The notes under the pieces are model-generated. The model did no database searches. It worked only from the letters and a program-made list of their open reading frames with translations, and was not told the DNA's origin. A stretch of DNA of 64,000 bases, taken from assembly GCA_017656235.1 (NCBI GenBank), contig JACDOF010000008.1:1-64000 (forward strand). Reading direction: 5' to 3'. The position numbers and the translations under genes were made by a program. Source of the DNA: Brevibacillus sp. (GTDB lineage: Bacteria; Bacillota; Bacilli; Brevibacillales; Brevibacillaceae). Of the stretch, positions 1 to 64,000 are shown one piece after another. How positions within the stretch are numbered: the first letter of the stretch is position 1; the number at the start of each line of letters is the position of its first letter.

Positions 1-127
1 TCCTTTAGGTTTACTTTACCAGTTTGGTTGTTCGTAGAGAAGCCTAACAGTACACAAAATGTCACCAAAAAAACCATTTTTCCTACTCATCTCAGCAAGT
101 AAAAGCACTGGCAGTTTTTTGAGAACA

Positions 128-155
128 GCAAAAAACCCTTGATTTCTCAAGGGTT
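128..155 (-). terminator. Terminator of tRNA-Ala
   Basis: A 9-bp inverted repeat (AACCCTTGA / TCAAGGGTT, arms 134-142 and 147-155) has a 4-base loop and is followed on the minus strand by a T run. It lies just downstream of the tRNA on the same strand, so it reads as its intrinsic terminator. Confidence 0.8.
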
Positions 156-170
156 CTGGCGTTCGTTGTG

Positions 171-246
171 TGGTGGAGCATAGCGGGTTCGAACCGCTGA
201 CCTCTACACTGCCAGTGTAGCGCTCTCCCAGCTGAGCTAATGCCCC
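171..246 (-). tRNA. tRNA-Ala (anticodon GGC)
   Basis: The minus strand folds into a full cloverleaf of 73 bases plus an encoded CCA end. The acceptor stem GGGGCAT pairs with ATGCTCC and contains the G3:U70 wobble, the identity element of alanine tRNA. The anticodon arm is CTACA-CTGGCAG-TGTAG, giving anticodon GGC, and the T arm carries GGTTCGAACC. The discriminator base is A. The gene stands alone here, with its own terminator. Confidence 0.95.
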
Positions 247-510
247 GTGTTGTCCAACTTGTTCTTGCGGTGCCGACAAGGGTCATTTTAGCACATGTGT
301 GAGGACAAATGCAAGAGCAAATTTTAAAGAAACAGCAGAAAAAATTCCTCAATCATATATGCCCATGCCGACTTGCCCGCTGGGCGTCGGCGTCTGTGCA
401 AGGACTAGGAGCGGGAGAAAGAAGGCTGCCCCCATCCATGTTCTCCCACATTACTGACCCTTCCGGTACAGGCAGCCGCATCACTCCTCGGTCCCAGGCC
501 AGCCCGCGTT

Positions 511-753
511 CTACCCAAACAAAATGTCCATCACACTGCCCAACTGTCCCGCCTTTTTCCCGCTGAGGACATCAGGATTGTACACTTCCACATAGCCGCA
601 GTTGGTGCAGGATACAAACAAGTAGTGGTTGTGCTGGATGTCAAACAGCTTGCTCAAACCAGTTCCGGTCATGGCGACTTCCTTGGTGTGGCAATGTGTT
701 CCGCGGCATTTTGAACACGTAAAGTGCTTTTGAATCATGCTTTCGATGTCCAT
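511..753 (-). CDS. Zinc-ribbon nucleic-acid-binding-type protein
   Basis: Small 80-residue protein with two metal-binding pairs: CSKC (residues 13-16, followed by a further Cys/His cluster) and CTNC near residues 49-52. It ends in a hydrophobic tail typical of the predicted Zn-ribbon nucleic-acid-binding family (COG3478, YpzJ-like). The ATG at 753 is preceded by AAGGAGGG at good spacing. No partner gene is apparent: it stands between the tRNA and the OPT transporter. The binding role is known only as a family prediction. Confidence 0.7.
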   Translation of the reverse strand: MDIESMIQKHFTCSKCRGTHCHTKEVAMTGTGLSKLFDIQHNHYLFVSCTNCGYVEVYNPDVLSGKKAGQLGSVMDILFG

Positions 754-862
754 TCTGTAACCCTCCTTGAAATCATCTCCTTCTTTTCATACGGATGGAA
801 AGCGAAAACGTTTCAATGATCACCAGCATGTGCCATGTGCGCCTGGATCTTCACGACTCCCC

Positions 863-912
863 AAACAAAAAACACCAGCCTTGTCCCCGTTTGGCGACAA
901 CGGCTGGTGTTT
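863..912 (-). terminator. Terminator of the OPT transporter gene
   Basis: AACACCAGCC (871-880) pairs with GGCTGGTGTT (902-911), extended inward by TTGTC/GACAA. On the minus strand it is followed by a T-rich run. It lies about 15 bases past the OPT stop codon. Confidence 0.8.
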
Positions 913-927
913 GGGAAACGCTGTACG

Positions 928-2826
928 TTACGCCTGCTTCCGGTTTGCCATCACGTACAGAATCGCTGCCACGGCCAGGAAAGCGACCAGCGAGGCACCA
1001 GGCCCCATCCAGGTGCTTTCAGGCGGAGTAATGCCGACGGATACGGCGAGCGCGATGACGATTCCCATCAAGGCTTCCCCGGCAATGAAACCGGAGGCGA
1101 GCAGAATGCCGCGCTCCACTTTTTGGCTGCGCAGCGATTCGTTTTGTTCGCGCCGTTCGATGAGACCGCGCAGAATTCCCCCCAGCATGATCGGTGTGCT
1201 CAAGTGGATTGGCAGGTACAGACCGACGGCAAACGGCAGTGAACCGATGCCCATCAGTTCGACCAGGGCGGACATGGCCATGCCGATGAAGATGAGAGAC
1301 CACGGCAGGTCGCCGTTCATGATTCCCTCGACCACCATCATCATCAGGGTAGCCTGTGGCGCCGGCAGGTCCTTTGTGCCGAAGCCGTACACCTGATCCA
1401 ACAACGAGAGAATCAGGCCGATGGTCAAACTGGATACGATCACACCGTAAATCAAGGCGTACTGCTGGTACTTGGGTGTGGCCCCAACGAGGAAGGCCGT
1501 CTTCAGGTCCTGCGAAGTGTCACCAGCCATTGCGGCTGCGATGCAGATGACCGCGCCGATGGTGATGGCGGCGATCATACCGGTTTCTCCGCTGTAGGCC
1601 AGCATCTTCAAGACAAGCGAGATGATAATCAAGGCGGCGATGGTCATGCCTGACACCGGGTTGGAGGAACTGCCGACGATCCCGACAATTCGGGATGACA
1701 CCGTGACGAAGAAAAAGCCAAACAGCATCACCAGGAGCGCTCCGGGTATCCCGATGTTGATCGTGGGAACGAACGCCAGGACGGAGATCAGGATCAGCAC
1801 CAAGGCGATGATATACGGCGTGGGCATGTCCTGATCGGTACGCAGTACGGTTTGCCCGGCCTTCCCTCCGGTCGAGCGAAACCCTTTCAGCGCAATCGTA
1901 AACGAGGACATGATCGTCGACGACGCCTTAAACAGGCTGACGATTCCCCCGAAGGCGACGGCGCCGGCGCCGATGTAGCGCAGGTAGTTGCTCCAGATAT
2001 CCCAAAAGCCCAGCTCGCTGATGGGAGCGGTCGCCGGGAAGATGGGTTCAGGAGCGAATGAACCGAAGTAGCTGATCAGCGGAATCAGCCCCAACCAGCC
2101 CAACACGGCCCCGGCCAACATAAACCCGGCAATGCGCGGACCGATGATGAAGCCGACCCCCAGCAGGGAGGGCAGGGTATCCATCCCGACGGCTGCATTT
2201 TTAAAGCCGCGGATCGCGGTCTCGATTTCGGACGGGAAAGCTTTCAGACCGTCGGCAATGATCTTGAACAAGGCGCCGATTCCCAGACCGCTGAATACCA
2301 TCTTGGCCAGATTGCCGCCTTTTTCCCCGGCGATCAGTACCTCGGCACAGGCTGTCCCTTCCGGATAGGGCAGTGTCTTGTGTTCCTTGACGATCAGGGC
2401 CTTGCGAAGCGGAATCATCATGATGACGCCCAGGATACCACCGGACAGAGCAATTACGGCAATGGTGGACAGACTGGGATTCATCTGCCAGATAAACAAG
2501 GCCGGAATGGTAAAGATGACGCCAGCGGCCAGTGATTCTCCGACAGAGGTGATCGTCTGTACGGTGTTGTTTTCCAGAATCGAGTTGCGGCGCAGGATTC
2601 CCCTCAGGATCGCCATGGAGATGACGGCAGCGGGAATGGAGGCGCTGACGGTCATGCCGACGATCAGGCCCAGATAGGCGTTGGCCGCACCAAACAGAAT
2701 GGCCAGGACTCCCCCCAGGATGATTGCCGTCCAGGTGATTTCCGGCCGGTGTTCATGCGGTGGAACGTACGGTATGAACTCCTGTTGCTGTTTTCCGTTG
2801 TGACTGACTTGCTGTTGATCTGACAT
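928..2826 (-). CDS. OPT family oligopeptide transporter
   Basis: A 632-residue integral membrane protein with many hydrophobic segments throughout. It matches the oligopeptide transporter (OPT) superfamily, which moves peptides or metal-chelate compounds across the cytoplasmic membrane by secondary transport. The N-terminus is a short hydrophilic Gln-rich stretch; the first membrane segment (around residues 30-50) includes the family-type GAANAYLGL run, followed by a long array of glycine-rich helices. The length is normal for bacterial OPT proteins. The start ATG at 2826 has a modest AGGG site upstream. It has its own terminator and no operon partner. The substrate cannot be told from sequence. 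Confidence 0.88.
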
Positions 2827-3088
2827 AACATCCCTACTTTATTCATAATGTAATGTTGCTAAAAAGAAGAAGGAAGGTGTGCGCGTGCCTGGTTTATTTT
2901 CCCCACCCATAGCAAGGTATAACATAGGTTATTGTAAAAGAAAAATAAGAAAAATGTTAGCGAAAAATCTTTATTCGCAAAAGGAATAACTTTCGCAATC
3001 ATGCGAGATTGGACAAGAATGACAAAACACAAAACAGGCGCTCTTTTCTAACGGGACCTTGATGGCAAAAAAAAACGGTGAAAACGGA

Positions 3089-3490
3089 TCAGGTAAAGAA
3101 GTCTTTATCTGACCGTTCTCCCGGTTGGATGGATTTCTCATGAACCAGGTGTTTATCCTGAGCGCGAGAGGATGGCTGTGCAGGTTGAAAGCGCCCGCTG
3201 ATCAGCGAATCGACACATTCCTCCAGTTCCATCGAAATGTAGAGGTTCAGCTCCGGCACCCGGACGACAAACTTCCCTGTCAGGTATTTATACATAAGTT
3301 CTCCCGATGGCTGCAGCGGGTAAAGAACGAGGTCTCTCGTTTGTTTGGCAGCCAGTTGTTTGAACCGTCGCAGCACAAAAAACAGCTCGCCCCAGACCGG
3401 CAGATACGGTTTTCGCCGATACTGTTCCAGTACGTCCATCAGTTGTCTTGTCAATACAGCTTCTTCTTGTGAATCATAGCGGTTCACCAC
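3089..3490 (-). CDS. Hypothetical protein, 133 aa
   Basis: Soluble protein of 133 residues that I do not recognise. The start is GTG at 3490; an in-frame stop lies two codons upstream, so no longer form is possible. The ribosome site is weak. The middle (residues 35-95) mixes basic and hydrophobic segments and reads like a compact alpha/beta domain; the last 35 residues are polar and probably disordered. It has no signal peptide or membrane segment. It is divergent from the VOC-family gene. The intergenic stretch between it and the OPT gene (2827-3088) shows nothing I can name. Confidence 0.55.
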   Translation of the reverse strand: MVNRYDSQEEAVLTRQLMDVLEQYRRKPYLPVWGELFFVLRRFKQLAAKQTRDLVLYPLQPSGELMYKYLTGKFVVRVPELNLYISMELEECVDSLISGRFQPAQPSSRAQDKHLVHEKSIQPGERSDKDFFT

Positions 3491-3690
3491 GGATCACCAT
3501 GGGGTTTTTACCCCGAAAAGGAGGTGGGTAAACATGGAATGTGCTGGGGCCGCTTTCAGAAGATTGCCAGCTGTGATAGACTCGAAAGTGTTTGCAAAAA
3601 AGGAAGAATATTCAACACCGACGCGGGACCGGAGGAGGGAATGGGCGCCGAGGTGGGAGAGCCGCGAAGGGACAGAAGGAGGAAAGACAA

Positions 3691-4113
3691 ATGGGAGAAA
3701 AATGGTCGGAACAACTGCCGGTTGTACAGTTTCGGGTGGCTCGTCCGACAAATCAACTGGACAAGGTGATACAATTTTACCGTGATGGACTGGGACTTCG
3801 GCAAGTTGCGGCCTTTGAAGGGCATGACGGGTATGACGGTGTCATGTTTGGGCTGCCAGGCGTGGATTATCATCTGGAGTTTACCCAACACGTGGAAGGA
3901 AGTCCGTGCCCTGCTCCGACTCGTGACAATCTGCTGGTTTTTTACATTCCGGATCGGGAAAAGAGGGATGCGATTGTCGCCCGCCTGCAGGAAATGGGGT
4001 ATGGTCCGGTAGAACCGGAAAACCCGTACTGGCGTGAGCGCGGGGTGACGATCGAAGATCCCGACGGATGGCGGGTCGTTCTGATGAATACGTCCGGCTT
4101 GTCCGGAAAATAG
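3691..4113 (+). CDS. VOC (glyoxalase/bleomycin-resistance) family protein
   Basis: A 140-residue protein with the vicinal-oxygen-chelate fold: the N-terminal strand pattern PVVQFRVARP, then a helix carrying the IQFYRDGLGL motif, and a C-terminal copy ending in the typical VTIEDPDGWRVVL. Members are small metal-dependent enzymes or resistance proteins; the substrate here is unknown. The start is placed at ATG 3691 because GGAGGAAAG sits 7 bases upstream. A longer in-frame form would add an implausible Arg/Gly-rich leader. A strong terminator follows about 90 bases downstream. Confidence 0.82.
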   Translation: MGEKWSEQLPVVQFRVARPTNQLDKVIQFYRDGLGLRQVAAFEGHDGYDGVMFGLPGVDYHLEFTQHVEGSPCPAPTRDNLLVFYIPDREKRDAIVARLQEMGYGPVEPENPYWRERGVTIEDPDGWRVVLMNTSGLSGK

Positions 4114-4199
4114 CAATGAGGCGGGTACAAACGGGAGGGAGTGGTATGGGGCAGATGAGTGAAAATATCCGGCTGCACCGGCTTGTGTAAAAAGAACGT

Positions 4200-4236
4200 G
4201 ACCGCCCCCCGCATTTGCGGGAGTCGGTCTTTTTTC
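4200..4236. terminator. Terminator between convergent VOC and oxidoreductase genes
   Basis: The hairpin GACCG...CCCGC-ATTT-GCGGG...CGGTC (arms 4200-4212 and 4217-4229) is followed by TTTTTT on the plus strand. The minus-strand side has a shorter T run, so it may serve both convergent genes. Confidence 0.75.
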
Positions 4237-4257
4237 CTTGCAGATTTTTCACACCGG

Positions 4258-5256
4258 TCAAAAACGTTCATTAACCAGCGTCACCTTGCCAATCGCCTTT
4301 CCTGATTCCAGATGACGGTGGGCTTCTGCCACCTGATCAAAGGTGAAGGTGTACGGATCGAGCAGGGGACGCAGCTTCCCTTCTTCCACAATCCGGCTTG
4401 CCTGGGCCAAAATCTGGCCGTGACGGTGGCGGTTGACCTGATGCAGAAGCGGGATCAGCATAAAGACGACGTGCAGACTGAGTCCTTTGGCGTGCAGCGG
4501 GCTTAAATCGTGTGTCGAGCGGGCCGCAATGGTGACGACCCTTCCGTTTATTTTGGCTGCGGCAAAGGAACGATCCAGGTTGTCGCCGCCAACTGTGTCA
4601 AAGACAAGGTCAAACCCCTTTCCTCCGGTTAGCGCCTCCACGTATTCCGCTACTTCCTGCTCCCGATAAGGAATCACATGGTCTGCTCCCATATCGCGGG
4701 CGACAGCCAGTTTCTCCTCTGTCGACCCCGTTACCGAAACAGTCGCCCCTGCCCATTTGGCAAGCTGGAGCGCGACATGGCCAACCCCTCCGGCAGCGCC
4801 GTGCACCAGGACGTGCTCCCCTGGACTTACCTTGGCGCGCTCGAACAGACCTTCCCAGGCGGTGATGGTCACCAGCGGCAGCGCTGCCGCTTCCTGCATG
4901 GTGAGTCCGCGGGGTTTGTGCGCAACCAATCGGGCATCAGCCAACATGTAGTCAGCCAGTGCCCCACCTGTACCCTTGACTCCGCCGGCGCAGGCGTAGA
5001 CTTCATCACCCGGTTGAAAAGCGGTTACGCCTTCGCCCACTTCTTCCACGACACCGGCCACGTCACCGTGCAGGACGGCAGGAAGCTCAGGGGCTATCCC
5101 GGCCAGGACACCCTTGCGGATTTTGGTGTCCACCGGGTTGACGCTAGTGGCCGCCACGCGAATCAAGACATGTCCGGGAATCACCCGAGGTCGCGGCAGG
5201 TCGGCAGGTTCAAAGACTGAGGGGTCTCCAAATGAATGGATCACGTGAGCTTTCAC
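4258..5256 (-). CDS. Zinc-free quinone oxidoreductase (MDR family, zeta-crystallin type)
   Basis: A 332-residue medium-chain dehydrogenase/reductase. The N-terminal GroES-like domain (about 1-120) has the NPVDTKIRKG motif. The Rossmann domain (about 125-265) carries the NADPH-binding VHGAAGGVGHVALQLAKWAG-type glycine motif. The structural zinc cysteines of alcohol dehydrogenases are absent, which favours NADPH:quinone or enone reductase activity in the cytoplasm. The start is GTG at 5256, with AAGGAGGA 7 bases upstream. It is a single gene, convergent with the VOC gene. The physiological substrate is not predictable. Confidence 0.85.
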   Translation of the reverse strand: MKAHVIHSFGDPSVFEPADLPRPRVIPGHVLIRVAATSVNPVDTKIRKGVLAGIAPELPAVLHGDVAGVVEEVGEGVTAFQPGDEVYACAGGVKGTGGALADYMLADARLVAHKPRGLTMQEAAALPLVTITAWEGLFERAKVSPGEHVLVHGAAGGVGHVALQLAKWAGATVSVTGSTEEKLAVARDMGADHVIPYREQEVAEYVEALTGGKGFDLVFDTVGGDNLDRSFAAAKINGRVVTIAARSTHDLSPLHAKGLSLHVVFMLIPLLHQVNRHRHGQILAQASRIVEEGKLRPLLDPYTFTFDQVAEAHRHLESGKAIGKVTLVNERF

Positions 5257-5590
5257 AATTCGTTCCTCCTTGCTTCCATCGTTCCCTTTCTTCAGTCCCT
5301 ATTGTAGAGTATCCTGGCCCAGAGCGAAAAGGACTGTGTGTGCCTTGTGCAGAAAACGCTGTCATGATGGGGAATGCAGACGACGTGTCTATTGATTATT
5401 CTACCATTTTCTTCCTTAGCGAATTTTACGATTTTTTTATCATGAAAGCCTTGGGTCGAAAATATGGATATATCGTATGATAAAAAGAGGCAGACCAATT
5501 CGGTCTGCCGCAGGCGGCGCTGTGGGACGGAAGCAATTGGGCCGTGCTGTTCCATCGCTTTTCGGCACCGGCGATGGGGGGACGGGTGGG
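5257..5590. other. Intergenic region with one minus-strand terminator
   Basis: A 334-base gap upstream of the oxidoreductase and downstream of the small membrane-protein gene. Apart from the terminator at 5481-5509 I see no coding or structured element in it. It presumably holds the oxidoreductase promoter. Confidence 0.4.
5481..5509 (-). terminator. Terminator of the small membrane-protein gene
   Basis: An 8-bp perfect stem GGCAGACC / GGTCTGCC (5489-5496 and 5502-5509), with an A run at 5482-5486 that reads as a T run on the minus strand. It ends transcription coming from the 46-codon gene about 80 bases upstream. Confidence 0.75.
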
Positions 5591-5731
5591 TTACGGACGT
5601 TTTTTTACCCGTGTCCAGCTTTTCATCAGGCGCTTTTTTATCCGGTTGTACAGTTGGCTCCCATTTTTCTGTACAGCGGGATAGTGAATGAGCAGCGTGA
5701 TGAGGAGAATCAGAAACTCATAGAGTCTCAT
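5591..5731 (-). CDS. Small membrane protein, 46 aa
   Basis: A short gene supported by an excellent ribosome site (CCAGGAGGTGAG, 5 bases before ATG 5731) and a downstream terminator. The product has one hydrophobic helix (about residues 4-18, FLILLITLLI) followed by a strongly basic tail rich in Lys and Arg. It could be a small regulatory membrane peptide, a toxin-like peptide, or the conserved N-terminal stub of a larger membrane enzyme. A longer upstream in-frame start at 5800 lacks a ribosome site. I do not recognise the family. Confidence 0.55.
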   Translation of the reverse strand: MRLYEFLILLITLLIHYPAVQKNGSQLYNRIKKRLMKSWTRVKKRP

Positions 5732-5984
5732 GTTGCTCACCTCCTGGCTTCTTGCCCACAGCATCCCGTCAGTACATCTTATTCGTTTACATAAATTCAC
5801 ATTCGTAACTTTTTTGTCGAGCAGAAAGAAAGTCGTGAAGAATTTTCATCACAACCGACGAAATGTACATAATACAGGCATGATCATGGAGGACATGTCC
5901 CTATCTGTCGATAAAACGTGATACAATCAGGGAGGGAACAGCCTAAACAACAAGAGCAGGGGAAAAGAGAGGGTTTACGAACTG

Positions 5985-6521
5985 ATGAGAATCGTACTGT
6001 ATCTGTTGGTTATCGTGGCGGCCAACGTGATCACGGCCGCTTTTCCGCCGATACAGGTCTGGTGGTTTTTGGTGCCGACCGGTTCGTTTTTAATCGGTGT
6101 TACGTTTATACTGCGCGATTTGGTCCAAATGCGTTATGGAAAAAAGACAGCGTATCTGGCGATAGGCTCCGCTTTGATCGTGTCTGCGTTCAGCTCGTAC
6201 GCACTGGGCGATCCGCTGGCGATCACGTTTGCTTCGGCCGTTTCATTCCTCGTTTCGGAAGCGGCGGATACAGAAATCTACTCCCGGTTGAAGCGTTCGC
6301 TGGCCAAGCGGGTATTTTGGAGCGGTACAATCGGTGGATCACTGGACAGCGTGATCTTTGTGGTTTTGGGCATTTCGCCAATCGGGGCCGGGTTTGTTCC
6401 ATGGGAGGCGGTGCCGCTGACGGTGGCGGGTCAGATCATGGTCAAGGTGCTGATGCAAAGCTGCGGCGCACTGGTGCTCAGTCAGTTGGGCTCGCTTCGT
6501 GTGAGGGGGAATGAAACATAG
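5985..6521 (+). CDS. VUT family (YhhQ/queuosine-precursor-type) transporter
   Basis: A 178-residue membrane protein with five to six hydrophobic helices. It matches the VUT/DUF165 family, whose characterised members import queuosine precursors such as preQ0 or preQ1. Family-like segments include GVTFILRDLVQMRYGKK after the second helix and the FASAVSFLVSEAADTEIYSRLK stretch with its acidic pair. No preQ1 riboswitch is recognisable upstream. The ribosome site GAGAGGG is rather distant from ATG 5985. A TACAAT box at 5922-5927 could be its -10. A strong terminator follows. Confidence 0.75.
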   Translation: MRIVLYLLVIVAANVITAAFPPIQVWWFLVPTGSFLIGVTFILRDLVQMRYGKKTAYLAIGSALIVSAFSSYALGDPLAITFASAVSFLVSEAADTEIYSRLKRSLAKRVFWSGTIGGSLDSVIFVVLGISPIGAGFVPWEAVPLTVAGQIMVKVLMQSCGALVLSQLGSLRVRGNET

Positions 6522-6545
6522 CGGAGGAAGAGGTTTCCCCCGCTC

Positions 6546-6588
6546 AACTGCCGGGTCTTGTCCCTGTCAGGGATGACCCGGCAGTTTT
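6546..6588 (+). terminator. Terminator of the VUT transporter gene
   Basis: A 12-bp stem AACTGCCGGGTC / GACCCGGCAGTT (6546-6557, 6575-6586) with an inner TCCCTG/CAGGGA hairpin, followed by TTTTT. It lies 25 bases past the stop codon. Confidence 0.9.
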
Positions 6589-6618
6589 TGTGCAGAGTTC
6601 GGGGGGTATTGGGGTGTA

Positions 6619-6918
6619 TTAATGCAGGGATTGCTGTACAATCTCTACCTGTCCTTTCAGGTTGATCGGTTTGTCTATGCGGTGGTCGATCTGAATGTTG
6701 GTGACCACGCGGTTTACCCCATTGGCCAGAGCGTTTTGATGAATCTGTTTGGCAGCTTCCATCAATTGATCCAGCTCTCCTTCCATAATGGTCGCTGTCG
6801 GGGTAATCTGATACTTCAGTCCTTGCTGCTCAAGGAAACGTACAGCCTCGGTAACAGCCGAACTAAAACTGGCTGTGTTGGTCCCGACGGGTACAACACT
6901 GATTTCCAGCAACGGCAA
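6619..6918 (-). CDS. MTH1187 family thiamine-binding protein (DUF77)
   Basis: A 99-residue cytoplasmic protein with a ferredoxin-like fold pattern: beta strand LLEISVVPVG, a helix with AVRFLEQQGLKY, the strand QITPTATIMEG, then a helix and strand with RVVTNIQIDHRID. This is the MTH1187/YqgV family, whose structures bind thiamine or similar small molecules. The start is TTG at 6918, with AGGAGAG about 10 bases upstream. It lies 71 bases downstream of hemAT on the same strand. No thiamine riboswitch is visible nearby, so the ligand is inferred from the family only. Confidence 0.8.
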   Translation of the reverse strand: MPLLEISVVPVGTNTASFSSAVTEAVRFLEQQGLKYQITPTATIMEGELDQLMEAAKQIHQNALANGVNRVVTNIQIDHRIDKPINLKGQVEIVQQSLH

Positions 6919-6989
6919 TGTGGATCACTCTCCTGATCAATCATATTGGTTGGCAGTTTCCCCTGATAGCTTCCCCCACATGCCATTCT

Positions 6990-8354
6990 TTATGCCCGAC
7001 TCGACGTACCTGCTGCCGCTTCTCCCGCGTTTGCCGTGTTATGAAGGGTTTCCGCTGATGCGGATACTTTTTGTGTTGCACTTCCAATCTCCTCAATTAC
7101 TTTGACCAACTCGCTCATCTGCTGCTCCACTCCCTGAATGTTGGCCAGACTGCTTTCCATCGATTCAGCGATGTGGTCAAACGCTTCCCGTGCGGTTTGC
7201 GACTCTTCCCGTGCGGTTTGGACGTTTTCCTGTACGCTCAGAATCGCTTTTACCACTTCGGCCGTGAAGTGTGAAGAAAGTGAGATCAAATCGGTGATTT
7301 GCTTCACCGAGTCTTTGGTTTGTTCCGAAAGTTTGCGCACTTCGTCGGAGACAACGGCAAACCCTCGTCCGTATTCTCCCGCTCTCGCTGCTTCGATGGC
7401 GGAGTTGAGTGCCAGCAGATTGGTCTGCTCGGCGATGTCCTTTACGATATCAATGACCTGCTTGATTTTATTGGAAGAATCAGCAAGCCTGTTTGCCGTT
7501 TCCTCCATCCGTACCATCTTTTCGTGGATGGAAGAAATGCGCTGTTCCAACTCGATTACCCGTGTTTGGCTGTTTCTTGCCAAAACCTGTGCCCCTCGTG
7601 ACTTTTCAGAACTGTCGCGAACGGCCTTGTTTACTTCGACGCTGCTGGCGACCAGTTCCTGTACAGAAGCGTTGGTCTGTTCCGTCAGAGCGACCAGGTC
7701 TTCGCTGAACGCTGCGATTTTTGCCTGCAGTTCCTCTTTGGCCCGGTACTGTTCTTCTCGCCACCGGATGTTTTCATTTTCATAGAGCTCCAGCACGATT
7801 TGCTGCTCGAAGTTGATCACCTTGGCTACCATGGCCGTGAGTTGAAACAGTTCTTCCTTGCTGGAAAAGTGGGTGTACAACACTTTCAGGATGGCGAGCT
7901 GCAGGTTTTGAAAGGCGCCCAGGTACCATTTCGGTTCCAGGCCGATACGCACGTGGATATGGGCCACGTTGATTCGTTTTTGCAGGTACTTTTCGTCATA
8001 AGTGCCTCCAAACATTTCGATCAAATGGGTGGAGAGGGTCTGTTTCAGCCGCTCGACGGTGCTGTGATCCTCAATCATCTTTTTGAGTGCGTCAACAGCT
8101 AGTACTTTATCGTAGAAAAACGAGACGATTTCGGCGATGTGCTGGATCAACAAGGGCTGAAGCTTTTTGGAGAGCTGGAGTTCCTCTTTGGTCAGCTCGA
8201 TCATGGACATCTGTTTTGCGATGTCGCCGTAACCATCCAGGTCGATTGTCACCTGTTCTTCTTTTGCGCTGCGAAGAAAATCGGACAGATCGTCGGACGA
8301 CTTCCTGGGAGTACGAATGAATCCGGCCAGTTTGCGAAAGGGACATGCTGCCAT
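6990..8354 (-). CDS. hemAT: Heme-based aerotaxis transducer (globin-coupled chemoreceptor)
   Basis: A soluble chemoreceptor of 454 residues that senses oxygen and signals through CheA/CheW. The N-terminal globin-coupled sensor domain (about 35-190) has a distal Tyr (Y81 in SFFYDKV) and the proximal His (H134 in HVRIGL); these correspond to Tyr70 and His123 of Bacillus subtilis HemAT. The C-terminal methyl-accepting domain carries the canonical hairpin [19 protein letters not shown]...[13 protein letters not shown]. There are no membrane segments, as usual for HemAT. The start is placed at ATG 8354, ten bases after AAAGGAG; the TTG at 8363 is too close to that site. Confidence 0.93.
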
Positions 8355-8518
8355 CTGTTCCAATCTCCTTTTATCTGTGATGTGTTGTACGTGATGAATG
8401 GATGACTGCCTTACATTCGATCACTCTACCCTATTACCCTCATAACAGGCGTGACCAAACTCGTTTCCTGTGGATGGCACCCTGAACCGTATGTTAGCGT
8501 TAACGGGCAGGCCGGAAC

Positions 8519-8548
8519 TTGACAAGAGGCAGCACTGAATTTTACTAT
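8519..8548 (+). promoter_or_regulatory. Sigma-A promoter of the zinc-efflux operon
   Basis: TTGACA (8519-8524) and TACTAT (8543-8548) are separated by 18 bases. The expected start point falls at or just before the ArsR-type operator, so binding there would block transcription. Confidence 0.6.
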
Positions 8549-8557
8549 TTATATGTA

Positions 8558-8575
8558 TATGAGCATATGTTCATA
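8558..8575 (+). promoter_or_regulatory. ArsR/SmtB-type operator
   Basis: The near-perfect 18-bp palindrome TATGAGCATATGTTCATA (one mismatch between arms) has the classic TATGAAC-AT-ATGTTCATA form of metal-sensing ArsR family operators. It lies between the promoter and the regulator gene, consistent with autoregulation relieved by zinc. Confidence 0.75.
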
Positions 8576-8628
8576 CAAACTAATATAAAAAACTGTACAG
8601 TGACAAACGATTGGATGTGGGGAACACG

Positions 8629-8940
8629 ATGAAGAATACGAACGAACATGCGGGCCTGCCGCCGGAAACGGTGCAGGAAGTGGCCTTGATTTTCAAGGCG
8701 CTGGCTGATCCCACCCGGATCAGGATTTTGTACCTGTTGTCCCAGAAAGCATGCACGGTTACGCACATCACAGAGGTCCTGGGACTGTCCCAGTCCGCTG
8801 TCTCTCATCAACTGAGCTTCCTGCGCAACCTCCGTCTCGTCACCTACCGGAGAGTGGGAAACACCTTTGTCTACACGTGTGACGATGACCACGTGATTAC
8901 CCTGCTCCGTCAGACGATTGATCACGTCCAGCATTCATAA
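8629..8940 (+). CDS. czrA: ArsR-family zinc-responsive repressor (CzrA/SmtB-like)
   Basis: A 103-residue winged-helix repressor. The helix-turn-helix spans about residues 44-66 (THITEVLGLSQSAVSHQLSF). The alpha-5 metal site is intact: D86, H88, H99 and H102 match the D-x-H...H-x2-H ligand set of the zinc sensor CzrA. This supports zinc or cobalt sensing rather than arsenic, since the alpha-3 Cys site is missing. The start is ATG 8629 with GGGGA 5 bases upstream; TTG 8611 lacks a site. An operator lies upstream and the cognate CDF pump lies 11 bases downstream. Confidence 0.85.
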   Translation: MKNTNEHAGLPPETVQEVALIFKALADPTRIRILYLLSQKACTVTHITEVLGLSQSAVSHQLSFLRNLRLVTYRRVGNTFVYTCDDDHVITLLRQTIDHVQHS

Positions 8941-8951
8941 GGAGGATTGGC

Positions 8952-9887
8952 ATGCATCACCACCACGATCACTCCCATCATGCTCACCATCACCATGCTC
9001 ACGACCACGATGCCGCAAGAAAAGGGAACAAACGGGCCCTGACCATTTCGCTGATCATCACCGGCGGTATCATGCTGCTGGAGTTCTTCGGCGGTCTGTT
9101 TACCAACAGTCTGGCACTCTTGTCTGACTCGGGCCACATGCTGAGTGACGTGAGTGCACTTGCGCTGAGCCTGGCGGCTGTCTGGTTTGCGGCCCGACCG
9201 CCTTCGCCGCGCAAGACGTACGGCTTTTACCGCTTTGAGATTCTGGCGGCGCTGTTTAACGGCATCACACTCTTTTTCATCGTCGGCTTTATCGTTTGGG
9301 AAGCGTACGAGCGGTTCATCCATCCCCCCGCTGTGGCTGGCGGCGCCATGGTGCTGATCGCCGCTGTCGGTCTGGCGGCCAACCTGCTCAGCGCCTGGGT
9401 CCTGCTGCGAAAAGGGGATGTCAGGCATAACGTCAATCTGCGCAGCGCCTATCTGCATGTCATCGGGGATGCGCTTGGTTCGGTAGGGGCGCTGCTGGCG
9501 GGGCTGCTGATGCACTTCTTTTCCTGGTACCTGGCTGATCCGCTCATCAGTGTGCTGGTTGCCCTGCTAATCTTGAAAGGGGCATGGGGGGTTATCAAGC
9601 ATACGGTTCACATTTTAATGGAAGGAACACCCATCACGATTGACCAGGATGAGGTAAAAAGCACGCTGGAAGCGATTGACGGCGTGATCAACGTCCACGA
9701 TCTGCACATCTGGACGATCACCTCCGGATTGGATTCGCTCAGCTGTCATCTGCTGATCGAAGACAATCGCGACAGTCAGCAAATCCTGCAGCAGGCGATT
9801 GACCGGATCAGACAAAAGTTCCAGATCGAGCATACCACGATTCAGGTGGAAAAGTCGCAGCTGACCCATGCAGAGATGCGGGTGTAG
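8952..9887 (+). CDS. czcD: CDF family zinc efflux transporter
   Basis: A 311-residue cation diffusion facilitator that exports Zn(II), and often Cd or Co, in exchange for protons. The N-terminus is a His/Asp-rich metal-binding tail of about 20 residues. Six membrane helices follow (about 30-210). The transport-site motifs are HMLSD in helix 2 (H62, D66) and HVIGD in helix 5. The C-terminal cytoplasmic domain (about 215-311) contains a typical HDLHIWTITSG strand. The start ATG has AAGGAGG 6 bases upstream. It is transcribed with the ArsR-type regulator. Confidence 0.93.
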   Translation: MHHHHDHSHHAHHHHAHDHDAARKGNKRALTISLIITGGIMLLEFFGGLFTNSLALLSDSGHMLSDVSALALSLAAVWFAARPPSPRKTYGFYRFEILAALFNGITLFFIVGFIVWEAYERFIHPPAVAGGAMVLIAAVGLAANLLSAWVLLRKGDVRHNVNLRSAYLHVIGDALGSVGALLAGLLMHFFSWYLADPLISVLVALLILKGAWGVIKHTVHILMEGTPITIDQDEVKSTLEAIDGVINVHDLHIWTITSGLDSLSCHLLIEDNRDSQQILQQAIDRIRQKFQIEHTTIQVEKSQLTHAEMRV

Positions 9888-9917
9888 GCGATGGACAATG
9901 AATGAGGAGGGGACAGC

Positions 9918-10631
9918 ATGATCCAGGAATGGCTGCGGGAGTCGAAGCACACCGTCGTGTTTACCGGAGCGGGGATGTCCACGGAAAGCGGCCTGCCCGA
10001 CTTCCGTTCCGCTTCGCAGGGGATTTGGCGCGGGATCGATCCGGCCGCCTGTGCCAGCACCTACGCCCTGCACCACAATCGGGACGTTTTTGTCGACTTT
10101 TACCGCATGCGCATCAAAGGTATGCTGGCCTGCCAGCCGCACGTCGGCCACAGGATCATTGCCGACTGGCAGCGGCGCGGCTTGGTGCAAGCCGTTGTCA
10201 CCCAAAATGTCGACGGTTACCACCAACAAGCTGGCAGCGACAACGTCATCGAACTGCACGGCAGTCTGCACACCCTGCGCTGTCTGCGTTGTGAACAGCG
10301 ATACCCGGCGGAGCGGTACCTGCTCGAAGGGGGGACGCAATGTGAATGCGGCGGTTTTTTGCGCCCGGAGGTCGTCCTGTTTGGCGAAAGCTTGCCGGAA
10401 GCGGCACTCCTGCGGGCAGAACAAGAGATGGCCCAGGCAGAACTTTGTCTCGTTCTGGGGTCCTCCCTGCAGGTAAGCCCGGCCAATCTCTATCCGCGGA
10501 TGGCCAAAGAAAACGGAGCCAAACTGGTGATTGTCAATATGGAAGCGACTGAGCTGGATTACCTGGCTGATCAGGTGATCTGTGACCGCAAGATCGGTGA
10601 ATGGCTATTGGAGACAGACAAAGCTCTGTAA
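9918..10631 (+). CDS. NAD-dependent protein deacylase (sirtuin)
   Basis: A 237-residue sirtuin that removes acyl groups from lysines using NAD. The motifs are complete: GAGMSTESGLPDFRS (residues 17-31), TQNVDG (95-100), the catalytic His114 in ELHGS, GSSLQVSPA, and a zinc module with C122-x2-C125 and C142-x-C144. Length and motifs match small bacterial class III or U sirtuins. The start ATG 9918 follows GAGGAGGGG. It sits 30 bases after czcD with no terminator between, so it is probably the third gene of the zinc-regulated operon; that link is inference. Confidence 0.9.
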   Translation: MIQEWLRESKHTVVFTGAGMSTESGLPDFRSASQGIWRGIDPAACASTYALHHNRDVFVDFYRMRIKGMLACQPHVGHRIIADWQRRGLVQAVVTQNVDGYHQQAGSDNVIELHGSLHTLRCLRCEQRYPAERYLLEGGTQCECGGFLRPEVVLFGESLPEAALLRAEQEMAQAELCLVLGSSLQVSPANLYPRMAKENGAKLVIVNMEATELDYLADQVICDRKIGEWLLETDKAL

Positions 10632-10720
10632 GGTGTCGAGAGCAGCAGTACGCAAACTTTTGACAGATACGTGAACAGGTACCATCTCTCAACTTATTTC
10701 ATGTAAGTAACCTCAACATT

Positions 10721-10730
10721 GTGATACAAT
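10721..10730 (+). promoter_or_regulatory. Candidate extended -10 of the bdbC operon
   Basis: GTGATACAAT contains TACAAT (10725-10730) preceded by a TG two bases before it, the extended -10 form. No good -35 lies at the right distance. The same ten bases occur upstream of the VUT gene (5918-5927). Confidence 0.4.
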
Positions 10731-10794
10731 AGGTTCACAAAGAAATTGGTGCAATCCCGTTATCAGCAATCGAGGCGGGAGAAAAGGAGTCTCT

Positions 10795-11226
10795 ATGACC
10801 AATCGTGAAAAGCGGCTGGAGCAAACCCTGTTTGCTTCTTGGGCCATCGCGGTCGTCGCCACCTTGGGAAGTCTCTACTTTTCCGAGGTGCTGATGTTTG
10901 TCCCGTGCGAGTTGTGTTGGTACCAGCGCATTCTGATGTATCCGCTGACGATTCACCTGGGAATCGCGGTCGTGCGCAGGGATTACAATCAGTCTCTGTA
11001 CGCCGGGGTCATGGCCGTCATCGGGGCGGGCATCTCCACCTATCATTACCTGATTCAGAAGATATCGACGCTGCACGAACTGGGGGCCGCATGCGGGGTC
11101 ATTCCGTGTACGACCCAATACATCAACTGGTTTGGGTTTGTCACCATCCCCTTTTTGGCGCTTGCGGCGTTTGTATCCATCGCCCTGATGCAGCTCTATA
11201 TTTGGCGAAATCGAAAGGATAGATGA
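10795..11226 (+). CDS. bdbC: Disulfide oxidoreductase BdbC/DsbB family
   Basis: A 143-residue membrane protein with four helices that re-oxidises an extracytoplasmic thiol oxidase by passing electrons to quinone. It has both DsbB cysteine pairs: C38/C41 in CELCWYQR near the end of helix 1, and C100/C105 in the second outer loop. The start ATG 10795 has AAAAGGAG 6 bases upstream. The thioredoxin-like gene begins 4 bases past its stop, so the two are translated together. In Bacilli this pair folds secreted disulfide proteins. Confidence 0.9.
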   Translation: MTNREKRLEQTLFASWAIAVVATLGSLYFSEVLMFVPCELCWYQRILMYPLTIHLGIAVVRRDYNQSLYAGVMAVIGAGISTYHYLIQKISTLHELGAACGVIPCTTQYINWFGFVTIPFLALAAFVSIALMQLYIWRNRKDR

Positions 11227-11230
11227 ACAA

Positions 11231-11701
11231 ATGAAAAAAATCATCATCTTTCTCGTGATTGTGGTCGGATTGTTTGCCGCGTTGGGGATCGTCACCCACT
11301 ATTCCAATAAAGAGGCGGCCAAGGGCAACCCATTTGGCAAAGAGACGCTCCATCCGGCCACGGTGGCACAGTTGGACGATCCGCTGTACGGCAACCAAAT
11401 CCTGCCGGACGAGCTTGAGGCAAAACTTGCGAACAAAGAGGAACTGTACGTCTACTTCTACAGCCCAATCTGCGAACATTGCAAAAATACGACGCCAAAA
11501 CTGGTGCCGGTGGCTGAGGCGCTGCAGGTGGACGTCAAGAAGCACAATGTGCTGGAGTTTGAAGAGGCATGGGAGAAGTACAAGATTACCGGTACGCCGA
11601 CATTGATCCACTTTAAGGAGGGACAGGAAGTGGCCCGTCTGGTTGGCGGACAGGACACGGACTCCCTGAAGAAATGGTTTGAAGAACAGAAGTCATTTTG
11701 A
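11231..11701 (+). CDS. Membrane-anchored thioredoxin-family protein
   Basis: A 156-residue thiol-disulfide protein outside the membrane. An N-terminal hydrophobic helix (about 3-21) acts as an uncleaved anchor. The thioredoxin domain has the redox motif C81-E-H-C84 after YVYFYSPI and the cis-proline segment GTPTL. It is the likely redox partner of the adjacent BdbC (a BdbA/BdbD-like role). Its ribosome site AAAGGA lies inside the end of bdbC. A terminator follows about 95 bases downstream, so the pair is a two-gene operon just ahead of the Tad locus. Confidence 0.87.
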   Translation: MKKIIIFLVIVVGLFAALGIVTHYSNKEAAKGNPFGKETLHPATVAQLDDPLYGNQILPDELEAKLANKEELYVYFYSPICEHCKNTTPKLVPVAEALQVDVKKHNVLEFEEAWEKYKITGTPTLIHFKEGQEVARLVGGQDTDSLKKWFEEQKSF

Positions 11702-11794
11702 TTTTAAAATTTTTGAATTCGAGGGAAATAACGGCAAGGATTAAAGAACTAGTTTATTTGTCCTGTAAAAATGATACTGTCGTGCGGGAGAGAG

Positions 11795-11826
11795 AAAAAG
11801 ACCTACTTTCGAAGTGGGTCTTTTTC
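11795..11826. terminator. Terminator of bdbC-thioredoxin operon
   Basis: An 11-bp stem AAGACCTACTT / AAGTGGGTCTT with a 3-base loop, flanked by an A run and a T run, so it can act in either direction. The rest of the 297-base gap (11702-11998) shows only a TACAAT box at 11890-11895 as a possible -10 for the pilus operon. Confidence 0.8.
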
Positions 11827-11998
11827 TTTATTTTGGAAAAATGACCAAAAAAGCGTCGTATTTCGACAGATTTCTCGCTGTGAATTCTGTACAATCGCAT
11901 CGACAAGATGTGGAAATATACGGCAAACGTCCCGGTTATCGCGCATCTGGCAGCCCTGGGACGGAAGCGACATCGTTGTAAAGAGAGGGAAGTTCCTG

Positions 11999-12805
11999 AT
12001 GCTGGAATCGAAGCGAAGAGCAATCATTTTCTTTACTCTGTCTTTTTTACTAGCTCTGCTGGCCGGCTTCCTGTTTTTGAAAAAGATTCAGGAGATCAAC
12101 GCGGAATTGGGGGAAATGGTGGAGATTTACGTGGCCGGAACCGACATCGCATCCCGTGCGCTGATCCAGCCCGACCAGGTCACCACCAGGCAAATCCCCA
12201 AAAAATACGCAGATGACTCCTATATCACGGATCGGCGCACCCTGCAAAACAAGGTAACCGTCATTCCTTTGTCTGAGGGGGATATCATTACCAAAAACAT
12301 GATTAAACCGGCATCCATTGTCCGGGACCAAAACAACCGTCTGGTCACCGTGTACGCATCAGGCAAGATCATCTTTGACCAGCAGTTGGAAGCCTTGGAC
12401 CGTGTGGACGTCATCGTGTCGCACAACGTAGACGGCAAACCTGTCACCGAGGTGTTTATGAAAGATGTGCCCGTCGCGATGGTGGCCAAGGCAGACGACC
12501 AGTTTAAAGGCGTGGCGCTGGAGCTGCCGTTTGAGCAGGTGCCGGCCTTTATCCACCAGCAGCACTACGCCGACATTATCCGGATTCTGAAGGCCAATGT
12601 CGGAAAAGGGGAACTGGGAATCGCTGAACCTTTTCAACAGCCGGCGTCGGAACAGCCGACCGCGGAACAAACCGGCGAAACCAAGACAGAAGCCGGGAGT
12701 CAACCGGTAACCCAAGAGGAACAGACGAACGGAGCGGTCACCGTGCCGCTTTCAGGCCAGCACGCGCCACCCAATGCAGACACGAAACCGGAGGGGCAGC
12801 GATGA
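11999..12805 (+). CDS. cpaB: CpaB/RcpC-like pilus assembly protein (SAF domain)
   Basis: A 268-residue protein beginning with a signal anchor (about residues 9-28). It continues with a SAF domain (about 40-105) recognisable by AGTDIASRALIQPDQVTTRQIPKKY and LSEGDIITKNMI. This is the CpaB/RcpC family, which helps assemble or modify Tad/Flp pili at the cell envelope. The C-terminal 70 residues are Gln/Glu/Pro/Thr-rich and probably disordered. ATG 11999 is chosen because GAGAGGGA lies 9 bases upstream; longer in-frame extensions run through the terminator. The stop overlaps the tadZ start by four bases. Confidence 0.85.
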   Translation: MLESKRRAIIFFTLSFLLALLAGFLFLKKIQEINAELGEMVEIYVAGTDIASRALIQPDQVTTRQIPKKYADDSYITDRRTLQNKVTVIPLSEGDIITKNMIKPASIVRDQNNRLVTVYASGKIIFDQQLEALDRVDVIVSHNVDGKPVTEVFMKDVPVAMVAKADDQFKGVALELPFEQVPAFIHQQHYADIIRILKANVGKGELGIAEPFQQPASEQPTAEQTGETKTEAGSQPVTQEEQTNGAVTVPLSGQHAPPNADTKPEGQR

Positions 12806-13959
12806 ATACAGGCATCAAACTTCTTGTCGTGGCTGATTACGATTCGGTAAAAGATCTGCTTAAGGAAGCACTGGCCCACTACGAGCAGGTGGAGTACACC
12901 ACACCCCGCGAGGTGAAGAAAGAGATCGACCGGATCGGGCCGCAGGTCGTGCTGCTCGTTCAGCCGGAGGATGGTTCCGGTGTCGAACTGGTGCAGTACA
13001 TACAGAGTGAGCTGCCGGAAGGGATTATCATCTTTCTTACCGAGAAGCAGGATTTTGTCTTGTTGCGAGATATCGTCCGCGCAGGTGCGGTTGAATACAT
13101 CCTGATGCCGGATGAACTGTCCCTGCTGACGGATCGCCTGGAAAAAATCTCTGAACTGACCCAGCAGCAGCAGAGAAAAAGGGGAGCATCCGTTTCGGGA
13201 CAGGCGTTTGTCCGGGGGCGGGGAAAAGTGTATGCCTTTTACAGCGGCAAAGGGGGAAGCGGCCGCACCCAGTTGGCCACCGGCTTCGCCCAGTCCCTCA
13301 AACTGGAGTCGACGGCCCGCGTGCTGCTGATCGACCTGAATCTGCAGTACGGAGGGGTGGAAACGTTCTTGTCGCTGGACAGCAGCCGTACGTTGGCCGA
13401 TCTGATCCCGGTCATGCACGAAATGAACGAGAACCACATCCGCAACGTGTCGCAGCGGGAGGCCCACTCCAAGCTGGAGGTACTGCTCAGTCCCCGCGAC
13501 GCGGAGACGGCAGAGAACGTGTCCGAAGAGTTTGTCAGCCGATTGATCCGGGCCAGCCGCCGCAGCTACGACTTTGTGATCATTGATCTGCCGGCCAACA
13601 TGAACGAACTGACCTATACGGCGCTGGAAGAGTCAGACATGATCTACTATGTGATGAATCTGGACACTCCTTCGATCCAAATCTTTCGCTTGGTTGAGGA
13701 TTTGTTCAGACGGCTTCGGATCGATACGGCCGGCAGGATGGAATTGGTGGTAAATCAGGTGGGCAGGGATAACGAACTGACCATCTCCGACCTGAAGGGA
13801 CTGATCAACGCCCCGATTGCCGCGGAGATTCGCCGGGATCACCGCGGCGTTCAGGCAGCGGTGAATCAGGGGCTGCCGCTGCAAAAAGAGGCAAACGAGA
13901 AGAAGCTGGTTCCGGCAGCGAAAGACATTCGCAAATGGGTGCTGAAGAAGCTGTCGTAG
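12802..13959 (+). CDS. tadZ: TadZ/CpaE-like pilus localisation ATPase
   Basis: A 385-residue protein with an N-terminal response-regulator-like domain (about 5-115, lacking a clear phospho-Asp signature) joined to a ParA/MinD-type ATPase domain (about 140-380). TadZ places the Tad machine at a chosen site on the membrane. The deviant Walker A reads SGKGGSGRTQLA: the signature Lys150 is present but the P-loop Lys is Arg155. Walker B is DFVIIDLPA. Its ATG overlaps the cpaB stop. The Arg change suggests weak or absent ATP hydrolysis. Confidence 0.87.
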   Translation: MNTGIKLLVVADYDSVKDLLKEALAHYEQVEYTTPREVKKEIDRIGPQVVLLVQPEDGSGVELVQYIQSELPEGIIIFLTEKQDFVLLRDIVRAGAVEYILMPDELSLLTDRLEKISELTQQQQRKRGASVSGQAFVRGRGKVYAFYSGKGGSGRTQLATGFAQSLKLESTARVLLIDLNLQYGGVETFLSLDSSRTLADLIPVMHEMNENHIRNVSQREAHSKLEVLLSPRDAETAENVSEEFVSRLIRASRRSYDFVIIDLPANMNELTYTALEESDMIYYVMNLDTPSIQIFRLVEDLFRRLRIDTAGRMELVVNQVGRDNELTISDLKGLINAPIAAEIRRDHRGVQAAVNQGLPLQKEANEKKLVPAAKDIRKWVLKKLS

Positions 13960-13973
13960 GAGGGGAAAAGAGG

Positions 13974-15350
13974 ATGGCGTTATTTCAACGAAAGCGAGAC
14001 AAACCATTAGAAAGCGAGCAAGCCCCACGTACCCGGGCGGCGTCTTCCTACCACAATCCCTATCTCGATGAACTGGCCGATCACTACAAGGCCCGGCTGC
14101 TGCGGGAAACCAACCTGGAGCGGTTGACCAGCCTCTCAGCCGGAGAAATGCGGCTGGCAATCGAACGGCTGGTTTCGCAGTACATGTCTGAGGAGAAGGT
14201 GGTGATCCCCAGGAATGAGAAAGAACTGCTGTTGACCCGGCTGATCAACGAGTCGGTTGGCTTTGGGCCGCTGGAACCGCTGCTCACCGACCCGGAGATT
14301 ACGGAAATCTCCATCAACGGACATCAGGAAGTGTACATCGAGAAAAACGGCCGCCTCGAACGGACCGATCTGAAGTTCCGCGATGAGGAACACCTGCGGC
14401 ACATCGTGGACCGGATTGTCGCGCCGCTTGGCCGGCGCATCGACGAAAGCTCCCCGATGGTGGACGCCCGCTTAAAAGACGGCAGCCGTGTCAACGTGGT
14501 GATCCCGCCGATCAGCCTCAATGGAACCCTGATCTCGATCCGCAAGTTTCGCAAAGACCCGTACTCCATGGAGGACCTGGTAGGGTTCAATTCCTTTAGC
14601 GAAGCGATGTCCCGCTTCCTGCAGGCGATCGTCGAAGCCAAGCTGAACGTGCTGATCTCCGGCGGAACCGGCAGCGGGAAGACGACCCTGCTCAATGCCG
14701 TCGCCCGGGCGATTCCGTCTTACGAGCGGGTGATCACGATCGAGGACTCGGCCGAGCTGAAACTGGATCGCCCCAACTGCGTCGGCATGGAAGCCCGCCC
14801 GCCCAACATGGAGGGCAAAGGGGAGATCACCATCCGTCAGTTGGTGAAGAACTCGCTTCGGATGCGGCCCGACCGGATCATCGTCGGGGAGGTGCGCGGC
14901 GCGGAAGCATTCGACATGCTGCAGGCGATGAACACCGGTCACGAAGGTTCGCTGACGACCGTGCACGCCAACTCACCGCAGGACGCTATTAACCGGCTGG
15001 AGGGGATGGTCATCATGGCCGGGTTGGACCTGCCCTCCTCTGTCATACGCGAATACATCGTCAGCGCGCTCGACTTCATCGTCCAGGTAATGCGCCTCTC
15101 CGACGGGACGAGGAAAATCGTCTCGATCTCGGAAGTGGTCACCAGGCCGAACAAACGAGTGGAGGTAAACGAGATCTTCCGCTTCCATCGGATCGGGATG
15201 GGCAAAAAAGGCGAGGTCATCGGCTGCTTTACGCCGACCGGGGTGATCCCGCACTGCCTGGAACGGCTCAGGGTGTTCGGGATCGAGCTTGACGAATCGA
15301 TCTTTCAAGTGGAAGAGGTGAAAATCCGTGACCATCTCTATCCTGTTTAG
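13974..15350 (+). CDS. tadA: Tad pilus secretion ATPase (CpaF/TadA)
   Basis: A 458-residue hexameric type II/IV secretion ATPase that powers pilus extension (and, in Caulobacter CpaF, retraction). The N-terminal helical region (1-95) is followed by the ATPase core: Walker [10 protein letters not shown] (about residue 227), the Asp box TIEDSAEL, Walker [11 protein letters not shown], and the His box [15 protein letters not shown]. Length and motifs are standard for CpaF. ATG 13974 follows GGAGGGG. The end overlaps the tadB start by 23 bases, showing one operon. Confidence 0.95.
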
Positions 15351-16254
15351 TCTCTCGGTACTGCTCGGCATCTGGGGCCTGTACGACTATCTCGGCTACC
15401 GGGCGAAGAAGAACGAGTGGAAAAAGAAAGCGGAAGAGTGGTATGACGTCAAGTCATCCCGGAAGAGCTTCATCATCGTCTGGGGCGACAGGTTTGACCA
15501 AACCCCTCATGCCAAAGAGGTGCAGAAGAAGCTGAAAAAAGCCAATCTGCCGCTCGCTCCTTCCGAGTTTTACGGGATTCTGCTGGTCGGAGCGATGGCT
15601 ATCGCCTTTTTCCTCAACACCGTGGTGGGCATCACCTTTCCCTACAACATCCTGGGCGGCATTGCCATCATGTACGTCATCCAAAGCGTGCTGTTTTTCG
15701 TCCGGCGCAACAAGTACCAGGAGCGGCTCAACGACCAGTTGCCTGAAATCTGCCGTCTTTTGTCCAACTCGCTTCGCGCCGGCATGACCCTGACACAAGG
15801 GATTGCGCTGGTGGCCAGGGAGCTGAGCTATCCGGCCGGTGACGAATTCAGCCGGATGTCCCGCGAACTGCAGCTTGGCGTCAGTTTTGAGCGAGCCTTG
15901 TCCGACATGGAGAAGCGCATCCCGTCCCGCGACTTCCGCATCTTCGCCGCCACGCTCCTGATCCAGCGGCGGGCCGGCGGCAACCTCAGCCAGGTTCTGC
16001 AGGAGATGGCGGAGACGATGGAGGATCGGCGGATCGTCAACCAGGAGATCAAGACGATGACCGCCGAACAGCGCTATGTCTCGATCCTTGTACCGATCAT
16101 GCCGATCGCGCTGGTGCTGATGATGAACACGATGAACAAGGGCTTTATCGATCCGCTGTTTAAAGGTGTGGGACTGATTTTACTGGGACTGTTTACGATC
16201 GGCACGATCCTCTCCTACATCCTGGTCAAGAAAGTAACCAACATAAAGGTGTGA
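15328..16254 (+). CDS. tadB: Tad pilus inner-membrane platform protein TadB
   Basis: A 308-residue polytopic protein with a type II secretion F domain. An N-terminal helix and two central helices (about 85-130) precede the cytoplasmic F domain (about 130-250; PEICRLLSNSLRAGMTLTQGI, ...ERALSDMEKRIPSRDFRIFA), and two C-terminal helices end it. It forms the membrane platform with TadC that couples the ATPase to pilin insertion. The GTG start lies inside the end of tadA, preceded by AGAGGTG. The next gene begins 4 bases after its stop. Confidence 0.92.
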   Translation: MTISILFSLSVLLGIWGLYDYLGYRAKKNEWKKKAEEWYDVKSSRKSFIIVWGDRFDQTPHAKEVQKKLKKANLPLAPSEFYGILLVGAMAIAFFLNTVVGITFPYNILGGIAIMYVIQSVLFFVRRNKYQERLNDQLPEICRLLSNSLRAGMTLTQGIALVARELSYPAGDEFSRMSRELQLGVSFERALSDMEKRIPSRDFRIFAATLLIQRRAGGNLSQVLQEMAETMEDRRIVNQEIKTMTAEQRYVSILVPIMPIALVLMMNTMNKGFIDPLFKGVGLILLGLFTIGTILSYILVKKVTNIKV

Positions 16255-16258
16255 AATC

Positions 16259-17194
16259 ATGGATGCTTTCCTTATCACCAGCGTGTTTTTGTTTGTGCTG
16301 TTCTTTGCCATCTTCCTCAAGGAATGGTACCGGTACACGGTTGAGCGGCAAAAGCTGATTCACCATGTTCACGACCTCACCGGCCGCAGAACGTACGATA
16401 TCCGCAAGCCGGAAACCGCTTCACAGCGGATGCTCAAGCGCCTGCTCCGCTACGGAGACGATTACGCCGCATTGGGCCAGCGATTCAACTTTTTCAGTGA
16501 ATCGCACGAGGTAGAAGACTGGCTGCTGAAGGCGGGCCGACCGCTTGACCTGCCCGTCGCCCGCTTTCAGGGAGTAAAGATCGTGCTCACACTGTTTGGC
16601 TTCATTGCCGGGATCTTCTTCTTCCTGCTCGGCTTTCCCCTGTCCCAGTTCGGCTTGGTGGTCTGGCCGTTGCTTGGCTACTTTCTGCCGATCATCTGGA
16701 TCAAGAAAAAGGCGATAGAGCGGCAGAATCAACTGCGCTACGACCTGCCGGAGTTTTTGGACACGGTCAGCGTCACCCTGCAGGCCGGTGTCAGCCTCGA
16801 CCAGTCGCTGCGGGAGGTGATCAAGTATTTCGACGGCCCGATCCGCGAAGAATTCTCCCGCTTCAATCAGGAGCTGGACCTGGGCGTACCGAGGGAAAAG
16901 GCGTATGAGCAGCTGCTGCGGCGCAACGACAACCCGGAGTTTCAAATGTTGATCAAAGCGCTGATTCAAGGGATGAGACTGGGCGTCCCGATTGCCGTCA
17001 CTTTCAAAGCCCAGTCGGAAAACATGCGCCGCATCCGCAAGGAGCTGGTCAAGGAAAAGGCGGCCAAGGCATCGCCGAAGGTTACCCTGATCACCACCTT
17101 CGTGGTCGCCCCGACTGCGATCATGTTGATCGGCGGGCTGATGGTGCTCAACATCCTGGAGAACGTCAGCGTATTTAAAGACCTGTTTCGCTAG
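16259..17194 (+). CDS. tadC: Tad pilus inner-membrane platform protein TadC
   Basis: A 311-residue paralogue of TadB with the same layout. An N-terminal helix and paired hydrophobic segments near 100-150 precede a type II secretion F domain (about 155-275; DLPEFLDTVSVTLQAGVSLDQSLREV), followed by a C-terminal helix. It pairs with TadB in the pilus motor. The ATG follows AAAGGTG, and the gene is spaced 4 bases from tadB. The Flp pilin gene follows after about 115 bases. Confidence 0.92.
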   Translation: MDAFLITSVFLFVLFFAIFLKEWYRYTVERQKLIHHVHDLTGRRTYDIRKPETASQRMLKRLLRYGDDYAALGQRFNFFSESHEVEDWLLKAGRPLDLPVARFQGVKIVLTLFGFIAGIFFFLLGFPLSQFGLVVWPLLGYFLPIIWIKKKAIERQNQLRYDLPEFLDTVSVTLQAGVSLDQSLREVIKYFDGPIREEFSRFNQELDLGVPREKAYEQLLRRNDNPEFQMLIKALIQGMRLGVPIAVTFKAQSENMRRIRKELVKEKAAKASPKVTLITTFVVAPTAIMLIGGLMVLNILENVSVFKDLFR

Positions 17195-17308
17195 AGAGGG
17201 ATTACCCGGTAAGGAGGTGATGGCTGTCCGGAAGTGGGCGAGCGGTTGACGGTTGGCAGCGGTGTCACCAGTTATGAGGGGAAGGTTTATGAAAGGAGAG
17301 GGAAGAGC

Positions 17309-17530
17309 ATGAAAAAATGGGTGCAAAAGGCTTATGTGAAGTGCATGAGTGCGCTGCAAAATCAGAATGGTGCGCAGGCGATTGAGTGGATTGCGCTGGC
17401 GGGCGTGGTGTTGGCGATTTTTAGTGCGATAATAGCTTATTTTCAGGGCAATAGTGAAGCCGACATTACTGATGCAATTGATACCACAATAAGTAATATC
17501 ATTAAGAGCATATCTGGTAAGGAAGAATAA
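17309..17530 (+). CDS. flp: Flp-type pilin (type IVb prepilin)
   Basis: A 73-residue prepilin. A 21-residue basic leader ends in Gly21; the mature part starts AQAIEWIALAGVVLAIF, with the conserved Glu at +5 that guides subunit packing, then an alpha-helical hydrophobic core and a short polar C-terminus. This is the major pilus subunit candidate. ATG 17309 has AAAGGAGAGGG upstream; the in-frame start at 17234 would add an unlikely leader. No prepilin peptidase gene is seen in the window, so processing would need one elsewhere. A strong terminator follows. Confidence 0.87.
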   Translation: MKKWVQKAYVKCMSALQNQNGAQAIEWIALAGVVLAIFSAIIAYFQGNSEADITDAIDTTISNIIKSISGKEE

Positions 17531-17556
17531 TCTTTTGTGTTTTACAGTTTCAGTGT

Positions 17557-17601
17557 ACATGTTGGTGGTGTGATCTTCCCACCACCAACATGTTTCTTTT
17601 T
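17557..17601 (+). terminator. Terminator after the Flp pilin gene
   Basis: A perfect 14-bp stem (17557-17570 with 17580-17593, core CATGTTGGTGGTG / CACCACCAACATG) is followed by TTTCTTTTT. It splits the pilus locus into an assembly-machine operon and a downstream set, and may set a high pilin-to-machine transcript ratio. Confidence 0.88.
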
Positions 17602-17645
17602 AAGCAGCGTGGATCCTGATCATGTCGGAAACGGGGGTAAACAGA

Positions 17646-19079
17646 ATGAAGAAACTGGTCAAAACGATCGCTGTCATTTTTCTTCTCATCACTTTGCAAA
17701 GTGGTTGTTCCGAACAAGACAAGACGAACGAGGAGTCGAAAGAGACAACTGAAACGATAGACAACGAAAAGAAGCAAACTCCCAATCAGGATCAACAAAA
17801 GGAGAAAACAGATCCACAAACTGAACCGACCAGAGAAGAAAAAATAGCCGCACTGCAAGAATTGATTCCAGATGGGATCACAAGCATACCTGAGACAATC
17901 GACGATTTTGCCGCCTTTCCGCCAGGCCGCTTGATCGGGCTTTCATCCAGGGATGACAAACAAGAAATCGTAGAACACTTAGAAAAGTTACCAGACATTG
18001 AAGAGGCAGACGAGGAGATTATCGAGCTGTACTACCTCGCCCTGTTGGGGTTATTTGCCGAGGATTTTCCTGATCCACAAACGCTGATTGAAGAGATCAA
18101 AATGGCCTCCTACGGAGATCCGGAGATGGATGACCCTCGTTTTCAGTTTAAAGAACAGTACAATGTGGAGATCATCCTGGACGCCAGCGGCAGCATGGCG
18201 GAAAAAGTGGGCGGCAAGACGAAGATGGAAGCGGCCAAAGAAGCGATCCAATCGTTCGCTGATGCGTTACCGGAACAAGCCCATGTGGCCCTGCGGGTGT
18301 ATGGACATAAGGGGAGCAGTAAAGAGTCCGACAAAGAACTCTCTTGTGGAAGCAGTGAGTTGGTGTATAACCTGCAACCCTATGACGCAGGAAAGTTGCA
18401 AACTGCCCTGAATCAATTCCAGCCAACCGGATATACGCCGATTGCCCGTTCTTTGCAAGAAGCACAGAAGGATTTGAGCGGACTGTCCGGAGAGAAGAAC
18501 ACCAATATCATCTACCTGGTCAGTGACGGGATCGAGACGTGCGATGGCAACCCGGTAGAGGTTGCGAAACAGCTGGCTGACTCTGACATCACCCCGATTG
18601 TCAATGTGATCGGGTTTGGCGTAGATGGAGAGGGACAACAGCAGTTACAAGCAGTGGCGAAGGCTGCCGGTGGAAGGTATGTGTCCATCACGAATCAAAA
18701 GGAGTTGGAGGAAGAATTTGATCGCTCGGAAGAGATGGCGAAAAAGTGGGAACGGTGGAAAACGCATTCTTCCTTAGATGCTTCTTATACCCACACGAGG
18801 CGAATGATCAGTATCGACAAATTTGTTCTTAGATGGAAAAATATTGCCGGTCATCAACATTCCAGATTATTTTCAGCTATTACGACATTATACGTTAAAG
18901 ATATCGTTGCCGAGAAAACCATCAACGCACTGAAAAAAATGAGTTGGGATCATTATTACTTAGCTGAAAAAAAGGCGGATGAACTAGGGGATTTTTTACA
19001 CTCCCTAAACGACAAAACCTACAAAGAAACAATTGAAGCGATCAAGCAAAAATACAACGAGAATGTCAATTCAGACTGA
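17646..19079 (+). CDS. vWA-domain lipoprotein (first of two paralogues)
   Basis: A 477-residue lipoprotein: signal peptide with lipobox LQSGC, then a long acidic/polar linker (about 25-70) and a conserved region before a von Willebrand A domain (about 175-365). The metal-ion-dependent adhesion site motif DASGSM is intact, and two Cys (in ELSCGSSELV and DGIETCDG) are conserved with its paralogue at 23268. The C-terminal 100 residues are AT-rich in codon use and diverge from the paralogue until the last 25. It is probably a surface adhesin or assembly factor of the pilus locus. ATG 17646 is preceded only by a G run. Confidence 0.82.
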   Translation: MKKLVKTIAVIFLLITLQSGCSEQDKTNEESKETTETIDNEKKQTPNQDQQKEKTDPQTEPTREEKIAALQELIPDGITSIPETIDDFAAFPPGRLIGLSSRDDKQEIVEHLEKLPDIEEADEEIIELYYLALLGLFAEDFPDPQTLIEEIKMASYGDPEMDDPRFQFKEQYNVEIILDASGSMAEKVGGKTKMEAAKEAIQSFADALPEQAHVALRVYGHKGSSKESDKELSCGSSELVYNLQPYDAGKLQTALNQFQPTGYTPIARSLQEAQKDLSGLSGEKNTNIIYLVSDGIETCDGNPVEVAKQLADSDITPIVNVIGFGVDGEGQQQLQAVAKAAGGRYVSITNQKELEEEFDRSEEMAKKWERWKTHSSLDASYTHTRRMISIDKFVLRWKNIAGHQHSRLFSAITTLYVKDIVAEKTINALKKMSWDHYYLAEKKADELGDFLHSLNDKTYKETIEAIKQKYNENVNSD

Positions 19080-19142
19080 ATAGCATGAATCCCTCATGAT
19101 GTTTGCCGAATGGTACTTAAATAACCAAAGGGAGGTTAACTG

Positions 19143-20318
19143 GTGCGAACCTCATTAAGAAGGCCGATATGCGCAGGAACATTTGCCTTTCTGATTATCT
19201 TGATGAACGTTTTTCCTCTTGTTGCGTTCGCAGAAGTGAACCTGGAAGCACCACAGTACCAGGTTCCGGATTTGAAAGCACCAGAGTGGAACGTTCCGGA
19301 GATAAATGGATTGGAATGGGAAACACCTGACTTGCAGGCTCCTGAGTGGGATATTCCAGAGCTAAACGCACCCCAGGCGGATCAGCCTCAGTTACTAGTA
19401 CCAGACTGGGATACGCCGCACTTTGAAACACCAAAGTCGCAACTTCCAGAGCTGCAGGTTCCCCATATACTGCCCCCAAACCTTGAAGCACCTACGTATG
19501 GAGCCGTCCCAAACTCACGAAATCCGGAGCTGAAAATACCGGATAACCAATTCCCGGAGTTGAACGCTCCAGCGTTAGATCACTCATACGATGCGAACAA
19601 AAAAGGGCCAACAACGCTGGACGCGCTAAAAGCGACCGCCGGTATTCTAAACCATACGGTCGCATTTACCGAAACGCTAAGTGCGCCTGACTTTGATCCA
19701 AGTACATTAAAAAATAATTTATTGAACCTGAAAGGCCGCCAGTTTCTGGAGATTTATAAACTGGCCTCAAAAGGAAACGAGCCCTTCGAATTCTCCGCCG
19801 ATCTTGCCGATACAGGGTTGAAAATTTATGACGCATTTGACGCAAGCAGGTATTTTAACAACGCAAGAGACGCTGTTGGTTCGGGTTATCAACGATTTGG
19901 TCAGGGGACAAACAACTTAAAAATCTGGTTTTCGAAAAGTAGCAGCCTCAATCTGGATGTACCCAAGGCGAATCCCTACCTGGGTGCAGTAGGCTTGGGC
20001 TTGTCTGTGTACGAAACGGCTCAACATATAGATGCCTACCACAGCGCAAAAAATGACCAGGAAAAAACAGAGGCAGTCATTAATACGGTCGGCAGCGTAG
20101 GAGATTCGATGACAAACGTAGGAATGATGATTTCCCGGGTTCCGATTCCCGCCGTCCAGGCAGCAGCAGGAGTGCTAATCATAGCCGGTACCGTGTTAAG
20201 TGTGGGCAGTATGGTGGCAAGATGGGCCAATTCGAAGACTGGAAGAAAAGTGATCAAAGGAACCGTGGATACGGTCAAAAAAGGTTTCAGGAAGGTAAAA
20301 TCCTGGTTCGGATTTTAA
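19143..20318 (+). CDS. Secreted protein with ten-residue proline-rich repeats
   Basis: A 391-residue protein of no family known to me. A signal peptide (1-30, cleavage near AFA) is followed by about eleven copies of a ten-residue unit of the form L-x-A-P-x-W-x-x-P-E (residues 34-145). Next comes a helical domain (about 150-330), a hydrophobic stretch (about 335-360, PAVQAAAGVLIIAGTVLSVGSM) and a basic C-terminus (KKGFRKVKSWFGF). The repeats look like an extended proline-rich stalk able to cross the cell wall. GTG 19143 has GGGAGG 7 bases upstream. It lies between the vWA lipoprotein and the pseudopilin genes. Confidence 0.72.
   Translation: MRTSLRRPICAGTFAFLIILMNVFPLVAFAEVNLEAPQYQVPDLKAPEWNVPEINGLEWETPDLQAPEWDIPELNAPQADQPQLLVPDWDTPHFETPKSQLPELQVPHILPPNLEAPTYGAVPNSRNPELKIPDNQFPELNAPALDHSYDANKKGPTTLDALKATAGILNHTVAFTETLSAPDFDPSTLKNNLLNLKGRQFLEIYKLASKGNEPFEFSADLADTGLKIYDAFDASRYFNNARDAVGSGYQRFGQGTNNLKIWFSKSSSLNLDVPKANPYLGAVGLGLSVYETAQHIDAYHSAKNDQEKTEAVINTVGSVGDSMTNVGMMISRVPIPAVQAAAGVLIIAGTVLSVGSMVARWANSKTGRKVIKGTVDTVKKGFRKVKSWFGF
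19242..19578 (+). repeat. In-frame 30-base tandem repeats coding a 10-residue unit
   Basis: Residues 34-145 of the secreted protein repeat with a period of ten: positions 34, 44, 54, 64, 74, 84, 94, 104 and 114 are Leu, Ile or Phe; Pro recurs at +3 and +8; Trp appears at +5 in four units. One unit is stretched to 16 residues (114-129) before the period resumes at 130 and 140. The DNA copies have diverged, so selection acts on the protein pattern. Confidence 0.85.
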
Positions 20319-20342
20319 CGTGCTGCTAATGGAGGATACAAG

Positions 20343-21209
20343 ATGAAAGTGCAAGAAACACCGGAAATTAAGACACAAATAAAAAAGTACAAAAAATGGT
20401 TGGAAAAAGCCGAGTTGTTTCCTTACACGTTTAAGTGGAACGACAAAGAATACTGCTATGTCTTTTACAAACGGGTAGGGGGTAGAGCAGGGATTTTAAT
20501 TCTGGATTTGCACGCTCAGGTGGTATCACGTGAAGAAGCAGAGGTAGTTGCTGTAAAGGTTGGAAACTACAACAGTATTGTGGTAGAGGGGAACCGAAAG
20601 CTAAGCCGTGACAAGAATCGACCGATCTGGCCAATTCAAAACATGATCGCAATTCTTGATCAACTGGAACCTGTTTGTTCGTCTTTCGCTGATTTTCATG
20701 AGATTCAAGACGATTGGCATGGTTTTCGGCAAACCTTGCAAACCATCTTTACCGGTCAACAACGTTTACAGGAAATATACGATGAGATGCAAAAAGTAGA
20801 TGATACCGTGCATGAGAAAAGAAATTATACCTTGATACCGGAAGATGTTGAAGAAATGCGCAAATTAATCAGAGAGTGGCAGCGAATCATGTATACAGAG
20901 GGAAGATTGCAATTGGAGTCCATTCCTGCGGTGAGGCGAATCCAAGCGTTTTTAAAGCAGTACCGCAACCGAGTAAACCTGCAAACAAGGCCCGCTGTAG
21001 AAAAGCTGCTGCATCTCATCAAAAAGTACCTTGATCCTGATTCCTTGAAAATTTTGCATCGTTCATTGAGTGGGTTTGAAAAAGATGAGCATGGCCGTCC
21101 CGTAACCTTTGCGCCGGGCGAACGTGGAATTGAGCAGATGATGGAAATGTACGAACGAAGGTCAAAGTTTGATTTGCAACGGGTGTTTATAGACGGTTTG
21201 AGAAACTAA
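20343..21209 (+). CDS. Hypothetical cytoplasmic protein, 288 aa
   Basis: I do not recognise this family. The product has no signal peptide or membrane helix. The N-terminal part (about 1-95) looks like a small alpha/beta domain (EYCYVFYKRVGGRAGILILDL), followed by a mostly helical, charged region (about 100-288) likely to form coiled coils. ATG 20343 has TGGAGG 9 bases upstream and lies 24 bases after the repeat protein, so the two are probably co-transcribed. It could be a cytoplasmic partner or chaperone of that secreted protein; this is inference from position only. Codon use is AT-richer than the Tad genes upstream. Confidence 0.6.
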   Translation: MKVQETPEIKTQIKKYKKWLEKAELFPYTFKWNDKEYCYVFYKRVGGRAGILILDLHAQVVSREEAEVVAVKVGNYNSIVVEGNRKLSRDKNRPIWPIQNMIAILDQLEPVCSSFADFHEIQDDWHGFRQTLQTIFTGQQRLQEIYDEMQKVDDTVHEKRNYTLIPEDVEEMRKLIREWQRIMYTEGRLQLESIPAVRRIQAFLKQYRNRVNLQTRPAVEKLLHLIKKYLDPDSLKILHRSLSGFEKDEHGRPVTFAPGERGIEQMMEMYERRSKFDLQRVFIDGLRN

Positions 21210-21290
21210 TTATGATTGATGTCAACTTACACCAAGAAACCTACGGATTTTATCAATAGATGATATCACGATTGAAAACAGGTGAGGTTC

Positions 21291-21998
21291 ATGCATCCAT
21301 TCAGAGAAAGCGTACGGTTTTACGCGAGGAACATCGAATATCTGCTGTTGTTGGCTTTTGCCATATGCTTGCCCTTTTCCCTGCTTCACGCCTTTGTTAC
21401 GAATTACGTCTACTTCTGGACGGCTTTCACACAAACAAACGCCTTTGGCGATTTTGTCAATACGTTTTACATGTTGCTGTTTTTCATCGTGGCCCAGCTG
21501 CCGTTTATCCAATATGTGCAGAGTGAAGTCGAGGGAGAAGAAAAAGGAATTCGTAGAGCGTTCCACACATTTTTTGTGCATGGTTTCTCCGTCTTTTTGT
21601 TTGGGGTGCTATATGTGCTTCTGGTACTGGCCGGTTCGCTCCTGTTTATCATTCCTGGTCTGATCGTGCTAACGCTTTTTTTCCTCACCCCCTACATGAT
21701 TGTAATAAGAAACCAGTCTGCGTGGAAAAGCTGGCAGGCAGCTTTTCAACTGGGTAAGCGGTATTTTTTTCCGCTCTCCGGACTCCTGCTGCTGATCAGT
21801 GTAGTAGAATGGCTGATTGGCTTCGCCGGTTTGTTCGGTGTCGCCATGATCACAAGTAATTATGCGGCCTTTCTGTTTAGTCAAATCATGCTGAATCTGA
21901 TCCTCTTTCCGTTTATGGTCGTCTTGATGACGTTTTATGTGCGAAAATGGCGGATTGAATCGTCAGGGGAGAATCGCTCTGAGCTGTTGACAAAGTAA
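21291..21998 (+). CDS. Polytopic membrane protein, 235 aa
   Basis: A multi-spanning protein with about six hydrophobic segments, resembling the YciC/DUF975-like type of small bacterial membrane proteins (segment YVLLVLAGSLLFIIPGLIVLTLFFLTPYMIV with the typical IPG turn). The exact function is unknown. ATG 21291 has AGGTGAGG directly upstream; the in-frame GTG at 21282 is part of that site. It sits between the unknown 288-residue protein and the TadE gene, so it may belong to the pilus export apparatus, but that rests on context. Confidence 0.6.
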   Translation: MHPFRESVRFYARNIEYLLLLAFAICLPFSLLHAFVTNYVYFWTAFTQTNAFGDFVNTFYMLLFFIVAQLPFIQYVQSEVEGEEKGIRRAFHTFFVHGFSVFLFGVLYVLLVLAGSLLFIIPGLIVLTLFFLTPYMIVIRNQSAWKSWQAAFQLGKRYFFPLSGLLLLISVVEWLIGFAGLFGVAMITSNYAAFLFSQIMLNLILFPFMVVLMTFYVRKWRIESSGENRSELLTK

Positions 21999-22028
21999 GA
22001 GGCTATCTCTGTGGGAGATGAATGGGTA

Positions 22029-22451
22029 ATGCTTTCAAAACAGGATTTCTTTAACAGCCAAAAAGGTTCGGTCACCATCGAATTCATCGGCATCCTGCCT
22101 GCAGTTTTCATCGCGATGCTGGTGCTGTGGCAGTTTTTGCTGGGAGTCTATGCGGTGATTGTCACCCAGTCGGCAGCCAATGAGGCAGCGAAGGTGTATG
22201 CGATAACCGGAGACGAGAGTGAGGCAGAGCAGGCAGCGGAGAACATCGTGGAAACCGCAGGCGAAACACTGACCTTTGGACATGTTTCGATCACACATAC
22301 GGCGTCTGACGGGTATTTTACGGTACATGTGGATGTTTCGTTCAACCTTACTTTCCTTCCCGAAATACTTACGAAAAACTTGTTGGACGAAGATGAGAAA
22401 TACCTTGCCATTCCCATCCAGCAAGAGCTGCACAGTCGGATGATTTACTGA
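22029..22451 (+). CDS. tadE: TadE-like pseudopilin
   Basis: A protein of about 140 residues with the TadE pattern: a short basic leader, KGSVTIEFIGILPAVF with Gly before the mature end and Glu at +5, one hydrophobic helix (about 15-45), then an extracytoplasmic part. TadE-type pseudopilins are processed like pilins and are needed for Flp pilus assembly. The start is uncertain: ATG 22029 has GGGAG 12 bases upstream, and GTG 22011 is an alternative in the same frame. The TadG-like gene follows. Confidence 0.78.
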   Translation: MLSKQDFFNSQKGSVTIEFIGILPAVFIAMLVLWQFLLGVYAVIVTQSAANEAAKVYAITGDESEAEQAAENIVETAGETLTFGHVSITHTASDGYFTVHVDVSFNLTFLPEILTKNLLDEDEKYLAIPIQQELHSRMIY

Positions 22452-22509
22452 ATGCTCAACCGACGACATGTACCGTCTGCCCTAGGAACCAAGAAATCAG
22501 GTGATTGGT

Positions 22510-23181
22510 TTGAAAAAGCGTTTGATTGGTCTGTTACGAGAAGAACGTGGGAACATCACGCTTTTTACCCTGACGATTTTCTACTTCATGATTTTCGCGC
22601 TGTTTGTTGCGCTGTTTAATTTTTCAACCGTTTTCGTAGACAAGCAGCAGGCGGCCAACACCGCCCAGCAGGCCAGTCTGGCGGCGACCAAAGCGGTGTA
22701 TGAAGAGATTGAAGAAGCGATTGCAGACTACGATGAATCGATCATGCTGCTGGAAGACCCGGTATTCATTTGGACCTTGATAGGAATAGAGAAAAGCGAC
22801 CTGCGATCTCTCCATCCAGACTGGGCAGAGAGTGAGATTCATTACACAGCCATCGATAACGTGTTATCCACGATGCTGCCCGGCAATCACGAATTACAAG
22901 CATTTATTCACAATGGGTTGCAAGACTCCAGAGGAAAGGTGGAACAGGCTGTGCGAACCATCATTCAGGAGAACGGGGCGGCACAGTCCGGCTCTACCAT
23001 CAAAATGTTTACCAGTGATGATCGCATTGAAGTAAGAACCTCGGTTAAGTATGAGTCGGTCACGTTTGGACAGGATTACATGCCGTACTTTGAAGAACAG
23101 GTGTATCAGACTGCACAAAGCAGGCGATTCGGCTTTTTGGATGCCGTCGGATTCTGGAGCAACGCTGCATTCTCTCCGTAG
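22510..23181 (+). CDS. TadG-like pilus-associated protein
   Basis: A protein of about 223 residues starting with a basic leader and REERGNITLFTLTIFYFMIFALFVALFNFS, the pattern of TadG/TadE-like proteins (the Gly-Asn processing region before a hydrophobic helix). A long helical region follows (FVDKQQAANTAQQASLAATKAVYEE), typical of the TadG N-terminal domain, then an extracellular part. It lacks the C-terminal vWA domain of full TadG; that domain is found in the separate lipoproteins encoded at 17646 and 23268. TTG 22510 follows AGGTGA; GTG 22501 is an alternative start. Confidence 0.72.
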   Translation: MKKRLIGLLREERGNITLFTLTIFYFMIFALFVALFNFSTVFVDKQQAANTAQQASLAATKAVYEEIEEAIADYDESIMLLEDPVFIWTLIGIEKSDLRSLHPDWAESEIHYTAIDNVLSTMLPGNHELQAFIHNGLQDSRGKVEQAVRTIIQENGAAQSGSTIKMFTSDDRIEVRTSVKYESVTFGQDYMPYFEEQVYQTAQSRRFGFLDAVGFWSNAAFSP

Positions 23182-23267
23182 TACGAGATCCCTCCTGATG
23201 CGCATCGACATAAGAACATCCCAGGCATATCCACAGATACATCCATCGTAAGAAGGCGGTGAGGCAG

Positions 23268-24590
23268 ATGAACTGCACACAACGATTGCTGTCATTCCTG
23301 GCGCCCAGCTGCCTGCTTCTGGTCCTGATCAGCGGCTGTTCATCAGGTGCATCTCCGTCAGGTTCCTCTGTTGAGAAACCTCAACTGCCCCAAACGACCC
23401 AGGACTTGATCGCCCGGCAGCCGGGGCCGCTGGCAGGGACGCATTTTTATCTGCCGGACTCCCCCCATAACCAGACGTTTAGACAAGTGCTCGACCAACT
23501 TCCCACCCTGCCGGACGGCCTGGATCCAGAGATGCTGTCAATGTATTGGGTCAAGCTGATCTCGCTGTTTACGGAGGACTATCTCAGTCCGCAGTCGGTG
23601 GTGGATCGCTGGAGAATGGCTTCATTCGGCAGCCCCGACCTGGATGATGCCCGCTTTCACTTCAAGGAGAATTTCAACGTCGAGATCATTCTCGATGCCA
23701 GCGGCAGCATGGCAGGCAAGATCGGAGAAAAAACCAAGATGCAGTTGGCCAAAGAAGCGATTAAAGAGTTTGCCCAATCGCTTCCGGAGGGAGCCAACGT
23801 CTCTCTGCGCGTCTACGGCCACAAGGGCAGCAATGCCGATGAGCACAAAGAACTCTCCTGCAGCAGCAGTGAGTTGGTCTATCCGCTGCAGCCTTACCAT
23901 GCAGAGAAGATCGAGGCGGCCCTGGAGCAGTTTGAGCCGACCGGTTGGACGTCCATTGCCGGCTCCTTGCGGCTGGCCCAATATGACATGGCAGGATTAA
24001 AGGCGGACCAGAATACCAATGTGATCTATCTGGTCAGCGACGGGATTGAGACCTGTGACGGCGATCCGGTCGCTATGGCAAAAGAGCTTTCCCAGTCAGA
24101 GATTATGCCCCTGCTCAATGTGATCGGGTTTGACGTCAATGCCGATGGTCAGAAGCAGCTAAAGGCGATTGCTCAGGCGGCAGAAGGACTGTACGCCAAC
24201 GTGACCAACCAGGAACAGTTCAAGGAAGAGTTGGAGCGGGCCAGGGAGATCGCCGAGAGATGGGAGAGGTGGAAGCAGGACGCCCTCTCGGAAGCGGAGG
24301 CGGTACGCATCGACCGGCGCAAGTGGATCGAGCGGTTCGACAAGGACTGGTATGAGAAAAACTGGCGGGAAAGCCTCAATCTGGGGGCGGCGATTGATTA
24401 TCTGTATGCCACGCGAAAAATCGGCAGCGAGGCAAAGACTTATTTTACCGAACAAAGAGAGGCGCGGGAAGCCTTTGTGACCCGGTCGAAAGAAGAACTG
24501 ATCGATTATTTGCTGAACCTTACGGAGAAGTCCTACGAAGAGATGAAAGCAGAGATTGAGCAGAAGTATCGTGGTACGGTGGGCGAGTGA
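23268..24590 (+). CDS. vWA-domain lipoprotein (second paralogue)
   Basis: A 440-residue lipoprotein with lipobox LISGC, a short linker, a conserved pre-domain (YWVKLISLFTEDYLSPQSVV) and a von Willebrand A domain (about 140-320) with intact DASGSM. It is closely similar to the protein at 17646 from the pre-domain through the vWA domain, including the Cys pair in ELSCSSSELV and DGIETCDGDP. The C-terminal 120 residues are helical and charged. ATG 23268 is preceded by AGGCGGTGAGG. It closes the pilus locus and is convergent with the acetyltransferase gene. It probably acts as an adhesin or pilus-anchoring protein. Confidence 0.82.
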   Translation: MNCTQRLLSFLAPSCLLLVLISGCSSGASPSGSSVEKPQLPQTTQDLIARQPGPLAGTHFYLPDSPHNQTFRQVLDQLPTLPDGLDPEMLSMYWVKLISLFTEDYLSPQSVVDRWRMASFGSPDLDDARFHFKENFNVEIILDASGSMAGKIGEKTKMQLAKEAIKEFAQSLPEGANVSLRVYGHKGSNADEHKELSCSSSELVYPLQPYHAEKIEAALEQFEPTGWTSIAGSLRLAQYDMAGLKADQNTNVIYLVSDGIETCDGDPVAMAKELSQSEIMPLLNVIGFDVNADGQKQLKAIAQAAEGLYANVTNQEQFKEELERAREIAERWERWKQDALSEAEAVRIDRRKWIERFDKDWYEKNWRESLNLGAAIDYLYATRKIGSEAKTYFTEQREAREAFVTRSKEELIDYLLNLTEKSYEEMKAEIEQKYRGTVGE

Positions 24591-24666
24591 GGTGTTGGCC
24601 CTTTACCAACGCGGTGAAAAAGGGCACAGGTGCTGGCTTGATGGAGTTTGACTCTTTCCCCCACCC

Positions 24667-25233
24667 TCACAAAAACTTGCTCATCAGCACCTCATCCACG
24701 TACTCGCCATTGAGGATAAACTGCTTTTTGCGCGTCCCTTCCACCACAAACCCGTACCGCTTGTACATCTCAACGGCCCGTTGATTGTTGGAAAACACAT
24801 CAAGTGAAATCTTTTCCAGACCGTGCGCTTCTGCCCAGTCGATGGCATAGCGCATCAACTCCTTGCCGATCCCCAGACCGCGATAGTTGGGGCCAACCCA
24901 GATGCGCAGGGTGGCGACGTGCGCGTTCATTTGCAATTGCCCACGTTTCAGTTGGGCTGCTCCGACCACCTCGTCATCCAGCACAGCCACGGTGTACATG
25001 CTGCCCTCTTCTTTCATCTCCAGGATCGTCTGCACTTCCTGCCGCGCAGTGGCCAGTGAGTCCGGTTCTTCTTCCAGGTATCCTCCCTCGTTTACCACCC
25101 GTTTCATCCGCTTGATGATGGACTCGGCATCGTCCGGTTGCGCCGGGCGGAGGGTGATCTGTTTACCGTTCTTTGCGCTGTAGCTGCGTTCGTACGAAAA
25201 GGTCGCAGCACGTGGTTTTTCCATCACGGCCAT
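24667..25233 (-). CDS. GNAT family N-acetyltransferase
   Basis: A 188-residue acetyl-CoA-dependent acetyltransferase. The GNAT core lies at about 25-185: ITLRPAQPDDAESI at the N-terminal strand, LRIWVGPNYRGLGIGKELM as the acetyl-CoA-binding motif A (R-G-x-G-x-G), and LDVFSNNQRAVEMYKRYGFVVEG as motif B. The substrate is not predictable. The start ATG 25233 has AAAGGAG about 12 bases upstream. It is transcribed from the minus strand as the last gene of a possible cluster with bpsA-bpsB, 33 bases beyond bpsB. Confidence 0.87.
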   Translation of the reverse strand: MAVMEKPRAATFSYERSYSAKNGKQITLRPAQPDDAESIIKRMKRVVNEGGYLEEEPDSLATARQEVQTILEMKEEGSMYTVAVLDDEVVGAAQLKRGQLQMNAHVATLRIWVGPNYRGLGIGKELMRYAIDWAEAHGLEKISLDVFSNNQRAVEMYKRYGFVVEGTRKKQFILNGEYVDEVLMSKFL

Positions 25234-25266
25234 CGTCTGTCAGCTCCTTTGCATCTGTTCTAGTCC

Positions 25267-25848
25267 TTATTGTGTGCGGAGCGGGGCAGGGTCATCAGCG
25301 AGAGCAGATTCCTCCAGCTCAAGCAAATCTGTTCGTCCCTCCAACTGAGCGACTCCCCGTTCTTCGGCGGGAATGCGCACTTTGAGCAGCAGCCAAAGGT
25401 TGGCCAAGCTGAACACAAGAGCGGTCAAGTAGGCGGAAAAGACCAGCGGCAGGGTGAGCAGTTCCACCCCGACGATGAGGTAGTTGGGATGGCGCAGGAA
25501 GCGGTATGGACCTCGCCGGACCAGGTCTGAACCGGGCAGGATCATAATCCGCGTGTTCCAGAGTTTTCCAAGGCTGCTGATGCACCAGTACCGTCCGACT
25601 TGAGCCAGCAGAAATAGGGAAAAAGGCAGATACCAATACGGAGACAGGGGACGGTTCAGCCACCAGACTTCGCACAGAAGGCTGAGCAAAAAGGCCGTGT
25701 GCAGGGCGACGATGTACTTGTAGTGTTCGGCCCCCACTTCATAGCCGCCGTGTGCCCGCACATAGGCGGCGTTGCGGGCAGCGATTTTCAACTCCACGAC
25801 ACGCTGCAGCAGAACCGCTGCCATCACCCATTCAAACAGCGGGTTCAT
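25267..25848 (-). CDS. bpsB: Isoprenylcysteine-methyltransferase-like alkylpyrone methyltransferase
   Basis: A 193-residue membrane methyltransferase of the ICMT family (YpbQ/BpsB type). It has several hydrophobic helices and the SAM-binding C-terminal motif GPYRFLRHPNYLIVGVELL, with a later PAEERG segment. In Bacillus subtilis, BpsB O-methylates alkylpyrones made by BpsA. Here its start overlaps the end of bpsA by 17 bases, so the same two-step pathway is very likely. The product would be a membrane-associated lipid. Confidence 0.88.
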   Translation of the reverse strand: MNPLFEWVMAAVLLQRVVELKIAARNAAYVRAHGGYEVGAEHYKYIVALHTAFLLSLLCEVWWLNRPLSPYWYLPFSLFLLAQVGRYWCISSLGKLWNTRIMILPGSDLVRRGPYRFLRHPNYLIVGVELLTLPLVFSAYLTALVFSLANLWLLLKVRIPAEERGVAQLEGRTDLLELEESALADDPAPLRTQ

Positions 25849-26926
25849 CTGGCTCCCCTCCTGCCCGCAGGATGACGACCTCTGAACTAAAGCCGGGTCC
25901 CAGTGCGGTCAGCAAACCGTATTCGCCCGCATTCCACGGCCGCATCAGGCTTCTCTCCAGCACGTACAGGACCGTGGCCGAGGACATGTTGCCGCACTTT
26001 GCCAGCACCTCTTCCGCCTCTCGTGTGGCATCGGCGGGGAGGTCAAGCGTTTCCCGGTAGGCGCTGATTACCTTGGCGCCTCCCGGATGGGGGATGTAAC
26101 GGCTGATCTGCGTCAAGGAGAGCTGATGGCGTGCCAAGGCCTGCTCGATCGTTTGCCGCATCCGCTGTTTTACCAGGGTGGGAATGTCGCGGGAAAAGAT
26201 GACGCGCAGCCCGTCGTCCGTCACATCCCAGCCCATTACGTCAAGCGATTCTTTCCAGGTGGTGGTGACACCGCCAATAACGGCGGGGGCATTGGCCAGA
26301 TCCGGTTGACGGCGTACATAGGCATCGCCGGCAATCAGGACGGCGGCAGCCCCGTCGGCAAACAGCGAGGTGGCGACAAAATTGCTTTTGGACACATCGC
26401 TTTTGACAAAAGTAAGACCGCACAATTCCACCGCCAGCAGAACGACTCGTGCATCAGGATGGGCTTTGGCATAGTCGCTGGCTCGAGAAATGCCCATCGC
26501 TCCAGCGGCACAGCCAAGCCCCCAGATCGGGATGCGCGTCGTATCTTCCCGCATGTCGAGCAGATTGAGAATGCGCGCGTCGATGCTGGGGGTGGAGATG
26601 CCGGTGCTGGAGACGTAAATGAGACAGTCGATGTCATGGGGGGTTAGGCCCCGTTTTTGCACGCATCGAACAACTGCCTCCGCCCCCAGCTGTGTGGCGG
26701 CTTCGATGTATTGATCGTTTTTCTCCGAGAACCGGTGTTCCTCGCGAAACCAGTCAGCGGGGACGCAAAACCGCCGCGAGCGGATTTCGGTATGATCAAA
26801 GATTTTCATCAGCCGCTCGATGTGCGGAAAACGGTCGCGAAACATCTCATAAGCCAGTTCCATCGAGTCTTTCTGGGAAATCTCATAGGGCGGTTCAGCC
26901 GTGCCGACGGATAAAATGTACGGCAT
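25832..26926 (-). CDS. bpsA: Type III polyketide synthase (alkylpyrone synthase)
   Basis: A 364-residue chalcone-synthase-fold enzyme that extends fatty acyl-CoA with malonyl-CoA and cyclises it to alkylpyrones. The catalytic triad is visible: Cys139 in WGLGCAAG, His280 in IPHPGGAK, Asn313 in GNMSSAT. It aligns along its length with Bacillus subtilis BpsA (365 aa). The start is set at ATG 26926, with GGAG about 12 bases upstream; the ATG at 26950 has no site. It is translated together with bpsB. Confidence 0.92.
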   Translation of the reverse strand: MPYILSVGTAEPPYEISQKDSMELAYEMFRDRFPHIERLMKIFDHTEIRSRRFCVPADWFREEHRFSEKNDQYIEAATQLGAEAVVRCVQKRGLTPHDIDCLIYVSSTGISTPSIDARILNLLDMREDTTRIPIWGLGCAAGAMGISRASDYAKAHPDARVVLLAVELCGLTFVKSDVSKSNFVATSLFADGAAAVLIAGDAYVRRQPDLANAPAVIGGVTTTWKESLDVMGWDVTDDGLRVIFSRDIPTLVKQRMRQTIEQALARHQLSLTQISRYIPHPGGAKVISAYRETLDLPADATREAEEVLAKCGNMSSATVLYVLERSLMRPWNAGEYGLLTALGPGFSSEVVILRAGGEPDEPAV

Positions 26927-27035
26927 GAGGACATCACTCCGCATCAGCATGGAAATCAGTTAGAGTGTGCCCTATCCGCTGCCAGATCATGCGCGTGCCG
27001 GCCTCGATGGTAAGTGAGCTGAGGGATGCGGGTAG

Positions 27036-27452
27036 TCAGAACTGACCAGGGATGGGAGGAGCGATGTATTCGATTGGTTCGTCAAAGGTGATGTAATCAA
27101 GATTGACCATAAGCAGAATATAGCGTTTGCCTGTTTCCGGATCGCTGATAATGATGTGGTCGCGTCCGGCTGTCTCGATGATTCCGCGAAATATTTGGGC
27201 GTTCCACTCCTGATTGTTCTCAAACGTCATGTAGATGGTTGCCATTTTCCCCCGGTTTAATCGCAGGATATTTTCAACGTAAGATTCTTCGATGAATTCA
27301 GGTGTACCCGGGATTTCGGCCCCACTTGGCGGCATGGGCCAAGGCTGCGTTTGCAGCGGCTGTGTCATTTGCAGGTTCATCATCATTTGGCCCATGTCAA
27401 AGCATGCATAGGGAGGCATCATGTACATGTGATAAGGGTTTCCACACTGCAC
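27036..27452 (-). CDS. gerQ: Spore coat protein GerQ
   Basis: A 138-residue spore coat protein needed for CwlJ localisation and function in germination. The N-terminal half is Met/Pro/Gln-rich (low complexity). The conserved C-terminal domain contains EESYVENILRLNRGK, IYMTFENN and the strand pair DHIIISDPETGKRYILLMVNLDYITF. The start is placed at GTG 27452, nine bases after GAGGAG; GTG 27464 is in frame but abuts that site. It lies 46 bases behind cwlJ, the standard cwlJ-gerQ order, and would be expressed in the mother cell. Confidence 0.92.
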   Translation of the reverse strand: MQCGNPYHMYMMPPYACFDMGQMMMNLQMTQPLQTQPWPMPPSGAEIPGTPEFIEESYVENILRLNRGKMATIYMTFENNQEWNAQIFRGIIETAGRDHIIISDPETGKRYILLMVNLDYITFDEPIEYIAPPIPGQF

Positions 27453-27498
27453 GGGCTTGTTCACTCCTCTTTCTTATTTTTCGTTGGCTGCTCACGCT

Positions 27499-27930
27499 TC
27501 ACAACGCACCGTAGACCTTTGGACAGTCCTGACCGCTTGGGACAAAAAAACAATGTGCTTTGTAACGTCCCGCACTGCGCTGGTTGTACCATTGGACAGG
27601 ACAGCCGCCGGTCGGTCGGAAAAACCAGAGGGCAAAACTGGCGGGATGGTACCGTTTTCCAGCGATCACTTTTTTGGCCAGCCGTTTATCCCTCTCTCTT
27701 GCCCGCTGGTAAAAATACGGTTTTCGTACTGCTTCAAACCCACCCGGTGACTGAAAGACCATGTCGCGGATGGAGCGGATATTGATAAAGTCGAGACAAT
27801 CGGAGCGCACTCGGTTTACCCCGACGTTGCCGACCATCAGCATGCCCAGTTTGCCTTCCCCCTCCGCTTCCGCCCGAATCAGCCGGGCCAACAAGCCAAT
27901 TCCTTTTCCTGTCGCCTTGATAACGGCCAA
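27499..27930 (-). CDS. cwlJ: Spore cortex-lytic hydrolase CwlJ
   Basis: A 143-residue SleB-type cell-wall hydrolase that degrades spore cortex during calcium-dipicolinate germination. It has no signal peptide, as is normal for CwlJ. Conserved segments are LLARLIRAEAEGEGKLGMLMVGNVGVNR with the catalytic Glu, YFYQRAR, SFALWFFRPTGGCPVQWYNQ, and the end AHCFFVPSGQDCPKVY. The start at TTG 27930, giving MAVIKA, matches Bacillus homologues and is 8 bases after GTGAGG. GTG 27939 is an alternative. Confidence 0.92.
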   Translation of the reverse strand: MAVIKATGKGIGLLARLIRAEAEGEGKLGMLMVGNVGVNRVRSDCLDFINIRSIRDMVFQSPGGFEAVRKPYFYQRARERDKRLAKKVIAGKRYHPASFALWFFRPTGGCPVQWYNQRSAGRYKAHCFFVPSGQDCPKVYGAL

Positions 27931-28005
27931 GCACAACACCTCACTTCTGGTATCTACACCTACAATATATGGGCACAGATGAGATAGGTGATTGCCGAGT
28001 CAAAG

Positions 28006-28036
28006 TAAAAAAGGCGTATGGCTTTATGCCATCGCC
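28006..28036 (-). terminator. Terminator overlapping the antiporter stop codon
   Basis: GGCG-ATGGC...GCCAT-CGCC (28013-28022 and 28028-28036) is followed on the minus strand by a T run (28007-28012). The hairpin includes the last codons of the antiporter gene. Confidence 0.7.
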
Positions 28037-29838
28037 CGTCGGATATCGGAGATCCGTTCTTTTTCGCCGCTGATCAACAGCGTATCGCCCAGCTTGATCT
28101 GTGTGTGACCGTGTGGAATCAACAGATCGTTGCCGCGGAAGATGCGAATGACCAGTGCGTCTCCCAGGAAGGAGAGATCGCGGATCAAGGTGTTGTGCAG
28201 GCGGTCGTTGCCCACGGTAACTTCGTACATCGAATGGTCCTTCTCCAGCATCTTCAACAAGGACGGATACTCGATCAGGACTTGCAGCAGCAGCCGGTTG
28301 GAGAGGAAAGTGGAGAAAAGCTGGACTCCTTCAGCCAACTCGTCATCCCGCTGTTCACTGTCCATCCGGCAGATGACGTTTTCGACCCCGCCCAGCTTTG
28401 CCCAGTTGGCGATACGTACGTTGAGCGGTTCATCGCTGGTAAATGCGACCACGTAGTCACTCTCCAATACATCGTGGGCAGCCAAGTGTTCCGGTTCCAG
28501 AGCAGGCAGGGTCACGGTCGGAAACGGATAGTTTCGTTCCTGCTCGGACGCGGCCGGATCAGAGGTGTAGATAGCCACTTCATAACCATCCTGGTGAAGC
28601 TGTTTGGCCAGTGCCAGATTGATCGTGTTTGCGCCAATCAGGGAGATCTTTTTGCGGGCCGTCTCTGTTTGATCCGGCACGATTCGCTGAAACAGGATCG
28701 GGGAGATGACGCAGGAAAGGACGGCGCCGACGATCAGTGCAGCCTGCAGGGTTTCGTCGATCGCGCCCAACTCCAGACCTACTGCCGTCCCGGCAATAAT
28801 CAGACTGAGTGTGGAGGGCAGCAGCAGCCCCGCACCCATCGTCTCCTTCCACCCGTACCAGCGGCGCCACAGCAAAGCGGGCAGCACCTTGGAGAGGTAG
28901 AAGCTGCCGATGATCAAGGGCAAAAGCAGCAGGACGTTGGCGTCGCCAAACAGATTTTGCAGTTCCATCGTGGCTCCGACCATGAAGAAGAAGATCGGGA
29001 TCAAAAAGCCGAAGCCAAACGAGGTCAACTGGTGAACAAACTCTTTTTTTGGCGAGAGCAGCGAGACGATCACGCCTGCCAGAAACGCCCCGAGAATACT
29101 TTCCGCCCCAACCTCTTCCGACAGAACGACGAAGAACAGGATCAGCGCGAACACACCGCGTGTGCCCAGCTGCACGCTCTCGCGGGAGATCCGTTCGATC
29201 AACCGGTTGGTCGCAAACCGAATGGTGAACCGATAGACAAAAAAGACGACCACGAACAGGATCAGCAGGAGAAATGGCTTGGTCAGATTGTTGGCTGAAA
29301 AAGCGACGTACAAGGACAGCAGGATCATCGTGGCGAAGTCGGAGATAACCGCCGTCAGCAAGATCGCCTGTCCGTACGGCGTGTTGATGATCCCTTTATC
29401 CTTCAAAGTCGGTACGACGATGCTGAGTGAGATGGTGGAGATTAACAACGTCATGAACCATGGGGCGTCAACCAACCCCAAACGCTGCATCAGCAGAGCC
29501 AAGCCGCAGGAGACCAGCAAGATCAGGACAAACGTGATCGAGGAGAGTACCAGCGGATTCGCTTGTGCAGTCGGTTTTCGCTTCACCCGAAACGACTCGA
29601 AATCAATCTCCAAGCCGCTTAAAAACATCAGATAGATCAGACCGAGCGAGGAAAGCAGGGAAAGCCACTGATCGTCGTGGATCAGGCCCAGACCGCTCTT
29701 GCCCAGCAGCAGCCCCGCGGCGATTTCCACCACGACAACCGGCAGAAACCGCCAGCGAAGCCGATGAAGGACAATCGGGATGAGAAACGACAGGGTAACG
29801 ACGATCGTCAAGGATAACACCGAATGATTTTCTTCCAT
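28024..29838 (-). CDS. CPA2 cation:proton antiporter with RCK domain (KefB-like)
   Basis: A 604-residue membrane protein. The N-terminal Na/H-exchanger domain (about 1-390, some 12 helices) includes GLIYLMFLSGLEIDF and AFLAGVIVSLL with the conserved Asp/Glu pattern. It is followed by an RCK/TrkA-N nucleotide-binding domain (from about 397; KISLIGANTINLALAKQL with an altered glycine motif) and a TrkA-C domain at the end (HNTLIRDLSFLGDALVIRI, GDTLLISGEKERI). It exchanges K or Na for protons, gated by ligand. It stands alone with its own terminator. Confidence 0.9.
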   Translation of the reverse strand: MEENHSVLSLTIVVTLSFLIPIVLHRLRWRFLPVVVVEIAAGLLLGKSGLGLIHDDQWLSLLSSLGLIYLMFLSGLEIDFESFRVKRKPTAQANPLVLSSITFVLILLVSCGLALLMQRLGLVDAPWFMTLLISTISLSIVVPTLKDKGIINTPYGQAILLTAVISDFATMILLSLYVAFSANNLTKPFLLLILFVVVFFVYRFTIRFATNRLIERISRESVQLGTRGVFALILFFVVLSEEVGAESILGAFLAGVIVSLLSPKKEFVHQLTSFGFGFLIPIFFFMVGATMELQNLFGDANVLLLLPLIIGSFYLSKVLPALLWRRWYGWKETMGAGLLLPSTLSLIIAGTAVGLELGAIDETLQAALIVGAVLSCVISPILFQRIVPDQTETARKKISLIGANTINLALAKQLHQDGYEVAIYTSDPAASEQERNYPFPTVTLPALEPEHLAAHDVLESDYVVAFTSDEPLNVRIANWAKLGGVENVICRMDSEQRDDELAEGVQLFSTFLSNRLLLQVLIEYPSLLKMLEKDHSMYEVTVGNDRLHNTLIRDLSFLGDALVIRIFRGNDLLIPHGHTQIKLGDTLLISGEKERISDIRRAMA

Positions 29839-29963
29839 TGGAACCTCCAGGTGAGACAGCCTCTGGGCATCTATTTTACCGGAGGAGAGACAAATGGAAA
29901 AGCCACAATATGCCCTTGGCCGATCGCGTGACGCAGATGGCGGAGATAACCACGTTTTCTTTA

Positions 29964-29992
29964 TTGACGTTTACGTTAACGTAAACTAAAAT
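29964..29992 (+). promoter_or_regulatory. MerR-type promoter with palindromic operator in the spacer
   Basis: TTGACG (29964-29969) and TAAAAT (29987-29992) are 17 bases apart, and a perfect 18-bp palindrome GTTTACGTTAACGTAAAC (29969-29986) fills the spacer. Operators between -35 and -10 are the MerR-family arrangement, and this palindrome resembles the LiuR/fatty-acid-degradation class. It should be bound by the MerR-type product of the first gene. Confidence 0.8.
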
Positions 29993-30029
29993 GTAAGTAT
30001 ATTCTGACGTTTTGGTGATTGGAGGTTCA

Positions 30030-30047
30030 ATGGCAGAAAGCACATGA
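30030..30047 (+). other. Five-codon leader ORF coupled to the merR start
   Basis: ATG 30030 opens MAEST and stops at TGA 30045-30047, which overlaps the regulator's ATG (ATGA). The strong GGAGG at 30021-30025 is well placed for this mini-ORF and too far for the regulator, so the regulator may be translated by re-initiation. A frameshift error or natural frame shift is the alternative. Confidence 0.5.
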
Positions 30048-30493
30048 GCAAGGGAACAGACTGGTTTTCCATCTCAGACCTGGCACAGGAACTGGACATC
30101 AGCACGCGCACCATTCGCTATTACGAAGAAGTAGGCTTGATACGTCCTGCCCGCACCAAAGGAGGGATGCGCATGTACACGCGCGGCGACCGTGCCCGAC
30201 TCCGTCTGATTCTGCGCGGCAAGCGGTTTGGATTTTCCCTGGAGCAGATCAAGGAGATGATTGACCTGTTTCAGGAAGATAGAACCGGGCGCAAACAACT
30301 GGAGCGGACGATCGCGTACGGCCGCGAAAAACTGCAGGAGATCGAGCAGCGTATGGAGGAGTTGAAGCTGCTGCGTGATGAGATCGTTGCGTACATGAAA
30401 AATTTTGAACAAAGGCTGCGAGAAGAGAGCACAGTGAAACCGGTCGAGGATCAGCCGACCACATCGGAACCGAATGGAGGGGATCAAGCGTGA
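30044..30493 (+). CDS. MerR-family regulator of the acyl-CoA operon
   Basis: A 149-residue regulator. The N-terminal winged helix (about 8-75) has FSISDLAQELDISTRTIRYYEEVGLIRPART, followed by RMYTRGDRARLRLILRGKRFGFSLEQIKEMI; the coiled-coil dimer helix runs from about 85 to 130. There are no metal-binding cysteines, so it is of the acyl-CoA/branched-chain (LiuR-like) class rather than metal-sensing. It probably binds the palindrome upstream. Its end overlaps the start of the ligase gene, making one operon. The ATG has no ribosome site of its own. Confidence 0.82.
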   Translation: MSKGTDWFSISDLAQELDISTRTIRYYEEVGLIRPARTKGGMRMYTRGDRARLRLILRGKRFGFSLEQIKEMIDLFQEDRTGRKQLERTIAYGREKLQEIEQRMEELKLLRDEIVAYMKNFEQRLREESTVKPVEDQPTTSEPNGGDQA

Positions 30494-32061
30494 ATCTGTC
30501 GGCCTTGTTGGCGGCAAATGGGCGAAAACACGGGGAAAAAGAAGCACTGGTTGCCGGGGAAAGGCGCCTTAGCTATCGCGAGTGGAACGAACAGGCCAAC
30601 TTCTGGGCGGTTCAACTGCGCAAGCTGGGCGTCGGCAGGGGAGACAAAGTGGTGCTGATGATGCCCAACTGTCTGGAATTTGCCGTCATGTTCTTTGCCA
30701 TTATGCGCAGTGGCGCCATTGTCATCCCCATTCATGCACGCTCCACGGCGGAGGATGTGCTGTACATCTGTCACCGGGTGCAGGCCCGCGGCCTTGTCGT
30801 CCATGACCAGCTTTTCCCCACTGTCGAGTCACTGCCCAAAAAGACCGGTCTGGCCGCTCTGGTGAAGACAGGCGGAAGCAGCGGAGAATGGCTGGGAATG
30901 GATGAGCGTACGCCACAACAATGTTGGGATGAAATGAAAGCGCTTTCTGTCGATCCGGACCTCCCGGAGGTGGGGGAAGACGATGAAGTGAGCATCCTGT
31001 TCACCTCGGGTACGACTGGACGGCCGAAAGGGGTGCAGTTCACCCATCGAAATCTGTTAACGGTGGCCAAAATGATGGTCATCGAAATGCAGATGAACCA
31101 CCAGAGCCGGATTTTGCAGTTAATGCCGCTCAGTCACTCCGCCCCGCTTCATCTGTTCTTTGTCAGCGGCATGATGGTGGCAGCGACCCAGGTATTGGCT
31201 CCTTCCTTTTCGCCGGAACTGCTTCTCCAGCTGACGCAAAAGGAGCGAATCACCCATTTTTTCGGGGCGCCAGTTGCCTACCTGCTGACCATGAAGCACC
31301 CCGACTTTGCCCGCTCAGATCTCACGTCCGTCCGCTGCTGGATATACGGCGGCGCTCCGCTGTCCAAAGCGATGGCCGAACTGGTCGAACAGGCTTACGG
31401 ACGTGAAAAACTGGTATGTGTTTACGGGCTGACCGAGGCGGGGCCGACCGGCACCTGCCTGCGCCATGCCGAACATCCCGAAAAGGCGGGGAGCATCGGC
31501 AGGCCAGTCCTGTTTACGGAGGTAGAAGTCGTAGACGAAGAGGGCAAACCGGTTCCCGTCGGCCAACCGGGGGAACTGCGCATCAAAAGCGAAGGGTCGA
31601 TGAAAGGGTACGTCGATGACTGGCAGGCAACGCAGGAGACCCTGCGCGACGGATGGGTCTTAAGCGGAGACATCGGTTTCGTCGATGAAGACGGATTTTT
31701 CTGGGTGATTGACCGCAAAAAAAATGTGATCATCAGCGGCGGTGTCAACGTTTACCCCAAAGAGGTGGAAATGGAGCTGGAGCGTCATCCTGCTGTGCGG
31801 GAGGCAGCTGTGGTTGGCGTCCCCCATCCGGAATGGGGAGAGACGGTCAAGGCCTACCTGGTGCTCACCGAGGAGGCCAGGCAGTCCGGCGAGACCGATT
31901 GGCTGGATGAAGTCCGCCGTTTTCTCAGCGGCAAAGTCGCTGATTACAAGCTGCCCAGGTTGGTCGAGTGTCTGGATGCCCTGCCGCGGAATGCAAGCGG
32001 AAAAGTGCTGAAACAGGCGCTTCGCCAACCGGTGGGCGAATCAGGAGGAGAAAGGAAATGA
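30490..32061 (+). CDS. Acyl-CoA synthetase (AMP-forming ligase)
   Basis: A 523-residue adenylate-forming enzyme that activates a carboxylic acid to acyl-CoA. The motifs are ILFTSGTTGRPKGVQFTHRN (P-loop, about residue 175), YGLTEAGPT (A5), DGWVLSGDIGFVDEDGFFWVIDRKKN (A7/A8), and a C-terminal RNASGKVLKQALR with the catalytic Lys. The start GTG 30490 overlaps the regulator stop and follows GGAGGGG. It supplies the acyl-CoA for the dehydrogenase encoded next. The chain length of the substrate is not clear. Confidence 0.88.
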   Translation: MNLSALLAANGRKHGEKEALVAGERRLSYREWNEQANFWAVQLRKLGVGRGDKVVLMMPNCLEFAVMFFAIMRSGAIVIPIHARSTAEDVLYICHRVQARGLVVHDQLFPTVESLPKKTGLAALVKTGGSSGEWLGMDERTPQQCWDEMKALSVDPDLPEVGEDDEVSILFTSGTTGRPKGVQFTHRNLLTVAKMMVIEMQMNHQSRILQLMPLSHSAPLHLFFVSGMMVAATQVLAPSFSPELLLQLTQKERITHFFGAPVAYLLTMKHPDFARSDLTSVRCWIYGGAPLSKAMAELVEQAYGREKLVCVYGLTEAGPTGTCLRHAEHPEKAGSIGRPVLFTEVEVVDEEGKPVPVGQPGELRIKSEGSMKGYVDDWQATQETLRDGWVLSGDIGFVDEDGFFWVIDRKKNVIISGGVNVYPKEVEMELERHPAVREAAVVGVPHPEWGETVKAYLVLTEEARQSGETDWLDEVRRFLSGKVADYKLPRLVECLDALPRNASGKVLKQALRQPVGESGGERK

Positions 32062-33884
32062 CGAACGTGCAAGCGCTGATTGACAGCGGAAACTATTCCA
32101 ATAACATTCCGCGGCCGCGTCGGCGGCAGGAAGAGAACTTTTACACGGCCGACCCCAACCTCGACTACCTGATGCGCCGCTACTTGCCCGGGCATATGCA
32201 GGACTGGGCGAGGAAACGGCTGACCTGGTTTGGCGGACATGTGGCCGGCCCCATTGATGAGCGGGCAGCCTACACAGACGGCGAAGGAAAGCCCCGCCTG
32301 AAAAAGTACAACCGGCTGGGGGAAGACATCTCCGAGATCGTTACCAACGAAGGGTACCGGCAAACCGTGGCCGAGGTGTACGGAAGCGGGATCGTCAGCT
32401 ATCTCTACCGCCCGGTGCCGGAATTGGGTCAAACGGTTCCTTATTTGTATTCCTACCTGATGGGCTATCTGCTCAGCCAGTCCGAGCCCGGCTTATACTG
32501 TCCCGTCACGTTGACCATGGCTGCTGCCTACCTGGTGGATCGCTACGGCAGCGAGGAGCAAAAGCAACGGTACCTGAGCGGTCTTACCTCCCGGGATTAC
32601 GCGACGTTGTACGAGGGGGCCACTTGGCTGACGGAGCGTCAGGGCGGTTCCGACGTCGGGGCCAATCTGACCGTGGCGGAGCCAATAGCAGGTCGGCCGG
32701 GCGTTTACCGGTTGACCGGAGAAAAGTTCTTCGCCAGCAATGCCGGGGCGATGGTGGCGACCGTGATGGCGCGCATTGACGCAAACAAGCCGGGAACAAA
32801 AGGGCTGGGATTGTTTCTCGTTCCCTGGGTGACGCCGGATGGGCGGCGCAACCGGATTACGGTCAGGAGGCTGAAGGAAAAACTGGGGGTCAACGCAGTG
32901 CCATCGGCAGAAGTGCTGCTGGAAGGAGCCGAAGGATATCTGATCGGGCAGCCGGAGATGGGCTTCAAATACATGGCGGAGGCGCTGAACATCTCCCGCA
33001 TCTGCAACGCCGTCGCTTCCTTGGGAATCATGCGGCGCGCCTTTTATGAAGCAAGGTACTACGCGGCAGAACGCCGCGCCTTTGGAGCATCCATCAATAC
33101 GTATCCGATGGTCCGGGAAATGCTGGTATCGCTTCTGGTTGACCTGGAGGTCAGTACCGGAGCGGTATTCGAGATGATTCACTATTTTGATCAGGCTTAC
33201 ACGTATGGGAACGCGGATCAGTCCGTGCGCGTAATGGCCCGGTTGTTGATTCCGCTGCTCAAGTACCGTACCGGTGAGGAAGCGGTTGCGGCGGCACACA
33301 CCGCAATCGAAATCCACGGGGGCAACGGCTATATTGAGGAGTATGTCACGCCGCGCCTGCTGCGGGATGCCCAGGTCACCACCGTTTGGGAAGGGACATC
33401 CAACATTTTGGCCCTTGACCTGCTGCGCGTCATGCAAAAAGAGCGGGCCCATGTGCAGTTTTGCCATGCCATGCGGGAGCGGGCGGAGAAGATGACGCAT
33501 GCCTTGTCCCAACCATTTGCCCGGCGGATTGTTCAACAAATCGGGCTCCTGGAGCAAAATCTGGACTACCTGCTCAAGCAGCCCCACGATTACATCACGT
33601 ACAAACTAAAAGCGATTGCCAATCACATGACCGACCTGTTCTGTCTAAGCTGCATCGTGCTGGAAGCGCAGCAGCAGTTGGAAGAAACGGGCAACGCTCG
33701 CAAGTACCTTTTGGCGCACCTTTATTGGAACAAACACTTTGCCGTCAGCGCTGACCGCGGGGTCAAGGATGACCCGATGCTGGACGTTCGCTTCTTTGGG
33801 CCGCTTGTGGACCATCAATCAGTCAGCGAGACCGAATATCAGGCTGCGTCAGGATTTGCGGCGCTTCAACAGGAGCCATCCTAA
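32058..33884 (+). CDS. Acyl-CoA dehydrogenase, AidB-like
   Basis: A 608-residue FAD enzyme, larger than a standard acyl-CoA dehydrogenase. The N-terminal helical extension (1-100), the middle domain with GATWLTERQGGSDVGAN and TGEKFFASNAG, and the C-terminal helical FAD domain with AERRAFGASINTYPMVREML, AIEIHGGNGYIEEY and TTVWEGTSNILALDLLR all match the AidB/ACAD11-like branch. The ATG overlaps the ligase stop by 4 bases, with GGAGGAGAAAGG upstream. The last 36 bases overlap the end of the opposite-strand DedA gene. Confidence 0.88.
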   Translation: MTNVQALIDSGNYSNNIPRPRRRQEENFYTADPNLDYLMRRYLPGHMQDWARKRLTWFGGHVAGPIDERAAYTDGEGKPRLKKYNRLGEDISEIVTNEGYRQTVAEVYGSGIVSYLYRPVPELGQTVPYLYSYLMGYLLSQSEPGLYCPVTLTMAAAYLVDRYGSEEQKQRYLSGLTSRDYATLYEGATWLTERQGGSDVGANLTVAEPIAGRPGVYRLTGEKFFASNAGAMVATVMARIDANKPGTKGLGLFLVPWVTPDGRRNRITVRRLKEKLGVNAVPSAEVLLEGAEGYLIGQPEMGFKYMAEALNISRICNAVASLGIMRRAFYEARYYAAERRAFGASINTYPMVREMLVSLLVDLEVSTGAVFEMIHYFDQAYTYGNADQSVRVMARLLIPLLKYRTGEEAVAAAHTAIEIHGGNGYIEEYVTPRLLRDAQVTTVWEGTSNILALDLLRVMQKERAHVQFCHAMRERAEKMTHALSQPFARRIVQQIGLLEQNLDYLLKQPHDYITYKLKAIANHMTDLFCLSCIVLEAQQQLEETGNARKYLLAHLYWNKHFAVSADRGVKDDPMLDVRFFGPLVDHQSVSETEYQAASGFAALQQEPS

Positions 33885-34406
33885 CGTAAGAACGGCGGCC
33901 AACGCCAACAAGGTGACTTCCAGATACTGATCAAGCAGCTCTTTGGCGTGTTTGCCGTAGAGGAAAAACAGGACGCCGATCAGGTAAAACTTGATGCCGC
34001 GGCCAAAGATGGAGTAAATCAGAAGCTTCAGCAGGGAAAAGCCGAATACCCCGGAGAGTATGGTGAATACTTTGTACGGGATCGGCGTAAACGAGCCGAT
34101 GAGGACGGCGGCATCGCCGTCCTTGGTAAACTTTTCTGTCGCGGCTTCCGACCAGCGCGCCGGCACCACCTTGTGCATCAGCGGCTTCCCCAGGATTTTC
34201 CCCAGCAGGTAGCCCATCGGAGCACCCAGCACCGAGCCAAGAAAGGCCACTGTTGCATAGTACAAGGCGTCGGCGGGTGAAAGCAGGCTCATCGCAATCT
34301 GCAAAAAGAACGGCGGTACCGGCAGAATAAACGAATCGAGAAAAGCGAGGGCAAACAGTCCCAATTGCCCGTACTGCATGAACATTTCGGTAATCGTTTC
34401 AAACAT
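33849..34406 (-). CDS. DedA/YqaA-type VTT-domain membrane protein
   Basis: A 185-residue membrane protein of the SNARE-associated (VTT/DedA) family. LFALAFLDSFILPVPPFFLQIAMSLL forms the re-entrant region, then FLGSVLGAPMGYLLGKILGK and the conserved FTPIPYKVFTILSGVFG motif. DedA-type proteins support lipid flipping and membrane potential homeostasis. ATG 34406 follows AAAGGAGAG; the ATG further upstream has no site. Its 3' end overlaps the convergent acyl-CoA dehydrogenase gene. Confidence 0.85.
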   Translation of the reverse strand: MFETITEMFMQYGQLGLFALAFLDSFILPVPPFFLQIAMSLLSPADALYYATVAFLGSVLGAPMGYLLGKILGKPLMHKVVPARWSEAATEKFTKDGDAAVLIGSFTPIPYKVFTILSGVFGFSLLKLLIYSIFGRGIKFYLIGVLFFLYGKHAKELLDQYLEVTLLALAAVLTLGWLLLKRRKS

Positions 34407-34979
34407 TGCGCTCTCCTTTTTGTACCAGATGGCACATTTCACATCCATTATACCGTACAAGTGTATGTAATGTGGTATGAAAATAGGACAGGTTTGGTGG
34501 AAGGGCGCACGTTGCAGGTGTCTGGATAGGGGAGGCGGCCTTTTTCCTCTTCACTCCGCTGCCAACCACCCATGGAGCCGGACTGTCCGCGTCGCCATCC
34601 CGAAGCGGGCGGGCGCAAAAGCAGCGCTGCTCCGCTGTTTGTCCAAGTTGCGCCCGTATCCCCCCGCTTCGGGCCTGCTCCGCTCGGATGGTTGGCAAAG
34701 TCGTTCATTCGGAAAATGGCCGCTCTCCTATCAGAACTCGCTTTGTATTTGGCCAACCTGCCAGCGAAACGACTACCGGAAGCCAGCGCGAAAAGCCGCC
34801 CGCACTCGCTGAAGCGAGAGTTTCTAGAGCGCGAGCAGGACATTTGGCCCTTCGGGGCATGATAACTGGAATCTGAACCAGCCGCATTTTTCCGGTTGGT
34901 TTTCTTTTTTTAGGGAAAAACCAGCCCGCTTATGGGACATACTGGAAGGTGAGGGAAAACTACTGGACAGGAGGCAAGC
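34407..34979. other. Intergenic region without a convincing gene
   Basis: A 573-base gap between the divergent DedA gene and the coat-protein gene. Several open frames cross it, but none has a ribosome site or a protein-like composition. It holds the palindromic repeat element (34529-34728) and further short inverted repeats, for example CTCGCT-GA-AGCGAG near 34805-34820. Confidence 0.6.
34529..34728. repeat. 200-bp palindromic element built from an inverted pair of a dispersed repeat
   Basis: Outer arms GGGGAGGCGGCC-TTTTTCC...GCCAACC (34529-34567) and its inverse (34690-34728) enclose CCCGAAGCGGG (34599-34609) / CCCGCTTCGGG (34663-34673) and GGGCGCAA (34611-34618) / TTGCGCCC (34648-34655). 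The loop holds AGCAGCGCTGCT, itself a palindrome. The arms are related to the single copies at 47234-47300 and 54020-54087. It is either a MITE-like mobile remnant or a structured RNA. Confidence 0.7.
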
Positions 34980-35813
34980 ATGATGAATCATGACCAGTAC
35001 GGGGCACACGAGATTATGGAACTGCAAGAGGTGCTCACTTTCTCGATCGATGCCCTCAACCTGTTTCGGCTGTACCTTTCGTACGCGCAGGATCCGGAAT
35101 TGCAGCAGTTGGTCAGCCGCCAGATGAAGTTTATGACGGATGAATACAACAGCTTGGTTCATCTGATCAACGGACGCGGTTTGACTGCGGGGATGTCTTA
35201 CCGCCCGCTTGATGGAACCAGGCTCTCCGCTTCCACGATACAGGCTGAGACCCGGACACGGATGCAGGCACAGCCGGTCCCCCAGCAACCCAATCGGCCA
35301 GAGGAGATGCTGGATGACCGGGACGTGTCCTCCACGGTGCTGGGCTTCCACAAAGCGAGTGCCAAAATGCGCATGGAAGCTGCACTGGAGTGTGCGGATG
35401 AAGAGATCAGAAGCGCGCTCATCCAGGGAGCCATCAACTGTGCGCAGGCTGCGTACGAGATTTGGCAGTACATGGCCAGACGTGGTTATTATCACATGCC
35501 GACGATGCAGGCACTGTCATCGACGCAGATTTTGCGCGGCTACCAGCCGACGACAACATCCGTGCCGCCGGTTTATCATCAACATCCTGCCGGCATGCAG
35601 CATTCGTCGGTCGGCCCCGTCTACCGGTCCACTTCCTCTCTCTCCAGCAGTGCTGCTGACGGTTATCAACCGTCTGTTGGCGTTGGAACAGCCGGCATCG
35701 AGGAAGGAGCTTCGCTTAACGCTGCTCAGACCGCATCCGGTTTTTCGGCAGCAATGGATCAGCCCGAGGTACAGGCATTCGGCGAGCCGGATGAGCCTGC
35801 ATCCCGCCATTGA
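34980..35813 (+). CDS. CotF-family spore coat protein
   Basis: A 277-residue protein. Its N-terminal half (about 1-175) is a helical ferritin-like CotF domain: EIMELQEVLTFSIDALNLFRLYLSYAQDPELQQLVSRQ and, later, KASAKMRMEAALECADEEIRSALIQGAINCAQAAYEIWQYMARRGYY. The C-terminal 100 residues are Ser/Thr/Pro/His-rich low complexity, as in coat proteins. It is probably assembled on the outer spore layers (YhcQ-like). ATG 34980 follows AGGAGG. It has its own terminator. Confidence 0.82.
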   Translation: MMNHDQYGAHEIMELQEVLTFSIDALNLFRLYLSYAQDPELQQLVSRQMKFMTDEYNSLVHLINGRGLTAGMSYRPLDGTRLSASTIQAETRTRMQAQPVPQQPNRPEEMLDDRDVSSTVLGFHKASAKMRMEAALECADEEIRSALIQGAINCAQAAYEIWQYMARRGYYHMPTMQALSSTQILRGYQPTTTSVPPVYHQHPAGMQHSSVGPVYRSTSSLSSSAADGYQPSVGVGTAGIEEGASLNAAQTASGFSAAMDQPEVQAFGEPDEPASRH

Positions 35814-35830
35814 TCGGACACATACCGCGC

Positions 35831-35866
35831 AAGCCGGCTCTGTCGATAGGCAGGGACGGCTTTTTG
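35831..35866 (+). terminator. Terminator of the CotF-family gene
   Basis: AAGCCG-G-CTCTG pairs with CAGGG-A-CGGCTT (35831-35842 and 35851-35862), followed by TTTTTG. It lies about 20 bases past the stop codon. Confidence 0.78.
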
Positions 35867-35908
35867 TGTTAGGATGGAAGTGGAGAGAGTAGAGGAGGTT
35901 CCTTTTTT

Positions 35909-37015
35909 ATGATAGACAAGATACTGGAAAGGGCCATCGCCGGCGAGCGGTTGGGGTTTGAAGACGGTTTGGCGCTGTTTGAGAGCGACGAAATCGAAAA
36001 GATCGGCCATGCCGCCGATCAGGTGATGCGCAAATGGCATCCGGAGCCGATTACCACCTTCGTGATCGGTCGCAACATCAACTACACCAACATCTGTGAC
36101 AAATACTGCCGTTTCTGTGCCTTTTACCGACCGCCCGGTTCGCCGGAAGGGTATGTTCTGCCCACGGAGACCATCCTTCAGAAGATACAGGAAACTGTGG
36201 ACGTGGGCGGTACGGAGATATTGATGCAGGGTGGGACCAATCCCGACCTGCCGCTGGAGTATTACGAAAACCTGCTGCGCACAATCAAACAGCACTTTCC
36301 GCAGATTACGATGCACTCGTTTTCCACGACGGAAGTGGAAAAAATGGCAGAACTGTCTGGTTTGTCGATCGAGGAAGTGCTGATCCGCCTGAAAAATGCG
36401 GGTCTTGATTCGCTGCCGGGGGCGGGGGGAGAAATTCTCGACGACCGTACCCGCAAACGGATTGCCCGTTTGAAAGGCTCATGGAAACAATGGATTGACG
36501 TGCAGCGGACGGCTCACCGTGTCGGTTTGCCCGGTACGGCGACGATGGTGATCGGGTTTGGCGAGGAGCTGGAGGAGCGGGTGCTCTCCCTCCTCAGGAT
36601 TCGCGAACTGCAGGATGAAACGCGCGGATTTACCGCTTTCATCACCTGGACCTTCCAGCCGGATAACACCAACTTGAAAGCAGTCAACAACACGCCCGAA
36701 GAGTACCTGAAGACGCTGGCCATCAGCCGCTTGATGCTGGACAACATCCCCAACTTTCAGTCGTCGTGGGTAACGGTGGGTCCGGAATACGGCAAGCTCT
36801 CCCTTTCGTATGGAGCCAATGACTTCGGCTCCACCATGATTGAGGAAAATGTGGTATCCGCGGCCAAGTGCACCCACAAGGTAAACACCAACCTGATCCT
36901 GCAGCTGATTCGGGAAGCGGGGAAAATCCCGGCGCAGCGCAACACGAGGTACGAAATATTGCGCGTCTTCCGCGAAGGGGAGATGGCGGAAAACGACTTT
37001 GTGATGCAGAACTAG
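35909..37015 (+). CDS. mqnC: Cyclic dehypoxanthinyl futalosine synthase
   Basis: A 368-residue radical SAM enzyme of the futalosine route to menaquinone. It cyclises dehypoxanthinylfutalosine. The 4Fe-4S motif is C63-x3-C67-x2-C70 (NICDKYCRFCAFYR), followed by GGTEILMQGG, TTEVEKMAE and PGAGGEIL, as expected for MqnC. The length is standard. ATG 35909 has GAGGAGG about 10 bases upstream. Other mqn genes are not in the window. It implies that the organism makes menaquinone by the futalosine route rather than the Men route. Confidence 0.92.
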   Translation: MIDKILERAIAGERLGFEDGLALFESDEIEKIGHAADQVMRKWHPEPITTFVIGRNINYTNICDKYCRFCAFYRPPGSPEGYVLPTETILQKIQETVDVGGTEILMQGGTNPDLPLEYYENLLRTIKQHFPQITMHSFSTTEVEKMAELSGLSIEEVLIRLKNAGLDSLPGAGGEILDDRTRKRIARLKGSWKQWIDVQRTAHRVGLPGTATMVIGFGEELEERVLSLLRIRELQDETRGFTAFITWTFQPDNTNLKAVNNTPEEYLKTLAISRLMLDNIPNFQSSWVTVGPEYGKLSLSYGANDFGSTMIEENVVSAAKCTHKVNTNLILQLIREAGKIPAQRNTRYEILRVFREGEMAENDFVMQN

Positions 37016-37034
37016 TGCATACGTGCGAAGATGG

Positions 37035-37074
37035 CGCCCCTCTCCGTTTCGGCAGCGAAACGGTGTCAGGGGCG
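37035..37074 (+). terminator. Stem-loop after mqnC
   Basis: CGCCCCT...CCGTTTCG-GCAG-CGAAACGG...AGGGGCG forms a strong hairpin directly after mqnC. The T run is poor (TTCAGCTTTT), so it may act as a weak terminator or as a 3'-end stabiliser. Confidence 0.55.
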
Positions 37075-37130
37075 TTCAGCTTTTACATGCGTGCAGGCTG
37101 CAGAAGTCGTCATTTACCAACCGTTTGAAA

Positions 37131-37158
37131 GTATATCGCCACCGACGGGTCATATACT
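37131..37158 (+). promoter_or_regulatory. Possible sigma-E-like promoter of ytxC
   Basis: GTATAT (37131-37136), 14 bases, then CATATACT (37151-37158) loosely fits the mother-cell sigma-E pattern. The match is imperfect; support comes mainly from the sporulation-linked gene downstream. Confidence 0.3.
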
Positions 37159-37188
37159 GAGAGTACAATACGGTTGGGGGTGAGGAAA

Positions 37189-38115
37189 GTGCAGAAACTG
37201 TCCGTGCTTCTCCAGGCAGACAAGCCTTCGCACTGCGACTTGTTTCGAGCAGCAATCCGCACGATCGAAAGCAAGGTGCAGACAGGACCGGTGACGATTC
37301 AGTACCAAGAGGAGCAGTGTGGGCCGTATCATGCGTTTCACTTCGTCAGTTGGTCGTCGCAGGAATATACGCTGGAGACTCGTGATCTGGTTCGCTCTTT
37401 CATCGCCCTGGTCGCCATCGAATGGATTATCCGTGCCGTTGAACCGGACGTGATTCAGGCCATTCTCGCCAGGGAGTACGGGCCCGGGTTGGCACGGGAG
37501 TGTAAAGCGGTCCTGCCCCATGTGCAACAAGTGCTGATTCCCTCGGAGGCAGGAAATCTTCGCGCTGCGGGCGCGGCCCGCAGAGCCAAAATATACCGCC
37601 ATATTTTCGACTACCTGCAGGAGCACAGCGAAGTGGTGTTGGACGGATTCGTCCGTTTTCGACTCAAGGAATATTGGGACGAGCTGGCGGAAGCGGTCGA
37701 ACTCGGCACGGAAGAATACCTGCGGGAAAAAGAATACCGGGAATTCGTGGAACTGCTCCGTTACTTTATTTCACTACAGGAAGCGAGATACGGCCTGATC
37801 CATGTCGTGCCCAGGAGCGAGGGAACGTACGGCCTCTTTGATGAGAAAGGGGAGGCAATTTACCTGGAGCAGCTTGACGCGATGATCAGGTACAGTGAGC
37901 AGGAGTTTCGCGAAGAGGATTACCTGCTTAGTGCCTTGGTGACATTGGCTCCGTTGAAAATCGTCCTGCACCGCTCGGAGGAGAAACCGGCCTTGACGGA
38001 AACGCTGCGAAACATCTTTCCCGAGCGCCTGTTCTGCTGCAAGGGCTGCGCCTACTGTTTCAATCGGCGGCGCATCCGCCTTGACTTCCGCAAGCCAACT
38101 CACTATAATACATAA
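37189..38115 (+). CDS. ytxC: Putative sporulation protein YtxC
   Basis: A 308-residue protein matching YtxC, which in Bacillus lies directly upstream of thrS, as here. It is mostly helical, with a typical central segment AKIYRHIFDYLQEHSEVVLDGFVRFRLKEYW and a C-terminal cysteine cluster (RLFCCKGCAYCF). The function is unknown; the gene is found only in spore formers. The start is probably GTG 37189, placed after GGGGGTGAGG; TTG 37174 is an in-frame alternative. The thrS promoter lies inside its last codons. Confidence 0.8.
   Translation: MQKLSVLLQADKPSHCDLFRAAIRTIESKVQTGPVTIQYQEEQCGPYHAFHFVSWSSQEYTLETRDLVRSFIALVAIEWIIRAVEPDVIQAILAREYGPGLARECKAVLPHVQQVLIPSEAGNLRAAGAARRAKIYRHIFDYLQEHSEVVLDGFVRFRLKEYWDELAEAVELGTEEYLREKEYREFVELLRYFISLQEARYGLIHVVPRSEGTYGLFDEKGEAIYLEQLDAMIRYSEQEFREEDYLLSALVTLAPLKIVLHRSEEKPALTETLRNIFPERLFCCKGCAYCFNRRRIRLDFRKPTHYNT
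38081..38109 (+). promoter_or_regulatory. Sigma-A promoter of thrS
   Basis: TTGACT (38081-38086), a 17-base spacer and TATAAT (38104-38109), ending 6 bases before the ytxC stop. Transcription would start near 38116 and run into the T-box leader. Confidence 0.85.
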
Positions 38116-38427
38116 AGAAATGAGTTGACCTTGCGTTTGAACAATGAATGAACCAAACAAATACGATGAGAAGGACATGGACGTTTTCATCGCCATGAAA
38201 GAGAGGCGGGCCGTCGGCTGGAAGCCTGCTATGTGCGAAAAAGCGCTCTACCCCCTTCGAGTAGCTGCCGGGAACCGTCAAGGAGACGAAGTATCGGCAA
38301 GCCGGGTGCAAGCCCGTTATCCGTAACGAGGGAGGACATAAGCCGGTTGTGGTTTATGTTCGTCCGAATGAGGGTGGTACCACGAGCACGACGCGCTCGT
38401 CCCTTTTGGGGATGGGCGCTTTTTTTA
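38116..38427 (+). promoter_or_regulatory. T-box riboswitch of thrS (Thr specifier ACC)
   Basis: Leader RNA with the stem I motif AGAGAGG...GGCTGGAAGCC, the T-box sequence AGGGTGGTACCACG (38371-38384) and a terminator hairpin GCGCTCGTCCC / GGGATGGGCGC (38393-38419) followed by a T run. The likely specifier is ACC at 38250-38252 (threonine), six bases before GAG. The spacing is the same as in the ilvB leader. Uncharged tRNA-Thr would switch on thrS. Confidence 0.93.
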
Positions 38428-38455
38428 TTTGACAGGCATAAGGAGGAGTTTTGAC

Positions 38456-40375
38456 GTGGCAAACGTAAATGTAACCCTGCCCGACGGTGCAGTGCGCCAG
38501 TACGAAGCGGGCGTCACCATCGAGGATGTGGCTGCTTCCATCAGCCCGGGCCTGAAGAAAAAAGCGGTGGCCGGCAAATTGAACGGCAAAGTGGTTGATC
38601 TGTACACGCCGATCAACGAAGACGCCAAGGTGGAAGTGCTCACTCTCGATTCGCCGGAAGGTCTCGAAGTATACCGGCACAGCACCGCCCACCTGCTGGC
38701 CCAGGCGGTCAAACGCCTGTACGGACAGGAAGTGAAACTGGGCATTGGTCCCGTCATCGAGAACGGTTTTTACTACGACATGGACATTCCGGTCAGCCTG
38801 ACGCCGGAGGATCTGGGCAAGATCGAGGCGGAGATGGAGAAGATCGTCAAGGAGAACCTGCCGATTCGCCGCAAGGTGGTCAGCAGGGAAGAAGCGCTCA
38901 AGATTTACGAAGAAATTGGCGACCACCTCAAACAGGAACTGATTCGCGACCTGCCGGAAGATGCCGAGATCACCATCTACGAACAGGGCGAGTTCTTTGA
39001 CCTGTGTCGGGGGCCGCATCTTCCGTCCACCGGCTTAATCAAGTCGTTCAAGCTGATGAGCGTAGCCGGCGCTTACTGGCGCGGCGATTCTGACCGGCAG
39101 ATGCTGCAGCGGGTATACGGTACCGCCTGGCCGAAAAAGGCGGATCTGGACGAGTACCTGCATTTTCTCGAAGAAGCCAAAAAGCGCGATCACCGCAAAC
39201 TGGGGAAAGAGCTGGAGCTGTACATGTTTTCCGAAGAAGCGCCCGGCATGCCGTTCTACCTGCCCAAAGGATTTACGGTCCGCAACGAACTGGAGCAGTT
39301 TTCCCGCCGCCTGCAGGAGCTGGCTGGTTATACCGAGGTGCGTACCCCGTTTATCATGAACCAGCGCCTGTGGCAGCAGTCGGGCCACTGGGATCACTAC
39401 CACGAAAACATGTACTTCTCCGAGGTGGACAATACGACGTACGCGCTGAAACCGATGAACTGTCCGGGACACATGCTGATTTACAAAAACAAGATCCACT
39501 CCTACCGCGATTTGCCGATCCGCTATTCGGAGTTTGGCCAGGTGCACCGGCACGAGTTCTCCGGGGCGCTCAACGGAATGCTGCGCGTGCGCACCTTCTG
39601 TCAGGATGACGCCCACGTCTTTGTCCGTCCGGATCAGATCGAGGACGAGATCAAGCGGATGATGGATTTGATCGGCCGCATATACAAAGTGTTTGGTTTC
39701 GATTATACCGTTGCCCTTTCCACACGGCCGGAAGACTCGATGGGCTCCGATGAGCTGTGGGAAATTGCAGAGCGTTCCCTGAGGAAGGTGTTGGACGAAT
39801 CCGGCGTGAACTACCAGATCAAAGAAGGGGACGGCGCGTTTTACGGGCCCAAAATCGATTTCCAGATCACCGACGCCCTGAAGCGAAGCCATCAGTGCGG
39901 AACCATCCAGCTGGACTTCCAAATGCCGGAGAAGTTCGATCTCAGCTATGTCGGGCAGGATAACGAAAAGCATCGTCCCGTCCTTCTGCACCGCGCCATG
40001 TACGGCTCCATGGAGCGTTTCATCGGCATACTCGTCGAACATTACGGCGGTGCCTTCCCAACCTGGCTTGCACCGGTTCAGGCACGCGTGATGACGATCA
40101 ACGAAGCGCATGCTGCATATGCTGAAGAAGTGTGGGGACAATTGCGCCAGGCGGGGATTCGGGCCGAGCTGGACACGCGGAATGAGAAGATCGGCTATAA
40201 AATCCGCGAAGCCCAGGTAAGCAAGGTGCCTTACATGCTGGTCATCGGAGAGAAAGAAGTGGCCGATCGCACGCTCTCCGTCCGCAAGCGTGGTGCCGGC
40301 GATCTGGGGGCCCAGAAAGTGGAGGAGTTTATCGCCAACATTCGCACCGAAATCGATCAAAAGCTTAACTCTTGA
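38456..40375 (+). CDS. thrS: Threonyl-tRNA synthetase
   Basis: A 639-residue class II aminoacyl-tRNA synthetase. It has the N-terminal TGS domain (about 1-62), the editing domain (about 63-225) with HSTAHLLAQAVKRLY, the catalytic core with PMNCPGHMLIYK (zinc Cys) and the class II motifs, and the C-terminal anticodon-binding domain (about 540-639). The length fits Bacillus ThrS. GTG 38456 follows AAGGAGGAG at 7 bases. Its expression is controlled by the T-box leader. Its stop codon overlaps the infC promoter. Confidence 0.97.
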   Translation: MANVNVTLPDGAVRQYEAGVTIEDVAASISPGLKKKAVAGKLNGKVVDLYTPINEDAKVEVLTLDSPEGLEVYRHSTAHLLAQAVKRLYGQEVKLGIGPVIENGFYYDMDIPVSLTPEDLGKIEAEMEKIVKENLPIRRKVVSREEALKIYEEIGDHLKQELIRDLPEDAEITIYEQGEFFDLCRGPHLPSTGLIKSFKLMSVAGAYWRGDSDRQMLQRVYGTAWPKKADLDEYLHFLEEAKKRDHRKLGKELELYMFSEEAPGMPFYLPKGFTVRNELEQFSRRLQELAGYTEVRTPFIMNQRLWQQSGHWDHYHENMYFSEVDNTTYALKPMNCPGHMLIYKNKIHSYRDLPIRYSEFGQVHRHEFSGALNGMLRVRTFCQDDAHVFVRPDQIEDEIKRMMDLIGRIYKVFGFDYTVALSTRPEDSMGSDELWEIAERSLRKVLDESGVNYQIKEGDGAFYGPKIDFQITDALKRSHQCGTIQLDFQMPEKFDLSYVGQDNEKHRPVLLHRAMYGSMERFIGILVEHYGGAFPTWLAPVQARVMTINEAHAAYAEEVWGQLRQAGIRAELDTRNEKIGYKIREAQVSKVPYMLVIGEKEVADRTLSVRKRGAGDLGAQKVEEFIANIRTEIDQKLNS

Positions 40376-40400
40376 CAAGCGTATGATCAACAGGTAATAT
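40372..40400 (+). promoter_or_regulatory. Sigma-A promoter of infC-rpmI-rplT
   Basis: TTGACA (40372-40377), 17-base spacer, TAATAT (40395-40400). The -35 box contains the thrS stop codon TGA. Confidence 0.85.
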
Positions 40401-40406
40401 TGTATA

Positions 40407-40560
40407 GGTATAAACTTCATTCGAGAACAAGCAGAAGCGCCCAGCTTCTCACCTGCATCGACGTCCCGTGCGGACAGTTGACGGGTCTTATGATGACGAA
40501 GCTTCGTTGTAGTTGCTAGGTGAGATCAGTGTGGGCGTCAACCGCCCACGCTTTTCTTTA
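40407..40560 (+). ncRNA. L20 leader (ribosomal protein autoregulatory RNA)
   Basis: The 5' leader of the infC operon occupies the position of the Bacillus L20 leader. It has long-range complementarity (CTTCTCACCT near 40445 with AGGTGAG near 40518) and ends in a terminator hairpin GTGGGCG / CGCCCAC (40531-40549) followed by TTTTCTTT. L20 binding is known to promote termination in this family. Confidence 0.8.
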
Positions 40561-40601
40561 TTTCCGTTTTTGCTCTCGAAAATTAACGGAGGTGGCAAAT
40601 T

Positions 40602-41123
40602 ATTAGCAAGGATCAGATGTTAGTGAATGAGGCGATTCGAGCTCGTGAAGTCCGTCTGATTGGGCCTGACGGCAACCAGATGGGTGTCGTTCCGTTCAGG
40701 GAAGCCTTGCGCATCGCGCAGGACGCCAATCTGGACCTCGTCAATGTGGCGCCAACGGCGAAACCTCCCGTTTGCCGGATCATGGACTACGGGAAGTACA
40801 AGTACGAGCAGGCGAAGAAGGAGAAAGAAGCCCGCCGCAACCAGAAAATTATCGAGTTAAAAGAAGTTCGCTTCTCATCCAACATCGAAGAACACGACTT
40901 CCAGACGAAGCTTCGCAACGTGCGGAAGTTTCTTCAGGATGAAGACAAGGTAAAGTGCAGCATTCGCTTCCGTGGACGTGAGATCACACACGCCGAAATC
41001 GGTCAGCAAGTGTTGGAACGCCTGGCATCACTATGCGAAGACATTGCTGTGGTTGAACGCAAGCCGAAGATTGACGGCCGCAGCATGATCATGATTCTGG
41101 CTCCCAAGTCGGACAACAAATAG
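40602..41123 (+). CDS. infC: Translation initiation factor IF-3
   Basis: A 173-residue initiation factor. The N-domain contains [20 protein letters not shown], and the linker/C-domain contains [28 protein letters not shown] and [18 protein letters not shown]. The start is the rare codon ATT at 40602 (ATT AGC AAG GAT CAG), nine bases after GGAGG. This gives the family N-terminus ISKDQ. The next ATG (40617) is five codons in and has no ribosome site. IF-3 discriminates against such starts, giving autoregulation. Confidence 0.95.
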
Positions 41124-41139
41124 ATTGGAGGATCTTTTC

Positions 41140-41337
41140 ATGCCAAAAATGAAAACCCATCGCGGGGCAGCAAAACGCTTTAAAAAGACGGGAACCGGCA
41201 AACTGAAACGGGATTCCGCATACACAAGCCATCTGTTTGCAAACAAATCGACCAAGGCAAAACGCCATCTGCGCAAAGGTGGCTATGTGTCCAAAGGAGA
41301 TCAACAGCGCATTGCCCAGTTGATCACCTACCTGTAA
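41140..41337 (+). CDS. rpmI: 50S ribosomal protein L35
   Basis: A 65-residue basic ribosomal protein: [20 protein letters not shown], then [13 protein letters not shown] and a C-terminus ending in ITYL. It is full length. ATG 41140 has TTGGAGG 8 bases upstream. It is the middle gene of the infC-rpmI-rplT operon, 16 bases after infC. Confidence 0.97.
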
Positions 41338-41434
41338 ACAGCTTTCTTCTTTACCCACTACTATCATGTGAGCATGTGCCGCAAAGTGTCCTCGGGCAGG
41401 ACCGCCATGCTTGAAATACCAGGAGGAATCGATT

Positions 41435-41794
41435 ATGCCAAGAGTAAAAGGTGGTACGGTAACACGCCGTCGTCATAAAAAAATCCTGAAACTGGCGAAG
41501 GGTTACTTCGGCTCCAAGCACCGCCTGTTTAAATCGGCCAATGCACAGGTCATGAAGTCCCTGCTCTACGCCTACCGTGACCGTCGCCAGAAGAAGCGCG
41601 ACTTCCGCAAGCTGTGGATCACGCGGATCAACGCGCAGGCACGCGCCAATGGCCTCTCCTACAGCCGTTTGATGCACGGCTTGAAGGTGGCTGGCGTAGA
41701 AGTAAACCGCAAAATGCTGGCTGATTTGGCTGTCAACGACAAACCGGCCTTTAACGAACTGGCTGCACTGGCAAAAGGCAAACTGAATGCCTAA
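41435..41794 (+). CDS. rplT: 50S ribosomal protein L20
   Basis: A 119-residue protein of the large ribosomal subunit that also represses its own operon by binding the L20 leader. It has [29 protein letters not shown] at the N-terminus and [28 protein letters not shown] in the C-domain. ATG 41435 follows AGGAGG. The operon terminator is 27 bases beyond the stop. Confidence 0.97.
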
Positions 41795-41821
41795 GCGCCA
41801 TCTCTGCTGCCGCAAGTGAAC

Positions 41822-41856
41822 AAGAGCTCATCCCGTATCAGGATGAGCTCTTTTCG
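41822..41856. terminator. Terminator of rplT and the convergent secreted-protein gene
   Basis: A perfect 12-bp stem AAGAGCTCATCC / GGATGAGCTCTT (41822-41833, 41841-41852) with a 7-base loop and TTTT on the plus strand. It lies between convergent genes and can serve both. Confidence 0.88.
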
Positions 41857-41861
41857 ATTGC

Positions 41862-42941
41862 CTATTCCTCCTCCACCGCGAGAATTCGCCAGCGATCCAA
41901 CAGGGAGAGTCTGCCCACGTGAAACACCCAGTTTACCTGCCGGGGCCCACTGCCCTTCTCCACGAGTGAAACGGTTACCGGAATCTCCGCCACAAGCATC
42001 TTTGTCAATCGATTATTCCCCTGTTCGCTGCTTCGCTCCATGACCTGGTTAAGGTACAGGATTCTGTCCGTCTCCAGCGGGAGCGTGACACCGTCGGCGA
42101 GCAGCCGCAGGCTGGCGAAATCGTGTTCCCGCAGGAACAGCAGGAAGTAGTCCACGAGTTGTTCCGCTTCCGCCTCCATCAACGCCTGTGTCAGCTTACC
42201 GGACGCCTTGAGAATCATCAGGTTATGGCTGGGGTCCGGCTTTTGGCGGCGGTGCGTGACGCTGTCTTGAAAGTGAATACAGAAGTGCCCCGGGAAGTTG
42301 TTGCCGACAATCGCGCCCGCACCGTGCGGCATACCGTGCATCGAAGCCGCGTAGTTCACACCGTCAATCGTGACCAGAATCGCCCGCCGGCGCCAACTCC
42401 ACTTCCCGTTGTAGATTCGTTTCATGGTCTCGGTATCGGCACGTGTCAGGGGCTGTACGTCGGCATGGCGGCTGCCGGCGCGGCGCTGAACGGCAAACTG
42501 CTCTCCCGTCTCCAGATCGGTGACAATCGCCTTGGCCATACGGGGAAACGCTTTAGTAACTTTTTTCCATGACAGCGGTTTCCCAAAATGAGCTGATTCC
42601 AGACAGGACACCCATTGTTCCAATTCACGGCTGACATTGCCGGGAAGCAGGATTTGCCGCCCGGTGTTCTGGTCGTAGAGGCGTGACATGGCATCGAAGG
42701 TAAACGCACGCTGGCCGATGCTGACGTAGGCGCGGGGAAACTCGGGTGAAGAGCTGCGCAGCGCTGTTTTGCACGTAAGGATTTGTCTCGCCAGTCCCTG
42801 CTTGTCACGGATGGTAAGTGTGGAGAAAAAAGAAGAGTGCGACGACGTTTTAACGACAATGTTCCACTCCTCCGCCGTTTCAGCCTGGGCGGACGAGGAC
42901 AGCAACAACAAAAAAAGCAGGAGCAGAACGGTTCTCTTCAC
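41862..42941 (-). CDS. Secreted protein of unknown family with a GHFCIHF motif
   Basis: A 359-residue exported protein: signal peptide (1-20, cleavage near SSAQA), an N-terminal beta-rich region, then a conserved-looking block (about 150-250). It contains YNGKWSWRRRAILV, MHGMPHGAGAIVGNNFPGHF and CIHFQDSVTH, giving possible catalytic C221 with H219, H223 and H230. It resembles a cysteine/histidine hydrolase or L,D-transpeptidase-like site, but not the standard YkuD HGC motif, so the function is unknown. GTG 42941 follows GGGGGA. It is divergent from the YkuD and amidase genes. Confidence 0.65.
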   Translation of the reverse strand: MKRTVLLLLFLLLLSSSAQAETAEEWNIVVKTSSHSSFFSTLTIRDKQGLARQILTCKTALRSSSPEFPRAYVSIGQRAFTFDAMSRLYDQNTGRQILLPGNVSRELEQWVSCLESAHFGKPLSWKKVTKAFPRMAKAIVTDLETGEQFAVQRRAGSRHADVQPLTRADTETMKRIYNGKWSWRRRAILVTIDGVNYAASMHGMPHGAGAIVGNNFPGHFCIHFQDSVTHRRQKPDPSHNLMILKASGKLTQALMEAEAEQLVDYFLLFLREHDFASLRLLADGVTLPLETDRILYLNQVMERSSEQGNNRLTKMLVAEIPVTVSLVEKGSGPRQVNWVFHVGRLSLLDRWRILAVEEE

Positions 42942-43152
42942 GCAGGATTTCCCCCTTGCGTCCAAAAATGTCGCATGTTCGTATTATGCACGGAAGACGA
43001 GTCATTACTCTTTCGTCGTTGTGCAGGCAGTTTTCTCAAGGGCGGAGACATCGAACAATTGAGTTTTGCACATAAATAGTCCGCGATGCATGAAATCAGC
43101 ACAGCTACTTCATAATAGTGCTGAAACTATCGCGTAGGTGGGCTGTAGCATC

Positions 43153-43830
43153 ATGTTTAGACAAACCGTGATTGGGACCATGTTGGCTACGTGCCTTCTG
43201 TTCGCGTTGTTCTTGGGGGTTCAGCCGAGGACAGCGGCTGAAGGAATGGACGATAAGGTGTATCTGTATATCAATCTGTGGCATAACAGAATTTACCTGA
43301 AAGATGAGGAAGACAACATCCTGTATTCCTACCGGATTGCGCCAGGTGCCAAAGATACGCCCTCTCCAGTCGGCGTGTTCCGTGTCATCCACAAGTCCAA
43401 GAACTGGGGTGGCGGGTTTGGTTCCCGCTGGCTTGGCCTAAACGTGTCCTGGGGAACATACGGCATCCACGGCACCAACAAGCCGGAGTCCATTGGCCGC
43501 TATGCCAGCCACGGCTGCTTTCGCATGCGCAACAAGGATATCGAGAAGCTGTATGAAATGGTTCCGCTTGGCGCAACCGTCGTGATCGACGGCCCGATTA
43601 TGGGGCACGAAGATTTGACCTACCGCATTCTCGTTCCCGGTTCCAAAGGCGCTCTCGTCCAACTGGTGCAGAACAGGCTGCGGGCAGCTGGTTACTACCA
43701 CGGAAAAACACACGGAATCTTTGACAGGCAAACGGAACAGGCGGTCATCCGCTTCCAGAAGAAAGAGAAACTTGAGGTCACCGGGCAAATTCATCCTGTT
43801 GACCTTACGCATCTGGGCATTATCGAATGA
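43153..43830 (+). CDS. L,D-transpeptidase (YkuD) with peptidoglycan-binding domain
   Basis: A 225-residue exported enzyme. The signal peptide (1-30) is followed by a YkuD catalytic domain (about 38-150) ending in the active-site motif SHGCFRMRN, with the upstream IHGTN histidine, and a C-terminal peptidoglycan-binding repeat (about 160-225; LVQLVQNRLRAAGYYHGKTHG, FDRQTEQAVIRFQ). It makes or edits 3-3 cross-links in the wall or spore cortex. ATG 43153 is 10 bases after AGGTGGG. The amidase gene follows after 38 bases. Confidence 0.88.
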   Translation: MFRQTVIGTMLATCLLFALFLGVQPRTAAEGMDDKVYLYINLWHNRIYLKDEEDNILYSYRIAPGAKDTPSPVGVFRVIHKSKNWGGGFGSRWLGLNVSWGTYGIHGTNKPESIGRYASHGCFRMRNKDIEKLYEMVPLGATVVIDGPIMGHEDLTYRILVPGSKGALVQLVQNRLRAAGYYHGKTHGIFDRQTEQAVIRFQKKEKLEVTGQIHPVDLTHLGIIE

Positions 43831-43868
43831 GTTGTGATCCGTTGAGCAGCGAGAAGGGAGGAGTTGGC

Positions 43869-44576
43869 TTGCTCAGGTGCATCGTCATGGCAGCAAGTGT
43901 TTGGTTGACGATCTCGGTTTCGTTCTCCTCTCCCGTTAAGGCCAGTCCCATCTTGCCTCCAGTGGACGTGATCATCGACGCCGGACATGGCGGAGTGGAC
44001 AGCGGTGCTTTTTACGATACCCTGTATGAAAAGGACATCAACCTGCAGGTGGCCAAGCGGCTGTATGACGAACTGGCAGGGCGGGGGCTGAATGTCATCT
44101 TGAACCGCATCGGCGATTATGCCTTAAGTGACGAGAATCAGTGGTTGCAGATTCGCTCGCGCCACCGCAAAGATCTGGCACAACGGGCCCAACTGGCCCA
44201 ACAAATGTCCCCCAGACTGATGATCAGTTTGCATGTAAACTGGGCTCGCCATTCTGCCGCACGCGGTCCTCTGGTCATTTACCCGGACAACCAGCAGGCG
44301 CAGATCCTGGCCCGGCTCCTTCAGCATCAACTGAACGAGCTGTACAAGACGCACAGACAGCCGGTTCATGCCGATACCTATTACCTCTTGAAGCATAGCG
44401 GCTGCCCTGTTGTGATCGTGGAGATGGGATACATCACAAATCGGCAGGATCGGAAGTTGATGACAAGACCTGCACACCAGACGCGCATCGGCCGGGAGAT
44501 TGCGGCAGCAGTTGAAGAATATCTGCTGGTGTTCGGCTTTTTGCAGATGAAAGGAACGGCAGATTCCTCTTATTGA
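43869..44576 (+). CDS. N-acetylmuramoyl-L-alanine amidase (Amidase_3, CwlD-like)
   Basis: A 235-residue exported zinc amidase that removes stem peptides from peptidoglycan. The signal peptide (about 1-30) is followed by the catalytic domain: IIDAGHGGVDSGA (zinc His), the Glu in YEKDINLQVA, LMISLHVNWA (second His) and VVIVEMGYITN (catalytic Glu). It resembles CwlD, which acts in spore cortex synthesis, but may be a vegetative enzyme. TTG 43869 has GGGAGGAG 7 bases upstream. It forms a pair with the YkuD gene. The metI promoter overlaps its stop codon. Confidence 0.85.
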   Translation: MLRCIVMAASVWLTISVSFSSPVKASPILPPVDVIIDAGHGGVDSGAFYDTLYEKDINLQVAKRLYDELAGRGLNVILNRIGDYALSDENQWLQIRSRHRKDLAQRAQLAQQMSPRLMISLHVNWARHSAARGPLVIYPDNQQAQILARLLQHQLNELYKTHRQPVHADTYYLLKHSGCPVVIVEMGYITNRQDRKLMTRPAHQTRIGREIAAAVEEYLLVFGFLQMKGTADSSY

Positions 44577-44601
44577 CAACGGGGTGTCTTTGCGCTACGA
44601 T
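44573..44601 (+). promoter_or_regulatory. Sigma-A promoter of metI-metC
   Basis: TTGACA (44573-44578), 17 bases, TACGAT (44596-44601). The -35 contains the stop codon of the amidase gene. Confidence 0.8.
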
Positions 44602-44633
44602 AGGTACAACATAACTGCATAAGTGTTTTAACT

Positions 44634-44808
44634 TCTTATCAAGAGCGGCTGAGGGACTGGCCCGATGACGCCCGGCAACCGACCTTCCGTCCATGACGGC
44701 GGAAGAGTACGGTGCTAATTCCTGCAGAGATTTACTCTGAGAGATGAGAAGGAATGCTTACGGACACGTATCAATTGCCTTCTTCGCTCAGAAGAAGGCT
44801 TTTTTTAT
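44634..44808 (+). promoter_or_regulatory. SAM-I (S-box) riboswitch
   Basis: Signature elements in order: CTTATCAAGAG, GGCTGAGGGA, GGCCC-GATGA-CGCCCGGCAACC, GGTGCTAATTCC, and GAGAGATGAGAAGGA. It ends in a terminator hairpin GCCTTCTTC-GCTCA-GAAGAAGGC (44777-44799) with a T run. SAM binding would terminate transcription ahead of metI-metC. Confidence 0.97.
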
Positions 44809-44863
44809 TCTGAAGAACCGCAAGCAGCAGACTGCAGCCGCAAGGAGAGAGGAGAGAAAAGGA

Positions 44864-46027
44864 ATGCAGATGGAGACGAGACTGGTACAGATTGGTGTGG
44901 GGAGAGACAAAACGACGGGGGCGCTCAGCTTTCCAGTGTATCAATCAACGGCTTATCGCCACCCGGCGCTGGGGGAGAGTACGGGGTACGACTATACCAG
45001 GACGGCGAATCCCACTCGCGATGTGCTTGAGCAGGCGATTGCATCCCTCGAAGGAGGGGATGGCGGATTTGCCTGTGCTTCCGGGATGGCGGCCATTCAG
45101 ACGATAATGGGCCTCTTTTCGCAGGGTGACCACCTGATTGTATCGCTCGATTTGTACGGCGGAACGTACCGCCTGTTTGAACAAGTGATGAAACGGTTTG
45201 GCTTGTCGTTTGATTACGTCGATCTGCGTGATCCGGCGCTGGTCCGGGCGGCGATTCGCAGCAGCACCAGGGCGATTTTGGCGGAGACGCCGACCAACCC
45301 GCTGATGCAGGTGACCGACCTGGCGCAAATGGTGCAGATCGCACGGGAGCATGATCTGCTGCTGATTGTCGACAATACGTTCTTGTCTCCCTACTATCAA
45401 CGACCGCTGGAGCTTGGTGCAGACATCGTCTTTCACAGTGCGACCAAGTACCTGGGGGGACACAACGATGTGCTTGCGGGGCTGATCGTCACCAAAGGCT
45501 CCGAATTGACCGAACGGATGCGCTTTTTGCACAACTCGATCGGCGCCGTGCTCGGACCGCAGGACTGCTGGCTGTTGATGCGGGGAATGAAGACGCTGGC
45601 ACTGCGGATGGAGCGGCATCAGGCAAATGCTTTTCAGATTGCGCGGTTTTTGACGACTCACCCGGCTGTGACCGAGGTTTTTTATACCGGACTGCCAGAA
45701 CACGAGGGACATGAGGTGCAGCGCCGGCAGGCCAGCGGGTTTGGCGGCATGGTTTCCTTCCGTATCCGACATTCCTCCATGGTCGCGCCGTTTTTGGAGT
45801 CACTGCAGCTCATTTCGTTTGCGGAAAGCCTGGGCGGCGTGGAATCGCTTTGTACCTACCCGGCGACGCAGACCCATGCCGATGTTCCGCCTGACATCCG
45901 CCAAGCCGTGGGTGTGTGTGACCGGCTGCTTCGCCTGTCGATTGGCATCGAGCACGCCGACGACCTCACTGCCGATTTGCGGCAGGCTCTGGATAAAGCA
46001 CTGGAAAAGGGAGGGGAGCTATCATGA
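44864..46027 (+). CDS. metI: Cystathionine gamma-synthase / O-acetylhomoserine thiolyase
   Basis: A 387-residue PLP enzyme of methionine synthesis. The Cys/Met-metabolism motifs are YQSTAYRHPALGESTGYDYTR, EGGDGGFACASGMAAI, PTNPLMQVTDL, DNTFLSPYYQRPLELGADIVFHSATKYLGGHND (PLP Lys in SATKY), and the C-terminal SLGGVESL. It joins an acyl-homoserine to cysteine. The start is ATG 44864 after GGAGAGAAAAGG; ATG 44870 is equally possible. It is controlled by the SAM riboswitch, and its end overlaps metC by 4 bases. Confidence 0.93.
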   Translation: MQMETRLVQIGVGRDKTTGALSFPVYQSTAYRHPALGESTGYDYTRTANPTRDVLEQAIASLEGGDGGFACASGMAAIQTIMGLFSQGDHLIVSLDLYGGTYRLFEQVMKRFGLSFDYVDLRDPALVRAAIRSSTRAILAETPTNPLMQVTDLAQMVQIAREHDLLLIVDNTFLSPYYQRPLELGADIVFHSATKYLGGHNDVLAGLIVTKGSELTERMRFLHNSIGAVLGPQDCWLLMRGMKTLALRMERHQANAFQIARFLTTHPAVTEVFYTGLPEHEGHEVQRRQASGFGGMVSFRIRHSSMVAPFLESLQLISFAESLGGVESLCTYPATQTHADVPPDIRQAVGVCDRLLRLSIGIEHADDLTADLRQALDKALEKGGELS

Positions 46028-47193
46028 ACTTTGCGACAAGGCTGCTGCACGGAACCGACAGCTTTGACCGGAAGACAGGAGCGTCCAGCATTCCGATTTA
46101 TCAGGCTTCCACGTTCCACCAGTTTGATATCGATCAGCCCGGCGAATACGACTACGCTCGTTCCGGCAATCCCACCCGTTACGCCCTGGAAGAAATGATC
46201 GCTCACCTGGAGGGAGGAAAGCGGGGCTTTGCTTTCTCCTCGGGGATGGCGGCCATCTCCAGCGTCTTTCTGCTCTTCTCCGCCGGCGATCATCTGATCG
46301 TGGCCGAGGACGTGTACGGCGGTACCTACCGCGTGCTGACCAACATTCTTTCGCGGCTGGGCGTGGAGGTCAGCTTCGTGGATACAACCCAGCCGGAGGC
46401 GGTGCAAGCGTCGATCCGCCCCAATACGCGCGGCATCTACCTGGAGACCCCGTCCAATCCCACCTTGAAAGTGACCGATCTGGCCCTTCTGTGCGGCATG
46501 GCGCGGGAGCGCGGACTGTTGACCATCGTGGACAATACCTTCCTGACCCCGTACTACCAGCGGCCGCTGGAGTTGGGCGCCGACATCGTGATTCACAGTG
46601 CGACCAAGTTTATCAGCGGCCACAGCGATGTGGTTGCCGGTCTGGTGGTGACCAGAGATGAGCAGTTGGGCGAACAGCTATACACGGTGCAAAACGGGTT
46701 TGGTGCCATTCTGGGAGTGCAGGACTGCTGGCTGGTGATGCGCGGGCTGAAAACCTTGAAGACGCGGCTTGACACCAGTTCGGCGAGCGCGGCCAAACTG
46801 GCCCGCTGGCTGAAAGACCATCCGCAGGTGGAGCGCGTCTACTACACGGGACTGCCTGAGCATGAGGGGCATGCGCTGCAAGAGCGACAGTCCTCTGGAC
46901 ATGGTGCCGTCCTCTCCTTTGACGTGGGCAGCCGGGAGCGGGTAAAAGCGCTGCTGGATGCCGTAAAGCTGCCGCTTGTCGCCGTCAGTCTGGGAGCGGT
47001 GGAAAGCATTCTCTCTTATCCGGCTCAGATGTCGCACGCGGCGATGCCTCCGGACGAGCGGAGGCGGCGGGGCATCACGGACGGCTTGTTGCGCCTCTCG
47101 GTCGGGCTGGAGGATGTGAACGATCTGATCGCTGATCTGGAGCAGGCGCTGGCCGCCACGGCTCGATTCGCAGCGGTGAAGGAATTTACTTGA
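46024..47193 (+). CDS. metC: Cystathionine beta-lyase
   Basis: A 389-residue PLP enzyme, paralogous to metI, that cleaves cystathionine to homocysteine. Motifs: YQASTFHQFDIDQPGEYDYARSGNPTR, GFAFSSGMAAISS, DNTFLTPYYQRPLELGADIVIHSATKFISGHSDVV (PLP Lys in SATKF), SLGAVESILSYPAQMSHA. The ATG overlaps the metI stop (ATGA), with GGGAGGGG upstream. The operon closes with a hairpin terminator 13 bases later. Confidence 0.93.
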   Translation: MNFATRLLHGTDSFDRKTGASSIPIYQASTFHQFDIDQPGEYDYARSGNPTRYALEEMIAHLEGGKRGFAFSSGMAAISSVFLLFSAGDHLIVAEDVYGGTYRVLTNILSRLGVEVSFVDTTQPEAVQASIRPNTRGIYLETPSNPTLKVTDLALLCGMARERGLLTIVDNTFLTPYYQRPLELGADIVIHSATKFISGHSDVVAGLVVTRDEQLGEQLYTVQNGFGAILGVQDCWLVMRGLKTLKTRLDTSSASAAKLARWLKDHPQVERVYYTGLPEHEGHALQERQSSGHGAVLSFDVGSRERVKALLDAVKLPLVAVSLGAVESILSYPAQMSHAAMPPDERRRRGITDGLLRLSVGLEDVNDLIADLEQALAATARFAAVKEFT

Positions 47194-47206
47194 ACAATTG
47201 CTACTG

Positions 47207-47230
47207 ACCCGGAGCGAAGCTCCGGGTTTC
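47207..47230 (+). terminator. Terminator of metI-metC
   Basis: A 9-bp perfect stem ACCCGGAGC-GAA-GCTCCGGGT (47207-47227) followed by TTTC. It lies just after the metC stop. Confidence 0.8.
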
Positions 47231-47233
47231 ATC

Positions 47234-47300
47234 GTGCAGACAAAGGGGCGTGGCGAGGGAAGGCGGCCCTTTTCCTTCATTCCGTTGAGTGCCAACCTGC
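47234..47300 (+). repeat. Dispersed intergenic repeat, copy B
   Basis: GTGCAGACAAAGG (47234-47246), GGGAAGGCGGCCCTTTTCC (47257-47275) and GCCAACCTGC (47291-47300). The same words in the same order occur at 54020-54087, and as an inverted pair at 34529-34728. Confidence 0.7.
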
Positions 47301-47367
47301 AGTGATGTGAAGTTGTCAGGGAAGGAATTTGTCGAAACAGCTCAAAATAAATCTAAATTTTTAATTC

Positions 47368-47880
47368 ATGCCGCAGTTGGAGCTGACCATCCCTGCACGT
47401 TTTGATGGTGTTGCCGTGATTTGGCAGTTGCCACAGCTATCCATCGCCGCTTTGACCATACAGGAAGCCGCTTTCGGAGAGCATCCTGCCTTTCCTAGCT
47501 TGGAAAGTCTTGTAAGAGAGCGCGGTTTGGCTTATCGTATTGTACAGAGCATCTGTCTACAAGATAGAACCCCTTACATTTACTGGGGGGTTCAAACCCC
47601 GCCTCAACAGATAACGTCATTTGTGGAGACGGTCCACGAGTGGCTGATGCTAACGCTTGCGAATGCGGAGCGGATCGAAGCGTGGTTTGCCGAGATGTGG
47701 GCAGCTTGTCATCCGGGCAGGCACCGCTCGGTAGCCCAATTGATTCGTGACGTCGATCGCACGGCCGCCTATCTGGGTAGCGATGAGCAGGTAGCGTCTG
47801 CGTCACTGCGTGACTACATCCGGCAGATGCGTGAGCTGCCATGCGGCACGGTCCGATTTGTCGGGAGTGAAGGCTTGTAA
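47368..47880 (+). pseudogene. M16-peptidase-like C-terminal fragment
   Basis: A 170-residue open frame resembling the C-terminal half of an M16 (insulinase-type) peptidase subunit: AAFGEHPAFPSLESLVRERGLAYRI corresponds to the LLGG...LxxxLREKxGLAY region, and SFVETVHEWLMLTL to the helix that follows. No zinc motif (HxxEH) and no ribosome site are present before ATG 47368, and full M16 proteins are about 400 residues. It is therefore probably a 5'-truncated remnant. It is followed after 17 bases by the MFS exporter gene. The stretch between metC and this frame holds only the terminator and repeat B. Confidence 0.45.
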
Positions 47881-47897
47881 CCGGGAGGAGGAGTTAG

Positions 47898-49127
47898 GTG
47901 AATCGCAATATTCGGTTACTGTGGCTTGGTGACGCCACATCCATTTTCGGATCTGCCGTCTACACCATGGCGTTGACACTCATTTCGCTGAAGTACAGCG
48001 AGAGCGTGTTTCAAGCGGGGGCAATCTTGTTCTCCTCGGTTATTCCCTACTTTTTTCTGGGGATTGTCGCCGGAGTGATGAGCGACCGCTGGGATCGCAA
48101 ACGCCTGATGATCACGTGTGATATCGCACGGGGCGTGCTGGTCTTGTCCATTCCGCTTGCCGAGACACTGGGTGTGCTGACCATCCAGCAGATTGTAATT
48201 GTCAGCTTTCTCATCACTTGTTTTCGTGCCTTCTTTTTTCCGGCCAATCAGGCCAGTATCCCCCTGCTGATCAGCGACCGCAACGAAATGAACAAAGTGA
48301 ATTCGTACTTTGGCTTTACGCAGAGCCTCAGCGTGATGATGGGGCCGTCGCTGGGTGGGATTCTACTGGTGTTTGAGATCGATGTCACCCAGCTTTTATA
48401 CATTGATTCTCTTTCCTACTTCATCTCGGCTATCTGCATCTCGTTGATCACGTTTCCAGAGCGAGACAGCCAGACGGGCGGCGAAAAAAAACAAACCATC
48501 CTGCACGATGCCTGGCAGGGGATCAAGTTTATAAGTGTTGGGGAAAAGGGTATTGCCGTCCTGCTGATGGCGTTTGCCGCGCAATTGTTAATCGGCATTG
48601 GCGTAACGCAGCTTGGGATCCCTAAACTCCTGGAGTCGTTGCAACTTTCTGGCGAACGTATGTTTGGGTTCATTCTGACTGTGATCGCACTATCGTCCGC
48701 CTTATCGTCGCTCTGGTTGGCCAGGATGAAGGTACGCACGCCGGTCGTGTGGATTTTTGCCGGGTATGCCGTGCGCGGTTTTGCATTTTTGTTGCTCGGG
48801 CTAGCTGAGAACTTGGTGGGCATGATCCTGGCGGCGGTTATCATCGGCTTTGCCAACACCGTGTCCGGCACCGTCCTGACCACGTTGTTGCAACTGAAGA
48901 CACCAAACGAGATGCTGGGCAGGGTGCTGGCCGTCCGCTCCAGTATCGGGAACATGGCCGATGCGTTCGCCTATTTGATCGTCGGGGGGGTGTTAACTGC
49001 GCTTACTCTTAAGCAGGCATTGGTCAGCTGTGCGCTGTACGTGTTTGCCACGACGGGGTTGTTTTCATTCTTGTGGGTTCGCTTTGACCGTAAGCGGGCG
49101 GCAAGCAAAAACGTTTTAAGTGGATAA
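47898..49127 (+). CDS. MFS exporter (macrolide-efflux/EntS-like)
   Basis: A 409-residue major facilitator with about 12 helices. The N-terminus LLWLGDATSIFGSAVYTMALTLI is typical of the MFS_3/EntS-like group that exports siderophores, macrolides or peptides. Motif A appears as GVMSDRWDRKRLM after helix 2. The start GTG 47898 is preceded by GGGAGGAGGAG. It may be co-transcribed with the M16-like fragment upstream and the FMN reductase downstream. The substrate is unknown. Confidence 0.87.
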   Translation: MNRNIRLLWLGDATSIFGSAVYTMALTLISLKYSESVFQAGAILFSSVIPYFFLGIVAGVMSDRWDRKRLMITCDIARGVLVLSIPLAETLGVLTIQQIVIVSFLITCFRAFFFPANQASIPLLISDRNEMNKVNSYFGFTQSLSVMMGPSLGGILLVFEIDVTQLLYIDSLSYFISAICISLITFPERDSQTGGEKKQTILHDAWQGIKFISVGEKGIAVLLMAFAAQLLIGIGVTQLGIPKLLESLQLSGERMFGFILTVIALSSALSSLWLARMKVRTPVVWIFAGYAVRGFAFLLLGLAENLVGMILAAVIIGFANTVSGTVLTTLLQLKTPNEMLGRVLAVRSSIGNMADAFAYLIVGGVLTALTLKQALVSCALYVFATTGLFSFLWVRFDRKRAASKNVLSG

Positions 49128-49157
49128 ATCTGGATAAAAAGGGGGAGTGAGTCAATC

Positions 49158-49712
49158 ATGATTCGCGTGTTGTTGCTTTCCGGCAGTGTGGCCACGCCTG
49201 CGCATACGCATGCGCTGATCGAAGCTGTTGCCGCTTTATTGAAACAAACAGGCTGTGAACCAATCATCTGGGACTTGCGGGAGCGTCCCTTGCCGATCGC
49301 TGATCCAGATTATCACTACGAGCCTGAGCGTCATCCCGAGCAAGTCGTGCAGGAATTGGTAAGCCTGGCCAAAGCGGCGGACGCCTTTGTCCTGGGATCG
49401 CCTAACTACCATAACTCGTACTCCGGGGTGTTGAAAAATGCACTGGATACACTCAACATGGATCACTTTCGCGACAAACCCGTTGGCCTTGTGGGGAACG
49501 GCGGCGGTCTCCGAAGCACCCAGCCGCTAGATCATCTGCGGATTGTCGTTCGCGGCTTGCTTGGGGTGGCGATTCCGATCCAGGTGGCTTCCTGCCGACA
49601 TGATTTTGAACGCCAGGCAGATAAGTACGTCATCACTGCGGACGATCTGAAGCAGCGAATTGCTGCCTTTACACAGCAACTGGTTACCTATGCCGTCAAG
49701 TTGAAGGCTTAA
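49158..49712 (+). CDS. NAD(P)H-dependent FMN reductase
   Basis: A 184-residue flavodoxin-fold reductase. The N-terminal VLLLSGSVATPAHTHALIEAV is the phosphate-binding loop for FMN. LGSPNYHNSYSGVLKNALDTL is the family signature (GSPxYHGxxSGxLKNAlD), and VGLVGNGGGLRS forms the third flavin loop. It supplies reduced flavin or reduces quinones or azo compounds. ATG 49158 follows GGGGGAG. It is the last gene before an IS remnant. Confidence 0.88.
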   Translation: MIRVLLLSGSVATPAHTHALIEAVAALLKQTGCEPIIWDLRERPLPIADPDYHYEPERHPEQVVQELVSLAKAADAFVLGSPNYHNSYSGVLKNALDTLNMDHFRDKPVGLVGNGGGLRSTQPLDHLRIVVRGLLGVAIPIQVASCRHDFERQADKYVITADDLKQRIAAFTQQLVTYAVKLKA

Positions 49713-49761
49713 GGAATCAGTTGGAAAAAAACAAACGAACAAAGGCTACCAGGACCTGACA

Positions 49762-49911
49762 TGCCCCCTCATAGTAGACAGGTTAAATAATAAAACCTGC
49801 TACTGTGAGGGGAGTTTTCTTATGCCTAAAGGACAATATAGTGCGTCAGGAAAATTCGCCATCCTAAAAGAAATAGAAAGGGGTCAGAAGTGTGCAGTTC
49901 CAACCTGTTGA
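49762..49911 (+). mobile_element. IS3-type insertion sequence remnant (left end and orfA start)
   Basis: An inverted repeat (CCCCTCATAGTAG-ACAGGTT at 49765-49784 with AACCTGCTACTGTGAGGGG at 49794-49812) precedes GAGGGGAG and ATG 49822. That frame opens MPKGQYSASGKFAILKEIERG, like the helix-turn-helix start of IS3-family OrfA. The frame then breaks and stops at 49911, so only the left end of an element remains. No right end or orfB is present. Confidence 0.6.
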
Positions 49912-49961
49912 CGGCCCGGTAGCCTTTGGGTACAAGGGGGCTCATCTACGGCAAACAGCCG

Positions 49962-50174
49962 TCACAAGGATGCTGTTTCGATGATGTAGCCCTTCCCTTT
50001 CTGCAGATACTTTTTTTCCACCAGCGAAATCTCGTGGATCTTCGGCGGGACGAGATATTCCCGGTTTAGTTGACTCTCCGCGTATGCGAAGGCCTTTTCG
50101 TCGGATTCGCCAATCACTACGGCAACGTACGAGCCGGCAGACTCGGTGATCACTTCCAGTTTGTAGAGAAACAT
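49962..50174 (-). CDS. DUF3906 family protein
   Basis: A 70-residue small protein: MFLYKLEVITESAGSYVAVV, then SDEKAFAYAESQLNREYLVPPK and ISLVEKKYLQKGKGYII. This is the pattern of DUF3906, a family of short proteins in Bacilli. The function is unknown. ATG 50174 follows AAAGGAAGAG. It lies 32 bases behind the sulfite reductase gene on the same strand, so it probably belongs to the sulfur operon. Confidence 0.72.
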   Translation of the reverse strand: MFLYKLEVITESAGSYVAVVIGESDEKAFAYAESQLNREYLVPPKIHEISLVEKKYLQKGKGYIIETASL

Positions 50175-50206
50175 CGCGCTCTTCCTTTCGCTGCTCTCGC
50201 TTTGGA

Positions 50207-51829
50207 CTAGGCTGTCGTAGCCAGAATCTGATCCAACTGGTTTTGCAGGGCATCGTGCCCGACCCGCCGGACGAACTGATGGAATTTCTCTTTCGGCTCC
50301 CGGTTGGCTTTGTAGTACTCGATCAAATGGGCGATGACCGGGGCCACCCGTTCGGCTGGAACCCGTCCTTTCAGCCGTTTGTTGAAGGCGGCATCAGGGC
50401 CCAGACTGCCCCCGACGTGGATGTCAAAGGCGTCGATCATCCCGTTTTCCGTCTTCACCTTCGCTCCCTGCAGACCGATGTCGGCGATCTGCTGCTGTCC
50501 GCAGGAGTTGGGGCAGCCGTTGATGTGCAGGCGGATCGGCGTATCCAGCTCCACGTTTTCGTCCAGCCAGTGGGCGATGGAGAGCATGCGCGCCTTGGTT
50601 TCCACGATCGCCAGGTTGCAGTACTCGATGCCGGTGCAGGAGACAGCGTGGCCGATAAACGTGCGGGGGAACGGCGTCAATTTGGACAGCAGCGGTTCAG
50701 CCAAAAGAGCGTCCAGCTTCTCGTCCGGTACGTTTGGGATCAGGATGTTCTGCGAGTTACAGGTGCGCAGTTCGCCGTTGCCGTACTGGTCGGCAAGACG
50801 GGCCAGTTCATCCAGGTCATCCGCCGTCATCCGGCCGACAGGAAGGAGCAAGCCGACATAGTTCAGGCCAGGCTGCTTCTGTTTGTGGACGCCGGTAAAG
50901 TAGCCGGCGTTCCAGCCGACGGTCCGGTCCGTGCCGCGGCCGGGCATCGGTCCGATCAACTCGAGCAGTTTGGCCAGGAACTTCTCCGCTCCCCAATCGG
51001 CGACGAGGAACTTGAGCCGGGCGTGGTGCCGCTTTTCCCGGTAGCCGTAGTCGCGGAAAATGCGGGTGACACCGGACGCAACCTTGACCACTTCTTCCGG
51101 CCGAACAAACAGATCAAGCTGTCGGGCCAGATACGGTTTCGCCGACAATCCGCCACCGACCCAGACGTGAAAACCAATCACTTCTTCCCCGTCAATTTCC
51201 TTGGAGGCCGGTGTAAACGCCAGGTCATTGATTTCGGCATGGCCGGTATTGTAGATGTTGGCTGAGATGGAAGTCTTGTACTTGCGCGGCAGGTTGGAGT
51301 ATTCGGGATTGAGCAGGAAATGACGCTCCAACTCCTCCACGATCGGACGGGTGTCGATGAGCTCGTGCGGATCGATTCCAGCCAGCGGATTGCCGACAAT
51401 CGTCCGCGGCACGTCGCCGCAGGCCTGATAGGAAAACAATCCGACAGACTCCAGGCGGTCAAACACGTCCGGCAGGCACTCGGTGCAGAGCCAGTGAAAC
51501 TGTACCGCCTGGCGAGTTGTCACGTCCACCAGGTCACGACCGTAATCGCGGCTGATGGCAGCAAGGGTACGGGCCTGTTCGCTGCTGAGGACACCGGAAG
51601 GAATCCGCACCCGCATCATGAACAAGCCATTTCCTTTGGGCCTTTGTTCGTAGATGCCTGCCCACTTGAAAAATGTCAGGTCGTCCTCGCTGAACGCTGT
51701 ATAACCCTGCCTGGCCACCTGTTTGATCTTCTCGATAATCTCCAAACCATCGCGTTCCAGTTTCAACAGTTCCAGTTTGTTCAACTTGTCGCGCTGTTTT
51801 TCCCACGGACGAGTCAACTGCTCAGACAT
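50207..51829 (-). CDS. Ferredoxin-type sulfite (or nitrite) reductase
   Basis: A 540-residue siroheme/4Fe-4S enzyme with the two-repeat nitrite/sulfite reductase fold. The first repeat holds LVDVTTRQAVQFHWL. The cluster/siroheme ligands are CTGIEYCNLA (C-x5-C) and NGCPNSCGQQQ (C-x3-C). It reduces sulfite to sulfide, or nitrite to ammonia; the adjacent cysH and sat genes favour sulfite. ATG 51829 has AAGGAGG 8 bases upstream. A longer frame to 51988 crosses the divergent promoter region and is rejected. Its operon is divergent from cysH. Confidence 0.88.
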   Translation of the reverse strand: MSEQLTRPWEKQRDKLNKLELLKLERDGLEIIEKIKQVARQGYTAFSEDDLTFFKWAGIYEQRPKGNGLFMMRVRIPSGVLSSEQARTLAAISRDYGRDLVDVTTRQAVQFHWLCTECLPDVFDRLESVGLFSYQACGDVPRTIVGNPLAGIDPHELIDTRPIVEELERHFLLNPEYSNLPRKYKTSISANIYNTGHAEINDLAFTPASKEIDGEEVIGFHVWVGGGLSAKPYLARQLDLFVRPEEVVKVASGVTRIFRDYGYREKRHHARLKFLVADWGAEKFLAKLLELIGPMPGRGTDRTVGWNAGYFTGVHKQKQPGLNYVGLLLPVGRMTADDLDELARLADQYGNGELRTCNSQNILIPNVPDEKLDALLAEPLLSKLTPFPRTFIGHAVSCTGIEYCNLAIVETKARMLSIAHWLDENVELDTPIRLHINGCPNSCGQQQIADIGLQGAKVKTENGMIDAFDIHVGGSLGPDAAFNKRLKGRVPAERVAPVIAHLIEYYKANREPKEKFHQFVRRVGHDALQNQLDQILATTA

Positions 51830-51950
51830 GTCCCAGCCTCCTTCATAAAACCAATTATTTTTGTCGGAATAATTAGGTTTAAGTATACGTCTCACCTCGA
51901 TGCTGGTCAATACCCAGTTTTTTAGCAAGCCAAAACAATTGGATTTCTTG

Positions 51951-51979
51951 TTGACAAGGTTAGAGAGGGGGACTAATAT
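51951..51979 (+). promoter_or_regulatory. Sigma-A promoter of cysH-sat
   Basis: TTGACA (51951-51956), 17 bases, TAATAT (51974-51979), in the 282-base divergent region between the sulfite reductase and cysH. The AT-rich inverted stretches near 51850-51880 and 51990-52015 could be sites of a cysteine regulator, but I cannot assign them. Confidence 0.75.
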
Positions 51980-52111
51980 GAGAGACAAATGTCATTAATC
52001 CGATTGGATATATAGGTTTAGTTGGTGGTGGGTCGAAGGATGCGGGAGTGTCTTTCGCTGGGCTGCACACATAAGATGGTTAGCGAGGTCTCACAAGGAG
52101 GGGAAGTTGGG

Positions 52112-52813
52112 ATGAGTCATGCAAGTACACTATCCAAAGAAGAAATCACCCTTTGGGCGTACCGCCTGGAAGGCAGGCGTCCTGAGGAAATCTTGATGTG
52201 GGCCGTGGAGCGCTTTGGCAAGCAGATTGTCCTGGCCTCAAGCTTTGGTGCGGAAGATGTGGTGCTGATTGACATGTTAGACAAGGTGGCGCCAGAGACA
52301 CCGGTGTTTTACCTGGACACCAACAAACATTTTCCGGAAACCTACGAGACGAGAGATCGGCTGGTCGAGCGATACGGTAAGCAGTTTATTCAGGTTCTGC
52401 CCAAGCTGACACTTGAAGAACAGGCAGAGCGCTACGGTGACGAGCTGTGGGCTTCAGATCCCAACCTGTGCTGCCAGATCCGCAAGGTGGAGCCGCTCAC
52501 GGAGATTCTTTCCCGCTATCAGGCGTGGATTACCGGAATCCGCCGGGATCAGGCGCCAACGCGGGCCAACGCGCAAAAGATCGAATGGGATGAAAAGTTT
52601 CAACTGGTCAAGTTCAACCCGCTTGCCTCCTGGACGTCTGACGATGTCTGGTCCTACATCCGGGCTCACAACGTACCGTATAACCCTCTGCACGATCAAA
52701 ACTATCCCAGCATCGGCTGTGACGTGTGCACCCGTCCTGTCAAGCCCGGCGAAGATCCTCGCGCTGGCCGGTGGGCAGGGTTTGCCAAGACGGAGTGCGG
52801 CTTGCACAAATAA
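52112..52813 (+). CDS. cysH: Adenylylsulfate (APS/PAPS) reductase
   Basis: A 233-residue thioredoxin-dependent reductase that turns activated sulfate into sulfite. It has the PP-loop-like [14 protein letters not shown], the [12 protein letters not shown] motif, the 4Fe-4S cysteines of the APS type (CC in NLCCQIRK and C-x2-C in GCDVCTRP), and the C-terminal redox Cys in ECGLH. The Fe-S motif indicates preference for APS, as in Bacillus. ATG 52112 has AAGGAGGGG upstream. The sat gene follows after 23 bases. Confidence 0.93.
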
Positions 52814-52836
52814 ACCAGAGGAGTGGAGGAGAAGGG

Positions 52837-54009
52837 ATGAGATATGCAAACCAGCCTCACGGGGGAGTTCTCGTCAATCGCTTGCTTTCCGGCGAGGCTC
52901 TGACGGAAGCAAACCAAAAAGCTCAGGCACTGCCGGCGATTACGGTTGACCAGTGGGTGCTGTCCGACATCGACTGTATCGCGGTTGGTGCGTTTTCCCC
53001 GCTGACAGGGTTTCTCAACGAACAGGATTACCGCGCGGTCGTGGAAACGATGCGGCTGGCCGACGGGACGGTCTGGACGATCCCTGTGACACTTGCAGTC
53101 GACGAGCGTTACGCAAACCTAAAGCCTGGTACCAAAGTACGTTTGCGCGGCGAGGATGGGCTCGACTACGCCATCCTGACTGTGGAAAGCGTCTACCGTC
53201 CGGACAAACAAAAAGAGGCACTGCACGTCTACCGCACGGATGATGAAGCGCATCCCGGCGTGAAAAAGCTGTTCGAGCGTCCTCCCATCTACCTGGGCGG
53301 ACCCGTTGACGTGCTGCGCCGCCCCGCTCCACAGCTGTTCCCGGAATACTACTTTACTCCGGCCGAAACACGTGAGATTTTCCGCCAGCGCGGTTGGCGC
53401 ACGGTCGTCGGATTTCAGACGCGCAACCCGATTCACCGCGCCCACGAGTACATTCAAAAGGCGGCTCTTGAAGTCGTTGACGGGCTGTTCCTCAATCCGC
53501 TTGTCGGCCAAACCAAATCGGATGACGTACCGGCCCAAATACGGATGGAAAGCTACCTCGTGCTGCTTGAGAACTACTATCCGCAGGACCGTGTCTTTCT
53601 CGGAGCCTTTCCGGCGGCGATGCGCTATGCCGGGCCGCGGGAAGCGGTTTTTCATGCGATGGTTCGCAAAAATTACGGCTGCACCCATTTCATCGTCGGT
53701 CGTGACCATGCTGGTGTCGGGGATTACTATGGTACTTATGACGCCCAGCATATCTTTTCCGAATTCAGTAAAGAAGAACTGGGCATAGAGCTGTTTTTCT
53801 TTGAACACAGTTTCTACTGCCAAAAGTGCGGCGGGATGGCGACAAGCAAAACGTGTCCGCACGACAAGGAGGATCACCTGACCCTTTCTGGAACCAAGGT
53901 GCGCAGTATGCTCAGAGAAGGACAGACACCACCGCCGGAATTTACCCGTCCGGAAGTGGCCCGTGTCCTGATTCGCGGCTTGTCCCAAAAGATGCCGGTC
54001 AGCTCGTAG
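52837..54009 (+). CDS. sat: Sulfate adenylyltransferase
   Basis: A 390-residue ATP sulfurylase that forms APS from sulfate. The nucleotide-binding motif [17 protein letters not shown] (QxRNPxHxxH), [26 protein letters not shown] and [14 protein letters not shown] are all present, and there is a zinc-type cluster (CQKCGG...KTCPH). No APS kinase domain is fused. ATG 52837 follows GGAGGAGAAGGG. It makes the substrate for CysH. Repeat copy C lies just after the stop. Confidence 0.94.
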
Positions 54010-54019
54010 TTGACTCGGC

Positions 54020-54087
54020 GTGCAGACAAAGGTGTTTTGAGAGGGGAGGCGGCCATTTTCCGCCTCCTTCTTCGTTGACGGCACCCC
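54020..54087 (+). repeat. Dispersed intergenic repeat, copy C (possible terminator)
   Basis: GTGCAGACAAAGG (54020-54032) and GGGGAGGCGGCCATTTTCC (54043-54061), followed by TTCGTTGACGGCACC. In this copy GGAGGCGG / CCGCCTCC (54045-54052, 54060-54067) makes a perfect 8-bp hairpin after sat. It may stop transcription, although the T run is poor. Confidence 0.65.
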
Positions 54088-54216
54088 AAAATGCGTGATC
54101 GGATAATCAATTTTTACATCATAATGACAACGCTTACATTCAGTCGGCAGTTTGGATAGAGCGTTCTGGCTGAACATATGATCGGCCAAAAGTTTAGTAA
54201 AAATATTTTGAAGTGA

Positions 54217-54245
54217 TTGACACCCTAATTCCACGTGGCTATAAT
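54217..54245 (+). promoter_or_regulatory. Sigma-A promoter of the ilv-leu operon
   Basis: TTGACA (54217-54222), 17-base spacer, TATAAT (54240-54245): near consensus. The transcript would begin near 54252, ahead of the T-box leader. Confidence 0.9.
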
Positions 54246-54292
54246 CAGTCATAACCTGTTGATTTATTTTCTGACTACAATACAAGATTATT

Positions 54293-54307
54293 AATTTTCA
54301 GACATAT
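54293..54307 (+). promoter_or_regulatory. Candidate CodY box in the ilv-leu leader
   Basis: AATTTTCAGACATAT matches 12 of 15 positions of the CodY consensus AATTTTCWGAAAATT. It lies about 45 bases past the predicted start point, where binding could block elongation. CodY control of ilv-leu is known in Bacillus; here it is inference. Confidence 0.45.
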
Positions 54308-54309
54308 TC

Positions 54310-54635
54310 AAGATCAGATATCCTTAAAACGTGACCGGCGTTGATGAGGACAACGGCGTACGCCTCTTCTTTCACAGAGAGCCCGGGTTGATGAGAACGG
54401 GTAGGAATGCGTACGACAGCTCACCTCTGAGCCGCCTGCTGAAATCCCCTGCGCCGAGCGAGGGAGAGTAGGTAAGGCCGCTTGACACCCGTTAGCGTGT
54501 CGCAATCGTCATGCAACAGACGACTGCAACGAGGTCGGTGACCGCAAGGCGCCGATGAAGTTGGGTGGTACCGCGAATCCTTTCGCCCCAAACAGACACG
54601 GATCATCGTGTCGGGGTGAAAGGGTTTTCACTTTT
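54310..54635 (+). promoter_or_regulatory. T-box riboswitch of ilv-leu (Leu specifier CTC)
   Basis: Stem I motifs (GATGAGGACA, AGAGAGCCCGGGTTGATGAGAACGGG), a likely specifier CTC at 54420-54422 (leucine) six bases before GAG, the T-box TTGGGTGGTACCGCG (54561-54575) and a terminator CCTTTCGCCCC / GGGGTGAAAGG (54579-54589, 54613-54623) followed by a T-rich stretch. Uncharged tRNA-Leu would allow read-through, as in the Bacillus subtilis ilv-leu leader. Confidence 0.94.
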
Positions 54636-54672
54636 TAACAGGATGATTTCAGGAGATGGAGGAGGAAGAAAC

Positions 54673-56409
54673 ATGAGTGTTGAAGCCGCCGAGTTGACCA
54701 ACAGCAAGACCGTGCCGGACATCGGTTTTGGCGAAGAACTGACCGGTGCGGAGGCACTGCTGCGCTGTTTGATCCTGGAGCAGGTGGAATACGTGTTTGG
54801 CTATCCGGGCGGTGCGGTTTTACCGATCTACGACTCGCTCTACGGCAGCTATCTGCGGCATATTCTCACCCGCCACGAACAGGGAGCCATCCATGCCGCT
54901 GACGGATACGCCCGCGCCACGGGCAAACCGGGTGTGGTGATCGCCACCTCCGGTCCAGGAGCGACCAACCTGGTGACCGGCATTGCCACGGCGCAGATGG
55001 ACTCGGTTCCCCTGGTATGCATCACCGGAAATGTCCCCCAAAACCTGATCGGTACGGATGCGTTCCAGGAAGCCAACATTACCGGCATCACGCTGCCGAT
55101 CACCAAGCACAATTACTTTGTGCGCGATGTCCGCGACCTGCCGCGGATTGTGAAAGAAGCGTTTTACATCGCCACAACCGGCCGTCCCGGACCGGTGCTG
55201 ATTGACATTCCGAAAGACGTCAGCAACCAGAAAGCTCCGTTCTACTACCCGGACCGTGTGGAGATTCGCGGCTATCAACCGACCATCGTGCCGACAGACG
55301 AAGAAATCCAGCGCTTCCTGGAAGAAATCAAGACCGCCAAAAAGCCGGTAATCCTTGCCGGGGGCGGTATCATCGCCGCCAATGCGGATCAGGAACTGCT
55401 CGCCTTTGCGGAGAAGACCCGCATCCCGGTGATCAATACGTTTATGGGACTGGGCAGCTTCCCGGGCGTACACGAACTGGCACTCAACATGCCCGGCATG
55501 CACGGAAGCTACACCGCCAACCAGGCACTGCTGCAAGCCGACTGTGTGATTGGACTGGGAGTTCGTTTCGATGACCGCATTACGATGGGGCGAACAAAGG
55601 AATTTGCTCCGAATGCCAAAATCATTCACGTCGACATCGATCCAGCCGAACTGGGCAAAAACGTTTCGACCCTGGTTACGGTGGCCGGAGACGTGAAGAG
55701 CACGCTGGCCAAAGCACTGCCGCACGCAAGCGCGTGTGACACGGAAGAATGGCTGGCCCAGTTGAAAGCCTGGCAGGCGGCTTATCCGTACCGTTACAAG
55801 AAGGAAGACGGAGCGTTGAAGCCGCAGGAAGTAATCGAGCTATTGTACGAAACGACAAGGGGAGAGGCGATTGTCACCACCGACGTCGGGCAGCATCAGA
55901 TGTGGGTGGCCCAGTACTACAAGTTCAGCAGATCCCGTTCCTTGATCTCCTCTGGCGGTTTGGGTACAATGGGCTTCGGTTTCCCGGCGGCAATTGGCGC
56001 GCAGTTGGCCCACCCCGACCGCACGGTGATCTCCGTTGTCGGCGACGGCGGTTTTCAGATGACCAACCAGGAGCTGGCCATTCTCGGTCAGTACAACATC
56101 CCGGTGAAAGTAGTGATCATCAACAACAAGTGCCTGGGTATGGTACGTCAGTGGCAGGAAATCTTCTATGACAACCGCTACAGCCAGGTTGACCTGAGCT
56201 GCAGCCCTGACTTTGTCAAACTGGCCGAAGCTTACGGTGTCAAGGGCTTGCGGGCAACGACTTCAGAGGAAGCGAGGGCCGTCTGGAGCGAAGCGCTCGC
56301 CCACAAGGGGCCGGTCGTGATCGACTTCCAGGTTGTCCCGGAAGAGAATGTCTACCCGATGGTGGCACCTGGTCATACCTTGGATCAAATGGTAATGGGG
56401 GAGGAATAG
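54673..56409 (+). CDS. ilvB: Acetolactate synthase, large subunit
   Basis: A 578-residue thiamine diphosphate enzyme, first step of valine, leucine and isoleucine synthesis. It has the N-terminal PYR domain with EYVFGYPGGAVLPIYDSL (catalytic Glu in the HEQGA region), a central FAD-binding domain with GMHGSYTANQAL, and a C-terminal ThDP domain with the GDGGFQMTNQEL motif and its metal Asp. ATG 54673 follows GGAGGAGG. It stands first behind the T-box leader. The small subunit gene starts 4 bases after its stop. Confidence 0.95.
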   Translation: MSVEAAELTNSKTVPDIGFGEELTGAEALLRCLILEQVEYVFGYPGGAVLPIYDSLYGSYLRHILTRHEQGAIHAADGYARATGKPGVVIATSGPGATNLVTGIATAQMDSVPLVCITGNVPQNLIGTDAFQEANITGITLPITKHNYFVRDVRDLPRIVKEAFYIATTGRPGPVLIDIPKDVSNQKAPFYYPDRVEIRGYQPTIVPTDEEIQRFLEEIKTAKKPVILAGGGIIAANADQELLAFAEKTRIPVINTFMGLGSFPGVHELALNMPGMHGSYTANQALLQADCVIGLGVRFDDRITMGRTKEFAPNAKIIHVDIDPAELGKNVSTLVTVAGDVKSTLAKALPHASACDTEEWLAQLKAWQAAYPYRYKKEDGALKPQEVIELLYETTRGEAIVTTDVGQHQMWVAQYYKFSRSRSLISSGGLGTMGFGFPAAIGAQLAHPDRTVISVVGDGGFQMTNQELAILGQYNIPVKVVIINNKCLGMVRQWQEIFYDNRYSQVDLSCSPDFVKLAEAYGVKGLRATTSEEARAVWSEALAHKGPVVIDFQVVPEENVYPMVAPGHTLDQMVMGEE

Positions 56410-56412
56410 TCG

Positions 56413-56913
56413 ATGGAACGTCACACGATAGCCGCACTTGTCAATGACGAACCAGGCGTGCTCACCCGTGTCGCCAACTTGTTCGGACAGCGCGGCTTCA
56501 ACATTGACAGTATCACAGTGGGGTCCTCGGAAGAACCAGGGCTGTCGCGGATGATCATTACCACCAGTGGCGATCAGCAGCAGCTGGATCAACTGATGAA
56601 GCAGCTCGGCAAGCTGATTGACGTGATCTCGGTCACTCACTTGAGCAAAGACCCCATGGTGTCGCGGGAGCTGGCGCTGATCAAGGTGAACGCGACACCG
56701 AATCAGCTGACCGAGTTGAACGGGATTGTGGAGCCGTTCCGCGCCTCGATTGTCGATATTGGCCCCAACTCCCTGATCATTCAGGTGACAGGCGATTCCG
56801 AAAAGATCGACGCCCTGCTGGTGCTGCTGGAACCGTACGGGATTCGCGAACTGACCCGCACGGGTTCGATTGCGATGTCCCGCAGCATCGTTCCCGCTCC
56901 GGCAGCAGTATAG
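56413..56913 (+). CDS. ilvH: Acetolactate synthase, small (regulatory) subunit
   Basis: A 166-residue regulatory subunit. The N-terminal ACT domain (about 2-75; HTIAALVNDEPGVLTRVANLFGQRGFNIDSITVG) binds valine for feedback control, and a C-terminal ACT-like domain (about 80-160) contacts the catalytic subunit. The length matches IlvH/IlvN of Bacilli. Its ribosome site GGGGGAGGAA lies in the end of ilvB. A 154-base gap with no recognised element separates it from ilvC. Confidence 0.94.
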   Translation: MERHTIAALVNDEPGVLTRVANLFGQRGFNIDSITVGSSEEPGLSRMIITTSGDQQQLDQLMKQLGKLIDVISVTHLSKDPMVSRELALIKVNATPNQLTELNGIVEPFRASIVDIGPNSLIIQVTGDSEKIDALLVLLEPYGIRELTRTGSIAMSRSIVPAPAAV

Positions 56914-56929
56914 CTCATGAATTCGCTAA

Positions 56930-58057
<1,128 letters not shown>

Positions 58058-58120
58058 GGAACGGGATGGGCAGGCCTCTGCCCGTACCCGACCAAAACGA
58101 TCACAGAGGAGGAAAGCGGG

Positions 58121-59659
58121 ATGCGCACAATTGAGATTTTTGACACCACTCTGCGCGATGGTGAGCAAACGCCTGGTGTCAACTTGAGCATGAACGAGAA
58201 GGTGGAAATCGCGCTGCAACTGGAAAAGTTGGGTGTGTCGCGGCTTGAGGCCGGCTTTGCGGCTGCCTCCCCTGGTGATCTGCAGTCCGTGGCGGAAGTG
58301 GCTCGCCGGATCAAGAATGCGACCGTCGTCAGTTTGGCACGGTCAACCCCGAACGACATCGACAAGGCGTACGAAGCGCTGCGCCACGCCGTCAATCCAT
58401 GTATCCACGTATTTATCGCCACTTCTCCGATCCACCGCGAGTATAAATTGCGGATGAGCAAGGAACAAGTGATCGAGAGAGCGGTTGCCGCTGTCAAGCA
58501 CGCCAAGAAGTACGTGCATGAAGTGGAGTTTTCCGCCGAGGATGCGGGGCGTACCGAAATCCCGTTCCTTGCGGAAGTGGTGCAGGCTGCCATTGAAGCG
58601 GGGGCCACGATCATCAACATTCCGGACACGGTTGGCTACATGACACCGCGCGAATACGGAAACATCTTCCGCGAGCTGTTTTTGCGCGTACCCGGAATCG
58701 ACAAAGTGAAGCTGAGCTGCCACTGCCACGATGACCTGGGCATGGCTGTAGCCAACAGCCTGGCAGCAATCGAAGCGGGCGTAACGCAGGTAGAAGGCAC
58801 CATTAACGGTATCGGCGAACGCGCTGGAAATGCAGCCATCGAAGAAGTAGCGCTGGCGTTGGAGACGAGAAAAGACGTCTATCAGGCCAAGACCAACCTC
58901 AACCTGAAGGAGATCGCCCGCACCAGTCAATTGGTCAGCCGACTGACCGGGATGATCGTCCCGGGCAACAAGGCGGTCGTCGGAGCCAACGCGTTTGCCC
59001 ATGAATCCGGTATTCACCAGGATGGCGTGCTGAAGGAAAAAAGCACCTACGAGATCATCCGTCCCGAAACGGTCGGTTTCAAGTCGAACCGACTGGTTCT
59101 GGGGAAACACTCCGGCCGCCACGCCTTCAAGGACAAACTGGCCGAATTGGGCTATCACCTGCAGCCGGAGGAGATTGATGCTGCCTTTGCGGCCTTTAAG
59201 GAACTGTGTGACAAGAAGAAAGAAGTAAGCGAAGACGACATTATTGCACTGGTGGATACCAAGATGGTGGCCGTGGCCGAAGCGTTCAAGCTGGAGTCGG
59301 TACAGCTCTCGTACGGCAACTTGTCCGTGCCGACAGCAAGTGTGCGCCTGGTGCGCCAGGATGGAACAGTTTTGGAGGAAGCGGCGTGCGGCAACGGATC
59401 GGTCGACTCGATCTACAAGGCGATCGACCGGGCAACCGGCGAAGAAGTGACGCTGACCGACTACAAGATTGTCTCCGTCACACACGGCAAGGACGCGCTG
59501 GGAGAAGTATTTGTACGACTGCAGCAGGGCGAGATCACGGTACAGGGACGCGGCGTCAGCACCGACGTGCTGGAGGCCAGTGCACTCGCGTATGTGCGAG
59601 CCATCAACAAAATCGTTGAAAGACGCAACGAGATGCTGGTAACCAGCGGTCAAGAATAA
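58121..59659 (+). CDS. leuA: 2-isopropylmalate synthase
   Basis: A 512-residue enzyme, first of the leucine branch. It has a catalytic TIM barrel with FDTTLRDGEQTPGVNLS (signature 1), SCHCHDDLGMAVANSLAAIEAG (metal His pair) and GNAAIEEVALAL. The C-terminal LeuA dimer domain (about 395-505) binds leucine for feedback inhibition. ATG 58121 follows GAGGAGG. A hairpin separates it from leuB. Confidence 0.95.
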   Translation: MRTIEIFDTTLRDGEQTPGVNLSMNEKVEIALQLEKLGVSRLEAGFAAASPGDLQSVAEVARRIKNATVVSLARSTPNDIDKAYEALRHAVNPCIHVFIATSPIHREYKLRMSKEQVIERAVAAVKHAKKYVHEVEFSAEDAGRTEIPFLAEVVQAAIEAGATIINIPDTVGYMTPREYGNIFRELFLRVPGIDKVKLSCHCHDDLGMAVANSLAAIEAGVTQVEGTINGIGERAGNAAIEEVALALETRKDVYQAKTNLNLKEIARTSQLVSRLTGMIVPGNKAVVGANAFAHESGIHQDGVLKEKSTYEIIRPETVGFKSNRLVLGKHSGRHAFKDKLAELGYHLQPEEIDAAFAAFKELCDKKKEVSEDDIIALVDTKMVAVAEAFKLESVQLSYGNLSVPTASVRLVRQDGTVLEEAACGNGSVDSIYKAIDRATGEEVTLTDYKIVSVTHGKDALGEVFVRLQQGEITVQGRGVSTDVLEASALAYVRAINKIVERRNEMLVTSGQE

Positions 59660-59667
59660 CAGCGGCA

Positions 59668-59703
59668 CGGAGCATCCTGTCCGGCAAGATGCTCCGTTCC
59701 CTT
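59668..59703 (+). terminator. Hairpin between leuA and leuB
   Basis: A 9-bp stem CGGAGCATC / GATGCTCCG (59668-59676, 59688-59696) followed by TTCCCTT. The T run is weak, so it could be a partial terminator or a processing site inside the operon. Confidence 0.55.
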
Positions 59704-59795
59704 CGTACACATCAATCACATCAGGCGCTTGATGATCGGAAGAGATCATTTGCCAATCGTGTACAGAAATATGGAAGAGCGGGGAACGTATACCT

Positions 59796-60893
59796 ATGAA
59801 GAAATCGTATAACATTGCAGTACTGCCAGGTGACGGCATTGGACCGGAGATTGTCGACGCCGCGGTCAAGGTAATGACGCGCGTGTCAGAATTCACTGGA
59901 GTCGCTTTCACCTATGCTTACGGACGAATTGGCGGGTGTGCGATTGACGAAGATGGCACCCCGCTGCCGGATGAAACCCTTAGAATCGCCAAGGAGGCGG
60001 ACGCTGTCCTGTTGGGAGCGGTAGGCGGTCCCAAATGGGATCAAAATCCGGGCCACCTGCGTCCTGAAGCGGGCCTCCTGGGCATCCGCAAGGAACTTGG
60101 CCTGTTTGCCAACCTGCGTCCGGCTACCATGCACCCCAGCCTGGTGGAAGCATCGTCGCTGAAGCCGGAAGTGGTAGCCGGTGTCGACCTGATGGTGGTT
60201 CGCGAGCTGACCGGCGGCATCTACTTCGGCGAGAAGAAGCGATATACCGCCGACGGTCAGGAAGTAGCCGAGGACCAATTGATCTATCAAGAGGCGGAAA
60301 TCGAGCGGATTTTGCGGATGGCGTTTGAGATTGCCCGCAAACGGCGCAAACAGCTTTGCTCCGTTGACAAAGCCAACGTGCTGGAAAGTTCCCGCCTCTG
60401 GCGCAGCGTTGCCGAACGGGTAGCCAAGGATTACCCGGACGTCGAGCTGACCCACATGCTGGTCGATGCTTGCGCGATGCAGCTGGTTCGGGCACCGAAG
60501 CAGTTTGATGTCATTGTGACGGAAAACATGTTTGGCGATATTTTGAGCGATGAGGCAGCAATGCTGACCGGTTCGATCGGTATGCTGGCCTCGGCCAGCC
60601 TGGCTGAGGGTCGCTTTGGCCTGTACGAACCCGTCCACGGTTCGGCACCGGACATCGCCGGCCAGGGAGTGGCCAACCCGTTGGCTACCTTCTTGTCCGT
60701 TGCTTTGATGCTGCGCCACTCTCTCGCCATGGATGACGCGGCTGATGCGTTGGAGCGCGCTGTCTGGGCCGTGCTGGAGGCGGGGCATCGCACGGCAGAC
60801 ATTGCCGTCGACAAGAGCCGGGCGATTGGCACAGCCGAAATGACGGAGCACGTATTGGCAGCGCTGTCCCAACAATTCACAAATGCCCGCTAG
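59796..60893 (+). CDS. leuB: 3-isopropylmalate dehydrogenase
   Basis: A 365-residue NAD-dependent dehydrogenase of leucine synthesis. It has [43 protein letters not shown] (substrate Arg residues), [27 protein letters not shown], the metal-binding [28 protein letters not shown] signature, and [20 protein letters not shown]. The ATG 59796 ribosome site is weak (GGGGAA at 11 bases). The operon ends at the terminator after this gene; leuC and leuD do not follow. Confidence 0.95.
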
Positions 60894-60904
60894 CCAGCCC
60901 TCAA

Positions 60905-60951
60905 CATCCTTCCCGAAGCTTGTCAAAAAGCCGCGGGAAGGATGTTTTTTT
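60905..60951 (+). terminator. Terminator of the ilv-leu operon
   Basis: An 11-bp stem CATCCTTCCCG / CGGGAAGGATG (60905-60915, 60934-60944) followed by TTTTTTT. It is a strong intrinsic terminator right after leuB. Confidence 0.92.
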
Positions 60952-61101
60952 GTCGCCATGTCTGGCAGGTACTGCTGGAGGCTTGGGTGTTTTTCTCTCA
61001 AGCCTAGCAAAAATGATGCAGAACAACTAGTTTATGAGTCGCTGCGCAAGAAACAAGCTCATCATATCATGTAGTAACTACTGCAAAGGAGGGGATTACG
61101 G

Positions 61102-61260
61102 ATGGCCTTTAAAAAGTTTAAGCGCAAATTCAAGAAAGACAAGTTCTGGGTAGAATTCGATCAAAAAGCCGAAGCCGAAGCTGATGTAGGGAACGCAGCG
61201 GCTTTTAACCAAGCCACGGCATTTGACGGAGACGACAGGGACAAGAAAAAGAGGTTTTAA
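61102..61260 (+). CDS. Small hypothetical protein, 52 aa
   Basis: A short gene with a very good ribosome site (AAAGGAGGGG, 7 bases before ATG 61102) and a terminator directly after. The product starts with a basic cluster (MAFKKFKRKFKKDKFWVEF), then an Ala/Glu-rich middle with GNAAAFNQATAF, and ends in a charged DDRDKKKRF tail. It shares the G-N-A-x-A-x-N-Q-A pattern with the 57-residue protein encoded at 61436. The family is unknown; a spore-associated role is a guess from its size and composition. Confidence 0.65.
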   Translation: MAFKKFKRKFKKDKFWVEFDQKAEAEADVGNAAAFNQATAFDGDDRDKKKRF

Positions 61261-61266
61261 TGGATG

Positions 61267-61308
61267 AAAAAAGTCCTGCTGTGCCAAGCGTACAGCGGGA
61301 CTTTTTGT
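61267..61308 (+). terminator. Terminator of the 52-aa gene
   Basis: AAAAAGTCCTGCTGT pairs with ACAGCGGGACTTTTT around a 9-base loop, ending in a T run. It separates the two tiny genes into distinct transcripts. Confidence 0.85.
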
Positions 61309-61435
61309 GCTTCCAAAGATCTCAGCTGTGGAAAGAACCGGCAAAAAATAAACGAATTACCCTGTGCATCCGTCGTTACAGAAATACCTACTCCATCACT
61401 ATAATGGTACATACATGTATAGGGGAGGTGCACGG

Positions 61436-61609
61436 ATGGACCGCAACCTGGTAAAAACCAAAAAGTACAAAGTAGGCAAAAACACCTTTATCGTGATCAA
61501 GATTTTTCAACGGTCTGTGGCGAAAACAGAAGAAGGAAATGCCCTTGCGACCAACCAGGCCAATGTAAAAATCTTTAAGCACAAGATGAAAAGAGACGTC
61601 AAAGACTAG
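61436..61609 (+). CDS. Small hypothetical protein, 57 aa
   Basis: A 57-residue basic protein: MDRNLVKTKKYKVGKNTFIVIKIF, a polar linker with EEGNALATNQANVKIF, and a Lys-rich end. ATG 61436 has GGGGAGGTG 5 bases upstream, and TATAAT at 61400-61405 may be its -10 box. The G-N-A-x-A-x-N-Q-A motif is shared with the 52-residue protein 180 bases upstream, so the two look like diverged relatives. It has its own terminator. No family is known to me. Confidence 0.65.
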   Translation: MDRNLVKTKKYKVGKNTFIVIKIFQRSVAKTEEGNALATNQANVKIFKHKMKRDVKD

Positions 61610-61627
61610 AAGCGGGGGGCACTTCGG

Positions 61628-61657
61628 ACGACGGCGGCAATCACGCCGTCGTTTTTT
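61628..61657 (+). terminator. Terminator of the 57-aa gene
   Basis: A 9-bp stem ACGACGGCG / CGCCGTCGT (61628-61636, 61644-61652) followed by TTTTT. The remainder of the gap to 61818 shows no gene with a start. Confidence 0.88.
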
Positions 61658-61818
61658 ACGTAAAAACGTAGATTGACCTTCCAAACCAAACAGAAGCCGT
61701 CGTACCGTTTTTGTGGATCAGCGAGACAACAACCCCGTCGGCAATCTTGTAACTGGATTGATTCTTCTTTTATACTTGAACTATTCATTACAGCATCAGC
61801 AGTAGGGGGAAGGTTGGT

Positions 61819-63222
61819 TTGAGCGGAGGCGGGCTCGTTCTTTCATTTGTGGCAGTATTGGCCGTTACGGCAGCAATCGGAGTGGCTGCCAAGCAAGGTG
61901 TCCGGACGGCAAAGGATTTCACCAACGCGGGCAGCCGATTAAGTGCGGCCATGGTGGCAGGGGCACTGGTCGGGGGATTCGTCGGCGGCACATCCGTAAT
62001 TGGGACAGCGGAACTGGCTTACCGGCACGGGCTTACGGCACTCTGGTTCACGCTGGGCGGTGCGATCGCGCTGTTTCTGCTCGGCTGCTTCGCTGGCAGG
62101 TTTCGAAGCGTCGGAGTGGAAACACTGCCAGCCGTGGTCGGCAGCTTATACGGCGATGGGGCGCGGCTGGGGGCCAGCTTGTTCTTATCGGTTGGGGTCT
62201 TTATCCAGGTGATTGCCCAGCTTCTGGCGGCCCAACCGCTGCTTTCTGTATTATGGCCTGCACCGCTGGCCGCTGCGGCGGCGATTCCGGCGGTGCTGAT
62301 CCTGGCCTATGTCTTTTTTGGCGGATTCATGGGAGCCAGTCTGGTTGGGTCCCTAAAGACCGCGTTGCTGGTCGCGCTGCTGGCTGTGGCGGGGGGATGG
62401 CTGTACAGCCATCTGTCGCCAAACACATACCAGGGCTGGTGGGAGGCGGGACGGCTCTCTTTGTTCGCTGATGGTCTGTCTGCCGGATGGGCACAAGGAT
62501 TGGCCATGGTGATCGGGATGTTTTCCACGCAAGCCTATCTGCAGCCGATCTTTGCCGGTCGCGATGTGAAAGCAGCCCGCCGCGGTTCGTTTCTGGCGGC
62601 AGTCATTGTCCTGGTGATCGGGCTCACCAGTGCCTGGATCGGCCTGTTTATGAGGGACGCCCATCCCGGGATTGTGCCGCGTGAAGCGATTCCGCAGTTC
62701 TTCCTGCAGCATGCCCCCGCTTGGCTGGCGGGCGGAGCGCTGGCCGTCATTCTGCTGTCGGTGGTAATGACAGGTGCCGCCCTCGTCCTCAGCATCGGGA
62801 CCATTCTCAACCAGGACGTGATTCAACGCTTTCGAGCCCGCACATTCACTGACAAACAGCAGCTACTGCTCTCCCGTCTGCTGATTGTCACCTTGATTGG
62901 AACGGCCTATCTGATCGTGCTGTCCAACGCCAACTCGCTGATTCTTGAGTGGGCCTTTCTTTCGATGACGCTGCGCGGAGTAACCGTGTTCTTCCCGGTC
63001 TTTTTCTACCTGCTCGGATTTCGACCGGCAAGTCGTCGGTTGGCGCTGCTCGCCATCTGGGGCGGGCCGATTGCCGCATTGTTGTGGGCCGTGCTTGCCT
63101 TTACCCGGACAGGCATTGACCCGCTTTATGTAGGGGGAGCGTTTAGTCTCTTGGCCATGACGGCGGACCGGTGGCGGGTAAAAACAAAAGCCCCCTCCCT
63201 GAAGCAGGATGCACAGGGATGA
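61819..63222 (+). CDS. Sodium:solute symporter family protein
   Basis: A 467-residue membrane protein with about 13 helices of the SSS fold. Recognisable parts are AKDFTNAGSRLSAAMVAGALVGGFVGGTSVIGTAELAYRHG (the TM1-TM2 region) and a GFMGASLVGSLKTALLV segment in the middle. It imports an organic solute with Na; the substrate could be an amino or carboxylic acid and is not readable from sequence. The start TTG 61819 follows GGGGGAAGG. It is convergent with the potassium transporter gene, 8 bases apart. Confidence 0.82.
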   Translation: MSGGGLVLSFVAVLAVTAAIGVAAKQGVRTAKDFTNAGSRLSAAMVAGALVGGFVGGTSVIGTAELAYRHGLTALWFTLGGAIALFLLGCFAGRFRSVGVETLPAVVGSLYGDGARLGASLFLSVGVFIQVIAQLLAAQPLLSVLWPAPLAAAAAIPAVLILAYVFFGGFMGASLVGSLKTALLVALLAVAGGWLYSHLSPNTYQGWWEAGRLSLFADGLSAGWAQGLAMVIGMFSTQAYLQPIFAGRDVKAARRGSFLAAVIVLVIGLTSAWIGLFMRDAHPGIVPREAIPQFFLQHAPAWLAGGALAVILLSVVMTGAALVLSIGTILNQDVIQRFRARTFTDKQQLLLSRLLIVTLIGTAYLIVLSNANSLILEWAFLSMTLRGVTVFFPVFFYLLGFRPASRRLALLAIWGGPIAALLWAVLAFTRTGIDPLYVGGAFSLLAMTADRWRVKTKAPSLKQDAQG

Positions 63223-63230
63223 GGCTTCCC

Positions 63231-64000
63231 TCAACCAATCAAAATCTTTCCTTTGGGATAACGATAGTATTCTTTTTGCTTTCGCTGGGCGAGACCAATG
63301 GCGATGGTCAATGGTCCGATCCGGCCAATAAACATGGTCAGCGCGACAATCACCCGGCCAACCGGTGACAACTCAGGCGTCAGGCCCAGCGAAAGACCGA
63401 CCGTACCAAAGGCGGACGTTGCCTCAAACAAGATCACGATAAAGTCCACGTTTTTTTCCGTCAGGGAAAGGGCGATTGAGACGACGATGACAAAAAACAA
63501 CCCGCTCAACGTGACGGTCAGCGATTTGTAAATGAAAACGGGCTGGATGCGCTGCCGGAAGAAGACGACATCCTCCCGCCCTTTTACCTGTGACCAGACG
63601 GCACCGATCAAGGTGGCGAAGGTGGTTACCTTGATCCCGCCGCCTGCTGAACCGGGTGAAGCGCCGATAAACATCATCACTATGATCAAAAAGATCGTCG
63701 CCTGTTGAAAGTCGGCTACATTTAACGTGGTGGCCCCACCTGAACGCGGCGTAATGGCCTGGAAAAAGGAAGCGAAAACCTTGCCCAGTGTGGACAGCGG
63801 ACCAAGCGATTTGGGATTGTTGTATTCGATCAAAAGAATGATCATCATGGTAGCCAGCGTCAAGATGGTGGTGGTCACGAGCACCACCTTGGTATGCAGC
63901 GACAGGCGGCGCGTATGGCGGTATTCGTACAATTCGCTCATCACCAGAAACCCGATTCCGCCCACGAAGATCAACAGGCCGATGACGAGCGAGACGACGG
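63231..64000 (-). CDS. TrkH/KtrB-type potassium uptake protein (partial, runs off the window)
   Basis: The C-terminal 256 or so residues of a potassium channel-like translocation subunit. The frame stays open to the window edge, so the N-terminus lies beyond 64000. Visible parts are FVGGIGFLVMSELYEY, the filter-region segment FFQAITPRSGGATTLNVADF, MMFIGASPGSAGGGIKVTTFATL, FEATSAFGTVGLSLGLTPELS and the C-terminal MFIGRIGPLTIAIGLAQR. These P-loops are typical of the Trk/Ktr family, most like KtrB. A partner RCK subunit (KtrA/TrkA) is not in the window. Confidence 0.88.
   Translation of the reverse strand, partial: VVSLVIGLLIFVGGIGFLVMSELYEYRHTRRLSLHTKVVLVTTTILTLATMMIILLIEYNNPKSLGPLSTLGKVFASFFQAITPRSGGATTLNVADFQQATIFLIIVMMFIGASPGSAGGGIKVTTFATLIGAVWSQVKGREDVVFFRQRIQPVFIYKSLTVTLSGLFFVIVVSIALSLTEKNVDFIVILFEATSAFGTVGLSLGLTPELSPVGRVIVALTMFIGRIGPLTIAIGLAQRKQKEYYRYPKGKILIG

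What the first reader, a model, noticed from the sequence alone, without database searches (positions are those of the whole stretch)
11999..24590. Tad/Flp pilus locus extended by two vWA lipoproteins, a repeat-stalk protein and two orphan genes
The core machine (CpaB, TadZ, TadA, TadB, TadC, Flp, TadE, TadG-like) is recognisable, but it is interleaved with genes not part of the known Tad set: two paralogous vWA lipoproteins, a secreted ten-residue-repeat protein, a 288-residue cytoplasmic protein and a polytopic membrane protein. In classical TadG the vWA domain is fused to the TadE-like anchor. Here the TadG-like protein lacks it and the vWA domains sit on separate lipoproteins. This could be a Gram-positive rebuild of the Tad tip or anchor, adapted to a single membrane and thick wall.
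Basis: partly seen in the sequence, partly recalled or inferred. Interest (0 to 1): 0.75.

Follow-up and report, generated by a model that had tools for sequence, protein, structure and literature searches.

The report
Tad pilus locus with toxin cassette
A pilus-building gene cluster in a Brevibacillus-family bacterium also carries what looks like a pore-forming toxin with its protective partner genes, and sister clusters in other Bacilli carry more such toxins, some fused to pilus subunits, which suggests that these pili arm cells against rival bacteria.

Summary
In detail: 13 genes (window 11999-24590, one strand), a Tad core plus two vWA lipoproteins, a repeat protein (rep), a 288-aa protein (orf288) and a polytopic membrane protein (mem). 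vWA, rep and mem accompany 23 of 23 family loci with full-length tadA, orf288 18. Of 29 non-family loci with close TadA, 27 have vWA, 18 rep, 22 mem; of 47 sampled distant Tad loci, 1, 0 and 2.

A 'tip/anchor rebuild' is probably wrong for rep/orf288/mem. In sister loci the same N-terminal module (signal peptide plus Pro-rich repeats), or a Flp-prepilin head, is joined to toxin domains: Ntox44, MafB19 deaminase followed by Imm1, Cytotoxic, lipase-like; one C-terminal part occurs with both heads. mem occurs in 45 of 45 close loci with a pore-type protein and 0 of 7 without. A profile of 25 rep C-terminal domains finds only pore-forming bacteriocins in the PDB (E 0.004-0.08; in effect one event, weak; Pfam Colicin does not match). 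rep and orf288 diverge fastest (31-32% identity versus 79-82% for TadA/B/C).

Best reading: a Tad-linked polymorphic toxin/immunity island; here one pore-former cassette. All genomic inference; delivery by the pilus is untested.

The parts
11999..12805 (+). cpaB/rcpC-like, SAF domain
   Evidence: NCBIfam pilus_cpaB 49.7 bits, below its cut-off 71; Pfam ChapFlgA 31.8 vs 23.8 and SAF 23.2 vs 21
12802..13959 (+). tadZ/cpaE-like ATPase
   Evidence: CpaE/MinD-type NCBIfam hits below their cut-offs; conserved in 52 of 52 close Tad loci
13974..15350 (+). tadA/cpaF ATPase
   Evidence: PF00437 215.9 bits vs 24.9
15328..16254 (+). tadB platform protein
   Evidence: position and conservation; name by place in the tad order, no family scan run
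16259..17194 (+). tadC platform protein
   Evidence: position and conservation; name by place in the tad order, no family scan run
17309..17530 (+). flp major prepilin (NGAQAIEW motif)
   Evidence: sequence; homologues at the same place in the family loci; no Pfam pilin match
17646..19079 (+). vWA lipoprotein 1, complete MIDAS
   Evidence: PF13519 48.8 vs 27; 1 to 4 copies in relatives
19143..20318 (+). rep: signal peptide, Pro-rich decapeptide repeat (residues ~31-148), C-terminal pore-former-like domain (residues ~148-390)
19584..20312 (+). rep C-terminal domain (first row of profile A5)
   Evidence: the only PDB matches of A5 at E<=1 are the pore regions of pyocin S5, colicin Ia, colicin Ib
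20343..21209 (+). orf288: cytosolic helical-bundle protein, candidate immunity protein or chaperone of rep
   Evidence: model pLDDT 93.1; 65 of 75 rep hits in 398 genomes have it within 1.8 kb
21282..21998 (+). mem: polytopic membrane protein, candidate membrane-side immunity protein
   Evidence: five hydrophobic segments; weak UPF0259 similarity in 12 of 15 members scanned; in 45 of 45 close loci with a pore-type protein, 0 of 7 without
22011..22451 (+). tadE minor pilin
   Evidence: PF07811 30.3 vs 22.9
22501..23181 (+). TadG-like minor pilin without vWA
   Evidence: PF13400 33.3 vs 22.3
23259..24590 (+). vWA lipoprotein 2, complete MIDAS
   Evidence: PF13519 45.5 vs 27

Best explanation
The locus is a Gram-positive Tad (type IVc) pilus machine with a built-in interbacterial toxin/immunity cassette. 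rep is exported by its signal peptide; its Pro-rich repeats act as the trafficking or tethering module; its C-terminal domain inserts in the membrane of a neighbouring cell like a colicin-type pore-former. mem (polytopic) protects the producer's membrane from pore-type toxins in general; orf288 (cytosolic) is the partner of this rep type, immunity protein or chaperone. The two vWA/MIDAS lipoproteins stay on the producer's surface and bind the partner cell, the pilus or the toxin. The pilus brings the cells together and perhaps carries the toxin. Shown here: gene content, linkage, exchange of toxin domains behind shared heads in sister loci, fast co-divergence, strict co-occurrence of mem with pore-type proteins. 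Inferred: the pore activity, which gene is immunity, the role of vWA, and that the pilus delivers the toxin.
For: Linkage: of 52 Tad loci with close TadA, 50 have vWA, 41 rep, 50 rep or another putative toxin of cluster 0 (repeat-headed or prepilin-headed), 45 mem, 36 orf288; of 47 sampled distant Tad loci 1 (19 bits), 0, 0, 2 and 1 (cluster 0 itself was built only from close and intermediate loci). mem: 45 of 45 close loci with rep or a pore-like protein, 0 of 7 without (one of the 7, L137, ends at a contig edge); in the named set, which overlaps, 52 of 54 and 0 of 1, the two misses (L269, L270) ending at contig edges. Toxin domains in sister Tad loci over Pfam cut-offs: Ntox44 (L131 56.7, L146 55.7 vs 24), MafB19 deaminase (L130, 27.3 vs 27), Cytotoxic (L138, 22.4 vs 22), pre-toxin PT-TG (L135, L136, ~25 vs 23.5), lipase-like Mbeg1 (L132, L140, L141, L146; 22.9-31.3 vs 21.1). 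Immunity: Imm1 (26.0 vs 22.4) starts 13 bases behind the deaminase gene; 6 of 7 genes of one ~340-aa family lie directly behind a lipase-like gene. Shared head: rep and other toxins of one locus have the same repeat (5 pairs in 3 loci, scores 87-213; 569 between-locus pairs mean 33, sd 18.5, highest 179; 0 of 5000 random draws reach the mean). Domain swap: L136 (Flp-prepilin head) and L141 (repeat head) share 302 aligned C-terminal residues at 61% identity and no convincing similarity in their first 150. Pore domain: 3 of 177,635 PDB sequences at E<=1, all pore-forming bacteriocins in their pore region. Divergence from the window over 21 family loci (sister L088 left out): rep 32%, orf288 31% (16 loci), TadA/B/C/Z 79-82%, cpaB 67%, flp, TadE/G and mem 48-50%, vWA 54 and 68%. 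Partial correlation given TadA: rep-orf288 0.73, rep-mem 0.57, rep-TadZ 0.27. Copy variation and spare orf288 genes.
Against: No experiment. The colicin match is weak (best E 0.0042) and in effect one event, because the three hits are relatives of each other; the Pfam Colicin model finds nothing in this genome at E<=10; the second, pore-like set from sister loci (A8) matched only two avidins at E 0.06-0.08, and its profile-profile match to A5 covers only 25 columns. A helical profile (A6) gave designed helical proteins from E 1.8e-4, so helical profiles can hit by chance. The AlphaFold model of rep is poor (pLDDT 41.5). Inside the Brevibacillus family the rep C-terminus does not change type. 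A pore-type protein with mem in 45 of 52 close loci also fits a machine part. orf288 is missing in 5 of 23 family loci that keep rep. Pfam finds no toxin domain in the window's own locus. The permutation test also passes for the rep-TadZ control, so only the relative sizes count. Genomes outside the class were not searched for the cassette.
Confidence: 0.58

Rival explanations
1. One reading: the extras are a structural rebuild of the Tad tip or anchor for a single membrane and thick wall; rep is a wall-spanning stalk with a hydrophobic membrane anchor, orf288 and mem its assembly partners, vWA proteins the tip adhesin.
For: vWA in 50 and mem in 45 of 52 close Tad loci; conserved gene order in the family; vWA is part of the TadG orthologue CpaL, placed at the pilus tip by modelling (PMC12607857, passages).
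Against: The same N-terminal module carries Ntox44, deaminase and lipase-like domains in sister loci, with an Imm1 neighbour; rep/orf288 pairs are duplicated, three in L145; 7 of 52 close Tad loci have no pore-type protein and no mem; in 15 of 55 genomes with orf288 and 10 of 53 with rep no copy lies within 25 kb of a listed TadA, in part through contig breaks.
Confidence: 0.17
2. Translocon reading: the pore-type protein is not itself the weapon but makes the hole in the target membrane through which optional enzymatic toxins pass; mem and orf288 keep it from harming the producer.
For: A pore-type protein is in 45 of 52 close loci, enzymatic toxins are optional extras.
Against: Many loci, all 23 of the family included, show only the pore-type protein, so it must be useful alone; L121, L132, L135, L138 and L140 have other putative toxins and no pore-type protein; no direct evidence of passage.
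Confidence: 0.12
3. Hot-spot reading: toxin/immunity genes settled beside tad because both are surface functions; the toxins use another route and the pilus is irrelevant to them.
For: 24 of 75 rep hits and 41 of 101 orf288 hits are not within 25 kb of a listed TadA.
Against: Eight toxin-like proteins in six loci have a Flp-type prepilin head, which ties them to a pilus assembly machine; no rep in 47 sampled distant Tad loci.
Confidence: 0.13

Closest known systems
Kil system of Myxococcus xanthus (Tad-like contact-dependent killing)
   Same: Tad machine tied to killing of neighbouring bacteria; minor-pilin tips vary (PMC12075869, PMC8460266, passages).
   Different: No toxin is named there ('remains to be discovered', 2021 paper); it is a diderm predator. 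Here toxin/immunity genes lie in the tad locus of Bacilli, but killing is unproven.
LXG polymorphic toxins of type VIIb secretion: TspA/TsaI, TelE/TipE
   Same: Firmicute membrane-active toxins with protective neighbours: polytopic TsaI for TspA; for TelE the soluble TipE protects while the six-pass neighbour does not (PMC7456083, PMC10434224, passages).
   Different: Heads here are a signal peptide plus Pro-rich repeats, or a Flp prepilin, not LXG; the linked machine is Tad, not T7SSb. No sequence comparison with them was made.
Polymorphic toxin systems as surveyed by Zhang et al. 2012 (PMC3482391)
   Same: Shared N-terminal trafficking module, exchangeable C-terminal toxins, Imm neighbours.
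   Different: The held text (first 300,000 of 354,187 characters) has no hit for pilin, prepilin, TadE or type IV pil, and its four 'Tad' hits concern deaminases.
Pore-forming colicins/pyocins (Ia, Ib, S5)
   Same: Weak profile similarity over the helices and hydrophobic hairpin of the pore domain.
   Different: Different N-terminal part; not matched by Pfam PF01024 in this genome.
TadG/CpaL vWA minor pilins
   Same: vWA with a pilus locus.
   Different: Here vWA is on lipoproteins and the TadG-like protein has none.

Membership tests
Tad/Flp (type IVc) pilus, monoderm form | TadA, TadB, TadC, Flp, TadE-type minor pilins, TadZ in one locus | tested here: met
   TadA, TadE and TadG-like by family models, TadB, TadC and Flp by place and conservation; minimal monoderm set as given in PMC6916266 (passages)
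Tad/Flp (type IVc) pilus, monoderm form | prepilin peptidase in the genome | tested here: met
   two PF01478 genes on other contigs, 68.6 and 65.9 vs 26.5
Classical TadG | TadE/G-like anchor fused to vWA | tested here: not met
   226-aa TadG-like has only the Tad domain; vWA on separate lipoproteins
Polymorphic toxin system | common N-terminal trafficking module with differing C-terminal toxin domains | tested here: met
   in sister loci such as L130, L131, L141, L144, L146; in the window locus only one C-terminal type is present
Polymorphic toxin system | adjacent immunity gene | tested here: inconclusive
   Imm1 in L130; for rep the partner genes orf288 and mem match no Imm family
Polymorphic toxin system | toxicity neutralised by partner | not testable with these tools
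   needs an expression assay
Colicin pore-forming family (PF01024) | match to the family model | tested here: not met
   0 matches at E<=10 in own genome; only distant profile similarity
Kil-type Tad killing system | Tad-dependent contact killing | not testable with these tools
   no assay

The most novel reading that the evidence does not exclude
Tad pili of Bacilli are a delivery route for a new class of polymorphic toxins with two trafficking heads, a secreted Pro-rich decapeptide repeat and a Flp prepilin, so that some toxins are pilus subunits; TadE tips fused to M23 or 3D wall-cutting domains open the wall, and vWA lipoproteins recognise the partner cell. The window holds a minimal, single pore-former version.
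Probability: 0.45. Interest if true: 0.9.

Novelty: new variant of a known kind. Interest (0 to 1): 0.78.

Why it matters
Whether Tad machines deliver toxins is open: the 2021 Kil paper says that the toxin remains to be discovered. Here toxin and immunity genes lie inside tad loci of Bacilli that are in culture (Brevibacillus, Bacillus methanolicus, Lentibacillus, Planococcus and others among the named loci), and in other loci of the class some toxins have prepilin heads. That makes the question directly testable by gene deletion and co-culture, and it would explain a group of unnamed surface proteins in Bacilli.

Tried and rejected
Changing toxin C-terminus inside the Brevibacillus family: rejected, the rep C-terminus aligns over the 22 proteins of A4 (mean column identity 46%). 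Fold of orf288: confident model, but no Foldseek hit at E<=0.001, and the best VIA-align Z, 8.7 (rmsd 3.9, 104 aligned), is within what helical bundles score by chance; nothing is claimed about its fold family. rep structure: model too poor to search. Pfam on the rep, orf288 and mem families: no convincing domain. Genome-contig scan with orf288 alone: no relative; found later with the genome search. Plasmids: no match for the orf288 of L145 (phages not searched). Promoter-like and terminator-like sites in the region: 7 and 20, against 9.7 and 16.1 in shuffles, so operon structure rests on strand and spacing only. Solitary vWA genes: only their neighbourhoods were looked at. Secreted proteins of intermediate Tad loci with hydrophobic middles (L117, L155, L156; also L154, L158): no toxin domain in Pfam.

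Rows left out or uneven: one search took rep proteins longer than 290 aa whose C-terminal domain starts after residue 80 (this dropped L130 and L131, read by eye) and other cluster-0 proteins over 240 aa without a family label, minus L143, L154, L158. In one search L108 was picked by its vWA hit, not by TadA; L132, L134, L137, L142 and L147 are short stretches, L137 only 8.9 kb, so missing genes there say little. One search used hand-copied positions; its TadA list is the upper part plus a few lower rows and the G011 remnant, so genomes counted there as without TadA can have a distant one (G123, G153, G349 do). One search kept 29 of 44 single-copy loci (TadA under 97% identical), some from the named set. 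Literature searches listed 15 of 33, 12 of 66 and 15 of 53 papers.

Full report
What is there. The window lies at G000:C8:1-64000 of a 3.6-Mb genome. Its family holds Brevibacillus: contigs of relatives have the same lengths as named records (159,857 bases, B. fortis; 82,689 bases, Brevibacillus sp. SYP-B805). vWA1 and vWA2 keep an invariant lipobox Cys and five MIDAS residues in the 37 family copies that I aligned (motif assignment recalled). The TadG-like protein is 226 aa with only the Tad domain. The genome has two prepilin peptidase genes on other contigs and a second Tad locus on C21 in which none of the extras was found (the contig ends after tadE).

Conservation in the family. TadA at 81% identity or more over its length occurs in 23 of 39 family genomes, and the same 23 have both vWA genes beside it. 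In those 23 loci vWA, rep and mem are found (in L096 mem is split in two reading frames) and orf288 in 18. G011 keeps a remnant with shortened tadA and vWA2 (L080). vWA1 has 3 copies in G037 and 4 in G003; G037 has two rep and three orf288 genes.

Conservation beyond the family. In 398 genomes of the class, vWA (profile A2, E<=1e-30) is in 102, TadA (E<=1e-100) in 140, orf288 (A6, E<=1e-8) in 55 and the rep C-terminal domain (A5, E<=1e-8) in 53. I took the 29 non-family loci with TadA at E<=6.4e-174, the 18 next ones down to 4.8e-150 (plus L108, chosen by vWA), and 47 of lower TadA, and annotated them with iterated profiles. Close TadA, 52 loci with the family: vWA 50, rep 41, rep or another cluster-0 putative toxin 50, mem 45, orf288 36. 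Intermediate, 19: vWA 6, rep 2, orf288 1, mem 1. Distant, 47: vWA 1 (19 bits), rep 0, orf288 1, mem 2. Of 72 named vWA loci 55 have tad genes; of these 52 have mem, 39 rep, 38 orf288; of the 17 others 3, 2 and 2. rep and orf288 stay together: 65 of 75 rep hits have orf288 within 1.8 kb; 51 of 75 rep hits and 60 of 101 orf288 hits lie within 25 kb of a listed TadA.

What rep is. Its N-terminal part is a signal peptide (by eye) and a Pro-rich repeat of period 10 on a beat of 5. In sister loci the genes near rep encode proteins with the same, locus-specific repeat but other C-terminal parts: SFPEAKPFPEAK-type in rep, a lipase-like and an EndoU-like protein of L141; PTLNPPELNPP in rep, Ntox44 and lipase-like proteins of L146; PEIHPPEIHPPE in rep and Ntox44 of L131. 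The score test is (5 pairs, 3 loci; one between-locus pair reached 179, so a high score alone is not proof). Pfam hits over cut-off: Ntox44, MafB19 deaminase, Cytotoxic, PT-TG, Mbeg1-like; EndoU is below cut-off (18.9 and 20.9 vs 25.3), and the 493-aa protein of L131 and the 554-aa one of L141 match nothing. Another eight proteins in six loci carry a Flp-type prepilin head before such domains. The lipase-like and EndoU-like parts occur with both heads. Imm1 lies behind the deaminase of L130, and 6 of 7 members of a ~340-aa family lie directly behind a lipase-like gene. These are marks of polymorphic toxin systems (Zhang et al. 2012, PMC3482391: abstract and two passages seen; the marks themselves partly recalled).

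The rep C-terminal domain. Profile A5 against all PDB chain sequences gives three matches at E<=1: pyocin S5 (0.0042), colicin Ia (0.044), colicin Ib (0.078), each in the pore-forming region (that these are the pore regions is recalled), across the helices before and into the hydrophobic hairpin. Other profiles: mem none, orf288 mostly designed helical proteins from 1.8e-4, the pore-like set A8 two avidins at 0.06 and 0.08. The three colicin hits are in effect one event; Pfam Colicin finds nothing. I rate pore-former as likely, not shown. TspA (modelled on colicin Ia; polytopic TsaI protects) and TelE (soluble TipE protects, the six-pass neighbour does not) show how such neighbours can work in Firmicutes (passages).

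Which gene protects. mem is in 45 of 45 close loci with rep or a pore-like protein and in 0 of 7 without (L119, L121, L132, L135, L137, L138, L140; L137 is cut short); in the overlapping named set 52 of 54 and 0 of 1. That is what immunity to pore-type toxins predicts, and also what a joint machine part predicts. rep and orf288 are the fastest-diverging pair (32% and 31% to the window; TadA 82%, mem 48%, vWA1 54%, vWA2 68%, sister L088 left out) and track each other best (partial correlation 0.73 given TadA; orf288-mem 0.66; rep-mem 0.57; rep-TadZ 0.27, relative values only). Spare orf288 genes occur (L127, L129). But 5 family loci have rep and mem without orf288. I take mem as membrane-side protection and orf288 as partner of this rep type; both are inference.

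The pilus link. TadE-type pilins are fused to Peptidase_M23 (L119, 117.8 vs 28.7; its TadE match, 22.8, is just below 22.9) or to a 3D domain (L139, 75.1 vs 23.8, TadE 32.9; L149, 73.4, TadE 25.3); 19 related proteins from 15 loci form that cluster (three were scanned). With the prepilin-headed toxins this ties the islands to pilus assembly. That the pilus carries toxins is not shown.

Literature. One paper in the held library has both 'polymorphic toxin' and 'Tad pilus', the 2021 Kil paper, which calls the toxin undiscovered (passages). Searches with type IV pilus, prepilin, TadE, Flp and immunity terms (listings, partly capped) showed no title or abstract start on toxin islands in Bacilli tad loci; subscription journals and preprints are not held. 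A 2011 survey of Gram-positive type IV pili (PMC3244431, 12 passages) lists tad operons in Bacillus and does not mention such genes in the passages seen.

Noticed in passing
G000:C21:25632-26873 (L077); G035 L078; G036 L079: A second, diverged Tad locus (TadA 60-61% identical) in the window's genus in which no vWA, rep, orf288 or mem was found; in L078 a 576-aa unknown protein lies between tadE and tadG.
   Followed up: partly
L080 (G011:C1:1486000-1500000): Remnant of the locus: shortened tadA followed by tadE, tadG and shortened vWA2; an orf288 gene lies just upstream on the other strand. The locus can be lost.
   Followed up: partly
L119, L123, L133, L139, L143, L149 and others: TadE-type minor pilins fused to wall-cutting domains (M23 in L119, 3D in L139 and L149 by Pfam; the others by similarity).
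   Followed up: partly
L155, L156, L160: Another Tad type with a large secreted protein (570-616 aa, repeat plus long hydrophobic middle) and a lipoprotein-like protein of 462-497 aa with repeated surface-layer-like segments (by eye); Pfam finds no toxin domain in the first kind (L155, L156 scanned).
   Followed up: partly
L145:17889-19015: Two small genes related to those behind the EndoU-like gene of L136, without a toxin gene seen beside them: spare immunity genes?
   Followed up: no
L110, L112, L115, L118, L120, L124, L125, L126: vWA lipoprotein relatives with no tad genes in the stretch fetched, so the vWA family has uses beyond Tad.
   Followed up: partly
L161: Two pore-like secreted proteins with five related ~200-aa membrane proteins around them, then mem.
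   Followed up: no
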